Below, piece after piece: positions 1 through 40,036 of a stretch of DNA of 40,036 nt (positions within the stretch are counted from its first letter, which is position 1; the number at the start of each line of letters is the position of its first letter). A program made the translations under genes and the position numbers. The notes beneath the pieces were generated by a model. The model ran no database searches. It was not told where the DNA came from and saw only the letters and a program-made list of their open reading frames with translations. Origin of the DNA: Bacillota bacterium (GTDB lineage: Bacteria; Bacillota_I; Bacilli_A; Erysipelotrichales; Coprobacillaceae); contig JAUNWT010000014.1 of the NCBI GenBank assembly GCA_030540195.1, forward strand, positions 1 through 40,036, read 5' to 3'.

Positions 1-12
1 TACGTGTTTGTG

Positions 13-39
13 TCTGCGTTGGCGCAGTTCAAACGCAGA
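13..39. other. Inverted repeat just upstream of the GntR gene
   Basis: TCTGCGTT (13-20) is the exact reverse complement of AACGCAGA (32-39), leaving an 11-nt loop. A competing inner stem, TGCG/CGCA, is also possible. The repeat ends three bases before the GGAGG ribosome binding site of the GntR gene. It could be an autoregulatory operator or a leader hairpin. The window starts here, so the promoter cannot be seen. Confidence 0.35.
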
Positions 40-52
40 AATGGAGGAAAAA

Positions 53-793
53 ATGTTTGATTATATAAATATTGATAAAAAAAAGAAAATACCACTTTAT
101 GAACAAATAAAAAACTCAATTATAGCTGCTATTGACAATGGTATTTTAAAAGAAGGTGATAAGTTACCTACTGAACATGAACTATGTGACACTTTTCATG
201 TATCAAGAATTGTCGCTAAACAAGCCTATACAGAATTACTTACTACTGGAAAAATAGAAAGAAAAAGAAGTAAGGGAACATTTGTAAGAAAGGTAGATAA
301 CAGAGGAATATGTATGTACAATCTTCTTTCATTTGGTGAAGAAATGAAAATGTTGAAAAAAGAATACTCAACACAGTTGATCAGTTCCTCAATTGTAGAT
401 ACTAAAGATGTGAATGACAAAGAATATTTTAAAGATAGTAAGCAATGTCTTGTTGTTAAAAGATTACGTTTTGCAGATAATGAGATTTTCAATGTGACCA
501 TGAATATTATTTCTATCGATCAATTTAATGGAATTGATCAATATGATTTTGCAGAAGAATCATTATATAAAATTTTAGAAAAAGATTATTCTACTATACC
601 TCATAAAGCGCATCGTTGTATAAGTGCACAAAACGCAGATAAAGAACTAGCTCATTATTTAGAAGTGGGGTTAAATGCACCTCTTATTGTTTTAAAAAGT
701 GTTGTTTATGATGAAAACAATCAGCTTATTGAAGTAAGCTACGAATATATGTCAGGTAATTCACATCGTTTTGAATATGATGTAAGTTTATAA
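53..793 (+). CDS. GntR family transcriptional regulator (HutC/UTRA type)
   Basis: A 246-residue DNA-binding regulator. Residues about 8-75 form the GntR winged helix (IPLYEQIKNSI, then GDKLPTEHELCDTFHVSR and a GTFV wing end). Residues about 85-240 look like a UTRA effector domain, which in this family binds a phosphosugar or similar small ligand. I chose the ATG at 53 because GGAGG lies 5 nt upstream; a longer upstream reading frame has no such site. The tandem HAD phosphatases follow in the same direction after 63 nt. A local control role over them is an inference, because that gap contains its own TACAAT-like -10 element. Confidence 0.88.
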   Translation: MFDYINIDKKKKIPLYEQIKNSIIAAIDNGILKEGDKLPTEHELCDTFHVSRIVAKQAYTELLTTGKIERKRSKGTFVRKVDNRGICMYNLLSFGEEMKMLKKEYSTQLISSSIVDTKDVNDKEYFKDSKQCLVVKRLRFADNEIFNVTMNIISIDQFNGIDQYDFAEESLYKILEKDYSTIPHKAHRCISAQNADKELAHYLEVGLNAPLIVLKSVVYDENNQLIEVSYEYMSGNSHRFEYDVSL

Positions 794-856
794 TAAAAAA
801 CTACTTTTTATTCATTATTTTTAGTACAATGAAGTTATAAGAAAAAGGAGAAAAGT

Positions 857-1696
857 ATGAGTAAAATTGTATTTTTAGATGTGGATGGAACTTTGATTGA
901 CTATGAAACAAAGTTACCTGATTCAGCAGGAAAAGCTGTTGATCAAGCACGTGCAAATGGACATAAAGTCTATATTTGTACAGGTTGTTCTAAAGATGAA
1001 ATCTTACAAAGAAATCTATGTAAGTTAGATGGAATGATTTTAGGAAATGGAACATACGTTGAAGATCATGATCATGTTATTATGCATCAAGCGATGCCTT
1101 TAGAAGAAGTAAAGAAGGTTGTTCATTGGTGTCGAGAAAGAAATCTTGCTTTTTACTTAGAAACAAATAGTGGGGTTTATTGTAATGATCAAATGATTAA
1201 AGATGGACCAGCTGTCATGATTAAATATGGTCAAGGTAAAGGTGCAGATCTTTCAAATGCGACAGAAAAAGCAAAAAGTTTTATTGATTCTTTTACATTG
1301 ATTCATGGAGATGAATTTTATCGTGAAGATGTTAATAAAATTGACTTTATCATTCGTGATTATCAAGATCATTTAGATGCAATCGAAGCTTTTCCTCATT
1401 TGGCACATAATACTTGGGGAGGAAAGGGAGAACTTGCTTTATTTAGTGATTTAGGTCCAACAGGAATCAATAAAAAGCATGCCATTGAAGTATTGATGGA
1501 TTATTTAAAAGCGGATAAAAAAGATATGATTTCTTTTGGTGATGCCAAAGTAGATTTATCCATGTTTGAATGTTGTGGCTTTAATGTTGCTATGGGAAAT
1601 GGTGGTCCTGAAATCAAAGAAGCCGCTGATTACATTACCGACGATGTCAATGAAGATGGTTTATATAATGCTTTTAAGTATTTAAAATTAATTTAA
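857..1696 (+). CDS. HAD superfamily hydrolase, Cof type (copy 1 of tandem pair)
   Basis: A 279-residue cytosolic phosphatase of the Cof/HAD-IIB class. Motif I, DVDGT, is at residues 8-12 with nucleophile D8 and acid/base D10. A C2-type cap follows, and motif IV appears near the C-terminus as FGDAKVDLSMFE. Members usually dephosphorylate sugar phosphates or cofactors, but the substrate here is unknown. AAAGGAG precedes the ATG. The next gene, 11 nt downstream, is a close paralog. The last 45 or so residues of the two proteins are nearly identical while the cap region has diverged. Confidence 0.92.
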   Translation: MSKIVFLDVDGTLIDYETKLPDSAGKAVDQARANGHKVYICTGCSKDEILQRNLCKLDGMILGNGTYVEDHDHVIMHQAMPLEEVKKVVHWCRERNLAFYLETNSGVYCNDQMIKDGPAVMIKYGQGKGADLSNATEKAKSFIDSFTLIHGDEFYREDVNKIDFIIRDYQDHLDAIEAFPHLAHNTWGGKGELALFSDLGPTGINKKHAIEVLMDYLKADKKDMISFGDAKVDLSMFECCGFNVAMGNGGPEIKEAADYITDDVNEDGLYNAFKYLKLI

Positions 1697-1707
1697 GGAG
1701 AGAATGT

Positions 1708-2547
1708 ATGAGTAAAATTGTATTTTTAGATGTAGATGGAACATTAATTGATTATGAAGCAAAATTACCTGCTTCAGCCGCAAAAGCGGTTGATCAAGCT
1801 CGCGCAAATGGACATAAAGTTTATATTTGTACAGGATGTTCAAAAGCAGAAATCTTACAAAGAAATTTATGTGATTTAGATGGTATGATTGGTGGAAATG
1901 GCGCTTATGTTGAAGATCATGATCATGTCGTTATGCATCAAGGATTATCTAAAGAAGATGTTAAAAATATTGTTGATTGGTGTAATGAAAGACATATTGG
2001 TTTTTATCTAGAAGCTAACAGCGGTATGTATTGTAATGATTATATGTTAGAACAAGGACCTGAAACCATGGTCAAATACGCCAAAGGAAAAGGGGCAAGC
2101 TTGGAAGATGCCAAGAGTTCTGCTCAACATTTTATTGATGGTTTCATTCATTTACAAGGTGATGATTTATACCGTGAGGATGTCAATAAAATCAGTTTCA
2201 TTTTAAGAACTTATCAAGATCATTTAGATTCTAAAGTAGACTTCCCTCATTTAGTGGCTAATACATGGGGAGGTAAAGGAGAAGTGGCTTTATTTGGAGA
2301 TTTAGGTCCTACAGGTATTACTAAAAGACATGCTATTGAAGTTTTATTAGATTATTTACATGCAGATCCTAAAGATACCATTTCTTTTGGAGATGCTAAA
2401 ATTGATTTATCAATGTTTGAATGTTGTGCTTATAATGTTGCGATGGGTAATGGTGGTCCTGAAATTAAAGAAGCCGCTGATTATATTACCGATGATGTTA
2501 ATGAAGATGGTTTATATAATGCCTTTAAATATTTAAAATTAATTTAA
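1708..2547 (+). CDS. HAD superfamily hydrolase, Cof type (copy 2 of tandem pair)
   Basis: A 279-residue paralog of the preceding gene with the same length, the same DVDGT motif I and the same C-terminal FGDAKIDLSMFE motif IV. It is preceded by TAAGGAGAG and is probably co-transcribed with copy 1. Differences cluster in the cap domain (residues about 90-190), which in HAD-IIB enzymes sets substrate choice. This suggests duplication followed by substrate diversification. The ends may be kept alike by purifying selection or gene conversion; sequence alone does not decide which. Confidence 0.92.
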   Translation: MSKIVFLDVDGTLIDYEAKLPASAAKAVDQARANGHKVYICTGCSKAEILQRNLCDLDGMIGGNGAYVEDHDHVVMHQGLSKEDVKNIVDWCNERHIGFYLEANSGMYCNDYMLEQGPETMVKYAKGKGASLEDAKSSAQHFIDGFIHLQGDDLYREDVNKISFILRTYQDHLDSKVDFPHLVANTWGGKGEVALFGDLGPTGITKRHAIEVLLDYLHADPKDTISFGDAKIDLSMFECCAYNVAMGNGGPEIKEAADYITDDVNEDGLYNAFKYLKLI

Positions 2548-2586
2548 GGTTGTTTAAATAAATATCATTTGATAAAATAAATTCAT

Positions 2587-2710
2587 AAAAGGGAGTAGCT
2601 TGCCAAGCGTTTGGTTCACTTCTTCGTCAGTACAGTTATAAAATTTATAACTCGGAAAGTGATTGAATAGCGAGACTTTTACTGCAATGCAGTAGGAGTC
2701 CGCTTTTTTT
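2587..2710 (+). promoter_or_regulatory. yybP-ykoY manganese riboswitch with terminator expression platform
   Basis: The segment carries the hallmark sequences of the yybP-ykoY aptamer in order: AAAGGGAGTAGC at the 5' side, CGTCA, ACTCGG, then GCGAGACTTTT closing the aptamer on the 3' side. The closing strand GCG-A-GACTTT is also the 5' arm of an intrinsic terminator. It pairs with GCAGTAGGAGTCCGC around an AAT loop and is followed by seven T (2670-2710). Ligand-bound aptamer and terminator are therefore mutually exclusive, the arrangement of a transcriptional ON switch. The class senses Mn2+. The downstream gene is a cation antiporter. Confidence 0.85.
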
Positions 2711-2743
2711 ATACCTACTGCAAAATAAAAGAAAGGGGTCATC

Positions 2744-3670
2744 ATGATGATTAAACAAATTATTATTTTATTAGTAGGTTTTATTTTCCTCGTAAAAGGG
2801 GCTGATTGGTTTGTAGAAGGAGCCGCAAACATCGCTAAAAAATTGGGTATTCCTCAATTAATCATTGGTCTTACAATTGTAGCCATGGGAACCAGTATGC
2901 CTGAAGCCGCTGTTAGTATCACGGCTGCCATGCAACAAAATGCAGGAATTACTATTGGTAATGTGGTAGGCAGTAATATCTTAAATATTTTTATTATTTT
3001 AGGTCTTACCGCTTTGATCACCAATGTCAAAATACAAAAATCAACTATTCGTTATGAAATTCCCTTTATGATTTTTATAACGATCCTCTTAATTATTTTT
3101 GGTATAACGGATATGAAAATTACATTTCTTGAAGGAATTTTCTTTTGGATTCTTTTTCTGGCTTATCTTGTTTATCTATTTATCATGGCAAGAAATAGCG
3201 AAGAACAAGAAATAGAAAAAAACATACCTATTTGGAAATGTCTTCTCTTTATTCTTATTGGGGGAATCCTTGTTGTTAAAGGAAGTGACTTTGCGGTAAG
3301 TGGGGCCAGTACCATTGCTAGATATTTCGGTATGAGTGAACGTTTTATTGGTTTAACGATTGTGGCTTTTGGGACATCACTTCCTGAACTCGTTACTTCT
3401 GTAACAGCCGCAAAAAGAGGAAATGCGGGTATTGCGATTGGAAATATTGTCGGAAGTAATATTTTTAATATTCTTTTTGTGATTGGAACAACGTCTCTTA
3501 TTTGTAGTGTTCCTTTTGAAAATAAGTTTATTATTGATTCTATGATTGCAGTAATCGCTGGAATAGTTTTATGGTTTGGTACAATGAAGCATCAAGAATT
3601 AAGGAAACCTTGTGGCATTATTATGCTCCTTTGTTATGGACTTTATTTTATCTATTTGTGTTTGTTGTAA
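2744..3670 (+). CDS. CaCA family cation antiporter (YrbG-like)
   Basis: A 308-residue inner-membrane antiporter with about ten hydrophobic segments. The two inverted alpha-repeats of the CaCA family are clear: GTSMPEAAVS with GNVVGSNILN in the first half, and GTSLPELVTS with GNIVGSNIFN in the second. Relatives exchange Na+ or H+ for Ca2+ or other divalent ions. Because the gene sits behind a Mn2+ riboswitch, Mn2+ export is the most economical guess for its role; this is inference. AAAGGGG precedes the ATG at 2744, and a second in-frame ATG follows directly at 2747. A strong terminator follows at 3705. Confidence 0.9.
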   Translation: MMIKQIIILLVGFIFLVKGADWFVEGAANIAKKLGIPQLIIGLTIVAMGTSMPEAAVSITAAMQQNAGITIGNVVGSNILNIFIILGLTALITNVKIQKSTIRYEIPFMIFITILLIIFGITDMKITFLEGIFFWILFLAYLVYLFIMARNSEEQEIEKNIPIWKCLLFILIGGILVVKGSDFAVSGASTIARYFGMSERFIGLTIVAFGTSLPELVTSVTAAKRGNAGIAIGNIVGSNIFNILFVIGTTSLICSVPFENKFIIDSMIAVIAGIVLWFGTMKHQELRKPCGIIMLLCYGLYFIYLCLL

Positions 3671-3704
3671 ATTCTATTTACAAAAAAATTGCATAATAAA
3701 TTAG

Positions 3705-3737
3705 AAAATGTAAACGTCTCTCCGTTTACATTTTTTT
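3705..3737 (+). terminator. Intrinsic terminator after the cation antiporter
   Basis: AAAATGTAAACG (3705-3716) pairs with CGTTTACATTTT (3723-3734) over a six-base TCTCTC loop and runs into a T tract. It isolates the riboswitch-antiporter unit from the next gene. Confidence 0.85.
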
Positions 3738-3787
3738 ATATTTCAAAACTTTTTAAAATCAATAAACTAGGGTGTGAGGTGAGGGTG

Positions 3788-4192
3788 ATGAGTCAAAGAA
3801 AAGAAAAAGTAAGAACATTGCATAAACAAGGTTACAATTGTGCACAAGCATTTTTATGCAGTTATCAAGAGCTTTTAAAGCTAGATGAAAAAGAACTTTT
3901 TAAATTAGCGGAAGGGCTTGGAAGAGGTATTGCAGGTTTAGAAGAAATGTGTTGTATTCCAATACTTATGGCAATGATTTGTTCCTATTTAGAAACCAGT
4001 GATGGAAATATAGAACATCCTACATCAAAACTTAAAAGCTATGCTTGTGGGAAATGTTTAGCCATGGATTTCAAAGAACAAGTAGGCAGTCTTTGTTGTC
4101 ATAAACTTTTAAAAGAAAATAAAGAGAAGAAAAGATCTTGTAGCGACTTATTAGAAAAAGGCGTTGCTATTTTAGATGAGTGTTTGAAATAA
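3788..4192 (+). CDS. C_GCAxxG_C_C family redox-active protein
   Basis: A 134-residue Cys-rich protein. It shows the spaced-cysteine pattern of the C_GCAxxG_C_C family: YNCAQA near residue 20, a Gly-rich stretch with GIAGLEEMCC in the middle, then ACGKC, LCC and a C-terminal RSCSDLL. Members are predicted redox proteins of unknown partner, often near transporters or metal genes. The central motif is less canonical here than the usual GCAxxG. The ATG at 3788 is preceded by GAGGTGAGGG. An upstream in-frame extension would begin inside the preceding terminator and is unlikely. Confidence 0.75.
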   Translation: MSQRKEKVRTLHKQGYNCAQAFLCSYQELLKLDEKELFKLAEGLGRGIAGLEEMCCIPILMAMICSYLETSDGNIEHPTSKLKSYACGKCLAMDFKEQVGSLCCHKLLKENKEKKRSCSDLLEKGVAILDECLK

Positions 4193-4215
4193 AAAAAGAA
4201 GAACTAATCTTCTTT
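4191..4215 (-). terminator. Terminator of the RpiR gene
   Basis: Read on the minus strand, AAAGAAG pairs with CTTCTTT over a seven-base loop and is followed by a T run. The hairpin overlaps the last codons and stop of the RpiR gene. It also lies just past the convergent redox-protein gene and may serve both. Confidence 0.6.
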
Positions 4216-5094
4216 AAGATGTTCTTCAATAATTTCATTATCTATTTCACGATTAAGTTCCACTCTTTTGGCGACATTGATTTTATAATCTAGATTTGCT
4301 TGATAGTTTAAAGAAAATAAACATGAATAAAGAATATTTAAAACAATATTCATGGATTCTAATGAAGTAAATCCAGCAATCTTAGAAAACGATTTTTCTC
4401 TGGTAGAAACATTTAATGATACAGTAGCTAGATCCGATAAGCTGTTTTTACCAAGACTGGTAATCGCAATGATCGGTACCTTATTTTCTTTTAAAAAGTT
4501 GGCTGTTTTTAAAAGAGTAGGGGTTTCTCCTGAATAAGATAAACAAATAGCACATTCATCACTTGTGGTCATAATGGCATCTTGGAATTGATTATCTTGT
4601 ACAGGTTCAATATACGCTTTTTTATGAATACGATTTAATTTGAATACAAATTCTTCTCCAATGAAATTCAAATTAGCGATGGCAAAGACTTTAACAACAT
4701 TGGCTTTTCTTAGAATTTGAATCGCTTTTTGTAAAGTATCGTGATGAATTAACGAAGCAGTATCTTTTGCACTTTCGATATGTAATTGGGTTATTTTATG
4801 AGCAATTTGTATCATGGTATCTTGATTGGTAAAAGGATAGTTAGGATCTATTTCTTGAAAGTGATTATTTAAATAAATCACTTCATCAAGATAAGCTTCT
4901 TTTAAATCAGACCATCCTTGAAATCCTAATTTATGAGCAATACGAATTACTGTCGAAGGGGCTGTATAGGTTTCATCACCAATCATTTTAGTAGAATAAT
5001 CTTTTATTTTTTCTTGTTTTTCAAGAATAAAATCAATGATCGTTCGTTCATTATATGAAAAGATATCTTGTTTCATTTGTTCTTGCAAAAGCAT
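4204..5094 (-). CDS. MurR/RpiR family transcriptional regulator
   Basis: A 296-residue regulator with an N-terminal HTH_6 domain (residues about 1-75, including PSTVIRIAHKLGFQGWSDLK) and a SIS sugar-isomerase-like domain (about 110-240, with CLSYSGETPTLLKTANFLKENKVPIIAITSLG). SIS domains in this family bind phosphosugars. The ATG at 5094 is preceded by GAGGTGATGAT on the minus strand. The gene is divergent from two tandem MFS transporters, with starts about 50 nt apart, so it probably controls their expression in response to an imported sugar or derivative. That regulatory link is inferred from position only. Confidence 0.9.
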   Translation of the reverse strand: MLLQEQMKQDIFSYNERTIIDFILEKQEKIKDYSTKMIGDETYTAPSTVIRIAHKLGFQGWSDLKEAYLDEVIYLNNHFQEIDPNYPFTNQDTMIQIAHKITQLHIESAKDTASLIHHDTLQKAIQILRKANVVKVFAIANLNFIGEEFVFKLNRIHKKAYIEPVQDNQFQDAIMTTSDECAICLSYSGETPTLLKTANFLKENKVPIIAITSLGKNSLSDLATVSLNVSTREKSFSKIAGFTSLESMNIVLNILYSCLFSLNYQANLDYKINVAKRVELNREIDNEIIEEHLKED

Positions 5095-5146
5095 ATCATC
5101 ACCTCTTTTCTATTATATAAGAAAAAAGTATTTTAAGGAGGAAAAA

Positions 5147-6310
5147 ATGAATTTTTTTAAACATTATAAAAATAGTTATTTAAGTTATTTCTTAATGTAT
5201 TTCTTCTTTTTCTTTTGTTTAGCGTTCTTCTCAGGATTTATTTCTGTTTATTTAATGGATCAAGGATATAGTGCTTCAGAGGTTAGCTTTGTGGTTTCTT
5301 GTTCTTATATCTTATCCGTTATTGTTCAACCCTTTATTGGTAAACTAAATGATCAATATGAATCAAGATATGTGAATAGTCTCTTATTATTGATTGCCGC
5401 AGTATCAGGAATTATCTTTATCTTTTTAAAGAATATTTATTTGATTGCTTTTGTTTATAGTTTAGTATTAGCAATTACTAATGGAACAAATCCTATTATT
5501 GAAAGAATGGCTATTCTTTCAAGATTTAAATATGGTTCGATTCGTGTTTGGGCAACCATTGGTTATGCCATAGCGACAATTATTGCAGGATTTCTTTATA
5601 AAAACATTGGACCTTATAGTCTTTATGTTTTCTTTGCGATAGGGGAGTTATTATGTGTGATTGGGATTTTAGGTACACATAGCATTTTACCACCTATGGA
5701 AAAAACAGAAGAAAAGATCTCAATGACATCGGTTTTTAAAATAAAACATATTCCTTTTTATTTAATTATTGTTTGTTTATTTTATGGCATTACTAATGTT
5801 CATCATCTTTATTTACCTGCTATGTTGAAACAAAGTGGTTTACCAATTAATTATGTTTCAACTGTTATCTTTTTTTCAACATTATCAGAAGTCCCTGTTA
5901 TTTTATTATCACGCTTTTATATGAATCGCTTTACCAATAAACAATTATTAATGAGTGTCTTTGTTTTACTTTTTGTCCAATTCTTTACTTTTAGTTTTAT
6001 TTCATCACTCATTATTCAAATCATCATTGTTTTTCTTACAAAAACCGTTGCAACCATGGCTTTTGTCATGATCAATTTAAGAATTATTTCAACTATTGTT
6101 GATAATGCAAGACAAAATACTGCATTATCCCTTGTTTCGGCTTGTAAAAGCTTTTCATCGATTTTATTTCAAATGTTAGCGGGATATTTGATTGATTTTA
6201 CCGGTTATCAAATGTTTTATTTTGTTTTATTTATTTGTAGTGTGATTGGTATGGTGCTGGTTTTCTTCTTTAAAGTACCAACCAATAAAGATTTAAAAGT
6301 ATTTCATTAG
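5147..6310 (+). CDS. MFS transporter (copy 1 of tandem pair)
   Basis: A 387-residue polytopic membrane protein with about 12 hydrophobic segments. Family-type signatures include KLNDQYESR after TM2-3 and a tight N-terminal YLSYFLMYFF helix. It resembles the LacY-like/MFS_1_like group of sugar or nucleoside symporters; the substrate is not readable. I chose the ATG at 5147 because AAGGAGG lies directly upstream; a longer reading frame would run into the divergent RpiR gene. The next gene, after nine bases, is a paralog beginning with an almost identical N-terminus. Confidence 0.88.
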   Translation: MNFFKHYKNSYLSYFLMYFFFFFCLAFFSGFISVYLMDQGYSASEVSFVVSCSYILSVIVQPFIGKLNDQYESRYVNSLLLLIAAVSGIIFIFLKNIYLIAFVYSLVLAITNGTNPIIERMAILSRFKYGSIRVWATIGYAIATIIAGFLYKNIGPYSLYVFFAIGELLCVIGILGTHSILPPMEKTEEKISMTSVFKIKHIPFYLIIVCLFYGITNVHHLYLPAMLKQSGLPINYVSTVIFFSTLSEVPVILLSRFYMNRFTNKQLLMSVFVLLFVQFFTFSFISSLIIQIIIVFLTKTVATMAFVMINLRIISTIVDNARQNTALSLVSACKSFSSILFQMLAGYLIDFTGYQMFYFVLFICSVIGMVLVFFFKVPTNKDLKVFH

Positions 6311-6319
6311 GAGGGTTTT

Positions 6320-7477
6320 ATGTTAAAACGTTATAAGAATAGTTATTTAAGTTATTTTCTCATGTATAATTTCTATTATTTATCATGGGCCGTATTTTCA
6401 GCATTAATTTCAGTTTATTTATTAGGAAAAGGCTTTAAAGCCAGTGAAGTTTCTCTTGTTGTTTCGACTTCTTTTTTAACATCCATGATTTTTCAACCTG
6501 TCATCGGTATGTTAAGTGATCGCTTTGATGTTAAAAAAGTAAACTTTGTCTTATTTGCGTTAGCCGCTATTGGTGGATTTGCCTTTATGTTTGCAGGAAA
6601 TCTAATTACAATTACTATTGGTTATAGTTTTGTCTTAACTTTAATTAATGGGACAAATCCAGTGATGGAAAAAATTGCTTCTTCATCACCTTATCAATAT
6701 GGAAAGATTAGAATTTGGGGAACAATAGGTTATGCCATTGGTTCATGGCTTGCGGGAATTATTTATCAATGGATCTCACCAGCGGCTATCTTTGTTTGTT
6801 TTGTCATAACAATGATTCTTTGTATCATTGGTTTACTTGGAACACAAACACCAGATGATTTAGCGCAAGAAAAAGAAGAAAAAACAAAAACAAGTACACT
6901 TTTACATAATCATCAATATCTTTATTATTTAATCATTGCTGCTATTTTCCAAGGGATTACCAATATGGCTAATACTTACATTCCTGCTATGTTTCAAAAC
7001 GATGGTTTACCAGTAGATCTTGTTTCAACAATTTTATCATTTGCGGTTTTATGTGAAGCACCTATCGTTTTATTCTCGCATAAATTCATGGATAAACTTG
7101 CTAATAAAAAGTTACTGATTATTGCTTATACAATGATTACAATTCAATTCTTATGTTATGCCTTTAATGTTTGGTTACCATTTAAAGTCCTTGTCACTTT
7201 ACTTACAAAACATCCTTCAGGAATGTTATACATTATGATCAACTTAAAGATTGTTAGTACCCTTGTACCAAAGGAACATCAAATTACTGCACTTGCATTT
7301 GTGCAAACTTTAAGAAACTTAAGTTCGATTATTTTTCAAAATATTGCCGGACAAATCTTAGATGTTTCTTCTTATCAAGTTCTATTTGCTTTATCTGTCA
7401 TTATTATCGCTATTGGTTTTATTCTTGTTTTCTTATTTAAAGTACCATCAGGAAAAGATCAAAAATTATTTAATTAA
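6320..7477 (+). CDS. MFS transporter (copy 2 of tandem pair)
   Basis: A 385-residue, 12-segment membrane transporter. It shares the start RYKNSYLSYFLMY, the GMLSDRFD loop, the KIRIWGTIGYAIGS segment and the C-terminal FKVPSGKDQKLF with the preceding gene. TAGGAGGG precedes the ATG, and copy 1 ends nine nt upstream, so the two form one operon. The pair could transport related substrates or act together; MFS proteins normally work alone. A terminator follows immediately at 7480. Confidence 0.88.
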   Translation: MLKRYKNSYLSYFLMYNFYYLSWAVFSALISVYLLGKGFKASEVSLVVSTSFLTSMIFQPVIGMLSDRFDVKKVNFVLFALAAIGGFAFMFAGNLITITIGYSFVLTLINGTNPVMEKIASSSPYQYGKIRIWGTIGYAIGSWLAGIIYQWISPAAIFVCFVITMILCIIGLLGTQTPDDLAQEKEEKTKTSTLLHNHQYLYYLIIAAIFQGITNMANTYIPAMFQNDGLPVDLVSTILSFAVLCEAPIVLFSHKFMDKLANKKLLIIAYTMITIQFLCYAFNVWLPFKVLVTLLTKHPSGMLYIMINLKIVSTLVPKEHQITALAFVQTLRNLSSIIFQNIAGQILDVSSYQVLFALSVIIIAIGFILVFLFKVPSGKDQKLFN

Positions 7478-7479
7478 AA

Positions 7480-7504
7480 GCCCTATTTTGCATAGGGCCT
7501 TTGT
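7480..7504 (+). terminator. Bidirectional terminator between the MFS operon and ohyA
   Basis: GCCCTAT (7480-7486) pairs with ATAGGGC (7492-7498) over TTTGC and is followed by a T-rich stretch. On the other strand it sits just beyond the oleate hydratase stop codon, so it can end both convergent transcripts. Confidence 0.75.
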
Positions 7505-9262
7505 TTATTTATTTTCTTCACGTTCAGCATAATATTCAGGAACAGGTGGAATCGCATTAATACCATCAACTACTTGTTTTAAAAGATGATTGATTTTTAA
7601 TGGATTGACTTTAGGAAGATCAGAAACTTCTATTTGATTCTTACCAAGCATTGTCTTTAAGGCAATAGTCATCATACGAATATCATATTGACCTTTAAAA
7701 AGTGGAACAATTGGTTTATCAAGATGATACATTTTATAAACAGCAGTCATTGCTGTTCTTACAGATGTTTCAACAGTAAAGACAACATCACCTTCAAGTT
7801 CTACAAATTGACCAATAAAGGCAAGATTTGTGACCGTATCAGGAATAATTTCTGGTCGATCCTTGATTTGTCTTGGCATAAATTGACTTGTAATATAAGG
7901 CATTACAGTTGGAATAGCAATTGCATGACTTATAATTTCATCCATTTGATCTTCTAAACCACAATAATACAAGAATTCTTTTAATATTTCTTCTCCTGTA
8001 CATTCATTCATTGGTTTTTGAATATAAGTTCCTTTTTCATTTGAATGAAGTCCATAGAACCATAAAACATCAACATTTTCTGGTTGACTTGGACATGTTG
8101 GTTGTAAGGCAGCACCATAAGTAATAAACCATGGTGAATCAACAAAAGTTGTAGCACCACCTTTTCCTGTTTTATTTCCTGTCTTTTCTTCTAAATATTT
8201 AAAGAATTGTGGATAGTCTTTAACTGTCACTGTACAACTTACAAAATTACTTTTTTCTGGTGAGAAAGTAAATTTTTGTGGATGTCCTAAATGAGGACAT
8301 TTTTCAGCAATTCTTTCCCATAAAGTAAAACATCCTTTATATGTTTGATCTTTATTCATAACAGGGGCTTCATGCATACTACCACGCGTAGAATTTTGTG
8401 TCATAGATCCATTTGTAAAGAAAACAGCATCTTCTTTCTTTAAAGAAACAACTTCTTCTTGATTTCCTTTTTTCAAATAAAGTTTTGTTACTCTTTTTTT
8501 ATGATCATCATCTTCAAAATCCATATCAACAACAGAAGTACCTCCGACAAATTGTACCCCATGATCTTGTAGATACTTTTGAAGTGGTAAAATTAAACTA
8601 TTATATTGGTCATACTTTGTGCGTAAGATTCCTCTTAAACTTCTAATTAAGTGAAGTTGATGCATAAAACGTGTTGTATAACGTTTCATTTCAATAAGGC
8701 TATGATAAGGTTGAAAAGCTAACATAGCACACCAATAATACCATAATTGACTTTTAAAATATTCTGGGCTAAACCATTGTTCAATTGTTACATCTTCTAA
8801 TTCTTCTTCAGGTGTTAAAACCATTTTGATCATTTGTTCCTCTACTTCTTTTGTAAGACCAAAGGTTGTTTCATTATGAGGAACAAAACCTTTTTCCCAA
8901 AGTCGATGTTTTGAATCAATTTCATAATTCTTATTACATTCTCTAGTTTCATCTAAAACTGTTCTTCCTTCTTCATAAAGCGAAGGAATGCTTCCAAATA
9001 AATCCCATAGACATTCCATATAAGGTTCTAGCTCTCTTTCACCTCTAGAAATATAGCCTGTTTGAGCATTACCACAAGCATCCATTGAACCTCCAAAAAC
9101 ATCAAGGGAATCATAAATTGTAATATTCTTTCCTGGCATATGCGCATCTCTTACTAAAAACGCTGCCGCTGATAGTCCTGCAATACCGCCACCTATAATA
9201 TAAGCATTTTTTGAATCAATACCTTCTGGTTTTCTTGTGTTAACACGATCATAATTTCTCAT
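7505..9262 (-). CDS. ohyA: Oleate hydratase (MCRA family)
   Basis: A 585-residue FAD-dependent fatty acid hydratase, normal length for the family (formerly myosin-cross-reactive antigen). It has the dinucleotide-binding motif GGGIAGLSAAAF at residues 24-35. The conserved family segments FGGSMDACG, GYISRGERELEPYMECLWDL, FFTNGSMTQNS and TVMPYITSQFMPR are present. Oleate hydratases add water to the cis-9 double bond of free unsaturated fatty acids to give 10-hydroxystearate, a detoxification and host-lipid modification reaction. The ATG at 9262 has GGAGAAG upstream. The gene is divergent from a TetR regulator, with two palindromes between. Confidence 0.95.
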   Translation of the reverse strand: MRNYDRVNTRKPEGIDSKNAYIIGGGIAGLSAAAFLVRDAHMPGKNITIYDSLDVFGGSMDACGNAQTGYISRGERELEPYMECLWDLFGSIPSLYEEGRTVLDETRECNKNYEIDSKHRLWEKGFVPHNETTFGLTKEVEEQMIKMVLTPEEELEDVTIEQWFSPEYFKSQLWYYWCAMLAFQPYHSLIEMKRYTTRFMHQLHLIRSLRGILRTKYDQYNSLILPLQKYLQDHGVQFVGGTSVVDMDFEDDDHKKRVTKLYLKKGNQEEVVSLKKEDAVFFTNGSMTQNSTRGSMHEAPVMNKDQTYKGCFTLWERIAEKCPHLGHPQKFTFSPEKSNFVSCTVTVKDYPQFFKYLEEKTGNKTGKGGATTFVDSPWFITYGAALQPTCPSQPENVDVLWFYGLHSNEKGTYIQKPMNECTGEEILKEFLYYCGLEDQMDEIISHAIAIPTVMPYITSQFMPRQIKDRPEIIPDTVTNLAFIGQFVELEGDVVFTVETSVRTAMTAVYKMYHLDKPIVPLFKGQYDIRMMTIALKTMLGKNQIEVSDLPKVNPLKINHLLKQVVDGINAIPPVPEYYAEREENK

Positions 9263-9302
9263 TTTTATCTTCTCCTCTCTTTTTAAACACATCACCAATT
9301 TC

Positions 9303-9317
9303 ATACAAGTGTTGTAT
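9303..9317. promoter_or_regulatory. Palindrome in the ohyA-tetR intergenic region (site 1)
   Basis: ATACAA-GTG-TTGTAT is a perfect dyad with a 3-nt centre, located 41 nt upstream of the ohyA start. Together with site 2 it is a candidate operator for the divergent TetR regulator. Binding is inferred only from symmetry and position. Confidence 0.45.
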
Positions 9318-9340
9318 TTTGTATCTGAATAAATTATATT

Positions 9341-9362
9341 ATTGGTAGAGATAAATACCAAT
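9341..9362. promoter_or_regulatory. Palindrome in the ohyA-tetR intergenic region (site 2)
   Basis: ATTGGTA (9341-9347) and TACCAAT (9356-9362) form a perfect 7-bp inverted repeat with an 8-nt spacer. The size and position suit a TetR-family operator. It lies roughly midway between the ohyA and tetR starts. Confidence 0.5.
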
Positions 9363-9433
9363 CATCAATGTTTTGAGATTTGTATAAAAACCATCATTCT
9401 AACTTAAATTATTGGATTTTGGAGGAAAGAAAA

Positions 9434-10012
9434 ATGAAAGCCGAATACCGTAGTGCTAAACGTTCAAGAAGAATGATTCGTGAAGCTTTTTTAGAATTAG
9501 TAAAAGAAAAAGATATTAATAAAATTACAGTAACAGATATTGTTAAAAGAGCAGATTTAAATAGAAGTACTTTTTATGCACATTACGCAGATGTAAGAGC
9601 CATCTTAGAAGAAATAGAAAATGAAGTCATTGATAAAATGTTGGAGATCTTAAAAAAATTTGAGTTTAAAAACTTTTTCAACAACCCAACACCTTTACTT
9701 TTAGAAGTCAGTCGTTTTATTGAAAGAAATCAAGAAATCTATAAAATTTTATTAAATGCTCCAGGATCAGAAATCTTTTTAAAAAAACTCAAACATGTTT
9801 TTGCACAATATATGTTAAGTGATACCGATATTCCTGAATATTTAAAAGATTCTAAAATGGTTAATTTAAGAATTAGTTATTTTGCAGGAGGAATCATTCA
9901 TATGTATAGTGAATGGTTTGATGGAAATTTAGAATGTTCTTTAAATGATATTTCTTTAGAAGTAAGTAAACTCCTTTCATTAGAAGCAAAGGAGTTGTTT
10001 GGAAATGGATGA
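9434..10012 (+). CDS. TetR/AcrR family regulator, divergent from ohyA
   Basis: A 192-residue regulator. The N-terminal TetR helix-turn-helix lies at residues about 8-55, ending in the family motif LNRSTFYAHYADVRAILEEIE. The remaining all-helical part is the ligand domain. GGAGGAAAG precedes the ATG at 9434. The likely role is repression of ohyA and of itself through the palindromes between the two genes, with a fatty acid or acyl-CoA as a plausible ligand. Only the family and gene arrangement are seen; the ligand is a guess. No gene is recognised in the 150 nt that follow. Confidence 0.88.
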   Translation: MKAEYRSAKRSRRMIREAFLELVKEKDINKITVTDIVKRADLNRSTFYAHYADVRAILEEIENEVIDKMLEILKKFEFKNFFNNPTPLLLEVSRFIERNQEIYKILLNAPGSEIFLKKLKHVFAQYMLSDTDIPEYLKDSKMVNLRISYFAGGIIHMYSEWFDGNLECSLNDISLEVSKLLSLEAKELFGNG

Positions 10013-10130
10013 AGTAGAAAGTGTTAATGAAATACCGCAGCTTATAGCCAAATTGCCTGTTTGATTGATTATGAGGTTTTATCAATATTTCTTATCAGGA
10101 TGGTTACTCAGGTTATCTTCTTTACTTCAA

Positions 10131-10164
10131 AAACTATCAAAAAGCAAAAGCTTTTTGATAGTTT
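10131..10164 (-). terminator. Perfect 15-bp hairpin terminator of the VOC/YdeI pair
   Basis: AAACTATCAAAAAGC (10131-10145) and GCTTTTTGATAGTTT (10150-10164) are exact reverse complements around AAAA. On the minus strand the stem is followed by TTTTT, so it ends the VOC transcript; the stop codon of that gene is in the stem. Confidence 0.8.
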
Positions 10165-10516
10165 ATTCTTCTATAAATTGTACATTCATACCAGCGGGAT
10201 CTTTAACAAAGAAAAAGCGGATATGTTTATTAGGTGAAATGATTTTTGTTGGAGAAAATCCCTCTTTTTGTAAAAGATTTTGTTTTTCTTGTAAGTCTTT
10301 TACTTTAAAACCTATGGATATATTCTCATTGTTTGTTTCTTTTATTTCAAGATTTTCAATAACTTCAATAAGTGTATCTGTCTTTGATTTTCCTAGAAAC
10401 ACCATATTTCTACCTTGATTTCTCATATCTATTTGAACACCTATTGAAAGATATTTGTTATAAAATTGAATTTCTTCCTCAAATTTATTTGTTTGAATTG
10501 TAATATGTTCAATCAT
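10163..10516 (-). CDS. VOC (glyoxalase/bleomycin resistance) fold protein
   Basis: A 117-residue single-domain VOC protein. It begins with IEHITIQTNKFEEEIQFYNKYL, the typical first beta-alpha unit, and ends with FFVKDPAGMNVQFIEE, where the DPxGN-like turn and the terminal metal-site Glu region are recognisable. VOC proteins bind a metal and act in isomerisation, ring cleavage or drug binding; no substrate can be assigned. Its start overlaps the end of the upstream YdeI-like gene by 8 nt (ATGATTGA), indicating translational coupling. Confidence 0.75.
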   Translation of the reverse strand: MIEHITIQTNKFEEEIQFYNKYLSIGVQIDMRNQGRNMVFLGKSKTDTLIEVIENLEIKETNNENISIGFKVKDLQEKQNLLQKEGFSPTKIISPNKHIRFFFVKDPAGMNVQFIEE

Positions 10517-11105
10517 CCTTTTTATCCTCCTTATAATTTAACAATCTTCCATAATCATTCCATTCTCCAAACATCTTACCCTTTTTCGTTTCCTCGATTA
10601 ACCGTTCTAACATCGCTTGATATTTTTTTGGATCTTTCTTTTTATAAAAAGCAATATTATAAGCACGTATTCTTTGATAAAGATGATCAAATGATTTAAA
10701 TTTAGACCACACTCTTGCCTGTTTAAGTGCTTTTTCTATCTCTGTATCTACTTTAAAACTTCTTACACCCATTTTTGGTAAAACTTTTCTTCCTTGCTCC
10801 GTCATAAGACCCAAAGTTTCCAATCTTCTTACTCTTTCTTTGTTAAGTTCCGTCCAAGGACTATTCTTTTTACGTGGTGTAAATCTTTGCATTCTTATAC
10901 CATTAATGAGCTTATGTGTACTATCAATCCAGCCAAAACAAAGAGCTTCTTCTACTGCATCTAAATACCAAAAATGTTGATTGTCTACAGGTTTACCTCT
11001 TTTAACTTCTACCCAACATTCTGTTTCTTTTGAAGCATTTTCTTCTAACCATTTTCTAAAAGTTTTTCTATCTTTAATATTATCTAAAACATTTCTTTCT
11101 TCCAT
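10509..11105 (-). CDS. YdeI/OmpD-associated family protein
   Basis: A 198-residue cytosolic protein of the YdeI/OmpD-associated family. The N-terminal half has the signature FRKWLEENASKETECWVEVKRG followed by YLDAVEEALCFGWIDS. The C-terminal half is the helical Lys-rich region with KKDPKKYQAMLERL. Relatives are linked to peptide or bacteriocin tolerance in enterics, but the biochemistry is unknown. GAGAGGAAAAG lies about 8 nt before the ATG. It overlaps and is probably translationally coupled to the downstream VOC gene. Confidence 0.8.
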   Translation of the reverse strand: MEERNVLDNIKDRKTFRKWLEENASKETECWVEVKRGKPVDNQHFWYLDAVEEALCFGWIDSTHKLINGIRMQRFTPRKKNSPWTELNKERVRRLETLGLMTEQGRKVLPKMGVRSFKVDTEIEKALKQARVWSKFKSFDHLYQRIRAYNIAFYKKKDPKKYQAMLERLIEETKKGKMFGEWNDYGRLLNYKEDKKDD

Positions 11106-11197
11106 TGTATAACTTTTCCTCTCTTTAAAGTATTATAAAATAAAAATAAGATTTTTGGTTACTTTTATTTTATAATAATCATAAAGGATTGATGCAT

Positions 11198-11494
11198 ATG
11201 AATGAAGATTTAATTTATCAAGTATTAGAAACAGTTAATGAAATACCAAAAGGATGCGTGGCTACTTATGGACAAATAGCCCGATTAATTGGTCGTGAAA
11301 GAAATAGTCGTTTAGTAGGAAAGGTTCTTGCGAATGCATCATATTATGGAGACTATCCTTGTCATCGTGTCGTTAATCATGCAGGAAGGCTTGTCCCTGG
11401 GTGGGAGGAACAAAAACTTCTTCTTGAAAATGAAGGTATTACTTTTAGAAAAGAAAATTATGTTGATTTAAAAAAACATCAATGGAAATGTTAA
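11198..11494 (+). CDS. MGMT family DNA alkyltransferase domain protein
   Basis: A 98-residue protein equal to the C-terminal DNA-binding/active-site domain of O6-alkylguanine-DNA alkyltransferase. It contains the helix VATYGQIARLIG, the arginine-finger region and the active-site motif PCHRVV with Cys55. Alkyltransferase-like proteins of this short length usually have Trp in place of that Cys. Here the Cys is intact, so transfer activity is possible. ATG 11198 is preferred (AAAGGA 9 nt upstream); an ATG at 11192 and a TTG at 11189 are also in frame. The stop codon lies in a terminator shared with the convergent HxlR gene. Confidence 0.85.
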   Translation: MNEDLIYQVLETVNEIPKGCVATYGQIARLIGRERNSRLVGKVLANASYYGDYPCHRVVNHAGRLVPGWEEQKLLLENEGITFRKENYVDLKKHQWKC

Positions 11495-11516
11495 AAAGCG
11501 CCTAAGCGCTTTTTTC
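11493..11516 (+). terminator. Bidirectional terminator between MGMT and HxlR genes
   Basis: AAAAAGCGC and GCGCTTTTT pair over CTAA, with A and T runs on both sides. It overlaps the stop codons of both convergent genes. Confidence 0.85.
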
Positions 11517-11828
11517 TTTATATTCTTTTCCCCATTGGGCCATGACAGAAATAACTGGTCTCATTGATTCTCCTAAATCAGTAAGTTTATATTCCACACG
11601 AGGTGGTACTTCAGGATAAGCAATACGTTCAACAATACCATCTTCTACCATTGATTTTAAAGATTCCGTTAATACTTTTTGTGATATATCTGGTAATGAT
11701 TTTTTTAATTCTCCATTACGTTTTGTCCCTGTTAATAAATCTCTTAAAATAAGCAATTTCCATTTACTTCCAATTAAAGAAACAGTTGTCGCAACAGGAC
11801 ATTCAGGTAGGTTTTCTTTCTTGATCAT
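11502..11828 (-). CDS. HxlR family transcriptional regulator
   Basis: A 108-residue winged-helix regulator. It matches the HxlR pattern throughout: an N-terminal CPVATTVSLIGSKWKLLILRDLL with the conserved Cys, then ISQKVLTESLKSMVEDGIVER and the wing PPRVEYKLTDLGESM. HxlR proteins sense electrophiles, redox stress or small molecules, often through that Cys. I chose ATG 11828 because GAGG is 8 nt upstream; an in-frame GTG at 11837 would overlap that site. It is convergent with the MGMT gene. The next minus-strand gene upstream encodes a carboxypeptidase with no evident functional link. Confidence 0.88.
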   Translation of the reverse strand: MIKKENLPECPVATTVSLIGSKWKLLILRDLLTGTKRNGELKKSLPDISQKVLTESLKSMVEDGIVERIAYPEVPPRVEYKLTDLGESMRPVISVMAQWGKEYKEKSA

Positions 11829-11876
11829 TTTAATCACCTCAATAATATTATAACTATTTTTTAGTTATCCAACAAG

Positions 11877-12554
11877 CTACCTACTATTTAAATACTCTTC
11901 TAAACATAAGTTCTTTTCTTTCATTTCTGTGGCAGCTTCAATGCCAACATAACGATAATGCCAAGGTTCATTATTGATTCCAGTAATAGCTACTTTATCT
12001 TTAGGATAACGTTTAATAAATCCATAGCGATACGCATTTTGATTAAGCCATTGATAAACATCCTCCTTTGAACAAACATTGGTATCGGCATTGATATCAA
12101 CACTTAAACCTAATTCATGTTCACTCGTACGAGGTAATGCCACATACTTTCTTGCTTGTTTTCTTGCAATAAAATAGTTATGTCCTTGTTTTTCATATCT
12201 TTCAATATATTCTTGCATAATTTCTTTTTGTTGTTCTTCACTTCGATAACCTTCTCTTACAAAAAGTTGTATATGTTGTCTTCTAGCATCATCAAACATT
12301 TGTTGGAGGGGTTGTACTATTCTTTCATCAACTTGTTTCCCATTTTTAAGTGTTTTAAGGTTTATAAAGTAGGTTTTAGGTATGTAATGATCTTTATTTA
12401 CAAGAGTCAAATTCCAAGTAGAGGTATCTGCTTGATGGTTACTTTCATGAATATCGTTGATGATAGGTAGATCATTGATTGTTAGAATTTGAAATTTTAA
12501 AGTAATTATAAAGAGAATAAGTAACAATAAAATTATTCTTTTAATATGTTTCAT
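11877..12554 (-). CDS. VanY-type D-alanyl-D-alanine carboxypeptidase, membrane-anchored
   Basis: A 225-residue protein with one N-terminal hydrophobic segment (residues about 5-22), then an extracytoplasmic M15B peptidase domain. The zinc-site motifs SEHELGLSVDI (SxHxxGxAxD-like) and EPWHYRYVG are present, so it should trim terminal D-Ala from peptidoglycan stem peptides. Ala in the usual GxAxD is Ser here. ATG 12554 is chosen with AAGG 8 nt upstream; GTG 12563 and ATG 12560 are alternatives. It has no vancomycin-resistance neighbours, so a housekeeping wall role is likelier than resistance. Confidence 0.85.
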   Translation of the reverse strand: MKHIKRIILLLLILFIITLKFQILTINDLPIINDIHESNHQADTSTWNLTLVNKDHYIPKTYFINLKTLKNGKQVDERIVQPLQQMFDDARRQHIQLFVREGYRSEEQQKEIMQEYIERYEKQGHNYFIARKQARKYVALPRTSEHELGLSVDINADTNVCSKEDVYQWLNQNAYRYGFIKRYPKDKVAITGINNEPWHYRYVGIEAATEMKEKNLCLEEYLNSR

Positions 12555-12674
12555 TTTCATCACCTTGTTTAAAATAACAAAGAAATATTAAAAAGAAGGT
12601 ATGATAATTATTAATATTTTTTAAAGAATATATACGCCTAACTCACCTATTTTCTAAAGTTTTGCGGTTAATAA

Positions 12675-12700
12675 TAAAAAAGTGATAGAAAATCTACCAC
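12675..12700 (-). terminator. Terminator of the first MATE gene
   Basis: On the minus strand GTGGTAGA pairs with TCTATCAC (one G-T pair) over a three-base loop and is followed by TTTTTT. It lies 17 nt past the MATE stop codon. Confidence 0.75.
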
Positions 12701-12716
12701 CTAAATAACCGTTATT

Positions 12717-14039
12717 CTATTTATTAAAAATATCAAGTCTTCTATATTGATAAACTTGGTAGAGATTTACAAAGATCCAGCCAACACCACATCCTAAAGC
12801 AACACCTACTAAGCCAAGATGATGAATAAGAAGATAAGATAAAATAACACGCAAAGTCACATGCATCGTTGTTCCTTTAAAGGGAATATCTACTCGTCCT
12901 ATACCTCGATAGAATCCTACAAAGACATTTCCAATGAAACAGAAAACATAAAAGATACAAACAACGAACATATAGATAAAGGTTTCATGAATGACTTGAT
13001 ATTGACTCTTTTCTACAAATAATAAGGTCATTGGTTTTGTAAGTAATATAATGATAATTGATAAAATAATAGATAAAGAAATCATTAACTTCAATCCTTT
13101 AAATAATGTTTCTTTGGTTCTCTTTATATTATGTGCTCCATAATTTTGTCCTACTAAAATAGAAATGGCAGCACATCCACTATCCCCAAAGGAATTAATA
13201 AGACCTTCTATTCTTGTTGTGACCGCATAGGCTGTCACAATATTCATTCCTGCACTATTGATGGCACCTTGAATAAACAATTTACCTAAATAAAGACTTG
13301 ATTGATGTAATGCAGAAATTAAACCATAATTGATTGTTGTCTTTAATAAAGGTTTAATGTTTGTTATTTGACTAAGTTTAAAACAAACAAAAGGATATCT
13401 TTTGATTAAATAATAAGTTGAACAAAGTGATGAAATCAATTGTGAAATAATTGTAGCATATGCAAGAGCTTGAACTCCTTGATGAAAGAGCACCACAAAT
13501 ACGATATCTAAAATAATATTAATAAAAACAGACAATCCTAATACATATAAAGCCATTTTAGAATCTCCAAAAGATCTTAAAACAGAAGAACTCCAATTAT
13601 AAATAAAAGTAATAAATAAAAAGAGAATAATAATGGTTAAATACTTCTTAACAAGTAAAAATATACACTTTGGTGTCGACATCAACTTTAAAAAAGTATT
13701 CAAATTCAATAATCCAATAAATGATAAAAGAAAAACAAAACATAAACCAAACACTAAAGAAATAAACATTTCTTTTTTAATACCAAGCTCATTTCTTTCT
13801 CCATAATATTGAGAAAAAATAATCGTTATGCCATTACAACAACCATTGATCATAAAAATAAATAAATTCATCATACTCCCTGCTGTTCCAATAGCGTTAA
13901 AAGCATTTTGACTGATCCATTGTCCAGCAATAAAACTATCTACTGTATTATAAAATTGTTGTAAAATATTTCCTAAAATCAAAGGTAGCGCTAAAGATAT
14001 CAATTGTTTATTGATATTACCTTCTAATAAACTTCTCAT
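12717..14039 (-). CDS. MATE family efflux transporter (first)
   Basis: A 440-residue membrane protein with 12 hydrophobic segments. The start resembles MATE proteins (LISLALPLILGNILQQFYNTVDSFIAGQWI). A second half-repeat begins near LISALHQSSLYLGKLFIQGAINSAG, with VGQNYGAHNIKRTKETL. MATE pumps export cationic drugs, metabolites or dyes using Na+ or H+. It is divergent from a LysR regulator, the usual arrangement for local control. GGGAAGTGA lies upstream of the ATG. A second, separate MATE gene occurs at 27095; the two are related in plan but not close copies. Confidence 0.92.
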   Translation of the reverse strand: MRSLLEGNINKQLISLALPLILGNILQQFYNTVDSFIAGQWISQNAFNAIGTAGSMMNLFIFMINGCCNGITIIFSQYYGERNELGIKKEMFISLVFGLCFVFLLSFIGLLNLNTFLKLMSTPKCIFLLVKKYLTIIILFLFITFIYNWSSSVLRSFGDSKMALYVLGLSVFINIILDIVFVVLFHQGVQALAYATIISQLISSLCSTYYLIKRYPFVCFKLSQITNIKPLLKTTINYGLISALHQSSLYLGKLFIQGAINSAGMNIVTAYAVTTRIEGLINSFGDSGCAAISILVGQNYGAHNIKRTKETLFKGLKLMISLSIILSIIIILLTKPMTLLFVEKSQYQVIHETFIYMFVVCIFYVFCFIGNVFVGFYRGIGRVDIPFKGTTMHVTLRVILSYLLIHHLGLVGVALGCGVGWIFVNLYQVYQYRRLDIFNK

Positions 14040-14141
14040 AAAATCACTTCCCGCTTATAACCTATCAAAAGAGATACATGTTGTAAAATGCATATTATGT
14101 ATATAAAATATAAATAGAATTTTATATTTAGGAGAAAAAAT

Positions 14142-15014
14142 ATGACAGATTTAGAACTAGAAGCTTTTTTAAGTGTAATCCAAAATGGTTCATTATCTAA
14201 AGCCGCAATTGAACTTTATATTACCCAACCAGCTTTAAGTAGAAGAATTAAAAACTTAGAAAATGAATTAGGATATGAATTATTTAAAAGGGGAAAAGGG
14301 AAGAAAGAAGTAGAACTCACAAGCCAAGGGGAACTCTTTTTACCTCTTGCTAGAAAATACTTATCTTTATTAAAAGAAGCAAAACAAATAAAGAATAATG
14401 ATCAAAAAGAAACCTTTTTACTAGCTTCTATTGGAAGTGTCAGTACTTATTTATTACCTTCCATTCTACAAACATTTTTAAAACAAAATGATTATATCAA
14501 ACTTTGTTTTCATATTTATCATTCATTTGAAGTCTATAAATACGTTGAAGAAAAACAAATAGATCTCGCGATTGTCTCTCATCAAATGTATTATAAAAAC
14601 ATCCAAACCATTCCGCTTTTTAGTGAAGAAATGGTTCTTGTTTCAAAGAAAAAATACAATAACCCAGTTCACCCTAGTGAATTAGATGTTAGTCATGAAA
14701 TTCGTATTCCTTGGTCACCTGAATATGACATTTGGCATGATTATTGGTTTCAATCATCTACCGATTATGCAGTCAATTTAGATGAAATGTCATTACTTGA
14801 ATACTTTTTATCATTAGAAAATACCTGGGCTATTGTTCCTATTTCTATCGCTAAAAAGCTTCATTCTATTTATATCAATCATCTTATTGATGGTCCTGAA
14901 AACAGAGTAATTTATTATATTAAAAGACTGAATTCACAAAATAAAATCATTGATTTATTTGTAGAACATCTTAAAAACCAATTAAAAGAATTAGATTATA
15001 TAGAAGTATTTTAA
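14142..15014 (+). CDS. LysR family transcriptional regulator, divergent from MATE
   Basis: A 290-residue LysR-type regulator. The HTH is at residues 1-60 (SLSKAAIELYITQPALSRRIKNLENELGYELF) and an effector-binding domain fills the remainder. The 102-nt region to the divergent MATE start is AT-rich and should hold both promoters and the regulator's binding site. No unambiguous T-N11-A dyad could be fixed by eye. TAGGAG precedes the ATG. The stop codon is just before a terminator that also serves the convergent ABC gene. Confidence 0.9.
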   Translation: MTDLELEAFLSVIQNGSLSKAAIELYITQPALSRRIKNLENELGYELFKRGKGKKEVELTSQGELFLPLARKYLSLLKEAKQIKNNDQKETFLLASIGSVSTYLLPSILQTFLKQNDYIKLCFHIYHSFEVYKYVEEKQIDLAIVSHQMYYKNIQTIPLFSEEMVLVSKKKYNNPVHPSELDVSHEIRIPWSPEYDIWHDYWFQSSTDYAVNLDEMSLLEYFLSLENTWAIVPISIAKKLHSIYINHLIDGPENRVIYYIKRLNSQNKIIDLFVEHLKNQLKELDYIEVF

Positions 15015-15045
15015 AAGCAAAACCCTAAAGTTTTGCTTCTATTTT
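15015..15045 (+). terminator. Bidirectional terminator, LysR and ABC genes
   Basis: AAGCAAAAC (15015-15023) pairs with GTTTTGCTT (15030-15038) over six bases, followed by CTATTTTT. The ABC ATPase stop codon (minus strand) sits in the loop. Confidence 0.8.
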
Positions 15046-15699
15046 TCCTTCTTTAATTCTTAAAGACACATCACACATCTTTGCTAGAGTAGGTGAATGT
15101 GTTACTAAAATAACACATTTATGATGAATATGAGCTAAATCTAAGAAAGTATTCATGATGTCTAATGAATTCTTTTCATCCAAGTTACCTGTTGGTTCAT
15201 CACAAAGAATTAAATCAACTTCTCTTGCTATGGCACGAGCAATCGCAACTCTTTGTTGTTGTCCACCTGATAGTTGTCGAATATCTCTTTTACATTCATC
15301 TTTGGAAAGTCCAAGTTGTTCAAGAATAGATAAGCAATATTCTTTTTTATCTTTTCTTTTGATACCGGCGATTTCTAAAGCAGACATAACATTTTCTAAA
15401 GCATTCATATAATAGATAAGATTATATGATTGAAAAACAATAGAAATATCTTCTCGACGATATTTATTTAAACCTATTTCTTGAATATCTTTTCCTTTGA
15501 ATAAAACTTTTCCTTCACTTGGTTTATCTAAACCAGAGGCAAGGGAAAGGGTTGTTGTTTTCCCACTTCCACTCGCACCGACAACTGCATAAATTTTACC
15601 TTTTTCAAATGAATAAGAAGCATGATCTAAAATTTGATTTCTTTCTTTACCATCTTGGTAACTATAGCTTACATTTTCTAATTCCAATAACTTTTCCAT
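15025..15699 (-). CDS. ABC transporter ATPase, MacB/LolD type
   Basis: A 224-residue cytosolic ATPase. Walker A GASGSGKT is near residue 38, the Q-loop is VFQSYNL, the signature is LSGGQQQR, Walker B is [12 protein letters not shown] and the switch His is in VTHSP. The sequence type groups with the MacB/LolD/FtsE class, which powers FtsX-like permeases that extrude peptides, lipoproteins or antibiotics by a mechanotransmission cycle. It starts one base after the stop of the permease gene, so the two are an obligate operon. Confidence 0.92.
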
Positions 15700-15700
15700 C

Positions 15701-17158
15701 TTAACCTTCCTTTCTTGATAAGATTTGTCTAGGTGTAAGTCTTAATACATATGCTGCAGGAACAACGATTGAAACAATACAAATTGCTGCTGTGACACCC
15801 GCTAATTGAATGACATTTTCACCTGTAATTGAAACATCTAATTCTTGATTTGATGGTCCTTCCATCACATTTCCTAGGAAATTTTCTTTTGTTTGCGTAT
15901 TATCTTTTTGTTGATTATTATCATTTGATTGATTTTGATTATCACCTGGTTGATCATCTTTTTGATCCATTTGCATTACATTAGAAGAAGTACTACTTTC
16001 TAACATATTACCCATATAATGAGATGTTAGTTGTCCAGTACCTAAAGAAATCATAAAGGCAATTGCCGCAATTAAACCAATTTCAATAAGTTGTTGAGCA
16101 ATAATTTTAACTTTACTTTGTCCAAGTGATAAAAGAACACCAATTTCATAATATCTATTTCTAATTGTTAAAGCTAAGATCAAACAAAGAATTGCACTAC
16201 CTGCAATAACAACGATCCATACAAACATCTTCGCAAAAGACTGCATACTTTCAAGAGAAGATGCATTTTGTTGATAAAGACGATCATTAGCATCTAATGA
16301 GAATGTATCAAAATCAATATCACTTTTCTTTTTCGCAAGTTTAACAAAAGCTTCTGCATTTTCTGGATCATCTAAATAATAAGTTGCTGAGGTAATGTTT
16401 TCACTACTTCCAGTAAGTGTTTGTCCAACTGATAGATCAGTATAAATAGTATTCACTGGATTATTGAAATGAGCACCACCAATTTCATTGGTTGATTGAA
16501 TTTCATAAATACCTACAATTGTAAGTTCTTGAGTAACTGTTTCATCATTAACGGTTGTTGTAATTGTAAAGGTATCACCAACACTTAAATCATTGTCACT
16601 TGCAAGATTTGTTTCAATGACACAATTGTTTGTATTGGCATCGTCTCTTGTAAGCAAGCGACCATCTGTTAGGGTATAATTACTGTTTGTAAATGAATCT
16701 AAATATTCCATTGTAGTATTGGCACTAATTGTAAAATCACCTTGATTTGATTCTTGTTCTGGTTGATCATTTGGTTTATTTGTGTCTTGTTGATTATTAC
16801 TACTATCTGATTCACTCTCTACCGCTGAAATTGAATCACTATTGGCTGATGTAGATATTTGATAATTATAATTTTCTACATACTTTAAATCCTTTAAACT
16901 ATCAGCCATGGTTGTCGTAAGCGATATCTCATTACTTACCGCTTCACCTGGCTCTCTGTTTTTCATCATGTTTCTAAAATTAACAGAAAGAGTGACATCG
17001 TTTCCTAAACTACTACGAATTTGATCCATTGATTTTTGTGTTGCTGATTGAATAGATAAACCAGCAATAACAAGATTTGTAATAACGACAATTATTACAA
17101 ATAATAAAATCGTTTTTCCTATGTTTTTCTTTAAACTTAAAAGTGCATTTTTTATCAT
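15701..17158 (-). CDS. FtsX-like ABC permease with Asn/Gln-rich inserts
   Basis: A 485-residue permease with four membrane segments. TM1 lies at about residues 15-35, followed by a large extracytoplasmic MacB-type core domain. TM2 starts at FVWIVVIAGSAILCLILAL, TM3 at IEIGLIAAIAFMISLG and TM4 at VIQLAGVTAAICIVSIVV. Two low-complexity Asn/Gln/Asp/Ser-rich inserts are unusual: one in the core (SDSSNNQQDTNKPNDQPEQ) and one in the loop before TM4 (DDQPGDNQNQSNDNNQQ). GGAGGTAGAAAGT precedes the ATG at 17158. The ATPase gene follows directly. The substrate is unknown. Confidence 0.88.
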   Translation of the reverse strand: MIKNALLSLKKNIGKTILLFVIIVVITNLVIAGLSIQSATQKSMDQIRSSLGNDVTLSVNFRNMMKNREPGEAVSNEISLTTTMADSLKDLKYVENYNYQISTSANSDSISAVESESDSSNNQQDTNKPNDQPEQESNQGDFTISANTTMEYLDSFTNSNYTLTDGRLLTRDDANTNNCVIETNLASDNDLSVGDTFTITTTVNDETVTQELTIVGIYEIQSTNEIGGAHFNNPVNTIYTDLSVGQTLTGSSENITSATYYLDDPENAEAFVKLAKKKSDIDFDTFSLDANDRLYQQNASSLESMQSFAKMFVWIVVIAGSAILCLILALTIRNRYYEIGVLLSLGQSKVKIIAQQLIEIGLIAAIAFMISLGTGQLTSHYMGNMLESSTSSNVMQMDQKDDQPGDNQNQSNDNNQQKDNTQTKENFLGNVMEGPSNQELDVSITGENVIQLAGVTAAICIVSIVVPAAYVLRLTPRQILSRKEG

Positions 17159-17218
17159 ACTTTCTACCTCCATCTTCAATATAGAGAAAAAGTATATCCA
17201 CAAAATGGAATAATTATG

Positions 17219-17257
17219 TAAAAAAAAGGGTTACGAATTTTATTTATTCGTAATCCC
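17219..17257 (-). terminator. Terminator overlapping the end of the SDR-like gene
   Basis: On the minus strand GGGATTACGAA pairs with TTCGTAACCC (one bulged base) over an AT loop and is followed by seven T. The stem includes the last codons of the NAD(P)-binding protein gene. Confidence 0.75.
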
Positions 17258-17842
17258 TAAACTATCATTGATCCCTAAAGTTTCATCTTCAATCATATCA
17301 GCCATGCATTTTGCGATTGCTGCACGATCAACATTTTTAGAAGAAGGTTGTGTTCCTTCTCTTGTAAGCTCATAAGCTACTTTATCACCATCTTTAATTT
17401 CTGGACATCTAAGCAGTGTCGTCATTGCTTCACTTCCCGCAATGATGTCTGCTGCTTCAATATAATCTGGTCTTTTCTTAGCAAGTATACTTAGCATCTT
17501 TCCTCTTAATCCTGTGATTTCTTGATGTATACCCATTCCTGTAATCCAAATAATACGTTTAACTGATGTTTCTTTTAAACAAGAAACAATATTTGATGCC
17601 ATCGTACGTACATCACCTTCAAGAGAACATAACATAATGTCTTGATCTTGCATTGCTTTTAAAACATCTTCTTGATTCAAAGCATCTCCTTGAATGATCG
17701 TAACACTTTCTAAATCCATATCTCCAAATTTTTGTGGATTTCTTACAAAAACAGATAATTGAATATCATCCATTTCCTTCATTTTTCTTGTAATATACTT
17801 TCCTGTATGTCCAGCCGCACCAAAAATAACAACTTTTTTCAT
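17240..17842 (-). CDS. NAD(P)-binding atypical SDR (NmrA-like)
   Basis: A 200-residue Rossmann protein. The nucleotide-binding motif GAAGHTGKYI is at residues 9-18 (GxxGxxG type), followed by VRNPQKF, which recognises the NADP phosphate in this group, and later RIIWITGMG. These proteins act as quinone/aldehyde reductases or as redox sensors. Expression is very probably controlled by the divergent MerR regulator through the promoter at 17879-17909. That arrangement usually answers electrophile or aldehyde stress. It is not close to classical SDRs with a YxxxK site. Confidence 0.82.
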   Translation of the reverse strand: MKKVVIFGAAGHTGKYITRKMKEMDDIQLSVFVRNPQKFGDMDLESVTIIQGDALNQEDVLKAMQDQDIMLCSLEGDVRTMASNIVSCLKETSVKRIIWITGMGIHQEITGLRGKMLSILAKKRPDYIEAADIIAGSEAMTTLLRCPEIKDGDKVAYELTREGTQPSSKNVDRAAIAKCMADMIEDETLGINDSLGITNK

Positions 17843-17878
17843 ATTTTCTACTATCCTTTCTTATACTATGTTAAGATA

Positions 17879-17909
17879 AGTGTAATGCCATCGGGTAACC
17901 CGAGGTCAA
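17879..17909 (-). promoter_or_regulatory. MerR-type promoter with 19-bp spacer and central dyad
   Basis: On the minus strand the -35 is TTGACC (17904-17909) and the -10 is TACACT (17879-17884). The spacer is exactly 19 bp, the over-long spacing that MerR activators correct by twisting DNA. A perfect 13-bp palindrome, TCGGGT-T-ACCCGA (17891-17903), fills the spacer next to the -35. It drives the SDR-like gene; the divergent MerR start is only 19 nt beyond the -35. Confidence 0.85.
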
Positions 17910-17927
17910 GAGATTGGAAGAAAAAAT

Positions 17928-18323
17928 ATGGAATATACGATTAAATATGTATGTGATACGCTTCATCTTACGATTCACACAGTAAGACATTATTGTGATA
18001 AGGGACTTGTTCCAAATTTAAAGTATGATCAACATGGTCATCGTTTGTTTGATGAAGAATCGCTTCATTGGTTACAAGCAGCTCTCTTTTTAAAAGAGAG
18101 TGGGCTATCACTTAATGAAATTAAACATTTTTTTGATTTATGTTTAAAAGGAGAAGCAACTCTTGAAGAAAGAAAAGACATTCTTATTCAATTAAAAGAA
18201 AAAGCAATTGATGATTTAATAAAGGCTAAAGAAAGAGTGACTTGTTTAGAGGATAAGATACAAGGGTGTCAAGAGGCACTTCAAGGATTACACGAAGATG
18301 AATGTAATCCATTAAATTGGTAA
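17928..18323 (+). CDS. MerR family transcriptional regulator
   Basis: A 131-residue activator of the NmlR/AdhR-like MerR group. The winged HTH is at residues 1-70 (IKYVCDTLHLTIHTVRHYCDKGLVP, then LFDEESLHWL), followed by a long dimerisation helix. Cys residues lie at 9, 23, 65, 103, 110 and 123. It lacks the paired metal-site cysteines of metal sensors, so electrophile sensing is more likely. It probably activates the divergent SDR-like gene. The feoAB start is only 18 nt after its stop, so read-through into iron uptake is possible. Confidence 0.88.
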   Translation: MEYTIKYVCDTLHLTIHTVRHYCDKGLVPNLKYDQHGHRLFDEESLHWLQAALFLKESGLSLNEIKHFFDLCLKGEATLEERKDILIQLKEKAIDDLIKAKERVTCLEDKIQGCQEALQGLHEDECNPLNW

Positions 18324-18341
18324 AAAGGAAAAGGAAATTAT

Positions 18342-20672
18342 ATGAAATTAGGGAATTTGGCTATAGGAAAAAGTGCTGTGATTGTCTCTGTGGGAGGAAC
18401 AGGTGCATTAAGACAACACTTTTTAGATATGGGACTCATTCAAGGTACAGAAGTGACAATGGTAAAATATGCACCAATGGGTGATCCTATTGAAATTAAA
18501 ATACATGATTATGAGCTTACTTTAAGGAAAGAGGATGCTCAAAAAATAGAAGTTAAAGAAGTTACTAAAAAAGAAGAATTAAAAAATGAAAAAAATATTT
18601 TTCATCATAAAAAACATCCTGGTTATGGTGAATCAAGTTACGATAAAATCAACAATCACCAAATTTATCATGAAAGTGATCTACTTACTTTTGCCTTAGT
18701 TGGTAATCAAAACTGTGGAAAAACAACTTTATTTAATCAATTAACTGGTTCAAATCAACATGTTGGTAACTTTCCAGGAGTTACTGTCGATCGTAAAGAT
18801 GGTGTGATTAAAGGCTATAAAAATACACTTATTACGGATCTACCAGGTATTTATTCCATGTCACCTTATAGTAGTGAAGAAATCGTGACAAGAAACTTCT
18901 TATTAAAAGAAAAACCAAAAGCAATCATTAATATTGTGGATGCAACAAATATTGAAAGAAATCTTTATCTAACAATGCAACTATTAGAACTCAATATGCC
19001 GATGGTCGTTGCTTTAAATATGATGGACGAAATGTCAGGAAATGGGGGAACTGTTCTTATCAATGAACTCGAAGAATATTTAGGTGTTCCTGTTATTCCT
19101 ATTTCAGCCGCTAAAGGAGAAGGTATTGATGAACTTGTCAGTCATGTTTTACATGTCGCTTATTACCAAGAAAAGCCTCAGTTCTTACAACATCTTGATA
19201 ATCAAGCTCTTGACCGTTGTATTAATGCTATCGAACATCTTATTGAAGATCATGCAAAAAAAGCAAGAATTCCTTTACGTTTTGCAGCAAGTAAACTTGC
19301 CGAAGATGATTCTCTTTTATTAGAACAACTTGATTTAAGTCAAAATGAAAAAGAAATCTTAGAACATATTCGTAAACAACTTGAAGAAGAAAGTGGTCTT
19401 GATTGTTCAGCTGCTATTGCCAGTGATCGTTTTCATTCAATCATTGATATTTGTAGACAAACTGTAAAGAAACCTCATGAAAGTAAAGAACGATTAAGAA
19501 GTCAAAAAATTGATCAATTCTTAACAGGAAAATATACCGGTATTCCTGCCTTTATTGGAATTATGGGAATCGTCTTCTTTTTAACTTTTAATGTTATTGG
19601 TTCTTTTTTACAAGGTATCTTAGAAAACGGTGTATCTATTGTAACGAATTATGTTGATACACTTCTAACTCAAGCTCAAATCAATGCTGCTTTGCATTCT
19701 TTGATCATTGATGGAATTTTTAATGGGGTAGGAACTGTTTTAAGTTTCTTACCAATTATCGTCACTTTATTTTTCTTCTTATCTATTTTAGAAGATAGTG
19801 GTTATATGGCACGTGTTGCTTTTATTATGGATAAACTACTTAGAAAAATTGGACTTTCAGGAAGAAGTATTGTCCCTATGTTGATTGGCTTTGGATGTAC
19901 TGTTCCTGGTGTTATGGCAAGTCGTACACTTTCTTCAAGAAGAGATCGACAAATGACAATCATTCTAACACCTTTTATGTCATGTTCAGCAAAACTTCCA
20001 ATCTATGCTTTCTTTACCTCTGTCTTTTTTCCAGGTAAAGGCGCATTCGTCATGATTTTCTTATATGTTTTTGGAATTATAACGGGTATTATTTTTGCCT
20101 TGATTTTAAAAGGCTCACTTTTTAAAGGTGAACCTGTTCCTTTTGTCATGGAACTTCCAAACTACCGTATGCCTGGTGCTAAAAATGTTTGTCAATTATT
20201 ATGGGAAAAAGCTAAAGATTTCTTACAACGTGCTTTTACTGTGATCTTTGTAGCGACAATCATTATTTGGTTCTTACAAACCTTTGATTTAAGATTTAAT
20301 ATCGTTACTGAGTCAAAAGATAGTATTCTTGCCATTCTTGCTGGATATATCGCTCCAATCTTTAATCCATTAGGATTTGGTGACTGGCGTATTTCAACAG
20401 CACTTATTTCAGGATTTATGGCAAAAGAAAGTGTTGTTTCAACATTATCTATTCTTTACGGTTCAACCCAAGCATTATTAATGTCACTTACAACACCAGC
20501 TGCTTTATCTTTACTTATTTTCTGTTTACTTTATACACCTTGTATTGCAGCTATCGCTGCAATCAAAAGAGAACTTAATGGGAAATGGGCATTGATTGTT
20601 GTCTTTGGACAATGCCTTATTGCTTGGCTTGGCTCTTTTGTAGTTTATCATTTGATTTTATTGGTATTTTAG
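18342..20672 (+). CDS. feoB: Fused FeoA-FeoB ferrous iron transporter
   Basis: A 776-residue protein. Residues 1-73 are a FeoA SH3-like domain (LGNLAIGKSAVIVSVGG to LTLRKEDAQKIEV). After a charged linker comes the FeoB G domain with G1 GNQNCGKTT (121-129; usual GNPNCGKTT), G3 DLPG, G4 NMMD and G5 SAAKGEG. A GTPase-linked helical region and the membrane permease follow, with the Cys-bearing gate motifs GFGCTVPGVMASRTL and SCSAKLPIYAFF. It imports Fe2+ across the cytoplasmic membrane. FeoA is normally a separate gene; here the two are joined. No FeoC is present. Confidence 0.95.
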   Translation: MKLGNLAIGKSAVIVSVGGTGALRQHFLDMGLIQGTEVTMVKYAPMGDPIEIKIHDYELTLRKEDAQKIEVKEVTKKEELKNEKNIFHHKKHPGYGESSYDKINNHQIYHESDLLTFALVGNQNCGKTTLFNQLTGSNQHVGNFPGVTVDRKDGVIKGYKNTLITDLPGIYSMSPYSSEEIVTRNFLLKEKPKAIINIVDATNIERNLYLTMQLLELNMPMVVALNMMDEMSGNGGTVLINELEEYLGVPVIPISAAKGEGIDELVSHVLHVAYYQEKPQFLQHLDNQALDRCINAIEHLIEDHAKKARIPLRFAASKLAEDDSLLLEQLDLSQNEKEILEHIRKQLEEESGLDCSAAIASDRFHSIIDICRQTVKKPHESKERLRSQKIDQFLTGKYTGIPAFIGIMGIVFFLTFNVIGSFLQGILENGVSIVTNYVDTLLTQAQINAALHSLIIDGIFNGVGTVLSFLPIIVTLFFFLSILEDSGYMARVAFIMDKLLRKIGLSGRSIVPMLIGFGCTVPGVMASRTLSSRRDRQMTIILTPFMSCSAKLPIYAFFTSVFFPGKGAFVMIFLYVFGIITGIIFALILKGSLFKGEPVPFVMELPNYRMPGAKNVCQLLWEKAKDFLQRAFTVIFVATIIIWFLQTFDLRFNIVTESKDSILAILAGYIAPIFNPLGFGDWRISTALISGFMAKESVVSTLSILYGSTQALLMSLTTPAALSLLIFCLLYTPCIAAIAAIKRELNGKWALIVVFGQCLIAWLGSFVVYHLILLVF

Positions 20673-20689
20673 TATTGTAACATCAGTTT

Positions 20690-20727
20690 TTGCATTGTAA
20701 CAATTCAATTGTTACAATGCAATTTTT
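20690..20727 (+). terminator. Strong palindromic terminator after feoAB
   Basis: TTGCATTGTAACAATT (20690-20705) and AATTGTTACAATGCAA (20707-20722) are perfect 16-nt reverse complements around one C, followed by TTTTT. A further half-site ATTGTAACA at 20674 and TGTTACAAC at 20730 extend the symmetry outward, so the region may also be protein-bound. Confidence 0.8.
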
Positions 20728-20738
20728 ATTGTTACAAC

Positions 20739-20944
20739 AAAAAAACAGATCCAAGGGAAGGGGAAAGATCTGCTTTTTACTATTATCTATTATTATCTTT
20801 TTTAAAAGGGAAATTTATAATTAAGTTTTGAGTTTAAGTAAGTCCTTGTTCCTCCTTTCGTGTATTATCATAGAGAAGTTTTATGAACTTTATTTAACTT
20901 TTTCATGTTTCTTTCTTGTTTGTTTTGTCAAAAATTATGGGATA
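20739..20944 (-). repeat. Intergenic repeat copy 1 (~206 bp), downstream of glgA
   Basis: Copy 1 of a three-copy element. Read on the minus strand it begins TATC(C)CATAAT, has TTGACA, a 12-codon ORF (20868-20906), the block AAAGGAGG with no start codon in range, then an AT-rich stretch. It ends in the hairpin CAGATC...GATCTG flanked by A and T runs. It differs from copy 2 at six positions with no gaps by my alignment. It fills most of the 314-nt gap between the feoAB and glgA stops. No protein gene is otherwise seen in this gap. Confidence 0.9.
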
Positions 20945-20972
20945 AAAAAATGCAACGTTAAATAACATTGCA
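20945..20972 (-). terminator. Terminator of the glycogen synthase gene
   Basis: On the minus strand TGCAATGTTA and TAACGTTGCA form a near-perfect stem followed by seven T. It lies directly before the boundary of repeat copy 1, so that repeat is outside the glgA transcript. Confidence 0.75.
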
Positions 20973-20986
20973 TTTTCTAAATTACT

Positions 20987-22990
20987 TTAATATTTTGGAG
21001 TTAATTCTACATACATATCTTTGTATTGTTTTGCACTTTGTTGCCAAGATACATCTTTATTCATATCACGAACAACCATTTCATCCCAATATTTTCTATT
21101 TTCAAAGTAAAGTGTTTTAGCTCGATTGATTGCATCATAAAGAAGTCCACTTTCATAACGATCAAATGTAAAGCCATTACCAGTATTATCAAAGAGATTA
21201 TATGGTTGAACTGTATCTTTAAGTCCACCAGTTTCTCTAACAATTGGAATAGAACCATATCTCATACTAATAAGTTGTGTAAGTCCACATGGTTCAAATC
21301 TTGATGGAACTAATAATGCATCACATCCTGCATAAATATTATGAGCTACGTTTTCATTGTAGGCAATATAAGCACAGAAGTTTCCTTTATATTTATTTTC
21401 ATAATAACGGAAAGCATCTTCATACATTGCATCCCCTGTACCTAAAACAACAACTTGTGTATGTTCATCCATGATACTTGGAATAACCTCATTGACAAGG
21501 TCGAGACCTTTTTGATTTGTAAGACGCGAGATAAGTCCAATAACGATCTTATGATCATCAACTTCTAATCCTAAAGATTCTTGAAGTGCTTTTTTATTTG
21601 CTTTTTTATTCTTGATAACAGATTGACTATCATATTGAGCAGCTAAAAGTTTATCTGTGGCTGGATTCCAAATATCGATATCAATACCATTAACAATTCC
21701 TAGAATCTTATTACTATGATATCTTAAATGTTCTTCAAGACCTTCACCATACTCTTCTGTTTGAATTTCTCCAGCATACGTATTACTTACGGTTGTTAAT
21801 TTATTACAATAAGTAATACCACCTTTTAACATATTCGCATCTAACCATTTTTGTGTCATACAATCTTTATTAAAGACATAATCAGGAAGTCCTGACCAAT
21901 ATTGAACTGTTTCTCGATCATAGATTCCTTGGAATCTTAAGTTATGAATAGTAAGAACAGATGCTGCACGACCTACATTCGTATCTTTAAAACTTGTTCT
22001 TAAATAAAGCGGAACTAAAGCTGCTTGCCAATCATGACAATGAACAACATCAGGTGTCCAATCCAAATAATTAAGTGCTGCAAGAGCGGCTTTACTAAAG
22101 TAACAGAACTTAGGAATATCATCGATAAGATTAGTATATGGATTACCCCATGAGAAGAATTCATCATTATCGATAAAATCATAAACAACACCATCTTCTT
22201 GATATTCCATAATACCTACATAATATTGTTTACCATCTGCGCATAAATCCATATAAAATGATCCTTTATATTCCATCTTTTCTTGGAACTTTTGAGGAAT
22301 ACATTTATATCTAGGAATAATAACTTTAACATCCATATTTAATTTAGCTAAACTCTTTGGAAGAGCTGACATAACATCACCTAATCCACCCGTTTTAACA
22401 AATGGATAACATTCTGAACCAATAAAGGCAACACTTCTACGAGGTCCTAAATCAATTGGTTGAGGTTTTTCAACAGGAACTTCTTGAATAACTTCTGTTG
22501 GTTTAGCCTCAACAGGTGTTTCACTTTTTACTGGTTTTGGTTTAGCAGTAGTTTTTGTTTTAGTAGTTGTTGTCTTTTTTGTAGTTGCTTTCTTAGTAGA
22601 AGCAGTTTTTTTAGTTGATGCTGGTTTTGTAGCAACTTTTTCAGTTGTTGTTTTTGGTTCTGCAGTTGTCTTTGTTTCTGTTTTTGCAGTGGTTGTTTTC
22701 TTACTTGTAGCTGTTGTTGATTTAGCAGCTGTAGACTTTTTAGTAGTCGCTTTCTTAGCAGGCGCTGTTTTTACTTCTAGTGCTGGTTCAGCCACAACAA
22801 CTTTTTCAGCTGTTTCTTTTGGCTCAACAATAACAGCTTTTTTAGGTACTTCTACTGGTTTAACATCAGTTGCTTTTTCACTTGTAACTGGTGTTGGTTT
22901 AACAACAGTATTTGCCTTTACACCTGGTGTTCTTTTTTTATTAGTTCTTGTTGTTCTTTTTTTACTTTTTTGAACTGTTTTTTTACTCAT
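20987..22990 (-). CDS. glgA: Glycogen synthase with long histone-H1-like N-terminal tail
   Basis: A 667-residue protein. Residues 1 to about 184 are a low-complexity Lys/Thr/Ala/Pro tail with repeated KKATTKK-type units and interspersed EP/VEVP segments. Residues about 185-667 are a complete GT5 glycogen synthase, with the ADP-glucose site KTGGL at 199-203, VHCHDWQAALVPLY, and SRFEPCGLTQL near the C-terminus. It extends alpha-1,4-glucan from ADP-glucose. Typical GlgA is about 480 residues, so the tail is an addition. GGAG precedes the ATG by 8 nt. No glgB, glgC or glgP lies nearby. Confidence 0.93.
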   Translation of the reverse strand: MSKKTVQKSKKRTTRTNKKRTPGVKANTVVKPTPVTSEKATDVKPVEVPKKAVIVEPKETAEKVVVAEPALEVKTAPAKKATTKKSTAAKSTTATSKKTTTAKTETKTTAEPKTTTEKVATKPASTKKTASTKKATTKKTTTTKTKTTAKPKPVKSETPVEAKPTEVIQEVPVEKPQPIDLGPRRSVAFIGSECYPFVKTGGLGDVMSALPKSLAKLNMDVKVIIPRYKCIPQKFQEKMEYKGSFYMDLCADGKQYYVGIMEYQEDGVVYDFIDNDEFFSWGNPYTNLIDDIPKFCYFSKAALAALNYLDWTPDVVHCHDWQAALVPLYLRTSFKDTNVGRAASVLTIHNLRFQGIYDRETVQYWSGLPDYVFNKDCMTQKWLDANMLKGGITYCNKLTTVSNTYAGEIQTEEYGEGLEEHLRYHSNKILGIVNGIDIDIWNPATDKLLAAQYDSQSVIKNKKANKKALQESLGLEVDDHKIVIGLISRLTNQKGLDLVNEVIPSIMDEHTQVVVLGTGDAMYEDAFRYYENKYKGNFCAYIAYNENVAHNIYAGCDALLVPSRFEPCGLTQLISMRYGSIPIVRETGGLKDTVQPYNLFDNTGNGFTFDRYESGLLYDAINRAKTLYFENRKYWDEMVVRDMNKDVSWQQSAKQYKDMYVELTPKY

Positions 22991-23066
22991 ACTCTTTTCT
23001 CCAATCTTTAAAATAATATCATGTTTAAAACTCTAACTTCATCATTTTCTCTTATTAACATCTCCT

Positions 23067-23126
23067 ATTATAGTCATTAGAATTTGCGATTTTTGTATCT
23101 TTTTAATATTTTATACATACAAAAAT
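23067..23126 (-). promoter_or_regulatory. Probable glgA promoter with 10-bp inverted repeat
   Basis: On the minus strand a TATAAT (23067-23072) lies about 77 nt before the glgA start. A perfect 10-bp inverted repeat, ATTTTTGTAT (23089-23098) and ATACAAAAAT (23117-23126), covers the expected -35 position, so it could be an operator. No good -35 hexamer is visible. The rest of 22991-23212 shows nothing else recognisable. Confidence 0.4.
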
Positions 23127-23212
23127 TCTTTCATTTTAATTTACTTTCATATTCAAAATGTTCTTTTATTTATTGTATCATAATCCATGAATGTTGTTTA
23201 TATATTCTGTAC

Positions 23213-23418
23213 AAAAAAACAGATCCAAGGGAAGGGAAAAGATCTGTTTTTTACTATTATCTATTATTATCTTTTTTAAAAGGGAAATTTATGATTAAGT
23301 TTTGAGTTTAAGTAAGTTCTTGTTCCTCCTTTCGTGTATTATCATAGAGAAGTTTTATGAACTTTATTTAACTTTTTCATGTTTCTTTCTTGTTTGTTTT
23401 GTCAAAGATTATGTGATA
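23213..23418 (-). repeat. Intergenic repeat copy 2 (206 bp), between glgA and the lpdD-like gene
   Basis: Copy 2 lies in the same orientation as copies 1 and 3. The minus-strand elements are the boundary sequence GTATCACATAAT, TTTGACA (containing the stop codon of the lpdD-like gene), the 12-codon ORF at 23342-23380, AAAGGAGG, and the terminal hairpin CAGATC/GATCTG with T tract (about 23213-23252). The last codons of the lpdD-like gene are therefore repeat sequence. It occupies half of the 411-nt gap before glgA. Confidence 0.9.
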
Positions 23419-23740
23419 CTTCTTTTTCGAGTTCATCAATATCTTTTTCTATATAATCTAAAACTTCTCGTATTTGATTTTTCGTAATATCATCATAATG
23501 AATTCCGCAAATACAGGTAACGACTTGTCTTGTCTTTTTACATATTCTTGAAGCATAACGAATAGCAACTTCATCATCCTTATGACCTAAAGTATTAATA
23601 ACATTATAGCTACATGTTTCATGACCATTTCTTATACAAGGATAAGCTGTCACAACACTTCCTATATGTCCATTTTCATTTTGTATTAAAATGACATAAT
23701 CATTTCCCATTTTAATCACTTCTCGTTTAATTTCTAACAT
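23402..23740 (-). CDS. lpdD: LpdD/YclD-like subunit D (prenylated-flavin chaperone) of a hydroxyarylate decarboxylase
   Basis: A 112-residue protein resembling the small D subunit found with UbiD-type gallate, protocatechuate or 4-hydroxybenzoate decarboxylases (LpdD, YclD/KpdD). It shows NGHIGSVVTAYP, LGHKDDEVAIRYASRI and TCICGIHYDDIT, which I recognise as the family's conserved blocks. The D subunit is thought to assist loading of prenylated FMN. Its partners, UbiX- and UbiD-type proteins, lie just beyond the LysR gene. AAAGGAAA precedes the ATG. The C-terminal VSHNL and stop are supplied by repeat copy 2. Confidence 0.7.
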   Translation of the reverse strand: MLEIKREVIKMGNDYVILIQNENGHIGSVVTAYPCIRNGHETCSYNVINTLGHKDDEVAIRYASRICKKTRQVVTCICGIHYDDITKNQIREVLDYIEKDIDELEKEVSHNL

Positions 23741-23768
23741 TTTTATTTCCTTTCATCTTTGTTATAAT

Positions 23769-23783
23769 ATTCCAAAAAGGAAT
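23769..23783. promoter_or_regulatory. Operator-like dyad ATTCC-N5-GGAAT (copy A)
   Basis: ATTCC-AAAAA-GGAAT lies in the 53-nt gap between the lpdD-like and lysR genes, 10 nt before the lysR start. The same dyad occurs before the UbiD gene at 26804. The size and T-N11-A geometry suit a LysR-family binding site. Confidence 0.65.
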
Positions 23784-23793
23784 GTGATATTTT

Positions 23794-24672
23794 ATGAATA
23801 TAGATCAATTAAAATATTTTTGTGCTGTTTGTAGATATCAATCTTTTTCTAAAGCAGCAATTGAAATGAATATTTCACAATCTTCTCTTTATAAACAAAT
23901 TGCACATCTAGAAAATGAACTTGATGTTTTATTGTTTGATCGTTCAAAAAGACAAATTACTTTAACGGTTTATGGTGAAAATCTTTTAAATGATGTACAA
24001 AAAATAATAAATGATTATGATTCTATGATCAATCATCTTCACCAATTAAAAGTAGAAATGAATTCTCAAATAAAAATAGGAATTCTACCACTCATTTCTT
24101 CTTTTAATCTCTTTCAAACATTAAATTCTATGAAACAAACATTTCCAAATTTAAAAATAGATTTTGATGAGATAGAAGAAAAAGATTTATCAACTAAAAT
24201 AGAAAACAATAACTATGATATCCTTATTCTAAGAGAAACTAAAAATCCCTTGCTTCATGAATATCATAAAATAAAACTCTTTTCCGATCATTTAGTCGCT
24301 TTAGTTTCTTTAGAAAATAAAGCCTCTCATTTAAAAGAATTATCCCTTAATGAACTTAATCAAAGTTCAATACTATTACCACCATCCTATACAACGATTT
24401 CTAATACTTTTATTGACACTTGTAAAAAGGCACAAATTGAACCCTCTATCATTAAATATGGCAGACTTGAAACCTTAATCAATATCGTTGAACATAGTTC
24501 TAATGACATTGCTATTTCTACTAAAAAATCAATAACTGCTTTTAAACAAAAACAATCAAAAATAAAAGAACTCACACCTCGTATTTCATGTGATGTTTAT
24601 CTTTATTATCACAAAAAAGATAGACATATCTCTCAAATCATTTCCTATTTAACATCAATAGAGCAGTCTTAA
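23794..24672 (+). CDS. LysR family regulator of the decarboxylase module
   Basis: A 292-residue LysR-type regulator. The N-terminal HTH (SFSKAAIEMNISQSSLYKQIAHLENELDVLLFDR) is followed by a periplasmic-binding-like effector domain. It is divergent from the lpdD-like gene and convergent with ubiX. It very probably controls both transcription units, because the dyad ATTCC-N5-GGAAT occurs in front of each. A phenolic acid is the expected inducer by analogy with other gallate decarboxylase loci; that is inference. Spacing from AAAAAGGAATG to the ATG is a little long. Confidence 0.88.
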   Translation: MNIDQLKYFCAVCRYQSFSKAAIEMNISQSSLYKQIAHLENELDVLLFDRSKRQITLTVYGENLLNDVQKIINDYDSMINHLHQLKVEMNSQIKIGILPLISSFNLFQTLNSMKQTFPNLKIDFDEIEEKDLSTKIENNNYDILILRETKNPLLHEYHKIKLFSDHLVALVSLENKASHLKELSLNELNQSSILLPPSYTTISNTFIDTCKKAQIEPSIIKYGRLETLINIVEHSSNDIAISTKKSITAFKQKQSKIKELTPRISCDVYLYYHKKDRHISQIISYLTSIEQS

Positions 24673-24683
24673 CTGCTCTATTT
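24660..24683 (+). terminator. Bidirectional terminator between lysR and ubiX-type gene
   Basis: AGAGCAGT (24660-24667) and ACTGCTCT (24672-24679) pair around CTTA, with ATTT after the stem. The stop codons of both convergent genes are inside the hairpin. Confidence 0.75.
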
Positions 24684-25235
24684 CCATCTTCTAAATTCTT
24701 TCATTTCAATATCAAAAACATTTAATATTTTTCCAATCATATGATTTTCCATATCTTCTATCGTCTTTGGTTGATGATAATATGTCATCATTGGTGGTAA
24801 AATTGTAATATTCGCTATTTTTGATAAATACGCTAAATTATCTAAATGAATAGAAGATAAAGGAGATTCTCTTGTTACTAAAACAAGATTTCTTTTTTCT
24901 TTGATCATCACATCTGCCGCTCTTAGTATTAAAGAATCTGAATAACCATGCGCAATTCCTGCCACCGTTTTCATTGAACAAGGAATAATGATCATTCCTT
25001 CATTTTTAAAAGTTCCACTGGCAATACTTGCCCCAATAAATTCATTATCATAATAATAATCACACATATTTTTTAAATCAGCTTCCGTTTTATCTGATTC
25101 ATAACCTAATGTCATTAATGCACCTTTAGATACTACTAAATGAATTTCACAATCATATTTTCTTAATTCTTCTAATAACCTAATTGCTAGTGGAATACCA
25201 CTAGCACCACTTAACCCTACAACAATTCTTTTCAT
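24678..25235 (-). CDS. lpdB: UbiX-type flavin prenyltransferase (LpdB-like)
   Basis: A 185-residue flavoprotein. The N-terminal motif GLSGASGIPLAIRLLEEL is the FMN-binding start of UbiX/Pad1 proteins. IIPCSMKTVAGIAHGYSDSLILRAADV and LVLVTRESPLSSIHLDNL complete the signature. It joins dimethylallyl phosphate to FMN to make the prenylated FMN needed by UbiD enzymes. It starts 10 nt after the UbiD-type gene with GAGGTAGAAG upstream, so the two form an operon. The exact symbol rests on analogy with lpdBCD of lactic acid bacteria. Confidence 0.9.
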   Translation of the reverse strand: MKRIVVGLSGASGIPLAIRLLEELRKYDCEIHLVVSKGALMTLGYESDKTEADLKNMCDYYYDNEFIGASIASGTFKNEGMIIIPCSMKTVAGIAHGYSDSLILRAADVMIKEKRNLVLVTRESPLSSIHLDNLAYLSKIANITILPPMMTYYHQPKTIEDMENHMIGKILNVFDIEMKEFRRWK

Positions 25236-25245
25236 CTTCTACCTC

Positions 25246-26727
25246 TTAATCAAACATATCTGGAAGCCAATGTTTAGGATCAACATCCATAAATTCAGCT
25301 CTTTCAAATCGTGCTTTTTGATCAAATGGAACAGTACAATCAAAGATTGCTTTACATGCAATTCCACGTCCACGAATATGTGAAGAATATTCAGGTTGAT
25401 TGGATGGATCTAAAGGATGACATTGAACACCGGGAATTGTAATCAAATCTAAATCTGCTTGGAACCTTGTTGTCATGGCCCACATGACATCTTTAATATC
25501 AAAAGGATCAACATCTTCATCAACAATAAAGACATGTTTTAATTCCGCAAATGCACTAAACGCTAATAAAGCCGCTTGTCTTTGTCTTCCTTCATCAGAA
25601 GGTACTGTTTTTTTAAATTGCATTACCGCAATATATTTTCCTCCACCACTTGAAGCACAATAAACATTAAGTAACTTACCTGGCATTGCTTTTTCTACCA
25701 TCGTTAAAATACTCGCTTCCGTAGGAATACCTGCCATTGAAACATGTTCTTCACTTGGTCCAATACATGTTTGCATAATAGGATTTTTACGTGTAGTAAC
25801 AGCTTTTACTTTAATTATTGGTAATTCAGGATTAGCTGGTCCACAATATCCTGGAAACTCTGGCATGGCTTTTCCTGTATTTGAATTAATGTCTTCACGA
25901 ATACGTCTACCTGGTAGTATTTCTCCTTCAATGACATATTCCGCATTTGCGATAGCTCTTTCATTGATTGTTAAACATTGAACAAGTTCCACCGGTGCTT
26001 GGCGAATTGCTCCGGCTGCAGAAAGTTCATCATAACCAAGTGGTGTCGTTGGCGCTTCAAAACATGAAGCTACTTCAATAGCTGGATCAACCCCAATACT
26101 AATAGAAATAGGAAGAGCTTCTCCTTTGGCTTCAGCAAGTTCTCTAAAGTATCCTATATGGCGTGCTCCTGGTTGTAAGAAAATAGAAATTTCATCTTTT
26201 GATTGAAAACACATACGATGAATTGTTACATCTGATTCTCCTGTTTCTGGATTAGATGCATAACACATTCCTAAAGTAATATAAGGTCCTGCATCTTCTA
26301 AGGTATTCGTTGGAGCGGGTACTAATTTTCTAATATCAAAATCAGGATCATCCGCAAAATAAGTCACTTCCTGACATTTTGCTTTTTCATTAGGAATAAC
26401 GACAGGTTGAATTGGATTGTTCACGGAATCTTTTAATAAAAACCCTAATCTTTCAGGTGGACAATCTAACAAATATCCCACTCTTTTTCTACTTGCAAGT
26501 AAGCCAATGGCTACCCTTGCTCCAGGATGTCCTTTAATATTATTAAAAACCATGGCTGGTCCTTCTTGTGTAGGTCTTTTAACAGTTCCACCAGCACCAA
26601 CATGGCGATATACTCCAGATAGTTCTCCCATCGGATCAACTTCTACATCTGTTTCAACATATTGTCCTTCTATGGATTTTAATAATTCTATTGCTGAGCG
26701 TAAATCTTTTACTTTATTTTCTTTCAT
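25246..26727 (-). CDS. lpdC: UbiD-type hydroxyarylate decarboxylase (LpdC-like, gallate/protocatechuate type)
   Basis: A 493-residue prenylated-FMN decarboxylase, close to the length of known gallate decarboxylase catalytic subunits. UbiD-family features seen are TIHRMCFQS, carrying the conserved cofactor-binding Arg, and NAEYVIEGEILPGRRIRED, carrying the acidic catalytic residues. VDEDVDPFDIKDVMWAMTTRFQ is near the C-terminus. It should remove CO2 from a 4-hydroxybenzoate-like acid; the precise substrate is unknown. ATG 26727 has AAAGGAGA upstream; longer in-frame sequence lacks such a site. The promoter region carries the second ATTCC-N5-GGAAT dyad. Confidence 0.9.
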   Translation of the reverse strand: MKENKVKDLRSAIELLKSIEGQYVETDVEVDPMGELSGVYRHVGAGGTVKRPTQEGPAMVFNNIKGHPGARVAIGLLASRKRVGYLLDCPPERLGFLLKDSVNNPIQPVVIPNEKAKCQEVTYFADDPDFDIRKLVPAPTNTLEDAGPYITLGMCYASNPETGESDVTIHRMCFQSKDEISIFLQPGARHIGYFRELAEAKGEALPISISIGVDPAIEVASCFEAPTTPLGYDELSAAGAIRQAPVELVQCLTINERAIANAEYVIEGEILPGRRIREDINSNTGKAMPEFPGYCGPANPELPIIKVKAVTTRKNPIMQTCIGPSEEHVSMAGIPTEASILTMVEKAMPGKLLNVYCASSGGGKYIAVMQFKKTVPSDEGRQRQAALLAFSAFAELKHVFIVDEDVDPFDIKDVMWAMTTRFQADLDLITIPGVQCHPLDPSNQPEYSSHIRGRGIACKAIFDCTVPFDQKARFERAEFMDVDPKHWLPDMFD

Positions 26728-26803
26728 AATGTTGTCTCCTTTAACTTGTTTCCATCTTATCATTTGAAAACAACGAGAAACAATTCATCTTTTTTAATGA
26801 CTT

Positions 26804-26818
26804 ATTCCAAAATGGAAT
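26804..26818. promoter_or_regulatory. Operator-like dyad ATTCC-N5-GGAAT (copy B), upstream of the UbiD gene
   Basis: ATTCC-AAAAT-GGAAT, with one further matching pair outside (T/A), lies 77 nt upstream of the UbiD-type start. It is upstream of a plausible TTGTTT and GATAAG promoter pair on the minus strand. This position fits activation by a LysR protein. The dyad is the same as the one at 23769. Confidence 0.65.
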
Positions 26819-26833
26819 ATGTTATCCAAACAC

Positions 26834-27037
26834 AAAAAAACAGATTCAAAAGGGAGGGGGAGAATCTGTTTTTTTATCTATTATTATCTTTTTTTAAAAA
26901 GGGAAGTTTTTCATTAAGTTTTGAGTTTAAGTAAGTTCTTGTTCCTCCTTTCGTGTATTATCATAAAGAAGAAATATGAACTTTATTTAACTTTTTCATG
27001 TTTCTTCTTTGGTTGTTTTGTCAAAAATTATGTGATA
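26834..27037 (-). repeat. Intergenic repeat copy 3 (~204 bp), between the UbiD and second MATE genes
   Basis: The most diverged copy, same orientation. The hairpin stem has changed on both sides, from CAGATC/GATCTG to CAGATTC/GAATCTG, so pairing is conserved by compensation. The minus-strand block around AAAGGAGG is unchanged, and the 12-codon ORF (26961-26999) is kept with two amino-acid replacements. The repeat accounts for most of the 367 nt between the UbiD and MATE starts. A further small CACC-TTTG-GGTG hairpin with six T (27056-27073) precedes the MATE ribosome binding site on the plus strand. Confidence 0.88.
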
Positions 27038-27094
27038 CCATTATTTCAAGTGATGCACCTTTGGGTGTTTTTTATTATAGAAGGAGGGGAAGCT

Positions 27095-28432
27095 ATGAAT
27101 AAAACACAAGATTTTACTAAAGGAGTTATTTGGAAACAATTACTTTTTTTCTTTTTTCCTATCTTAATAGGTAGCTTTTTTCAACAGCTTTATAATACTG
27201 TTGATACCATTATTGTTGGTCAAGCTTGTGGGACAAATGCCCTTGCAGCTGTCGGTTCAACAGGAAATCTGACAAACTTGGTTGTTAACTTTTATGTTGG
27301 TTTATCAACGGGTGCTTCTGTTGTTATTGCTCAATATTATGGGGCTCATCATAAAGAAAAGATTCATCAAGCAGTTCATACTTCTTATATGCTTGCAATC
27401 GTTAGTGGAATTATTATGATGCTTTTTGGTTTATTCTTTTCTTATCAATGCTTGGATGCCATTGGTGTCCCTCATGATATTTTAAATGATGCTAGTCTTT
27501 ATATGAAACTTTATTTTTTAGGGATGATTCCTGGGGCTGTTTATAATATCGGTTCAGGGATTTTAAGAGCGGTAGGAGATAGTAAAAGACCACTTTATTA
27601 TTTAATTATTTGTAGTATTGTTAATGTTGTTTTTGATTTTGTTTTAGTTGTTATTTTACATAAAGGTATTGCTGGGGCAGCAATTGCGACTTTTATCGCC
27701 CAAACAGTATGTGCTATCTTGGTTACATTACAACTAACGTTTTCTAAAGATGTCTATCAATTGACATTATCAAAAATTAAATTTCATTTACATGTGTTAA
27801 AGAAAATTGTTAAAATTGGTGCACCTGCTGGAATCCAATCAACAATGTATAGTATTGCCAATATTGTCTTACAAACACATATTAATGCCTTTGGAACACA
27901 AACTATTGCTTCATGGTCAGTCTATGTGAAGATTGATGCGTTATTTTGGATGACAATGGCAGCTATTGGTGCCGCTATTACAACTTTTGTAGGTCAAAAC
28001 TATGGGGCTCATCAATACGAACGTATTCAAAAAGGCGCAAGAACTGCTTTAGCGATTGCCTTAACAATGGCGGTTTCTTTAAGTGTGATCTTATGTTTGG
28101 GCGGAAGTTATATTACAAAACTCTTTTCATCAGATCCCGCTATCGTTGAACAATGTCAAAGTTTAATGCTCTTTTTAATGCCTTTCTATTTTTCTTATTG
28201 TTGTGTAGAAATCTTTTCAGGAACCATGAGAGGATGTGGAGAATCTTTTAAACCTATGATTCTTGTCTGTCTTGGTATTTGTGTTTTACGTGTTGCTTGG
28301 GTAACCTTTATTTCTCCACATTATCCAACATTAAAGGGTGTTGTTATTTCTTATCCAATTACGTGGTTTACAACTTCCTTTCTCTTTATTATTTATTATA
28401 AACATTTTAAAAAACATCATTTTGGAGCTTAA
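27095..28432 (+). CDS. MATE family efflux transporter (second)
   Basis: A 445-residue, 12-segment membrane exporter. It opens with LLFFFFPILIGSFFQQLYNTVDTIIVGQ and carries VVIAQYYGAHHKEKIHQAV in the first half and TFVGQNYGAHQYERIQKGA in the second, the duplicated MATE repeat. AAGGAGGGG lies 5 nt before the ATG at 27095. A longer reading frame extends upstream through repeat copy 3, but it lacks a ribosome binding site and is not expected to be used. The next gene follows after two bases, so they are co-transcribed. The substrate is unknown. Confidence 0.92.
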   Translation: MNKTQDFTKGVIWKQLLFFFFPILIGSFFQQLYNTVDTIIVGQACGTNALAAVGSTGNLTNLVVNFYVGLSTGASVVIAQYYGAHHKEKIHQAVHTSYMLAIVSGIIMMLFGLFFSYQCLDAIGVPHDILNDASLYMKLYFLGMIPGAVYNIGSGILRAVGDSKRPLYYLIICSIVNVVFDFVLVVILHKGIAGAAIATFIAQTVCAILVTLQLTFSKDVYQLTLSKIKFHLHVLKKIVKIGAPAGIQSTMYSIANIVLQTHINAFGTQTIASWSVYVKIDALFWMTMAAIGAAITTFVGQNYGAHQYERIQKGARTALAIALTMAVSLSVILCLGGSYITKLFSSDPAIVEQCQSLMLFLMPFYFSYCCVEIFSGTMRGCGESFKPMILVCLGICVLRVAWVTFISPHYPTLKGVVISYPITWFTTSFLFIIYYKHFKKHHFGA

Positions 28433-28434
28433 TT

Positions 28435-28899
28435 ATGAGAAGAACGGATCGAGAAATTACAGATTTAAATAAAATAATTGAAATCATTGAAAACAATCAA
28501 TGTTGTCGTTTAGGATTTATTGATCATAGAAGTGTTTATATTGTTCCTTTAAATTATGGTTATATTTATAATGATAAACATATCTTTTATTTTCATGGGG
28601 CAAAAGTTGGAAAGAAAATCGATTTAATTAAACAAAATAATCATGTTGGTTTTGAAATCGATAATAATCATCAACTTATTGAAGGAAAAACCCCTTGTCA
28701 ATATTCTATGAAATATCAAAGTATTATTGGTAATGGATCTATTGAACTTATTGAAGAGAATGAAGAAAAGAAATTAGGATTACAACTAATCATGAAAAAT
28801 GTAGCGGGTAAAGAAGTTACATTTAATGATCAAATGGTAAGTAGTGTTGCCGTTATGAAACTGGTAGTAGATACATTAAGTTGTAAAGAACATATGTAA
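28435..28899 (+). CDS. Pyridoxamine 5'-phosphate oxidase-fold (NimA-like) flavoprotein
   Basis: A 154-residue protein of the PPOX-like split-barrel fold. RRTDREITDLNKIIEIIENNQCCRLGFIDHRSVYIVPLNYGYI and FYFHGAKVGKKIDLIKQNNHVGFEID match the NimA/YhbP-like group, which binds FMN or related cofactors and may reduce nitro or similar compounds. The start is two bases after the MATE stop, suggesting a coupled detoxification unit of modification plus export; the coupling is seen, the function is inferred. Its stop codon lies against a strong terminator. Confidence 0.8.
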   Translation: MRRTDREITDLNKIIEIIENNQCCRLGFIDHRSVYIVPLNYGYIYNDKHIFYFHGAKVGKKIDLIKQNNHVGFEIDNNHQLIEGKTPCQYSMKYQSIIGNGSIELIEENEEKKLGLQLIMKNVAGKEVTFNDQMVSSVAVMKLVVDTLSCKEHM

Positions 28900-28926
28900 A
28901 AATGGATGAAAACTCATCCATTTTTT
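28898..28926 (+). terminator. Bidirectional terminator after the PPOX gene
   Basis: AAAAATGGATGA and TCATCCATTTTT pair over AAAC. The arms end in A and T runs, so it works on both strands; the minus-strand gene's stop codon lies in the 3' arm. Confidence 0.85.
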
Positions 28927-29438
28927 AGTTTTTCTAATTCTTGTTTAAATTCTTCGATATTATCTATCCCCTTAAGAATAGATACATAAGAATTCTTTTT
29001 ATTTTTTTCTTCATAACGTTTATTATTGGTAACAGATTTCTTTGTATAATTACATTTTATAATTAACCTACCTTTAAATTCTTTATATTTAATAACCTTA
29101 TTTATTAAAATTATACTATCAGTTTCCGTATATATTATACTTGTAGCATCTGCTGTATGAACGTGATAACTTATATATTCACCAGTTATATGAAAATTAT
29201 AATCTTTACAAACATTTTTAACATTTCTAAAGTAAAAAGGCATTGTTATTAAAAAAATACAAGAAAAGAATATATCAACCACATAAATATATATAAAACC
29301 ATTAAGAATGATATCAGGTGCATTTATAATAGTTAAAAATTTTAATATTGCTACACATCCAATAAACAAGCTTACAAATACTATTAAATAATGATTTCTA
29401 ATGTTTTCCTTATAATTTTCTTCATTAAATTTATACAT
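28914..29438 (-). CDS. Small two-TM membrane protein, paralog 1 of 3
   Basis: A 174-residue protein not assigned to a known function. After MYKFNEENYKENIRNH come two hydrophobic helices (about 18-38 and 45-68), then an AT-rich-encoded soluble domain of about 90 residues. It ends with the motif KGIDNIEEFKQELEKLKNG. The same ending and N-terminus recur in the two upstream genes. The arrangement recalls YcxB-like small membrane proteins or immunity-protein arrays, but neither can be shown. It overlaps the end of paralog 2 by 8 nt. Confidence 0.7.
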   Translation of the reverse strand: MYKFNEENYKENIRNHYLIVFVSLFIGCVAILKFLTIINAPDIILNGFIYIYVVDIFFSCIFLITMPFYFRNVKNVCKDYNFHITGEYISYHVHTADATSIIYTETDSIILINKVIKYKEFKGRLIIKCNYTKKSVTNNKRYEEKNKKNSYVSILKGIDNIEEFKQELEKLKNG

Positions 29439-29928
29439 TATTTAATCTTTTCATCCTTTCTAATTCTTGTTTAAATTGTTCAATATTTGAAATTCCTTTA
29501 TAAATTTTAACTTTAGATATAAATTTATCTTTTCCCATATCATCAGTAAATGCTACCTGTGTATTTTTTCTAATATCACCATAAATTACAAAGCAAGTCT
29601 TATTTTCTTTAAAATGACTTATTTTTAAAATTTCATAATTTACAAAAAATGTTGTATCTTGTGTTTCATTATTAATTGTTATTTTCTTTGAAAATATAAT
29701 TGCATTTTTAAAAACATTTAAATCATAATTTTTACAGATTGATTTTATTGTCAGTTTATATATAAAAACTCCAAATGCAATCGTAATAAATATTAATTCT
29801 AAAATAGCTGAAAAATTATTATCGATTTTATATATTAAAACAACAAATAACACCACAAATAAATTGATGATGATGTTTAAATATTTGGAGATGTATTTTT
29901 TATAATTTTCTTTACTAAAACTATACAT
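29431..29928 (-). CDS. Small two-TM membrane protein, paralog 2 of 3
   Basis: A 165-residue paralog. It begins MYSFSKENYKKYISKY, has two membrane segments (about 17-35 and 41-60), a soluble domain, and the ending KGISNIEQFKQELERMK. AAAGGAG lies 6 nt before the ATG. It sits 12 nt downstream of paralog 3 and overlaps paralog 1, forming a three-gene unit. Sequence outside the two ends has diverged strongly while the membrane plan is kept, as expected for a family under diversifying or relaxed selection. Confidence 0.7.
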   Translation of the reverse strand: MYSFSKENYKKYISKYLNIIINLFVVLFVVLIYKIDNNFSAILELIFITIAFGVFIYKLTIKSICKNYDLNVFKNAIIFSKKITINNETQDTTFFVNYEILKISHFKENKTCFVIYGDIRKNTQVAFTDDMGKDKFISKVKIYKGISNIEQFKQELERMKRLNNV

Positions 29929-29940
29929 GTTTTCTCCTTT

Positions 29941-30491
29941 TTATTTTTTCAATCTTTCTAATTCTTGTTTAAATTCTTCGATATTTGAAATTCCTTTTAA
30001 TACATAATACTTATCTTTTTTATATTCTTTCAAATGTACTTTTTTTACATAGGGATCTCCTTTTCTAACAAGAATATCTCCATAAATTATTATTTTAGCA
30101 CCTTCATCTCTATAATTAGATACATTTCTTACAATGTATTGTTTTCTTGTAACATCTGATACACCATTTATATTTTCCATACGCGTTGTGTAATAAATAA
30201 TTTCATCATCATCTATTTCAAATTGATAATCTCTACAAAATAGTTTTGCTACTTTTGTATAAGAAGTTTTTAAAGCAATGACAAAGAACATTGAAGCCAT
30301 TACACAAAGTGTTAATAACACTCCTGTTAAATAATAAATTAAACCAATTTGTTCTTTAAGATAAATTGAATTATTTAAAAGAAGGTATAATAAAATAATT
30401 GATAAAACAAATATGATCAATAATCTTTTTACATATTTATTAATTTTAGGAACTACATATTGGTTAAAATTTTTTCATCATATTTATACAT
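29941..30491 (-). pseudogene. Small two-TM membrane protein, paralog 3 of 3, with apparent N-terminal frameshift
   Basis: The open part (29941-30420, TTG at 30420) gives 159 residues with two membrane segments and the family ending KGISNIEEFKQELERLKK. An ATG at 30491, preceded by GGATGATG, starts MYKYDEK, the expected family N-terminus. That frame stops after 12 codons. Adding one A to the six-A tract (plus-strand T run 30470-30475) would join the two frames into MYKYDEKNFNQYVVP. This is therefore a frameshifted gene, a phase-variable one, or a sequencing error; translation from the internal TTG is also possible. Confidence 0.6.
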
Positions 30492-30568
30492 TTTTACATC
30501 ATCCTTTTTATGCTATTTTATAAAAAAAATTATATTATTGCAGTATATTTTTTATTATACATATTTCT

Positions 30569-30595
30569 AAGATGATTTTTTTCATCTTTTTTTAT
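30569..30595 (+). terminator. Hairpin with T run in the leader of the orphan gene
   Basis: AAGATGA (30569-30575) pairs with TCATCTT (30582-30588) over six T, followed by further T. It lies about 60 nt before the next plus-strand gene. It could be a terminator, an attenuator or simple AT-rich noise; no convergent or upstream plus-strand gene needs it. Confidence 0.4.
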
Positions 30596-30651
30596 TTTTA
30601 AAAAGAAAAATAGAACAAAAAAGACAATATACATAGTAGGAGGAAAAGACT

Positions 30652-31122
30652 ATGAAAGATGAAAAAAGAAGTTTTAATGATGATTGTGAACATTTAATGG
30701 ATGAAACAACATTTCTCGCAAATGTTATAAAATCAATTGTAAAGGAGGTGAGTGAATATAGTTGTGAAGAAATCAAAAATTTTATACATGATGTTGTAAT
30801 TAATGATTATAAAGATACTTTATGTAGAGAAGTCAAACTGAATTATGATTTAAAATGCAATATAGATATTCCTAATAAAGGAAGAGTAAAGTTTTATATT
30901 TATTCATATAAAGAAAATAAAACGGATAATATTCCAGTACTTTTGTTCGTTAATGGATCCTTTCTTTTATCAGAAGCAACTGCTTCTAATGAAGATGAAG
31001 GTCATGATATTTTAAATATATACCCAATTTGGATTGTCCAAGCTAAAAGTCATATAAATATTTATAAACAAATAATTAGAGGACGTATTGTGTATGTACC
31101 CGTTAAATTAGATAATGATTAA
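30652..31122 (+). CDS. Hypothetical protein, unassigned
   Basis: A 156-residue acidic soluble protein that I do not recognise. It has an N-terminal helical part (FLANVIKSIVKEVSEYSCEEIKNFIHDVV), then alternating hydrophobic strands (KFYIYSYKENK, IPVLLFVNGSFLL, IYPIWIVQAKSHINIYKQ). No signal peptide or membrane helix is seen. AGGAGG lies 8 nt before the ATG. The region is more AT-rich than the flanks. The coding sequence contains an internal AAAGGAGGTGA (30741-30751), a perfect anti-Shine-Dalgarno complement, with no good start codon after it. Confidence 0.65.
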   Translation: MKDEKRSFNDDCEHLMDETTFLANVIKSIVKEVSEYSCEEIKNFIHDVVINDYKDTLCREVKLNYDLKCNIDIPNKGRVKFYIYSYKENKTDNIPVLLFVNGSFLLSEATASNEDEGHDILNIYPIWIVQAKSHINIYKQIIRGRIVYVPVKLDND

Positions 31123-31138
31123 ATTTTTTTGAAAATGA

Positions 31139-31192
31139 AAAAGAGATTTCTAATTATTTTTCAATAATATAGAAATCCCTTTATTTTTTTTA
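31139..31192 (+). terminator. Bidirectional terminator, orphan gene and SDR gene
   Basis: AAAG-A-GATTTCTA pairs with TAGAAATC-C-CTTT across one mismatch and a long AT loop, followed by TTATTTTTTTT. On the minus strand it begins right after the SDR stop codon. Confidence 0.7.
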
Positions 31193-31951
31193 TTATAAAT
31201 CTACACCATAATCACTGACAACAACTTGTCCTGTAAGTGGTGCAGCATCATCACTTGCTAAGAAAAGTGCTACTTTTGCAACATCTAAAGGACTACAAGG
31301 TTGAAGTGATAAATCACTATGAGCTGACATCGCACCCATCATTTTCATATCCATTGTATCAGGTGTTAATCCTGCTGCCATATCTGTAGTAATACTTCCT
31401 GGACAGATAACATTACATCTAATTTTTTCTTTAGCAAAACGCATTGCTGTATGTTTTGTTACCCCAATAATTGCTGCTTTAGTAGATACATAAACAGCAC
31501 CACCTGCACCATATTGACCAGCTACACTTGAGATATTAACGATAGAAGCTCCACTTTTCATTACTTTTAAAGCTTCTGACATACAATACATTGTTCCTTT
31601 TTGGTTAATATCAATAACTCTATTTAAATCATCATAATCAATTTGATCAATTGCATTTAATCCTTTATCTAAAACACCTGCATTATTAATTAAAATATCT
31701 AATTGACCGAAAGTTTCAACTGTTTTACTTACTAAGTTTTTAACATCATCCACTTTAGAAATATCAGTAGGAACACATAAAACAGTTCCTCCTGCTGCTT
31801 CAATTTCTTTTGCTGCTTCTTCTAAGACTTGTTGACGTCTTGCTGAAATAACCACTTTTGCACCTTCACTAGCAAACAATTTAGCGATTTCTTTACCAAC
31901 GCCAGCATTTCCTCCTGTAATAATTGCCACTTTATTATCCAATTTTCCCAT
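31193..31951 (-). CDS. Short-chain dehydrogenase/reductase (classical SDR)
   Basis: A 252-residue cytosolic oxidoreductase. The cofactor motif TGGNAGVG is at residues 12-19, NNAG near 89, and the catalytic triad is S in NISSVAG with YVSTK. The Arg after beta-2 (SARRQQV) suggests NADP preference. The substrate is unknown; the closest general types are 3-oxoacyl reductases and hydroxysteroid dehydrogenases. GGAGG precedes the ATG by 8 nt. A cre-like palindrome at 31982 overlaps the expected -35 of its promoter, hinting at carbon catabolite control. Confidence 0.9.
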   Translation of the reverse strand: MGKLDNKVAIITGGNAGVGKEIAKLFASEGAKVVISARRQQVLEEAAKEIEAAGGTVLCVPTDISKVDDVKNLVSKTVETFGQLDILINNAGVLDKGLNAIDQIDYDDLNRVIDINQKGTMYCMSEALKVMKSGASIVNISSVAGQYGAGGAVYVSTKAAIIGVTKHTAMRFAKEKIRCNVICPGSITTDMAAGLTPDTMDMKMMGAMSAHSDLSLQPCSPLDVAKVALFLASDDAAPLTGQVVVSDYGVDL

Positions 31952-31981
31952 AAAAAATCCTCCTAAATATATATTACCACA

Positions 31982-31995
31982 TGTAAGCGCTTAAC
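31982..31995. promoter_or_regulatory. cre-like CcpA site upstream of the SDR gene
   Basis: TGTAAGCGCTTAAC matches 12 of 14 positions of the catabolite-responsive element pattern TGWAARCGYTWNCW. It includes the perfect palindrome TAAGCGCTTA. It lies about 30 nt upstream of the SDR start, just upstream of a TAATATA -10-like sequence on the minus strand, where CcpA binding would block RNA polymerase. Confidence 0.55.
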
Positions 31996-32108
31996 TCCAT
32001 CTTTTTCACATCCCAAAATTGTATGTGAGTTTACCATATTTTTACACACTCCTCACACTCTTATATGTTAAAGAATGGGTACTATATAGGTGTCAGGAGG
32101 AGATAGAC

Positions 32109-34088
32109 ATGAAAAAGAAATTATCCGTTATAATCAGTGTAATTTGTATTATCGTTTCCTTAGGTTCTATTTCAGGAACTCTGTATTATGCTAAAAATCA
32201 TAATACATCTTCTATGATGCAACAAGCAGGAGGAACACCTCCTTCAATGCCTAGTCAAGGAGATAATAGTTCTCAAGACAGCAATCAAAGTAATTCTCAA
32301 CAAAATAATGAATCTAATCAACAAGGTTCATCTGAAAATAGTAACCAAAGTACAAATGATCAATCAAATTCACAAAATCAAGATTCAAGTGAACAATCAA
32401 GTGAAAATTCAAATTCACAAGCCCCAACTCAAAATGGGCAAGCACCTAGTGGTATGCCAGGACAAGATTCAAATGGTAACCAACAAGGAGCACCTGGTCA
32501 AAGTGACCAAAATTCAAATAGTAGTCAACCAAGTATGCCTGGACAAAATGAACAAAACAGCAATCAACCAGGTCAAATGAATCAAGATGCGACTTCATCA
32601 AGTCAATCTTTATCAGCATTACAAATCGTGATTATTAGCGTTAGTGCTCTTGTCTTTATGCTTGCTGTTACTTATTTAATTATGAGTAAATTTGGAACTA
32701 AGACACTTGCTGAAACATTCTATGGAGCAAAACCTACAGCTATCTATGCTGTTGTCAATGTTGTAGGAACAATCTTACTTGTTGGTGCACTTGTGTTATC
32801 AAGCAATGCTTTATTATTCAATAACACATCATCAACAAACAATACATCTCAAATAACAACTGAAGGTGTTGTTGATGTTTCTGATAGTCAAGAATTATCA
32901 AATAAAACATTATCAACCACTTCTTCAGATGAATCCGCCATTGTTGTAAACGATGGCGGTTCATTGAATGCAACAGGTTTAACAATTTCTAAATCGGGTG
33001 ATTCTTCAAATACTGAAAACAGTGAATTCTATGGTTTAAACGCTGCTGTCCTTGTTCAAAAAGGAAGTGAAGCAACGATCAAAGATACAACAATTAAAAC
33101 AAATGCTACAGGTGCTAATGCTATTTTCTCTACTGGAGAAAATGCAACAATCAATGTAAGTAATACAAAAATTACCACAACTGGAGATTCATCTCGTGGT
33201 TTAGATGCAACTTATGGTGGAACCATTAACGCTAATAAAGTAACAATCAATACTAGTGGTCAACATTGTGCTGCCGTTGCTACCGATCGTGGTGAAGGAA
33301 CAGTAACTGTTAAAAATTCAACTTTAAATACCAATGGAAAAGGTTCACCTTGTGTTTATTCAACAGGTACAATTTCTGTTTCTAATTCTAAAGGAACGGC
33401 AACTGATTCTTCATGTGCCGTTATTGAAGGTAAAAACAGTATCACTTTAAAGAACACAAAACTTACAAGTTATGGTGTCGGTCGTGTAGATGATGGTATT
33501 GATAATTGTGGTGTCATGATTTATCAAAGTATGTCAGGCGATGCTAGTGAAGGAACAGGAACATTCAGTGCTACTGATTCAACACTTACCATTTCAAAAA
33601 AATCAAAAGTATATGAAACATCTCCAATGTTCTTCATTACGAATACAGATGCAGTGATTAACTTAGAAAATACAAAATTAAATTATGGAAGTAACCAATT
33701 AGTTACTGTTTCTGGTAATGATGGTGAATGGGGGAATCAAGGAAGTAATGGTGGAAATTTAACATTTAATGCAACAAACCAAACATTAAATGGAAATATC
33801 AGTGTTGATAATATTTCTACTGCTTCATTTGTTTTAAAAAGTTCAACTCTTACAAGTACAATCAATAGTGAAAACAACGCTAAAGAAGTTAACTTATCTT
33901 TAGATAGTTCTTCTAAATGGGTCGTTACTGGAGATAGTTATGTTACTACTTTAACTTTAGAAAACAATGATTTATCTTTAATTGAAGATAATGGTTATAC
34001 AATTTATTATGATGCTTCTGCCAATAGTTGGTTAAATGGACAAACTATTACCTTATCTAATGGTGGAACATTAACTCCAATGAAATAG
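32109..34088 (+). CDS. Surface-exposed beta-helix protein with Ser/Asn/Gln-rich linker
   Basis: A 659-residue membrane-anchored surface protein. An N-terminal hydrophobic segment (about 5-27) is followed by about 130 residues rich in Ser/Asn/Gln with recurring SMPGQ/GAPGQ units. Two membrane helices follow (IVIISVSALVFMLAVTYLIM and the segment AIYAVVNVVGTILLVGALVL). The C-terminal ~400 residues repeat short strands such as ATIKDTTIKTNATGANAI and ATINVSNTKITTTGDSS, typical of a right-handed parallel beta-helix like pectate-lyase-fold adhesins or glycan binders. No catalytic site is evident. AGGAGGAGA precedes the ATG at 32109. Confidence 0.8.
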   Translation: MKKKLSVIISVICIIVSLGSISGTLYYAKNHNTSSMMQQAGGTPPSMPSQGDNSSQDSNQSNSQQNNESNQQGSSENSNQSTNDQSNSQNQDSSEQSSENSNSQAPTQNGQAPSGMPGQDSNGNQQGAPGQSDQNSNSSQPSMPGQNEQNSNQPGQMNQDATSSSQSLSALQIVIISVSALVFMLAVTYLIMSKFGTKTLAETFYGAKPTAIYAVVNVVGTILLVGALVLSSNALLFNNTSSTNNTSQITTEGVVDVSDSQELSNKTLSTTSSDESAIVVNDGGSLNATGLTISKSGDSSNTENSEFYGLNAAVLVQKGSEATIKDTTIKTNATGANAIFSTGENATINVSNTKITTTGDSSRGLDATYGGTINANKVTINTSGQHCAAVATDRGEGTVTVKNSTLNTNGKGSPCVYSTGTISVSNSKGTATDSSCAVIEGKNSITLKNTKLTSYGVGRVDDGIDNCGVMIYQSMSGDASEGTGTFSATDSTLTISKKSKVYETSPMFFITNTDAVINLENTKLNYGSNQLVTVSGNDGEWGNQGSNGGNLTFNATNQTLNGNISVDNISTASFVLKSSTLTSTINSENNAKEVNLSLDSSSKWVVTGDSYVTTLTLENNDLSLIEDNGYTIYYDASANSWLNGQTITLSNGGTLTPMK

Positions 34089-34095
34089 ATACAAG

Positions 34096-34120
34096 ACAGC
34101 ACAAAATGTGCTGTTTTTTT
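34096..34120 (+). terminator. Terminator after the beta-helix gene
   Basis: ACAGCACA (34096-34103) pairs with TGTGCTGT (34107-34114) over AAA and runs into seven T. Confidence 0.88.
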
Positions 34121-34161
34121 ATTCCATAAGTTTTACTTATTAAATACCGTTGTAAATCAAA

Positions 34162-34189
34162 TTGATTGAAGAAATTCAATAAGTATAAT
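34162..34189 (+). promoter_or_regulatory. Promoter of the cyclophilin-like/cupin/SDR operon
   Basis: TTGATT (34162-34167), a 16-bp spacer and TATAAT (34184-34189) sit about 24 nt before the first gene. A short dyad TTGAA-GAAA-TTCAA lies within the spacer and may be an operator. Confidence 0.6.
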
Positions 34190-34213
34190 TTATAACATAA
34201 AGGAGGCAAGAGA

Positions 34214-34570
34214 ATGAACATCAAAATAAATAATATCAATTATAACGTTGAATTAGATCATAATCTAACCACAAATGATATCTTAAAGAACTTACCTTTA
34301 AAGTTACATCTTTCAAGATATGCAAATCATGAATATTATAGTGGATTGCCTTTTAAACCTAACTTTGATAAAACAAGAACCTCAAAAATCAAAGCAGGTC
34401 ATCTTTATTATTGGGACGGTTGGAATGCCTTTGTTATCAACTATGAAGACTATGATATTACACCTTATAAAGTTGTTCATATTGGAAAAATCTTAGATAC
34501 AAATATCATTGATATCTTAAAGAATTCAAATGATGGAATAACAATAGAAGTAACAAATAATACTTTATAG
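34214..34570 (+). CDS. Cyclophilin-like fold protein
   Basis: A 118-residue protein of the cyclophilin-like family. The stretch LPLKLHLSRYANHEYYSGLPFKPN, followed by IKAGHLYYWDGWNAFVINYEDY and VVHIGKI, matches the group's typical phrasing. The fold resembles cyclophilin but peptidyl-prolyl isomerase activity has generally not been shown. AAGGAGG lies upstream of the ATG. A cupin and an SDR follow with 14- and 19-nt gaps, a combination often met in small oxidoreductase operons of gut Bacillota. Confidence 0.8.
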   Translation: MNIKINNINYNVELDHNLTTNDILKNLPLKLHLSRYANHEYYSGLPFKPNFDKTRTSKIKAGHLYYWDGWNAFVINYEDYDITPYKVVHIGKILDTNIIDILKNSNDGITIEVTNNTL

Positions 34571-34584
34571 AAAGGATCAAAAAA

Positions 34585-35010
34585 ATGAACGAAGAAAAAT
34601 TTATACAACAAAATATCTTTGGAAAAGGGGAAATAAGTGAAGAATTTTCTAAATATTTTATAGGTACATTCTATTTAAATCCTCTTACCAATAAAGAAGA
34701 ATCACCGATATCACTTGCCAATGTAACATTTGAACCAGGATGTAGAAATAATTGGCATATTCACCATGCTAAAAGTGGTGGTGGACAAATTTTACTATGT
34801 ACTGCAGGGTATGGATGGTATCAAGAAGAAGGAAAAGAAGCGATTAGTCTAGAACCTGGTAAGGTGATTGTTATACCTGCCAATGTAAAACATTGGCATG
34901 GAGCCAAAAAAGATTCTTGGTTTTCACATATCTCTATTGAAGTACCTGGAGAAGATACTTCTAATGAATGGTGTGAAAGCGTTAATGATGAAATCTATCT
35001 AAATTTATAA
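34585..35010 (+). CDS. Cupin domain protein
   Basis: A 141-residue single cupin. Metal-site motif 1 is WHIHHAKSGGGQILL (His pair and Gln); motif 2 is PGKVIVIPANVKHWHGA (terminal His). Cupins of this type often accompany carboxymuconolactone decarboxylase-like proteins and bind or isomerise small ring compounds; the substrate is unknown. It is translated from GAAAGGATC and belongs to the operon with the cyclophilin-like and SDR genes. Confidence 0.87.
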   Translation: MNEEKFIQQNIFGKGEISEEFSKYFIGTFYLNPLTNKEESPISLANVTFEPGCRNNWHIHHAKSGGGQILLCTAGYGWYQEEGKEAISLEPGKVIVIPANVKHWHGAKKDSWFSHISIEVPGEDTSNEWCESVNDEIYLNL

Positions 35011-35029
35011 AATCAAGGAGGAAATATAA

Positions 35030-35830
35030 ATGGGATTTTTAACAGGTAAAACAGCAATTATTACAGGAGCAGGACGTGCTGTCTTAGAAGATGGAAGCTG
35101 TGGTTCCATTGGTTATGGAATTGCGACAGCTTATGCGAAAGAAAGAGCTAATCTTGTTATTACAGGACGTAATGTTAAAAAATTAGAAGCTGCTAAAGAA
35201 GAATTAGAAAGATTATATGGTATCAAAGTTTTAACAGTTCAAGCTGATGTCAATGCTGGTGCTGATAATGAAGCCGTCGTCAACAATGTTGTTAAACAAG
35301 CAATGGATACTTATGGAAGAATCGATGTTTTGATCAATAATGCGCAAGCATCTGCATCAGGGGTAACATTAGCTGAGCATACAACAGAACAATTTGATCT
35401 AGCAATGTATTCAGGATTATATGCAGCCTTCTATTATATGAAAGCATGTTATCCATATTTAAAAGAAACAAAAGGATCAGTTGTTAACTTTGCTTCAGGT
35501 GCCGGATTATTTGGAAACTATGGACAATGTTCATATGCAGCAGCCAAAGAAGGAATCCGTGGCTTAACACGTGTAGCTGCTAATGAATGGGCAAAAGATG
35601 GAATCAATGTCAACGTGGTATGTCCTTTAGCTTGGACAGCACAATTAGAACAATTTGAAAAAGCATATCCAGAAGCCTTCAAAGCAAATGTTAAAACACC
35701 ACCAATGGGACATTTTGGAAATAATGAATTAGAAATTGGACGTGTCTGTGTCCAACTTGCAAATCCTGATTTCAAATATATGACAGGAGAAACACTTACA
35801 TTAGAAGGTGGACTTGGTTTAAGACCTTAA
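35030..35830 (+). CDS. SDR family oxidoreductase (operon with cupin)
   Basis: A 266-residue SDR. The glycine-rich motif is TGAGRA with an insertion before GSIGYGIA. The NNAG motif reads NNAQ, the catalytic site has FASGAG and YAAAK, and GRN after beta-2 favours NADP. The enlarged nucleotide-binding loop and NNAQ are unusual but shared by some SDRs near cupins. AAGGAGG precedes the ATG. It is the last gene of the three-gene operon beginning at 34214. Confidence 0.88.
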   Translation: MGFLTGKTAIITGAGRAVLEDGSCGSIGYGIATAYAKERANLVITGRNVKKLEAAKEELERLYGIKVLTVQADVNAGADNEAVVNNVVKQAMDTYGRIDVLINNAQASASGVTLAEHTTEQFDLAMYSGLYAAFYYMKACYPYLKETKGSVVNFASGAGLFGNYGQCSYAAAKEGIRGLTRVAANEWAKDGINVNVVCPLAWTAQLEQFEKAYPEAFKANVKTPPMGHFGNNELEIGRVCVQLANPDFKYMTGETLTLEGGLGLRP

Positions 35831-35903
35831 TTTAAATATTATTGACTAATGAATATCGATTAAAGATATGGTAAAATAATCTAAATAAAGGAGGAGCTTG
35901 AAT

Positions 35904-36128
35904 ATGAATAAAATGAGTATTAATGATTTTCCTAGTTTAGATGGAGTATCACTTATTCCAACAAAGACATTAAAATTAATGATTGATATTTATAATCAAG
36001 AAGTTGAAAAAGAAAGTATTCAATATGAAGATAAAGTAAAATATAAAGCTTCACTTGTAAAGGAAGGAAAATCTAAAGCTTATAATGAAGATGAATTTCT
36101 TGAATTATTAGAAAAAGAAGGCTTATAG
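35904..36128 (+). CDS. Putative antitoxin of a type II toxin-antitoxin pair
   Basis: A 74-residue acidic protein (MNKMSINDFPSLDGVSLI to EDEFLELLEKEGL) that I cannot place in a named family. Its size, charge and position, one base before a small basic protein, suggest an antitoxin. AAAGGAGGAG lies upstream. ATG 35904 is favoured over an in-frame TTG at 35898 because of spacing. The helical C-terminal part could be the toxin-binding tail. It is also possible that the pair is unrelated to toxin-antitoxin function. Confidence 0.5.
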   Translation: MNKMSINDFPSLDGVSLIPTKTLKLMIDIYNQEVEKESIQYEDKVKYKASLVKEGKSKAYNEDEFLELLEKEGL

Positions 36129-36129
36129 C

Positions 36130-36408
36130 TTGAAAGTCTTAGTTGATCAAAGTGTTTTCTTATTTTTAAAAGAAAATAAAATATCTATTTCTAAAGAAAT
36201 AAAAGAAATAATTTCTTCTTTAAAGAATTTTCTTAAAATGTACCCAAGAATTGCAAATGATGATTCTATTCGCCATTTCTTCATAAAAAATATAGAATTT
36301 GGCTATATGATTGATGAAGATAAAATTATTATCGCTGACTGTAAATTCACTAAGTCAAATAAAACACTGAAAATTAAAAGATATTTAAATAAGCTAACAA
36401 ATCGTTAG
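36130..36408 (+). CDS. Putative RelE/ParE-like toxin
   Basis: A 92-residue Lys-rich protein starting at TTG 36130, one base after the preceding stop, with AAGAAGG about 9 nt upstream. The alternation of helices (KEIKEIISSLKNFLKMYP) and strands (FGYMIDEDKIIIADCKF) is compatible with the small RelE/ParE ribonuclease fold. No certain catalytic residue can be pointed out. Its stop codon lies inside the terminator shared with the convergent NTF2-like gene. Confidence 0.45.
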   Translation: MKVLVDQSVFLFLKENKISISKEIKEIISSLKNFLKMYPRIANDDSIRHFFIKNIEFGYMIDEDKIIIADCKFTKSNKTLKIKRYLNKLTNR

Positions 36409-36414
36409 CTTATT
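36391..36414 (+). terminator. Bidirectional terminator between the toxin-like and NTF2-like genes
   Basis: AAGCTAAC (36391-36398) pairs with GTTAGCTT (36404-36411) over AAATC. The stop codon of the plus-strand gene is in the 3' arm and that of the minus-strand gene is next to it. Confidence 0.75.
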
Positions 36415-36790
36415 ATTTTGAATAATGAATATGCATCAATTTCCATTGATTATTTTCTTTAATGACGATTTGTGTTTCTAAACCTTGGATACCATAAGGT
36501 TCATGTGTATCTCTGCGAATACATTCTGTATGATATCTAAAAACAACGATTGCTTTATTTTCATCAATCATACGAATATCAATCTTTTCAACCACTAGAT
36601 CAATTGATTCATAATGACTTTGAATTCCACCAATTAAAAAATCTTGATAAATAGCATCCGTACCATTGAACTGATTAGCAAGGGAAATCAAAATATTTTC
36701 TTTTGATGACCATAATGCTTTAAATTCTTTTTCATTTTGAGTGTGTACAGCTTTTGCATAGTTATAAACGAGTTGTTTGATTTCTTCCAT
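36413..36790 (-). CDS. NTF2-like/SnoaL-like domain protein
   Basis: A 125-residue cone-shaped NTF2-like protein. It begins with the helix EEIKQLVYNYAKAVHTQNEKEFKALW and ends with strands ETQIVIKENNQWKLMHIHYSK, the typical SnoaL/DUF4440 ending. The fold serves isomerases, dehydratases and ligand binders, so no reaction can be assigned. AAAGGAG lies 6 nt before the ATG. It is divergent from the PTS gene. Confidence 0.78.
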   Translation of the reverse strand: MEEIKQLVYNYAKAVHTQNEKEFKALWSSKENILISLANQFNGTDAIYQDFLIGGIQSHYESIDLVVEKIDIRMIDENKAIVVFRYHTECIRRDTHEPYGIQGLETQIVIKENNQWKLMHIHYSK

Positions 36791-36810
36791 AGTTTTCTCC
36801 TTTAATAAAT

Positions 36811-36889
36811 TTGTACATGTTTCTAGTTTTATGATACACTAAATGCGATAAATTGTGTGTTTTAAGTATAGATTTCTATACTTTTTTTA
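36811..36889 (+). promoter_or_regulatory. PTS gene promoter and antiterminator-controlled leader
   Basis: TTGTAC and GATACA hexamers with a 16-bp spacer (36811-36838) are followed by a leader of about 45 nt. It ends in the terminator AAGTATAG-ATTT-CTATACTT plus T run (36864-36889), 16 nt before the gene. The downstream PRD antiterminator should bind a ribonucleic antiterminator hairpin overlapping the terminator's 5' arm. The candidate stretch is about 36846-36874, though its match to known RAT sequences is weak by eye. Confidence 0.65.
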
Positions 36890-36904
36890 TAGAGGGGAAA
36901 GAAT

Positions 36905-38986
36905 ATGAGAAAAAGAATCTTTGGTGTCTTACAAAGAATAGGTCGTAGTTTTATGTTACCTATTGCTGTTTTACCCATTGCTGGTTTATTTTTAGGAATT
37001 GGAAGTTCTTTAACGAATGAAGCAACAATTGCTTCACTAGGGATGGAAAGTATTTTAGGTAGTGGGACTGTTTTAAATGAAATATTGACATTATTAATGG
37101 CTGTTGGACAAACTATTTTTGATAATTTACCATTAATTTTTGCGGCCTCTGTGGCTTTAGGTATGGCCAAAAAATCAAAAGAAGTTGCTGTACTTTCATC
37201 TATTATTGCATTTTTTGTCATGCATTCGACAATTCATAGTTTGCTTACTTTTAATGGTGTTATTGTAGGAAATAAAATTGTTGTTGATGTGGTAGAAGGA
37301 ACACTGACAAATGTTTGTGGTCAAGTTTCCTTACAAATGGGAGTTTTTGGCGGAATTATCGTTGGTTTAGGTGTGAGTTATTTACATAATCGTTTCTATC
37401 AAATTCAACTTCCTGATTTTTTATCTTTCTTTGAAGGAGAAAGATTTGTTCCAATTATTTCGACCATTGTTTATATATTTATTGGTTTTTTAATGTTTCA
37501 TATTTGGCCAAGTATTCAATCAGGTATCTTTAAGTTTGGACAATTGATAGCGAGTAGTGGTTATGGTGGAACCTTTGTTTATGGAATCGTTAAAAGAGCA
37601 CTGGTCCCTTTTGGCTTACATCATGTTTTCTATATGCCTTTTTATCAAACAGCTATTGGCGGATCAATGGAAGTCAATGGAGTCTTAGTTAATGGTGCTC
37701 AAAATATTTTCTTCGCTCAATTAGCTGATCCAAATCTAAAACATTTCAGTGTAGAAGCAACAAAATATTTCTCAGGTGAATTTATGATTATGATGTTTGG
37801 TTTACCAGGAGCTGCTTTAGCGATGTATCAATGTGCTAAAGATGAATCAAAGAAAGTGGTAAGAAGTCTCTTTTTATCAGCTACTCTTACCAGTATTTTA
37901 ACAGGGATTACTGAACCGATTGAATTTGCTTTTATCTTTGTTGCGCCTATGTTATTTGTAGTTGATGTCTTTTTAGCGGGAACTGCCTTTGTTTTAGCAC
38001 AGGCTTTAAGAGTAACAATTGGTTTTACTTTTTCTTGTGGTTTAATTGATTTTCTTGTTTTTGGGGTATTACAAGGTAATAGTAAGACTCATTGGATTTT
38101 TATTGTGGTCTTTGGTCTTGTTTATTTCTTCTTATATTATTTTTCATTCCGTTTTTTAATTAAGAAATTTGATTTAAAAACACCAGGAAGAGAAGATGAT
38201 AATAAATTAACGATTTTTAATAAAAAGAAAATGGATTATTCTTTTGATCAATCTTTAATTGATCCTCAAGTACAAATGATTCTTAAAGGATTAGGGGGAC
38301 GTCATAATTTTACAGATCTAGATTGTTGTATTACACGATTACGTGCAACCTTACAAGAACCTGAATTAGTAAGTGAAGCTTCTTTAAAACAAGCCGGTGC
38401 TGCTGCAGTTTTATTACAAGGAAATGCGATTCAAATTATTTTTGGTCCTAAAGCATCTTCTTTAAAAACAAAGATCGATGATTATCTTGAAAATGTTCCT
38501 GAAGCTTATGATGAAGAAAAAACAATCGTTTACCATACCACAAATTTAGAAATTGGAAATATTGTTGATGGCGATGTTTTACCAATTGAAGATTGTAGTG
38601 ATGATATCTTTGCGCATAAACTTTTAGGGGATGGTTTAATGATTCGTCCGCTTCATGGTTTAGTGGTTGCTCCTTGTGATGGAACCATTTCAATGATTTA
38701 TCCTACAAAACATGCAATAGGTATTGAATTGGATAATGGGATGGAATTATTGATTCATTTTGGTATTAATACGGTAAAATTAAATGGACAAGGGTTCGAA
38801 CTTCTTGTTAAAATGAATCAAAAGGTTAAAAAAGGGGACTTGTTATGGAATGCTGATTTGCATTACATTAAAGAAAATGCAGTTGATGATTGTCTTTTAA
38901 TGATCATAACCAAAGGACAAGGATCTCTTGAAAAGATTTATGGAAATAAAAAAAGTGGCGAAACAGTTTTAAAAATAAGAAAGTAG
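36905..38986 (+). CDS. PTS transporter subunit EIICBA, glucose/maltose type
   Basis: A 693-residue fused sugar phosphotransferase. The EIIC membrane domain (about 1-420) shows RSFMLPIAVLPIAGLFLGIG, PFGLHHVFYMPFY and ITEPIEFAF. EIIB (about 455-530) has DLDCCITRLR with phosphocysteine C475. EIIA (about 560-690) has LLIHFGINTVKLNG with phosphohistidine H618. Phosphate passes from HPr to EIIA, EIIB and then the sugar during uptake. The domain order CBA matches PtsG-type glucose transporters, but maltose, trehalose or N-acetylglucosamine cannot be excluded. Its regulator is the next gene. Confidence 0.92.
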   Translation: MRKRIFGVLQRIGRSFMLPIAVLPIAGLFLGIGSSLTNEATIASLGMESILGSGTVLNEILTLLMAVGQTIFDNLPLIFAASVALGMAKKSKEVAVLSSIIAFFVMHSTIHSLLTFNGVIVGNKIVVDVVEGTLTNVCGQVSLQMGVFGGIIVGLGVSYLHNRFYQIQLPDFLSFFEGERFVPIISTIVYIFIGFLMFHIWPSIQSGIFKFGQLIASSGYGGTFVYGIVKRALVPFGLHHVFYMPFYQTAIGGSMEVNGVLVNGAQNIFFAQLADPNLKHFSVEATKYFSGEFMIMMFGLPGAALAMYQCAKDESKKVVRSLFLSATLTSILTGITEPIEFAFIFVAPMLFVVDVFLAGTAFVLAQALRVTIGFTFSCGLIDFLVFGVLQGNSKTHWIFIVVFGLVYFFLYYFSFRFLIKKFDLKTPGREDDNKLTIFNKKKMDYSFDQSLIDPQVQMILKGLGGRHNFTDLDCCITRLRATLQEPELVSEASLKQAGAAAVLLQGNAIQIIFGPKASSLKTKIDDYLENVPEAYDEEKTIVYHTTNLEIGNIVDGDVLPIEDCSDDIFAHKLLGDGLMIRPLHGLVVAPCDGTISMIYPTKHAIGIELDNGMELLIHFGINTVKLNGQGFELLVKMNQKVKKGDLLWNADLHYIKENAVDDCLLMIITKGQGSLEKIYGNKKSGETVLKIRK

Positions 38987-38995
38987 GTGAACAAA

Positions 38996-39829
38996 ATGTA
39001 TCAAGTCTTAAAAGTATTAAATAATAATACCATTCTTGCTAAAGAAGATAATAATGAAATTATTATTATGGCTAAAGGAATTGGTTTTGGTAAAAAAGTA
39101 AATGATCATTTTGAAATTCCACCTCAAGCAAAGAAATATACTATGCAAAAAAACTATCAAGCAAAAGATAAGTTAAAGAAAGTGATTGATTATATCAATC
39201 CTGTATATTTAGAAATTGCAGCTGAAATCATCAAAGAAGCAACCAATAAATTTAATGAAGTTAGCCATGATATCTTGCTTCCTCTTGCTGATCATATCTA
39301 TTTTGCCATTAAACGTATGGATGAAAATATCATGCCTAATAATCCTTTTACTTATGATATACGACTTCTTTTCCCTGATGAATATGAAGTTGCTTTAAAA
39401 TCAAAAGAAATCATTCAATCTTTTATCAATAAAGAAATCAATGATGATGAAGTTGGTTTTATTACTTTACATATCCACTCTGCTATTTCTTCTAATAAAG
39501 TAGGAGAATCGATGGAAGCAGCACGTGTTGTTCATGAAAGTATTATTAAACTACAAACAGATTTAAATATGAAAATTGATGTTGAATCCATTTCTTATGC
39601 CCGTTTAATGAATCATATTAAATTCTTGATTATTCGTTTAAATACTAATGAACAACTTCAAATGGATATTAGTGAATTTACCAAAGATAAATTTCCTTTT
39701 GCTTATGAACAAGCAATTAGAATGTGCGATAATTTATCAAAGGTTCTTCATAAAGAATTACCAGAATCAGAAATTGGTTATCTTGCTTTACATTTGGAAA
39801 GAATTTTATCAAGTGCATTTCAAAATTAG
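38996..39829 (+). CDS. PRD-containing BglG/LicT/GlcT family transcription antiterminator
   Basis: A 277-residue regulator. The N-terminal RNA-binding CAT domain (residues 1-55, QVLKVLNNNTILAKEDNNE to GIGFGKKVNDHF) is followed by two PTS regulation domains with conserved His residues, PRD1 around 65-170 and PRD2 around 175-275. When phosphorylation by EIIB is relieved by substrate, such proteins dimerise and melt a leader terminator. The terminator at 36864, ahead of the PTS gene, is the evident target. ATG 38996 is chosen with AGGTG 8 nt upstream; GTG 38987 is in frame. Confidence 0.9.
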   Translation: MYQVLKVLNNNTILAKEDNNEIIIMAKGIGFGKKVNDHFEIPPQAKKYTMQKNYQAKDKLKKVIDYINPVYLEIAAEIIKEATNKFNEVSHDILLPLADHIYFAIKRMDENIMPNNPFTYDIRLLFPDEYEVALKSKEIIQSFINKEINDDEVGFITLHIHSAISSNKVGESMEAARVVHESIIKLQTDLNMKIDVESISYARLMNHIKFLIIRLNTNEQLQMDISEFTKDKFPFAYEQAIRMCDNLSKVLHKELPESEIGYLALHLERILSSAFQN

Positions 39830-39847
39830 GAGGAAACTCCTTTTTTT
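39828..39847 (+). terminator. Terminator after the PTS-antiterminator operon
   Basis: AGGAG and CTCCT pair over GAAA, followed by T7. It overlaps the stop codon of the antiterminator gene. Confidence 0.8.
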
Positions 39848-39931
39848 ATTTATTGATAAATTGTGATTGTTTTATATTAAATTTTATTCTTTTCATTATT
39901 TTTTGTATGATAAAAAACAATGAAAGAACAT

Positions 39932-39978
39932 AAAAATGTAAAAAAATGATTGACGCTTACATTTTTGAATGTTAGTAT
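39932..39978 (+). promoter_or_regulatory. Promoter with flanking 10-bp inverted repeat for a gene beyond the window
   Basis: TTGACG (39950-39955), a 17-bp spacer and TAGTAT (39973-39978) make a good sigma-A promoter. AAAAATGTAA (39932-39941) and TTACATTTTT (39957-39966) are exact reverse complements straddling the -35, so a repressor site is likely. The transcript continues past the right edge; the last 58 nt hold no recognisable gene. Confidence 0.6.
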
Positions 39979-40036
39979 ATCCCCGTCTTTGACAGTTAAA
40001 TAGGAAAAAAGAGTGGAACCCATTGGTATCAGTGGA

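Follow-up and report, generated by a model that had tools for sequence, protein, structure and literature searches.

A putative yybP-ykoY class riboswitch with a three-way junction, predicted to control a CaCA antiporter gene by transcription termination in a Coprobacillaceae bacterium

Riboswitches of the yybP-ykoY class have been described upstream of ATPase, mntP and calcium:cation antiporter genes. In the L. lactis yoaB switch, Mn2+ and the paused polymerase are described as holding helix P1.1 (PMC11087558), and the Mn-contacting adenosine of loop L3 is given as A41 there and as A48 in X. oryzae (PMC6754395). The locus studied here resembles the yoaB switch, as published, in its L1/L3 core, in the invariant adenosine, in a P1.1 3' strand that passes to a terminator and in its ON logic (PMC11087558, PMC6754395); unlike yoaB, described with a four-way junction that includes helix P4 and with a P-type ATPase as its client, our locus has six unpaired bases where P4 would stand, and precedes a CaCA gene. 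The mgtA switch of S. pneumoniae is described as a three-way junction aptamer that activates transcription (PMC9495176, PMC11434433), which is the architecture seen here, but it controls an ATPase rather than a CaCA antiporter. The mntP leader of E. coli is a known Mn riboswitch (PMC9603457), called translational in one account (PMC11647493). The closest precedent in terms of the client gene is BP3410 of Bordetella pertussis, reported as a calcium:cation antiporter that exports Mn under a Mn-responsive yybP-ykoY switch, with transcription of the leader halting without Mn (PMC8546581); the likeness of our locus, again a yybP-ykoY switch 5' of a CaCA gene, is drawn from that published description. 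In Vibrio vulnificus, yrbG is listed as another gene under a yybP-ykoY switch (PMC13274385). Given these two precedents, the arrangement of switch and CaCA gene is already known from other bacteria, and the element described below is real but ordinary.

We analyzed a stretch of 40,036 nucleotides (the window) from a Bacillota bacterium of the family Coprobacillaceae, in which a leader runs from the end of a HAD phosphatase gene at 2547 to the antiporter ATG at 2744 and holds a promoter-like pair, an aptamer and a terminator, all on the + strand. Very likely, a metal riboswitch of the yybP-ykoY class with a three-way junction regulates this antiporter gene through termination of transcription, and by analogy with the described systems the antiporter is probably a manganese exporter. 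Read from the sequence, a candidate promoter lies at 2550-2578, with a -35 element TTGTTT (2550-2555), a 17 nt spacer and an extended -10 element TGATAAAAT (TAAAAT at 2573-2578), from which RNA is predicted to start near 2585; the corresponding hexamers in two congeners are TTGCTT and TAGAAT. The pair did not appear in the list from a consensus scan, since its -35 element matches at three of six positions and the scan threshold was four; we grade the pair as weak and the promoter as likely. The antiporter gene is followed by a terminator-like hairpin at 3703-3736, which points to a unit of one gene. In the surroundings, a gene for a C_GCAxxG_C_C putative redox protein (3788-4192) directly follows that hairpin, the two tandem HAD phosphatase genes at 857-1696 and 1708-2547 encode proteins of equal length that are 76% identical, and a second tandem pair at 5150-6310 and 6320-7477 encodes proteins that are 43% identical and presumably transporter-like.

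The preliminary description of this DNA had assigned the leader to the yybP-ykoY class and had proposed a search with the Rfam model, naming the absence of a match as a refutation. That match is indeed absent: RF00080 (Rfam 15) did not match the window at its gathering score, nor did it return anything up to an E value of 10 on the 241-base leader, and in the rest of the same genome it found one site, at 19.9 bits against a cut-off of 45. However, we attribute this silence to the model rather than the sequence, and regard it as weak evidence, since the printed consensus of RF00080, viewed on loci L032, L041 and L062, pairs neither P1.1 nor P1.2 and lacks the RAGAC strand, and since its cut-off was passed in none of the 244 genomes of the order (nor in any of 43 from the family or 295 from the phylum, all sampled and under stricter filters); it was passed in 2 of 14 control genomes. 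For the same shortcomings of the released model, RF00080 was rejected as the sole test. Matches of CRISPR-DR32 and Teg49 in the leader fall far under their own cut-offs and are ascribed to chance.

We therefore rely on a covariance model, R1, built from a MAFFT alignment (A1) of 24 aptamers of other genera, from which the window and its genus were left out. A1 contains 21 of the 31 RF00080 loci (L032-L062) and three antiporter leaders (L009, L012, L018); omitted were near copies (L035, L037, L042), a locus at the same site as L012 (L039), two in which no such core was seen by eye (L038, L060), a partial match (L052), two short loci (L053, L056) and one missed by the pattern of the script (L055). 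Motifs resembling GGAGTAG and GAC aided the choice of rows, so that letter conservation in A1 is partly selected, while the covariation of P1.1 and P1.2 is not. With the structure named by hand, 81.3% of cells in A1 are paired (96.7% in P1.1 and 100% in P1.2), compared with 65.0% in shuffles, both sides have changed in 17 of 20 pairs, a count that none of 500 shuffles reached, and the signal is destroyed when the pairing partners are slid. R1 matches the window at 2586-2682 with 47.1 bits and an E value of 3.6e-9, the next match in the window reaching 11.3 bits, and it also detects the mntP leader of E. coli (37.2 bits), which bears out the class assignment of the preliminary description. Across the whole genome it finds three sites (63.2, 47.1 and 45.9 bits), followed by one at 18.4 bits (E 1.28). 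Within the order, 195 of 244 genomes have R1 matches at E 0.01, compared with 23 of 244 for RF00080 at the stricter threshold of E 0.001. A further alignment of 52 rows (A2), fitted to R1 from sources chosen as known matches, pairs in 91.0% of its cells, a figure that leans toward the structure by construction.

The aptamer extends over 2586-2681. Its 5' strand UAAAAGGGAGUAGC starts at 2586 with the 5' strand of the switch helix P1.1 (UAAAAG, 2586-2591), which pairs with CUUUUA at 2676-2681, followed by the 5' side of L1 (GGAGUA, 2592-2597), whose columns are invariant in A1, and by P1.2 (GCU, 2598-2600, with AGC at 2669-2671). The window can form both P1.1 and P1.2, and both covary in relatives, as the class has them; likewise the L1 core GGGAGUAG (2591-2598) is present with its 3' partner RAGAC (2672-2676). 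P2 is the hairpin GCCAA[GCGU]UUGGU (2602-2615) of the constrained fold, with the differences among congeners confined to its loop. The 5' strand of P3.1, UCACUUCU (2616-2623), was placed manually against AAAGUGA (2656-2662) with a bulged C2622; in the free fold its bases next to L3 pair otherwise, and by eye these extra bases beside L3 are found only in the window and two congeners among the rows of A2. L3, UCGUCAGUAC (2624-2633), includes a CA that is invariant in A1, and its A2629 would occupy the position of the invariant Mn-contacting adenosine, as expected for the class; its 3' side, CGG (2653-2655), follows from the R1 match and A2. Between the two sides lies the P3.2 hairpin (2634-2652), closed by an A-U pair in the window and two congeners, and by G-C in 45 of 50 rows of the 52-row alignment. 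The 3' strand GCGAGACUUUUA (2670-2681), which comprises the P1.2, L1 and P1.1 sides, is common to the 5' arm of the terminator. Compared with this layout, the E. coli mntP leader has the same L1/L3 core, but by eye its leader contains P4, and no overlapping terminator was found there. P4 seems dispensable for members of the class, since it is also missing, as judged by eye, in 43 of the 52 aligned matches (50 distinct) and since a three-way junction has been described for the pneumococcal switch.

The intrinsic terminator (2670-2710) consists of a stem at 2670-2703 of 15 bp with one bulge and the loop AAU, and of seven U at 2704-2710; the stem alone is worth -20.1 kcal/mol, and one terminator is found where shuffles give a mean of 0.2. 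In the terminator fold, 2670-2681 pairs with bases of 2693-2703. The preliminary description had the aptamer and the terminator sharing a strand, and this holds for GCGAGACTTTT (2670-2680); by fold computation the P1 strands and the terminator are mutually exclusive. A terminator overlapping the 3' strand of P1.1 is found by script in 40 of 58 distinct R1 matches, under a loose rule that counts some short stems; among the 18 without one are E. coli mntP, as expected, and the CaCA leaders L110, L114 and L087.

The folding energies bear on a different explanation, in which the aptamer has degenerated and the leader is a terminator or attenuator carrying the relic of a riboswitch. The whole leader (2587-2743) is unusually stable (z = -3.24, with none of 200 shuffles as stable), while the aptamer part alone (2587-2682) is ordinary (z = -0.92, 38 of 200 shuffles as stable), so that the energy signal belongs to the terminator. 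That ordinary stability, the lack of an RF00080 match and the weakness of P1.1 in metal-free folding, where ViennaRNA without ligand terms lets it pair with a probability no higher than 0.13 as the transcript grows, would all fit a relic. However, the L1 block, the UC..CA and CGG of L3 and the 3' GC-RAGAC are all kept, and in congeners the aptamer is near-fully conserved as flanking non-coding bases drift; we consider a relic barely credible. Forcing P1.1 and P1.2 in the canonical aptamer costs 1.0 kcal/mol (-18.1 versus -19.1 unconstrained), and in the RNA that ends with the U tract the terminator is favored by 16.5 kcal/mol (-37.9 versus -21.4). With P1.1 weak in the metal-free state and the terminator far better, the choice between a functional switch's two states must fall during transcription, assisted by the ligand.

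The conservation itself is to be read with care. Records of Faecalibacillus intestinalis and F. faecis, which are probably the two congeners compared here, contain a 45-base stretch of the aptamer, and the window would accordingly come from a gut bacterium in or near that genus. Between the window and the two congeners 93 of 96 aptamer columns are identical, as are 29 of 29 at 2682-2710, 11 of 11 at 2711-2721, 18 of 22 at 2722-2743 and 29 of 38 just upstream of the aptamer. Identity is just as high in the coding tail of the upstream HAD gene (64 of 67 columns), and conservation alone therefore says little; with three sequences, the pattern in the aptamer is only suggestive. What the analysis shows is the class of the element, by covariance model, together with the mutually exclusive strands, this conservation in congeners and a recurrent association with genes for mntP, P-type ATPases and CaCA antiporters. 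The metal, its docking, the response of read-through and the export are what we infer for the functional riboswitch. Without metal, the strand 2670-2681 would leave the aptamer to become the 5' arm of the strong terminator, and transcription would halt in the U tract. At high Mn2+, L1 and L3 would dock around the ion and P1.1 would be held (2586-2591 with 2676-2681); the terminator then could not nucleate, polymerase would read into the CaCA gene, and its product would expel the metal. The ON logic put forward in the preliminary description is in agreement with the mechanism published for L. lactis (PMC11087558).

The controlled gene (2744-3670, 308 aa) is a CaCA antiporter, as had been supposed: it matches PF01699 (2.2e-70, in two stretches) and TIGR00367 (2.1e-70; 237.3 bits against a cut-off of 179.65), aligns to NCX_Mj (6.5e-45) and contains two Na_Ca_ex repeats with GTSxPE motifs. 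The other two R1 sites of the genome precede an mntP-CaCA pair (contig C139) and a P-type ATPase gene (C71); another CaCA copy (C19), 61% identical, has no R1 match. The mntP-CaCA order at the first of these (L101, G000:C139:17000-22500), behind a Mn-type switch, recurs, among the examined loci, in four further genomes from the genus and in one from another family.

These observations have to be weighed against the reading that Ca2+ is the ligand, either alone or on a par with Mn2+, and that the antiporter genuinely exports Ca2+. The family is annotated as Ca/Na antiporters; the window shares its three-way junction with the mgtA aptamer of S. pneumoniae, which is reported to bind Ca2+ more tightly than Mn2+ (PMC9495176) in a switch termed Mn/Ca-sensing (PMC11434433), and some yybP variants have been suggested to sense other divalent ions (PMC7266159). 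Yet the same mgtA report describes transcription as activated more strongly by Mn2+ than by Ca2+ (PMC9495176), and the window keeps the invariant adenosine in L3. One switch is common to mntP and a CaCA gene in the genome itself, and relatives without P4 are found chiefly ahead of mntP-like genes (26 of the 32 loci from L063-L097 that have a downstream frame, a biased sample in that L068-L097 were the 30 best scores when the order was searched). We therefore regard a Ca2+ switch as unlikely and favor Mn2+ as the ligand.

The preliminary description had also noted a complement to the 3' arm of the terminator. The arm, GCAGTAGG, is at 2689-2696 as stated, and the complement CCTACTGC occupies 2714-2721 rather than 2713-2720. 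The eight bases are unchanged in two congeners, and such a complement arises in 16 of 20000 shuffles, a count to be read knowing that the element was picked out after the fact. Pairing between the CCUACUGC element and the arm is worth -10.5 kcal/mol alone. We rejected it as an antiterminator for the termination decision, and the proposed fine-tuning of termination is unlikely, because the element lies 3' of the U tract and at equilibrium gives -31.0 kcal/mol compared with -43.2 kcal/mol for the terminator. Since it is transcribed after the decision, it would pair only after polymerase has moved beyond the terminator; being conserved and improbable by chance, it may shape the read-through RNA. 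A more elaborate scenario, in which an aptamer without P4 is tuned to both Ca2+ and Mn2+, the antiporter acts in gut Firmicutes as a relief valve for both Ca and Mn, and CCTACTGC traps the 3' arm of the terminator so that read-through mRNA stays ON, we hold to be very improbable.

How widely such switches precede CaCA genes was examined at 50 places in the same genome and 60 relatives, counting R1 matches upstream on the same strand at E 0.01. Sixteen of the 50 CaCA loci have a match upstream, which in 10 cases immediately precedes the CaCA gene (at 44-140 nt from the protein match) and in 6 is separated from it by mntP; the other 34 have none in the sequence covered, which for L024 and L029 amounts to only 90 and 780 nt upstream. 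A further CaCA locus with R1, L087, comes from outside this set. Bordetella, for its part, belongs to a phylum distant from that of the window's host. As an unusual client elsewhere, a Na/Pi cotransporter gene (PF02690) follows a Mn-switch match of 55.7 bits (L055:1549-1635, - strand). On a tree of 48 CaCA proteins, which has long branches, labels L024 as lacking a switch on 90 nt of upstream sequence and omits L109 (switch-bearing) and L120 for stops or length, the switch label needs 10 changes, at least nine of them on starred branches, and is mildly clustered (20 of 500 shuffles are as low). A single clade of switch-bearing antiporters is thus unsupported.

Taken with the R1 search, the current Rfam model misses many yybP-ykoY members in the order Erysipelotrichales. 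Our analysis adds evidence that antiporters of the CaCA family labeled “calcium” repeatedly serve as clients of Mn switches within the order, with at least nine gains or losses of the switch, and CaCA genes that lie behind such switches merit a second look as Mn exporters.
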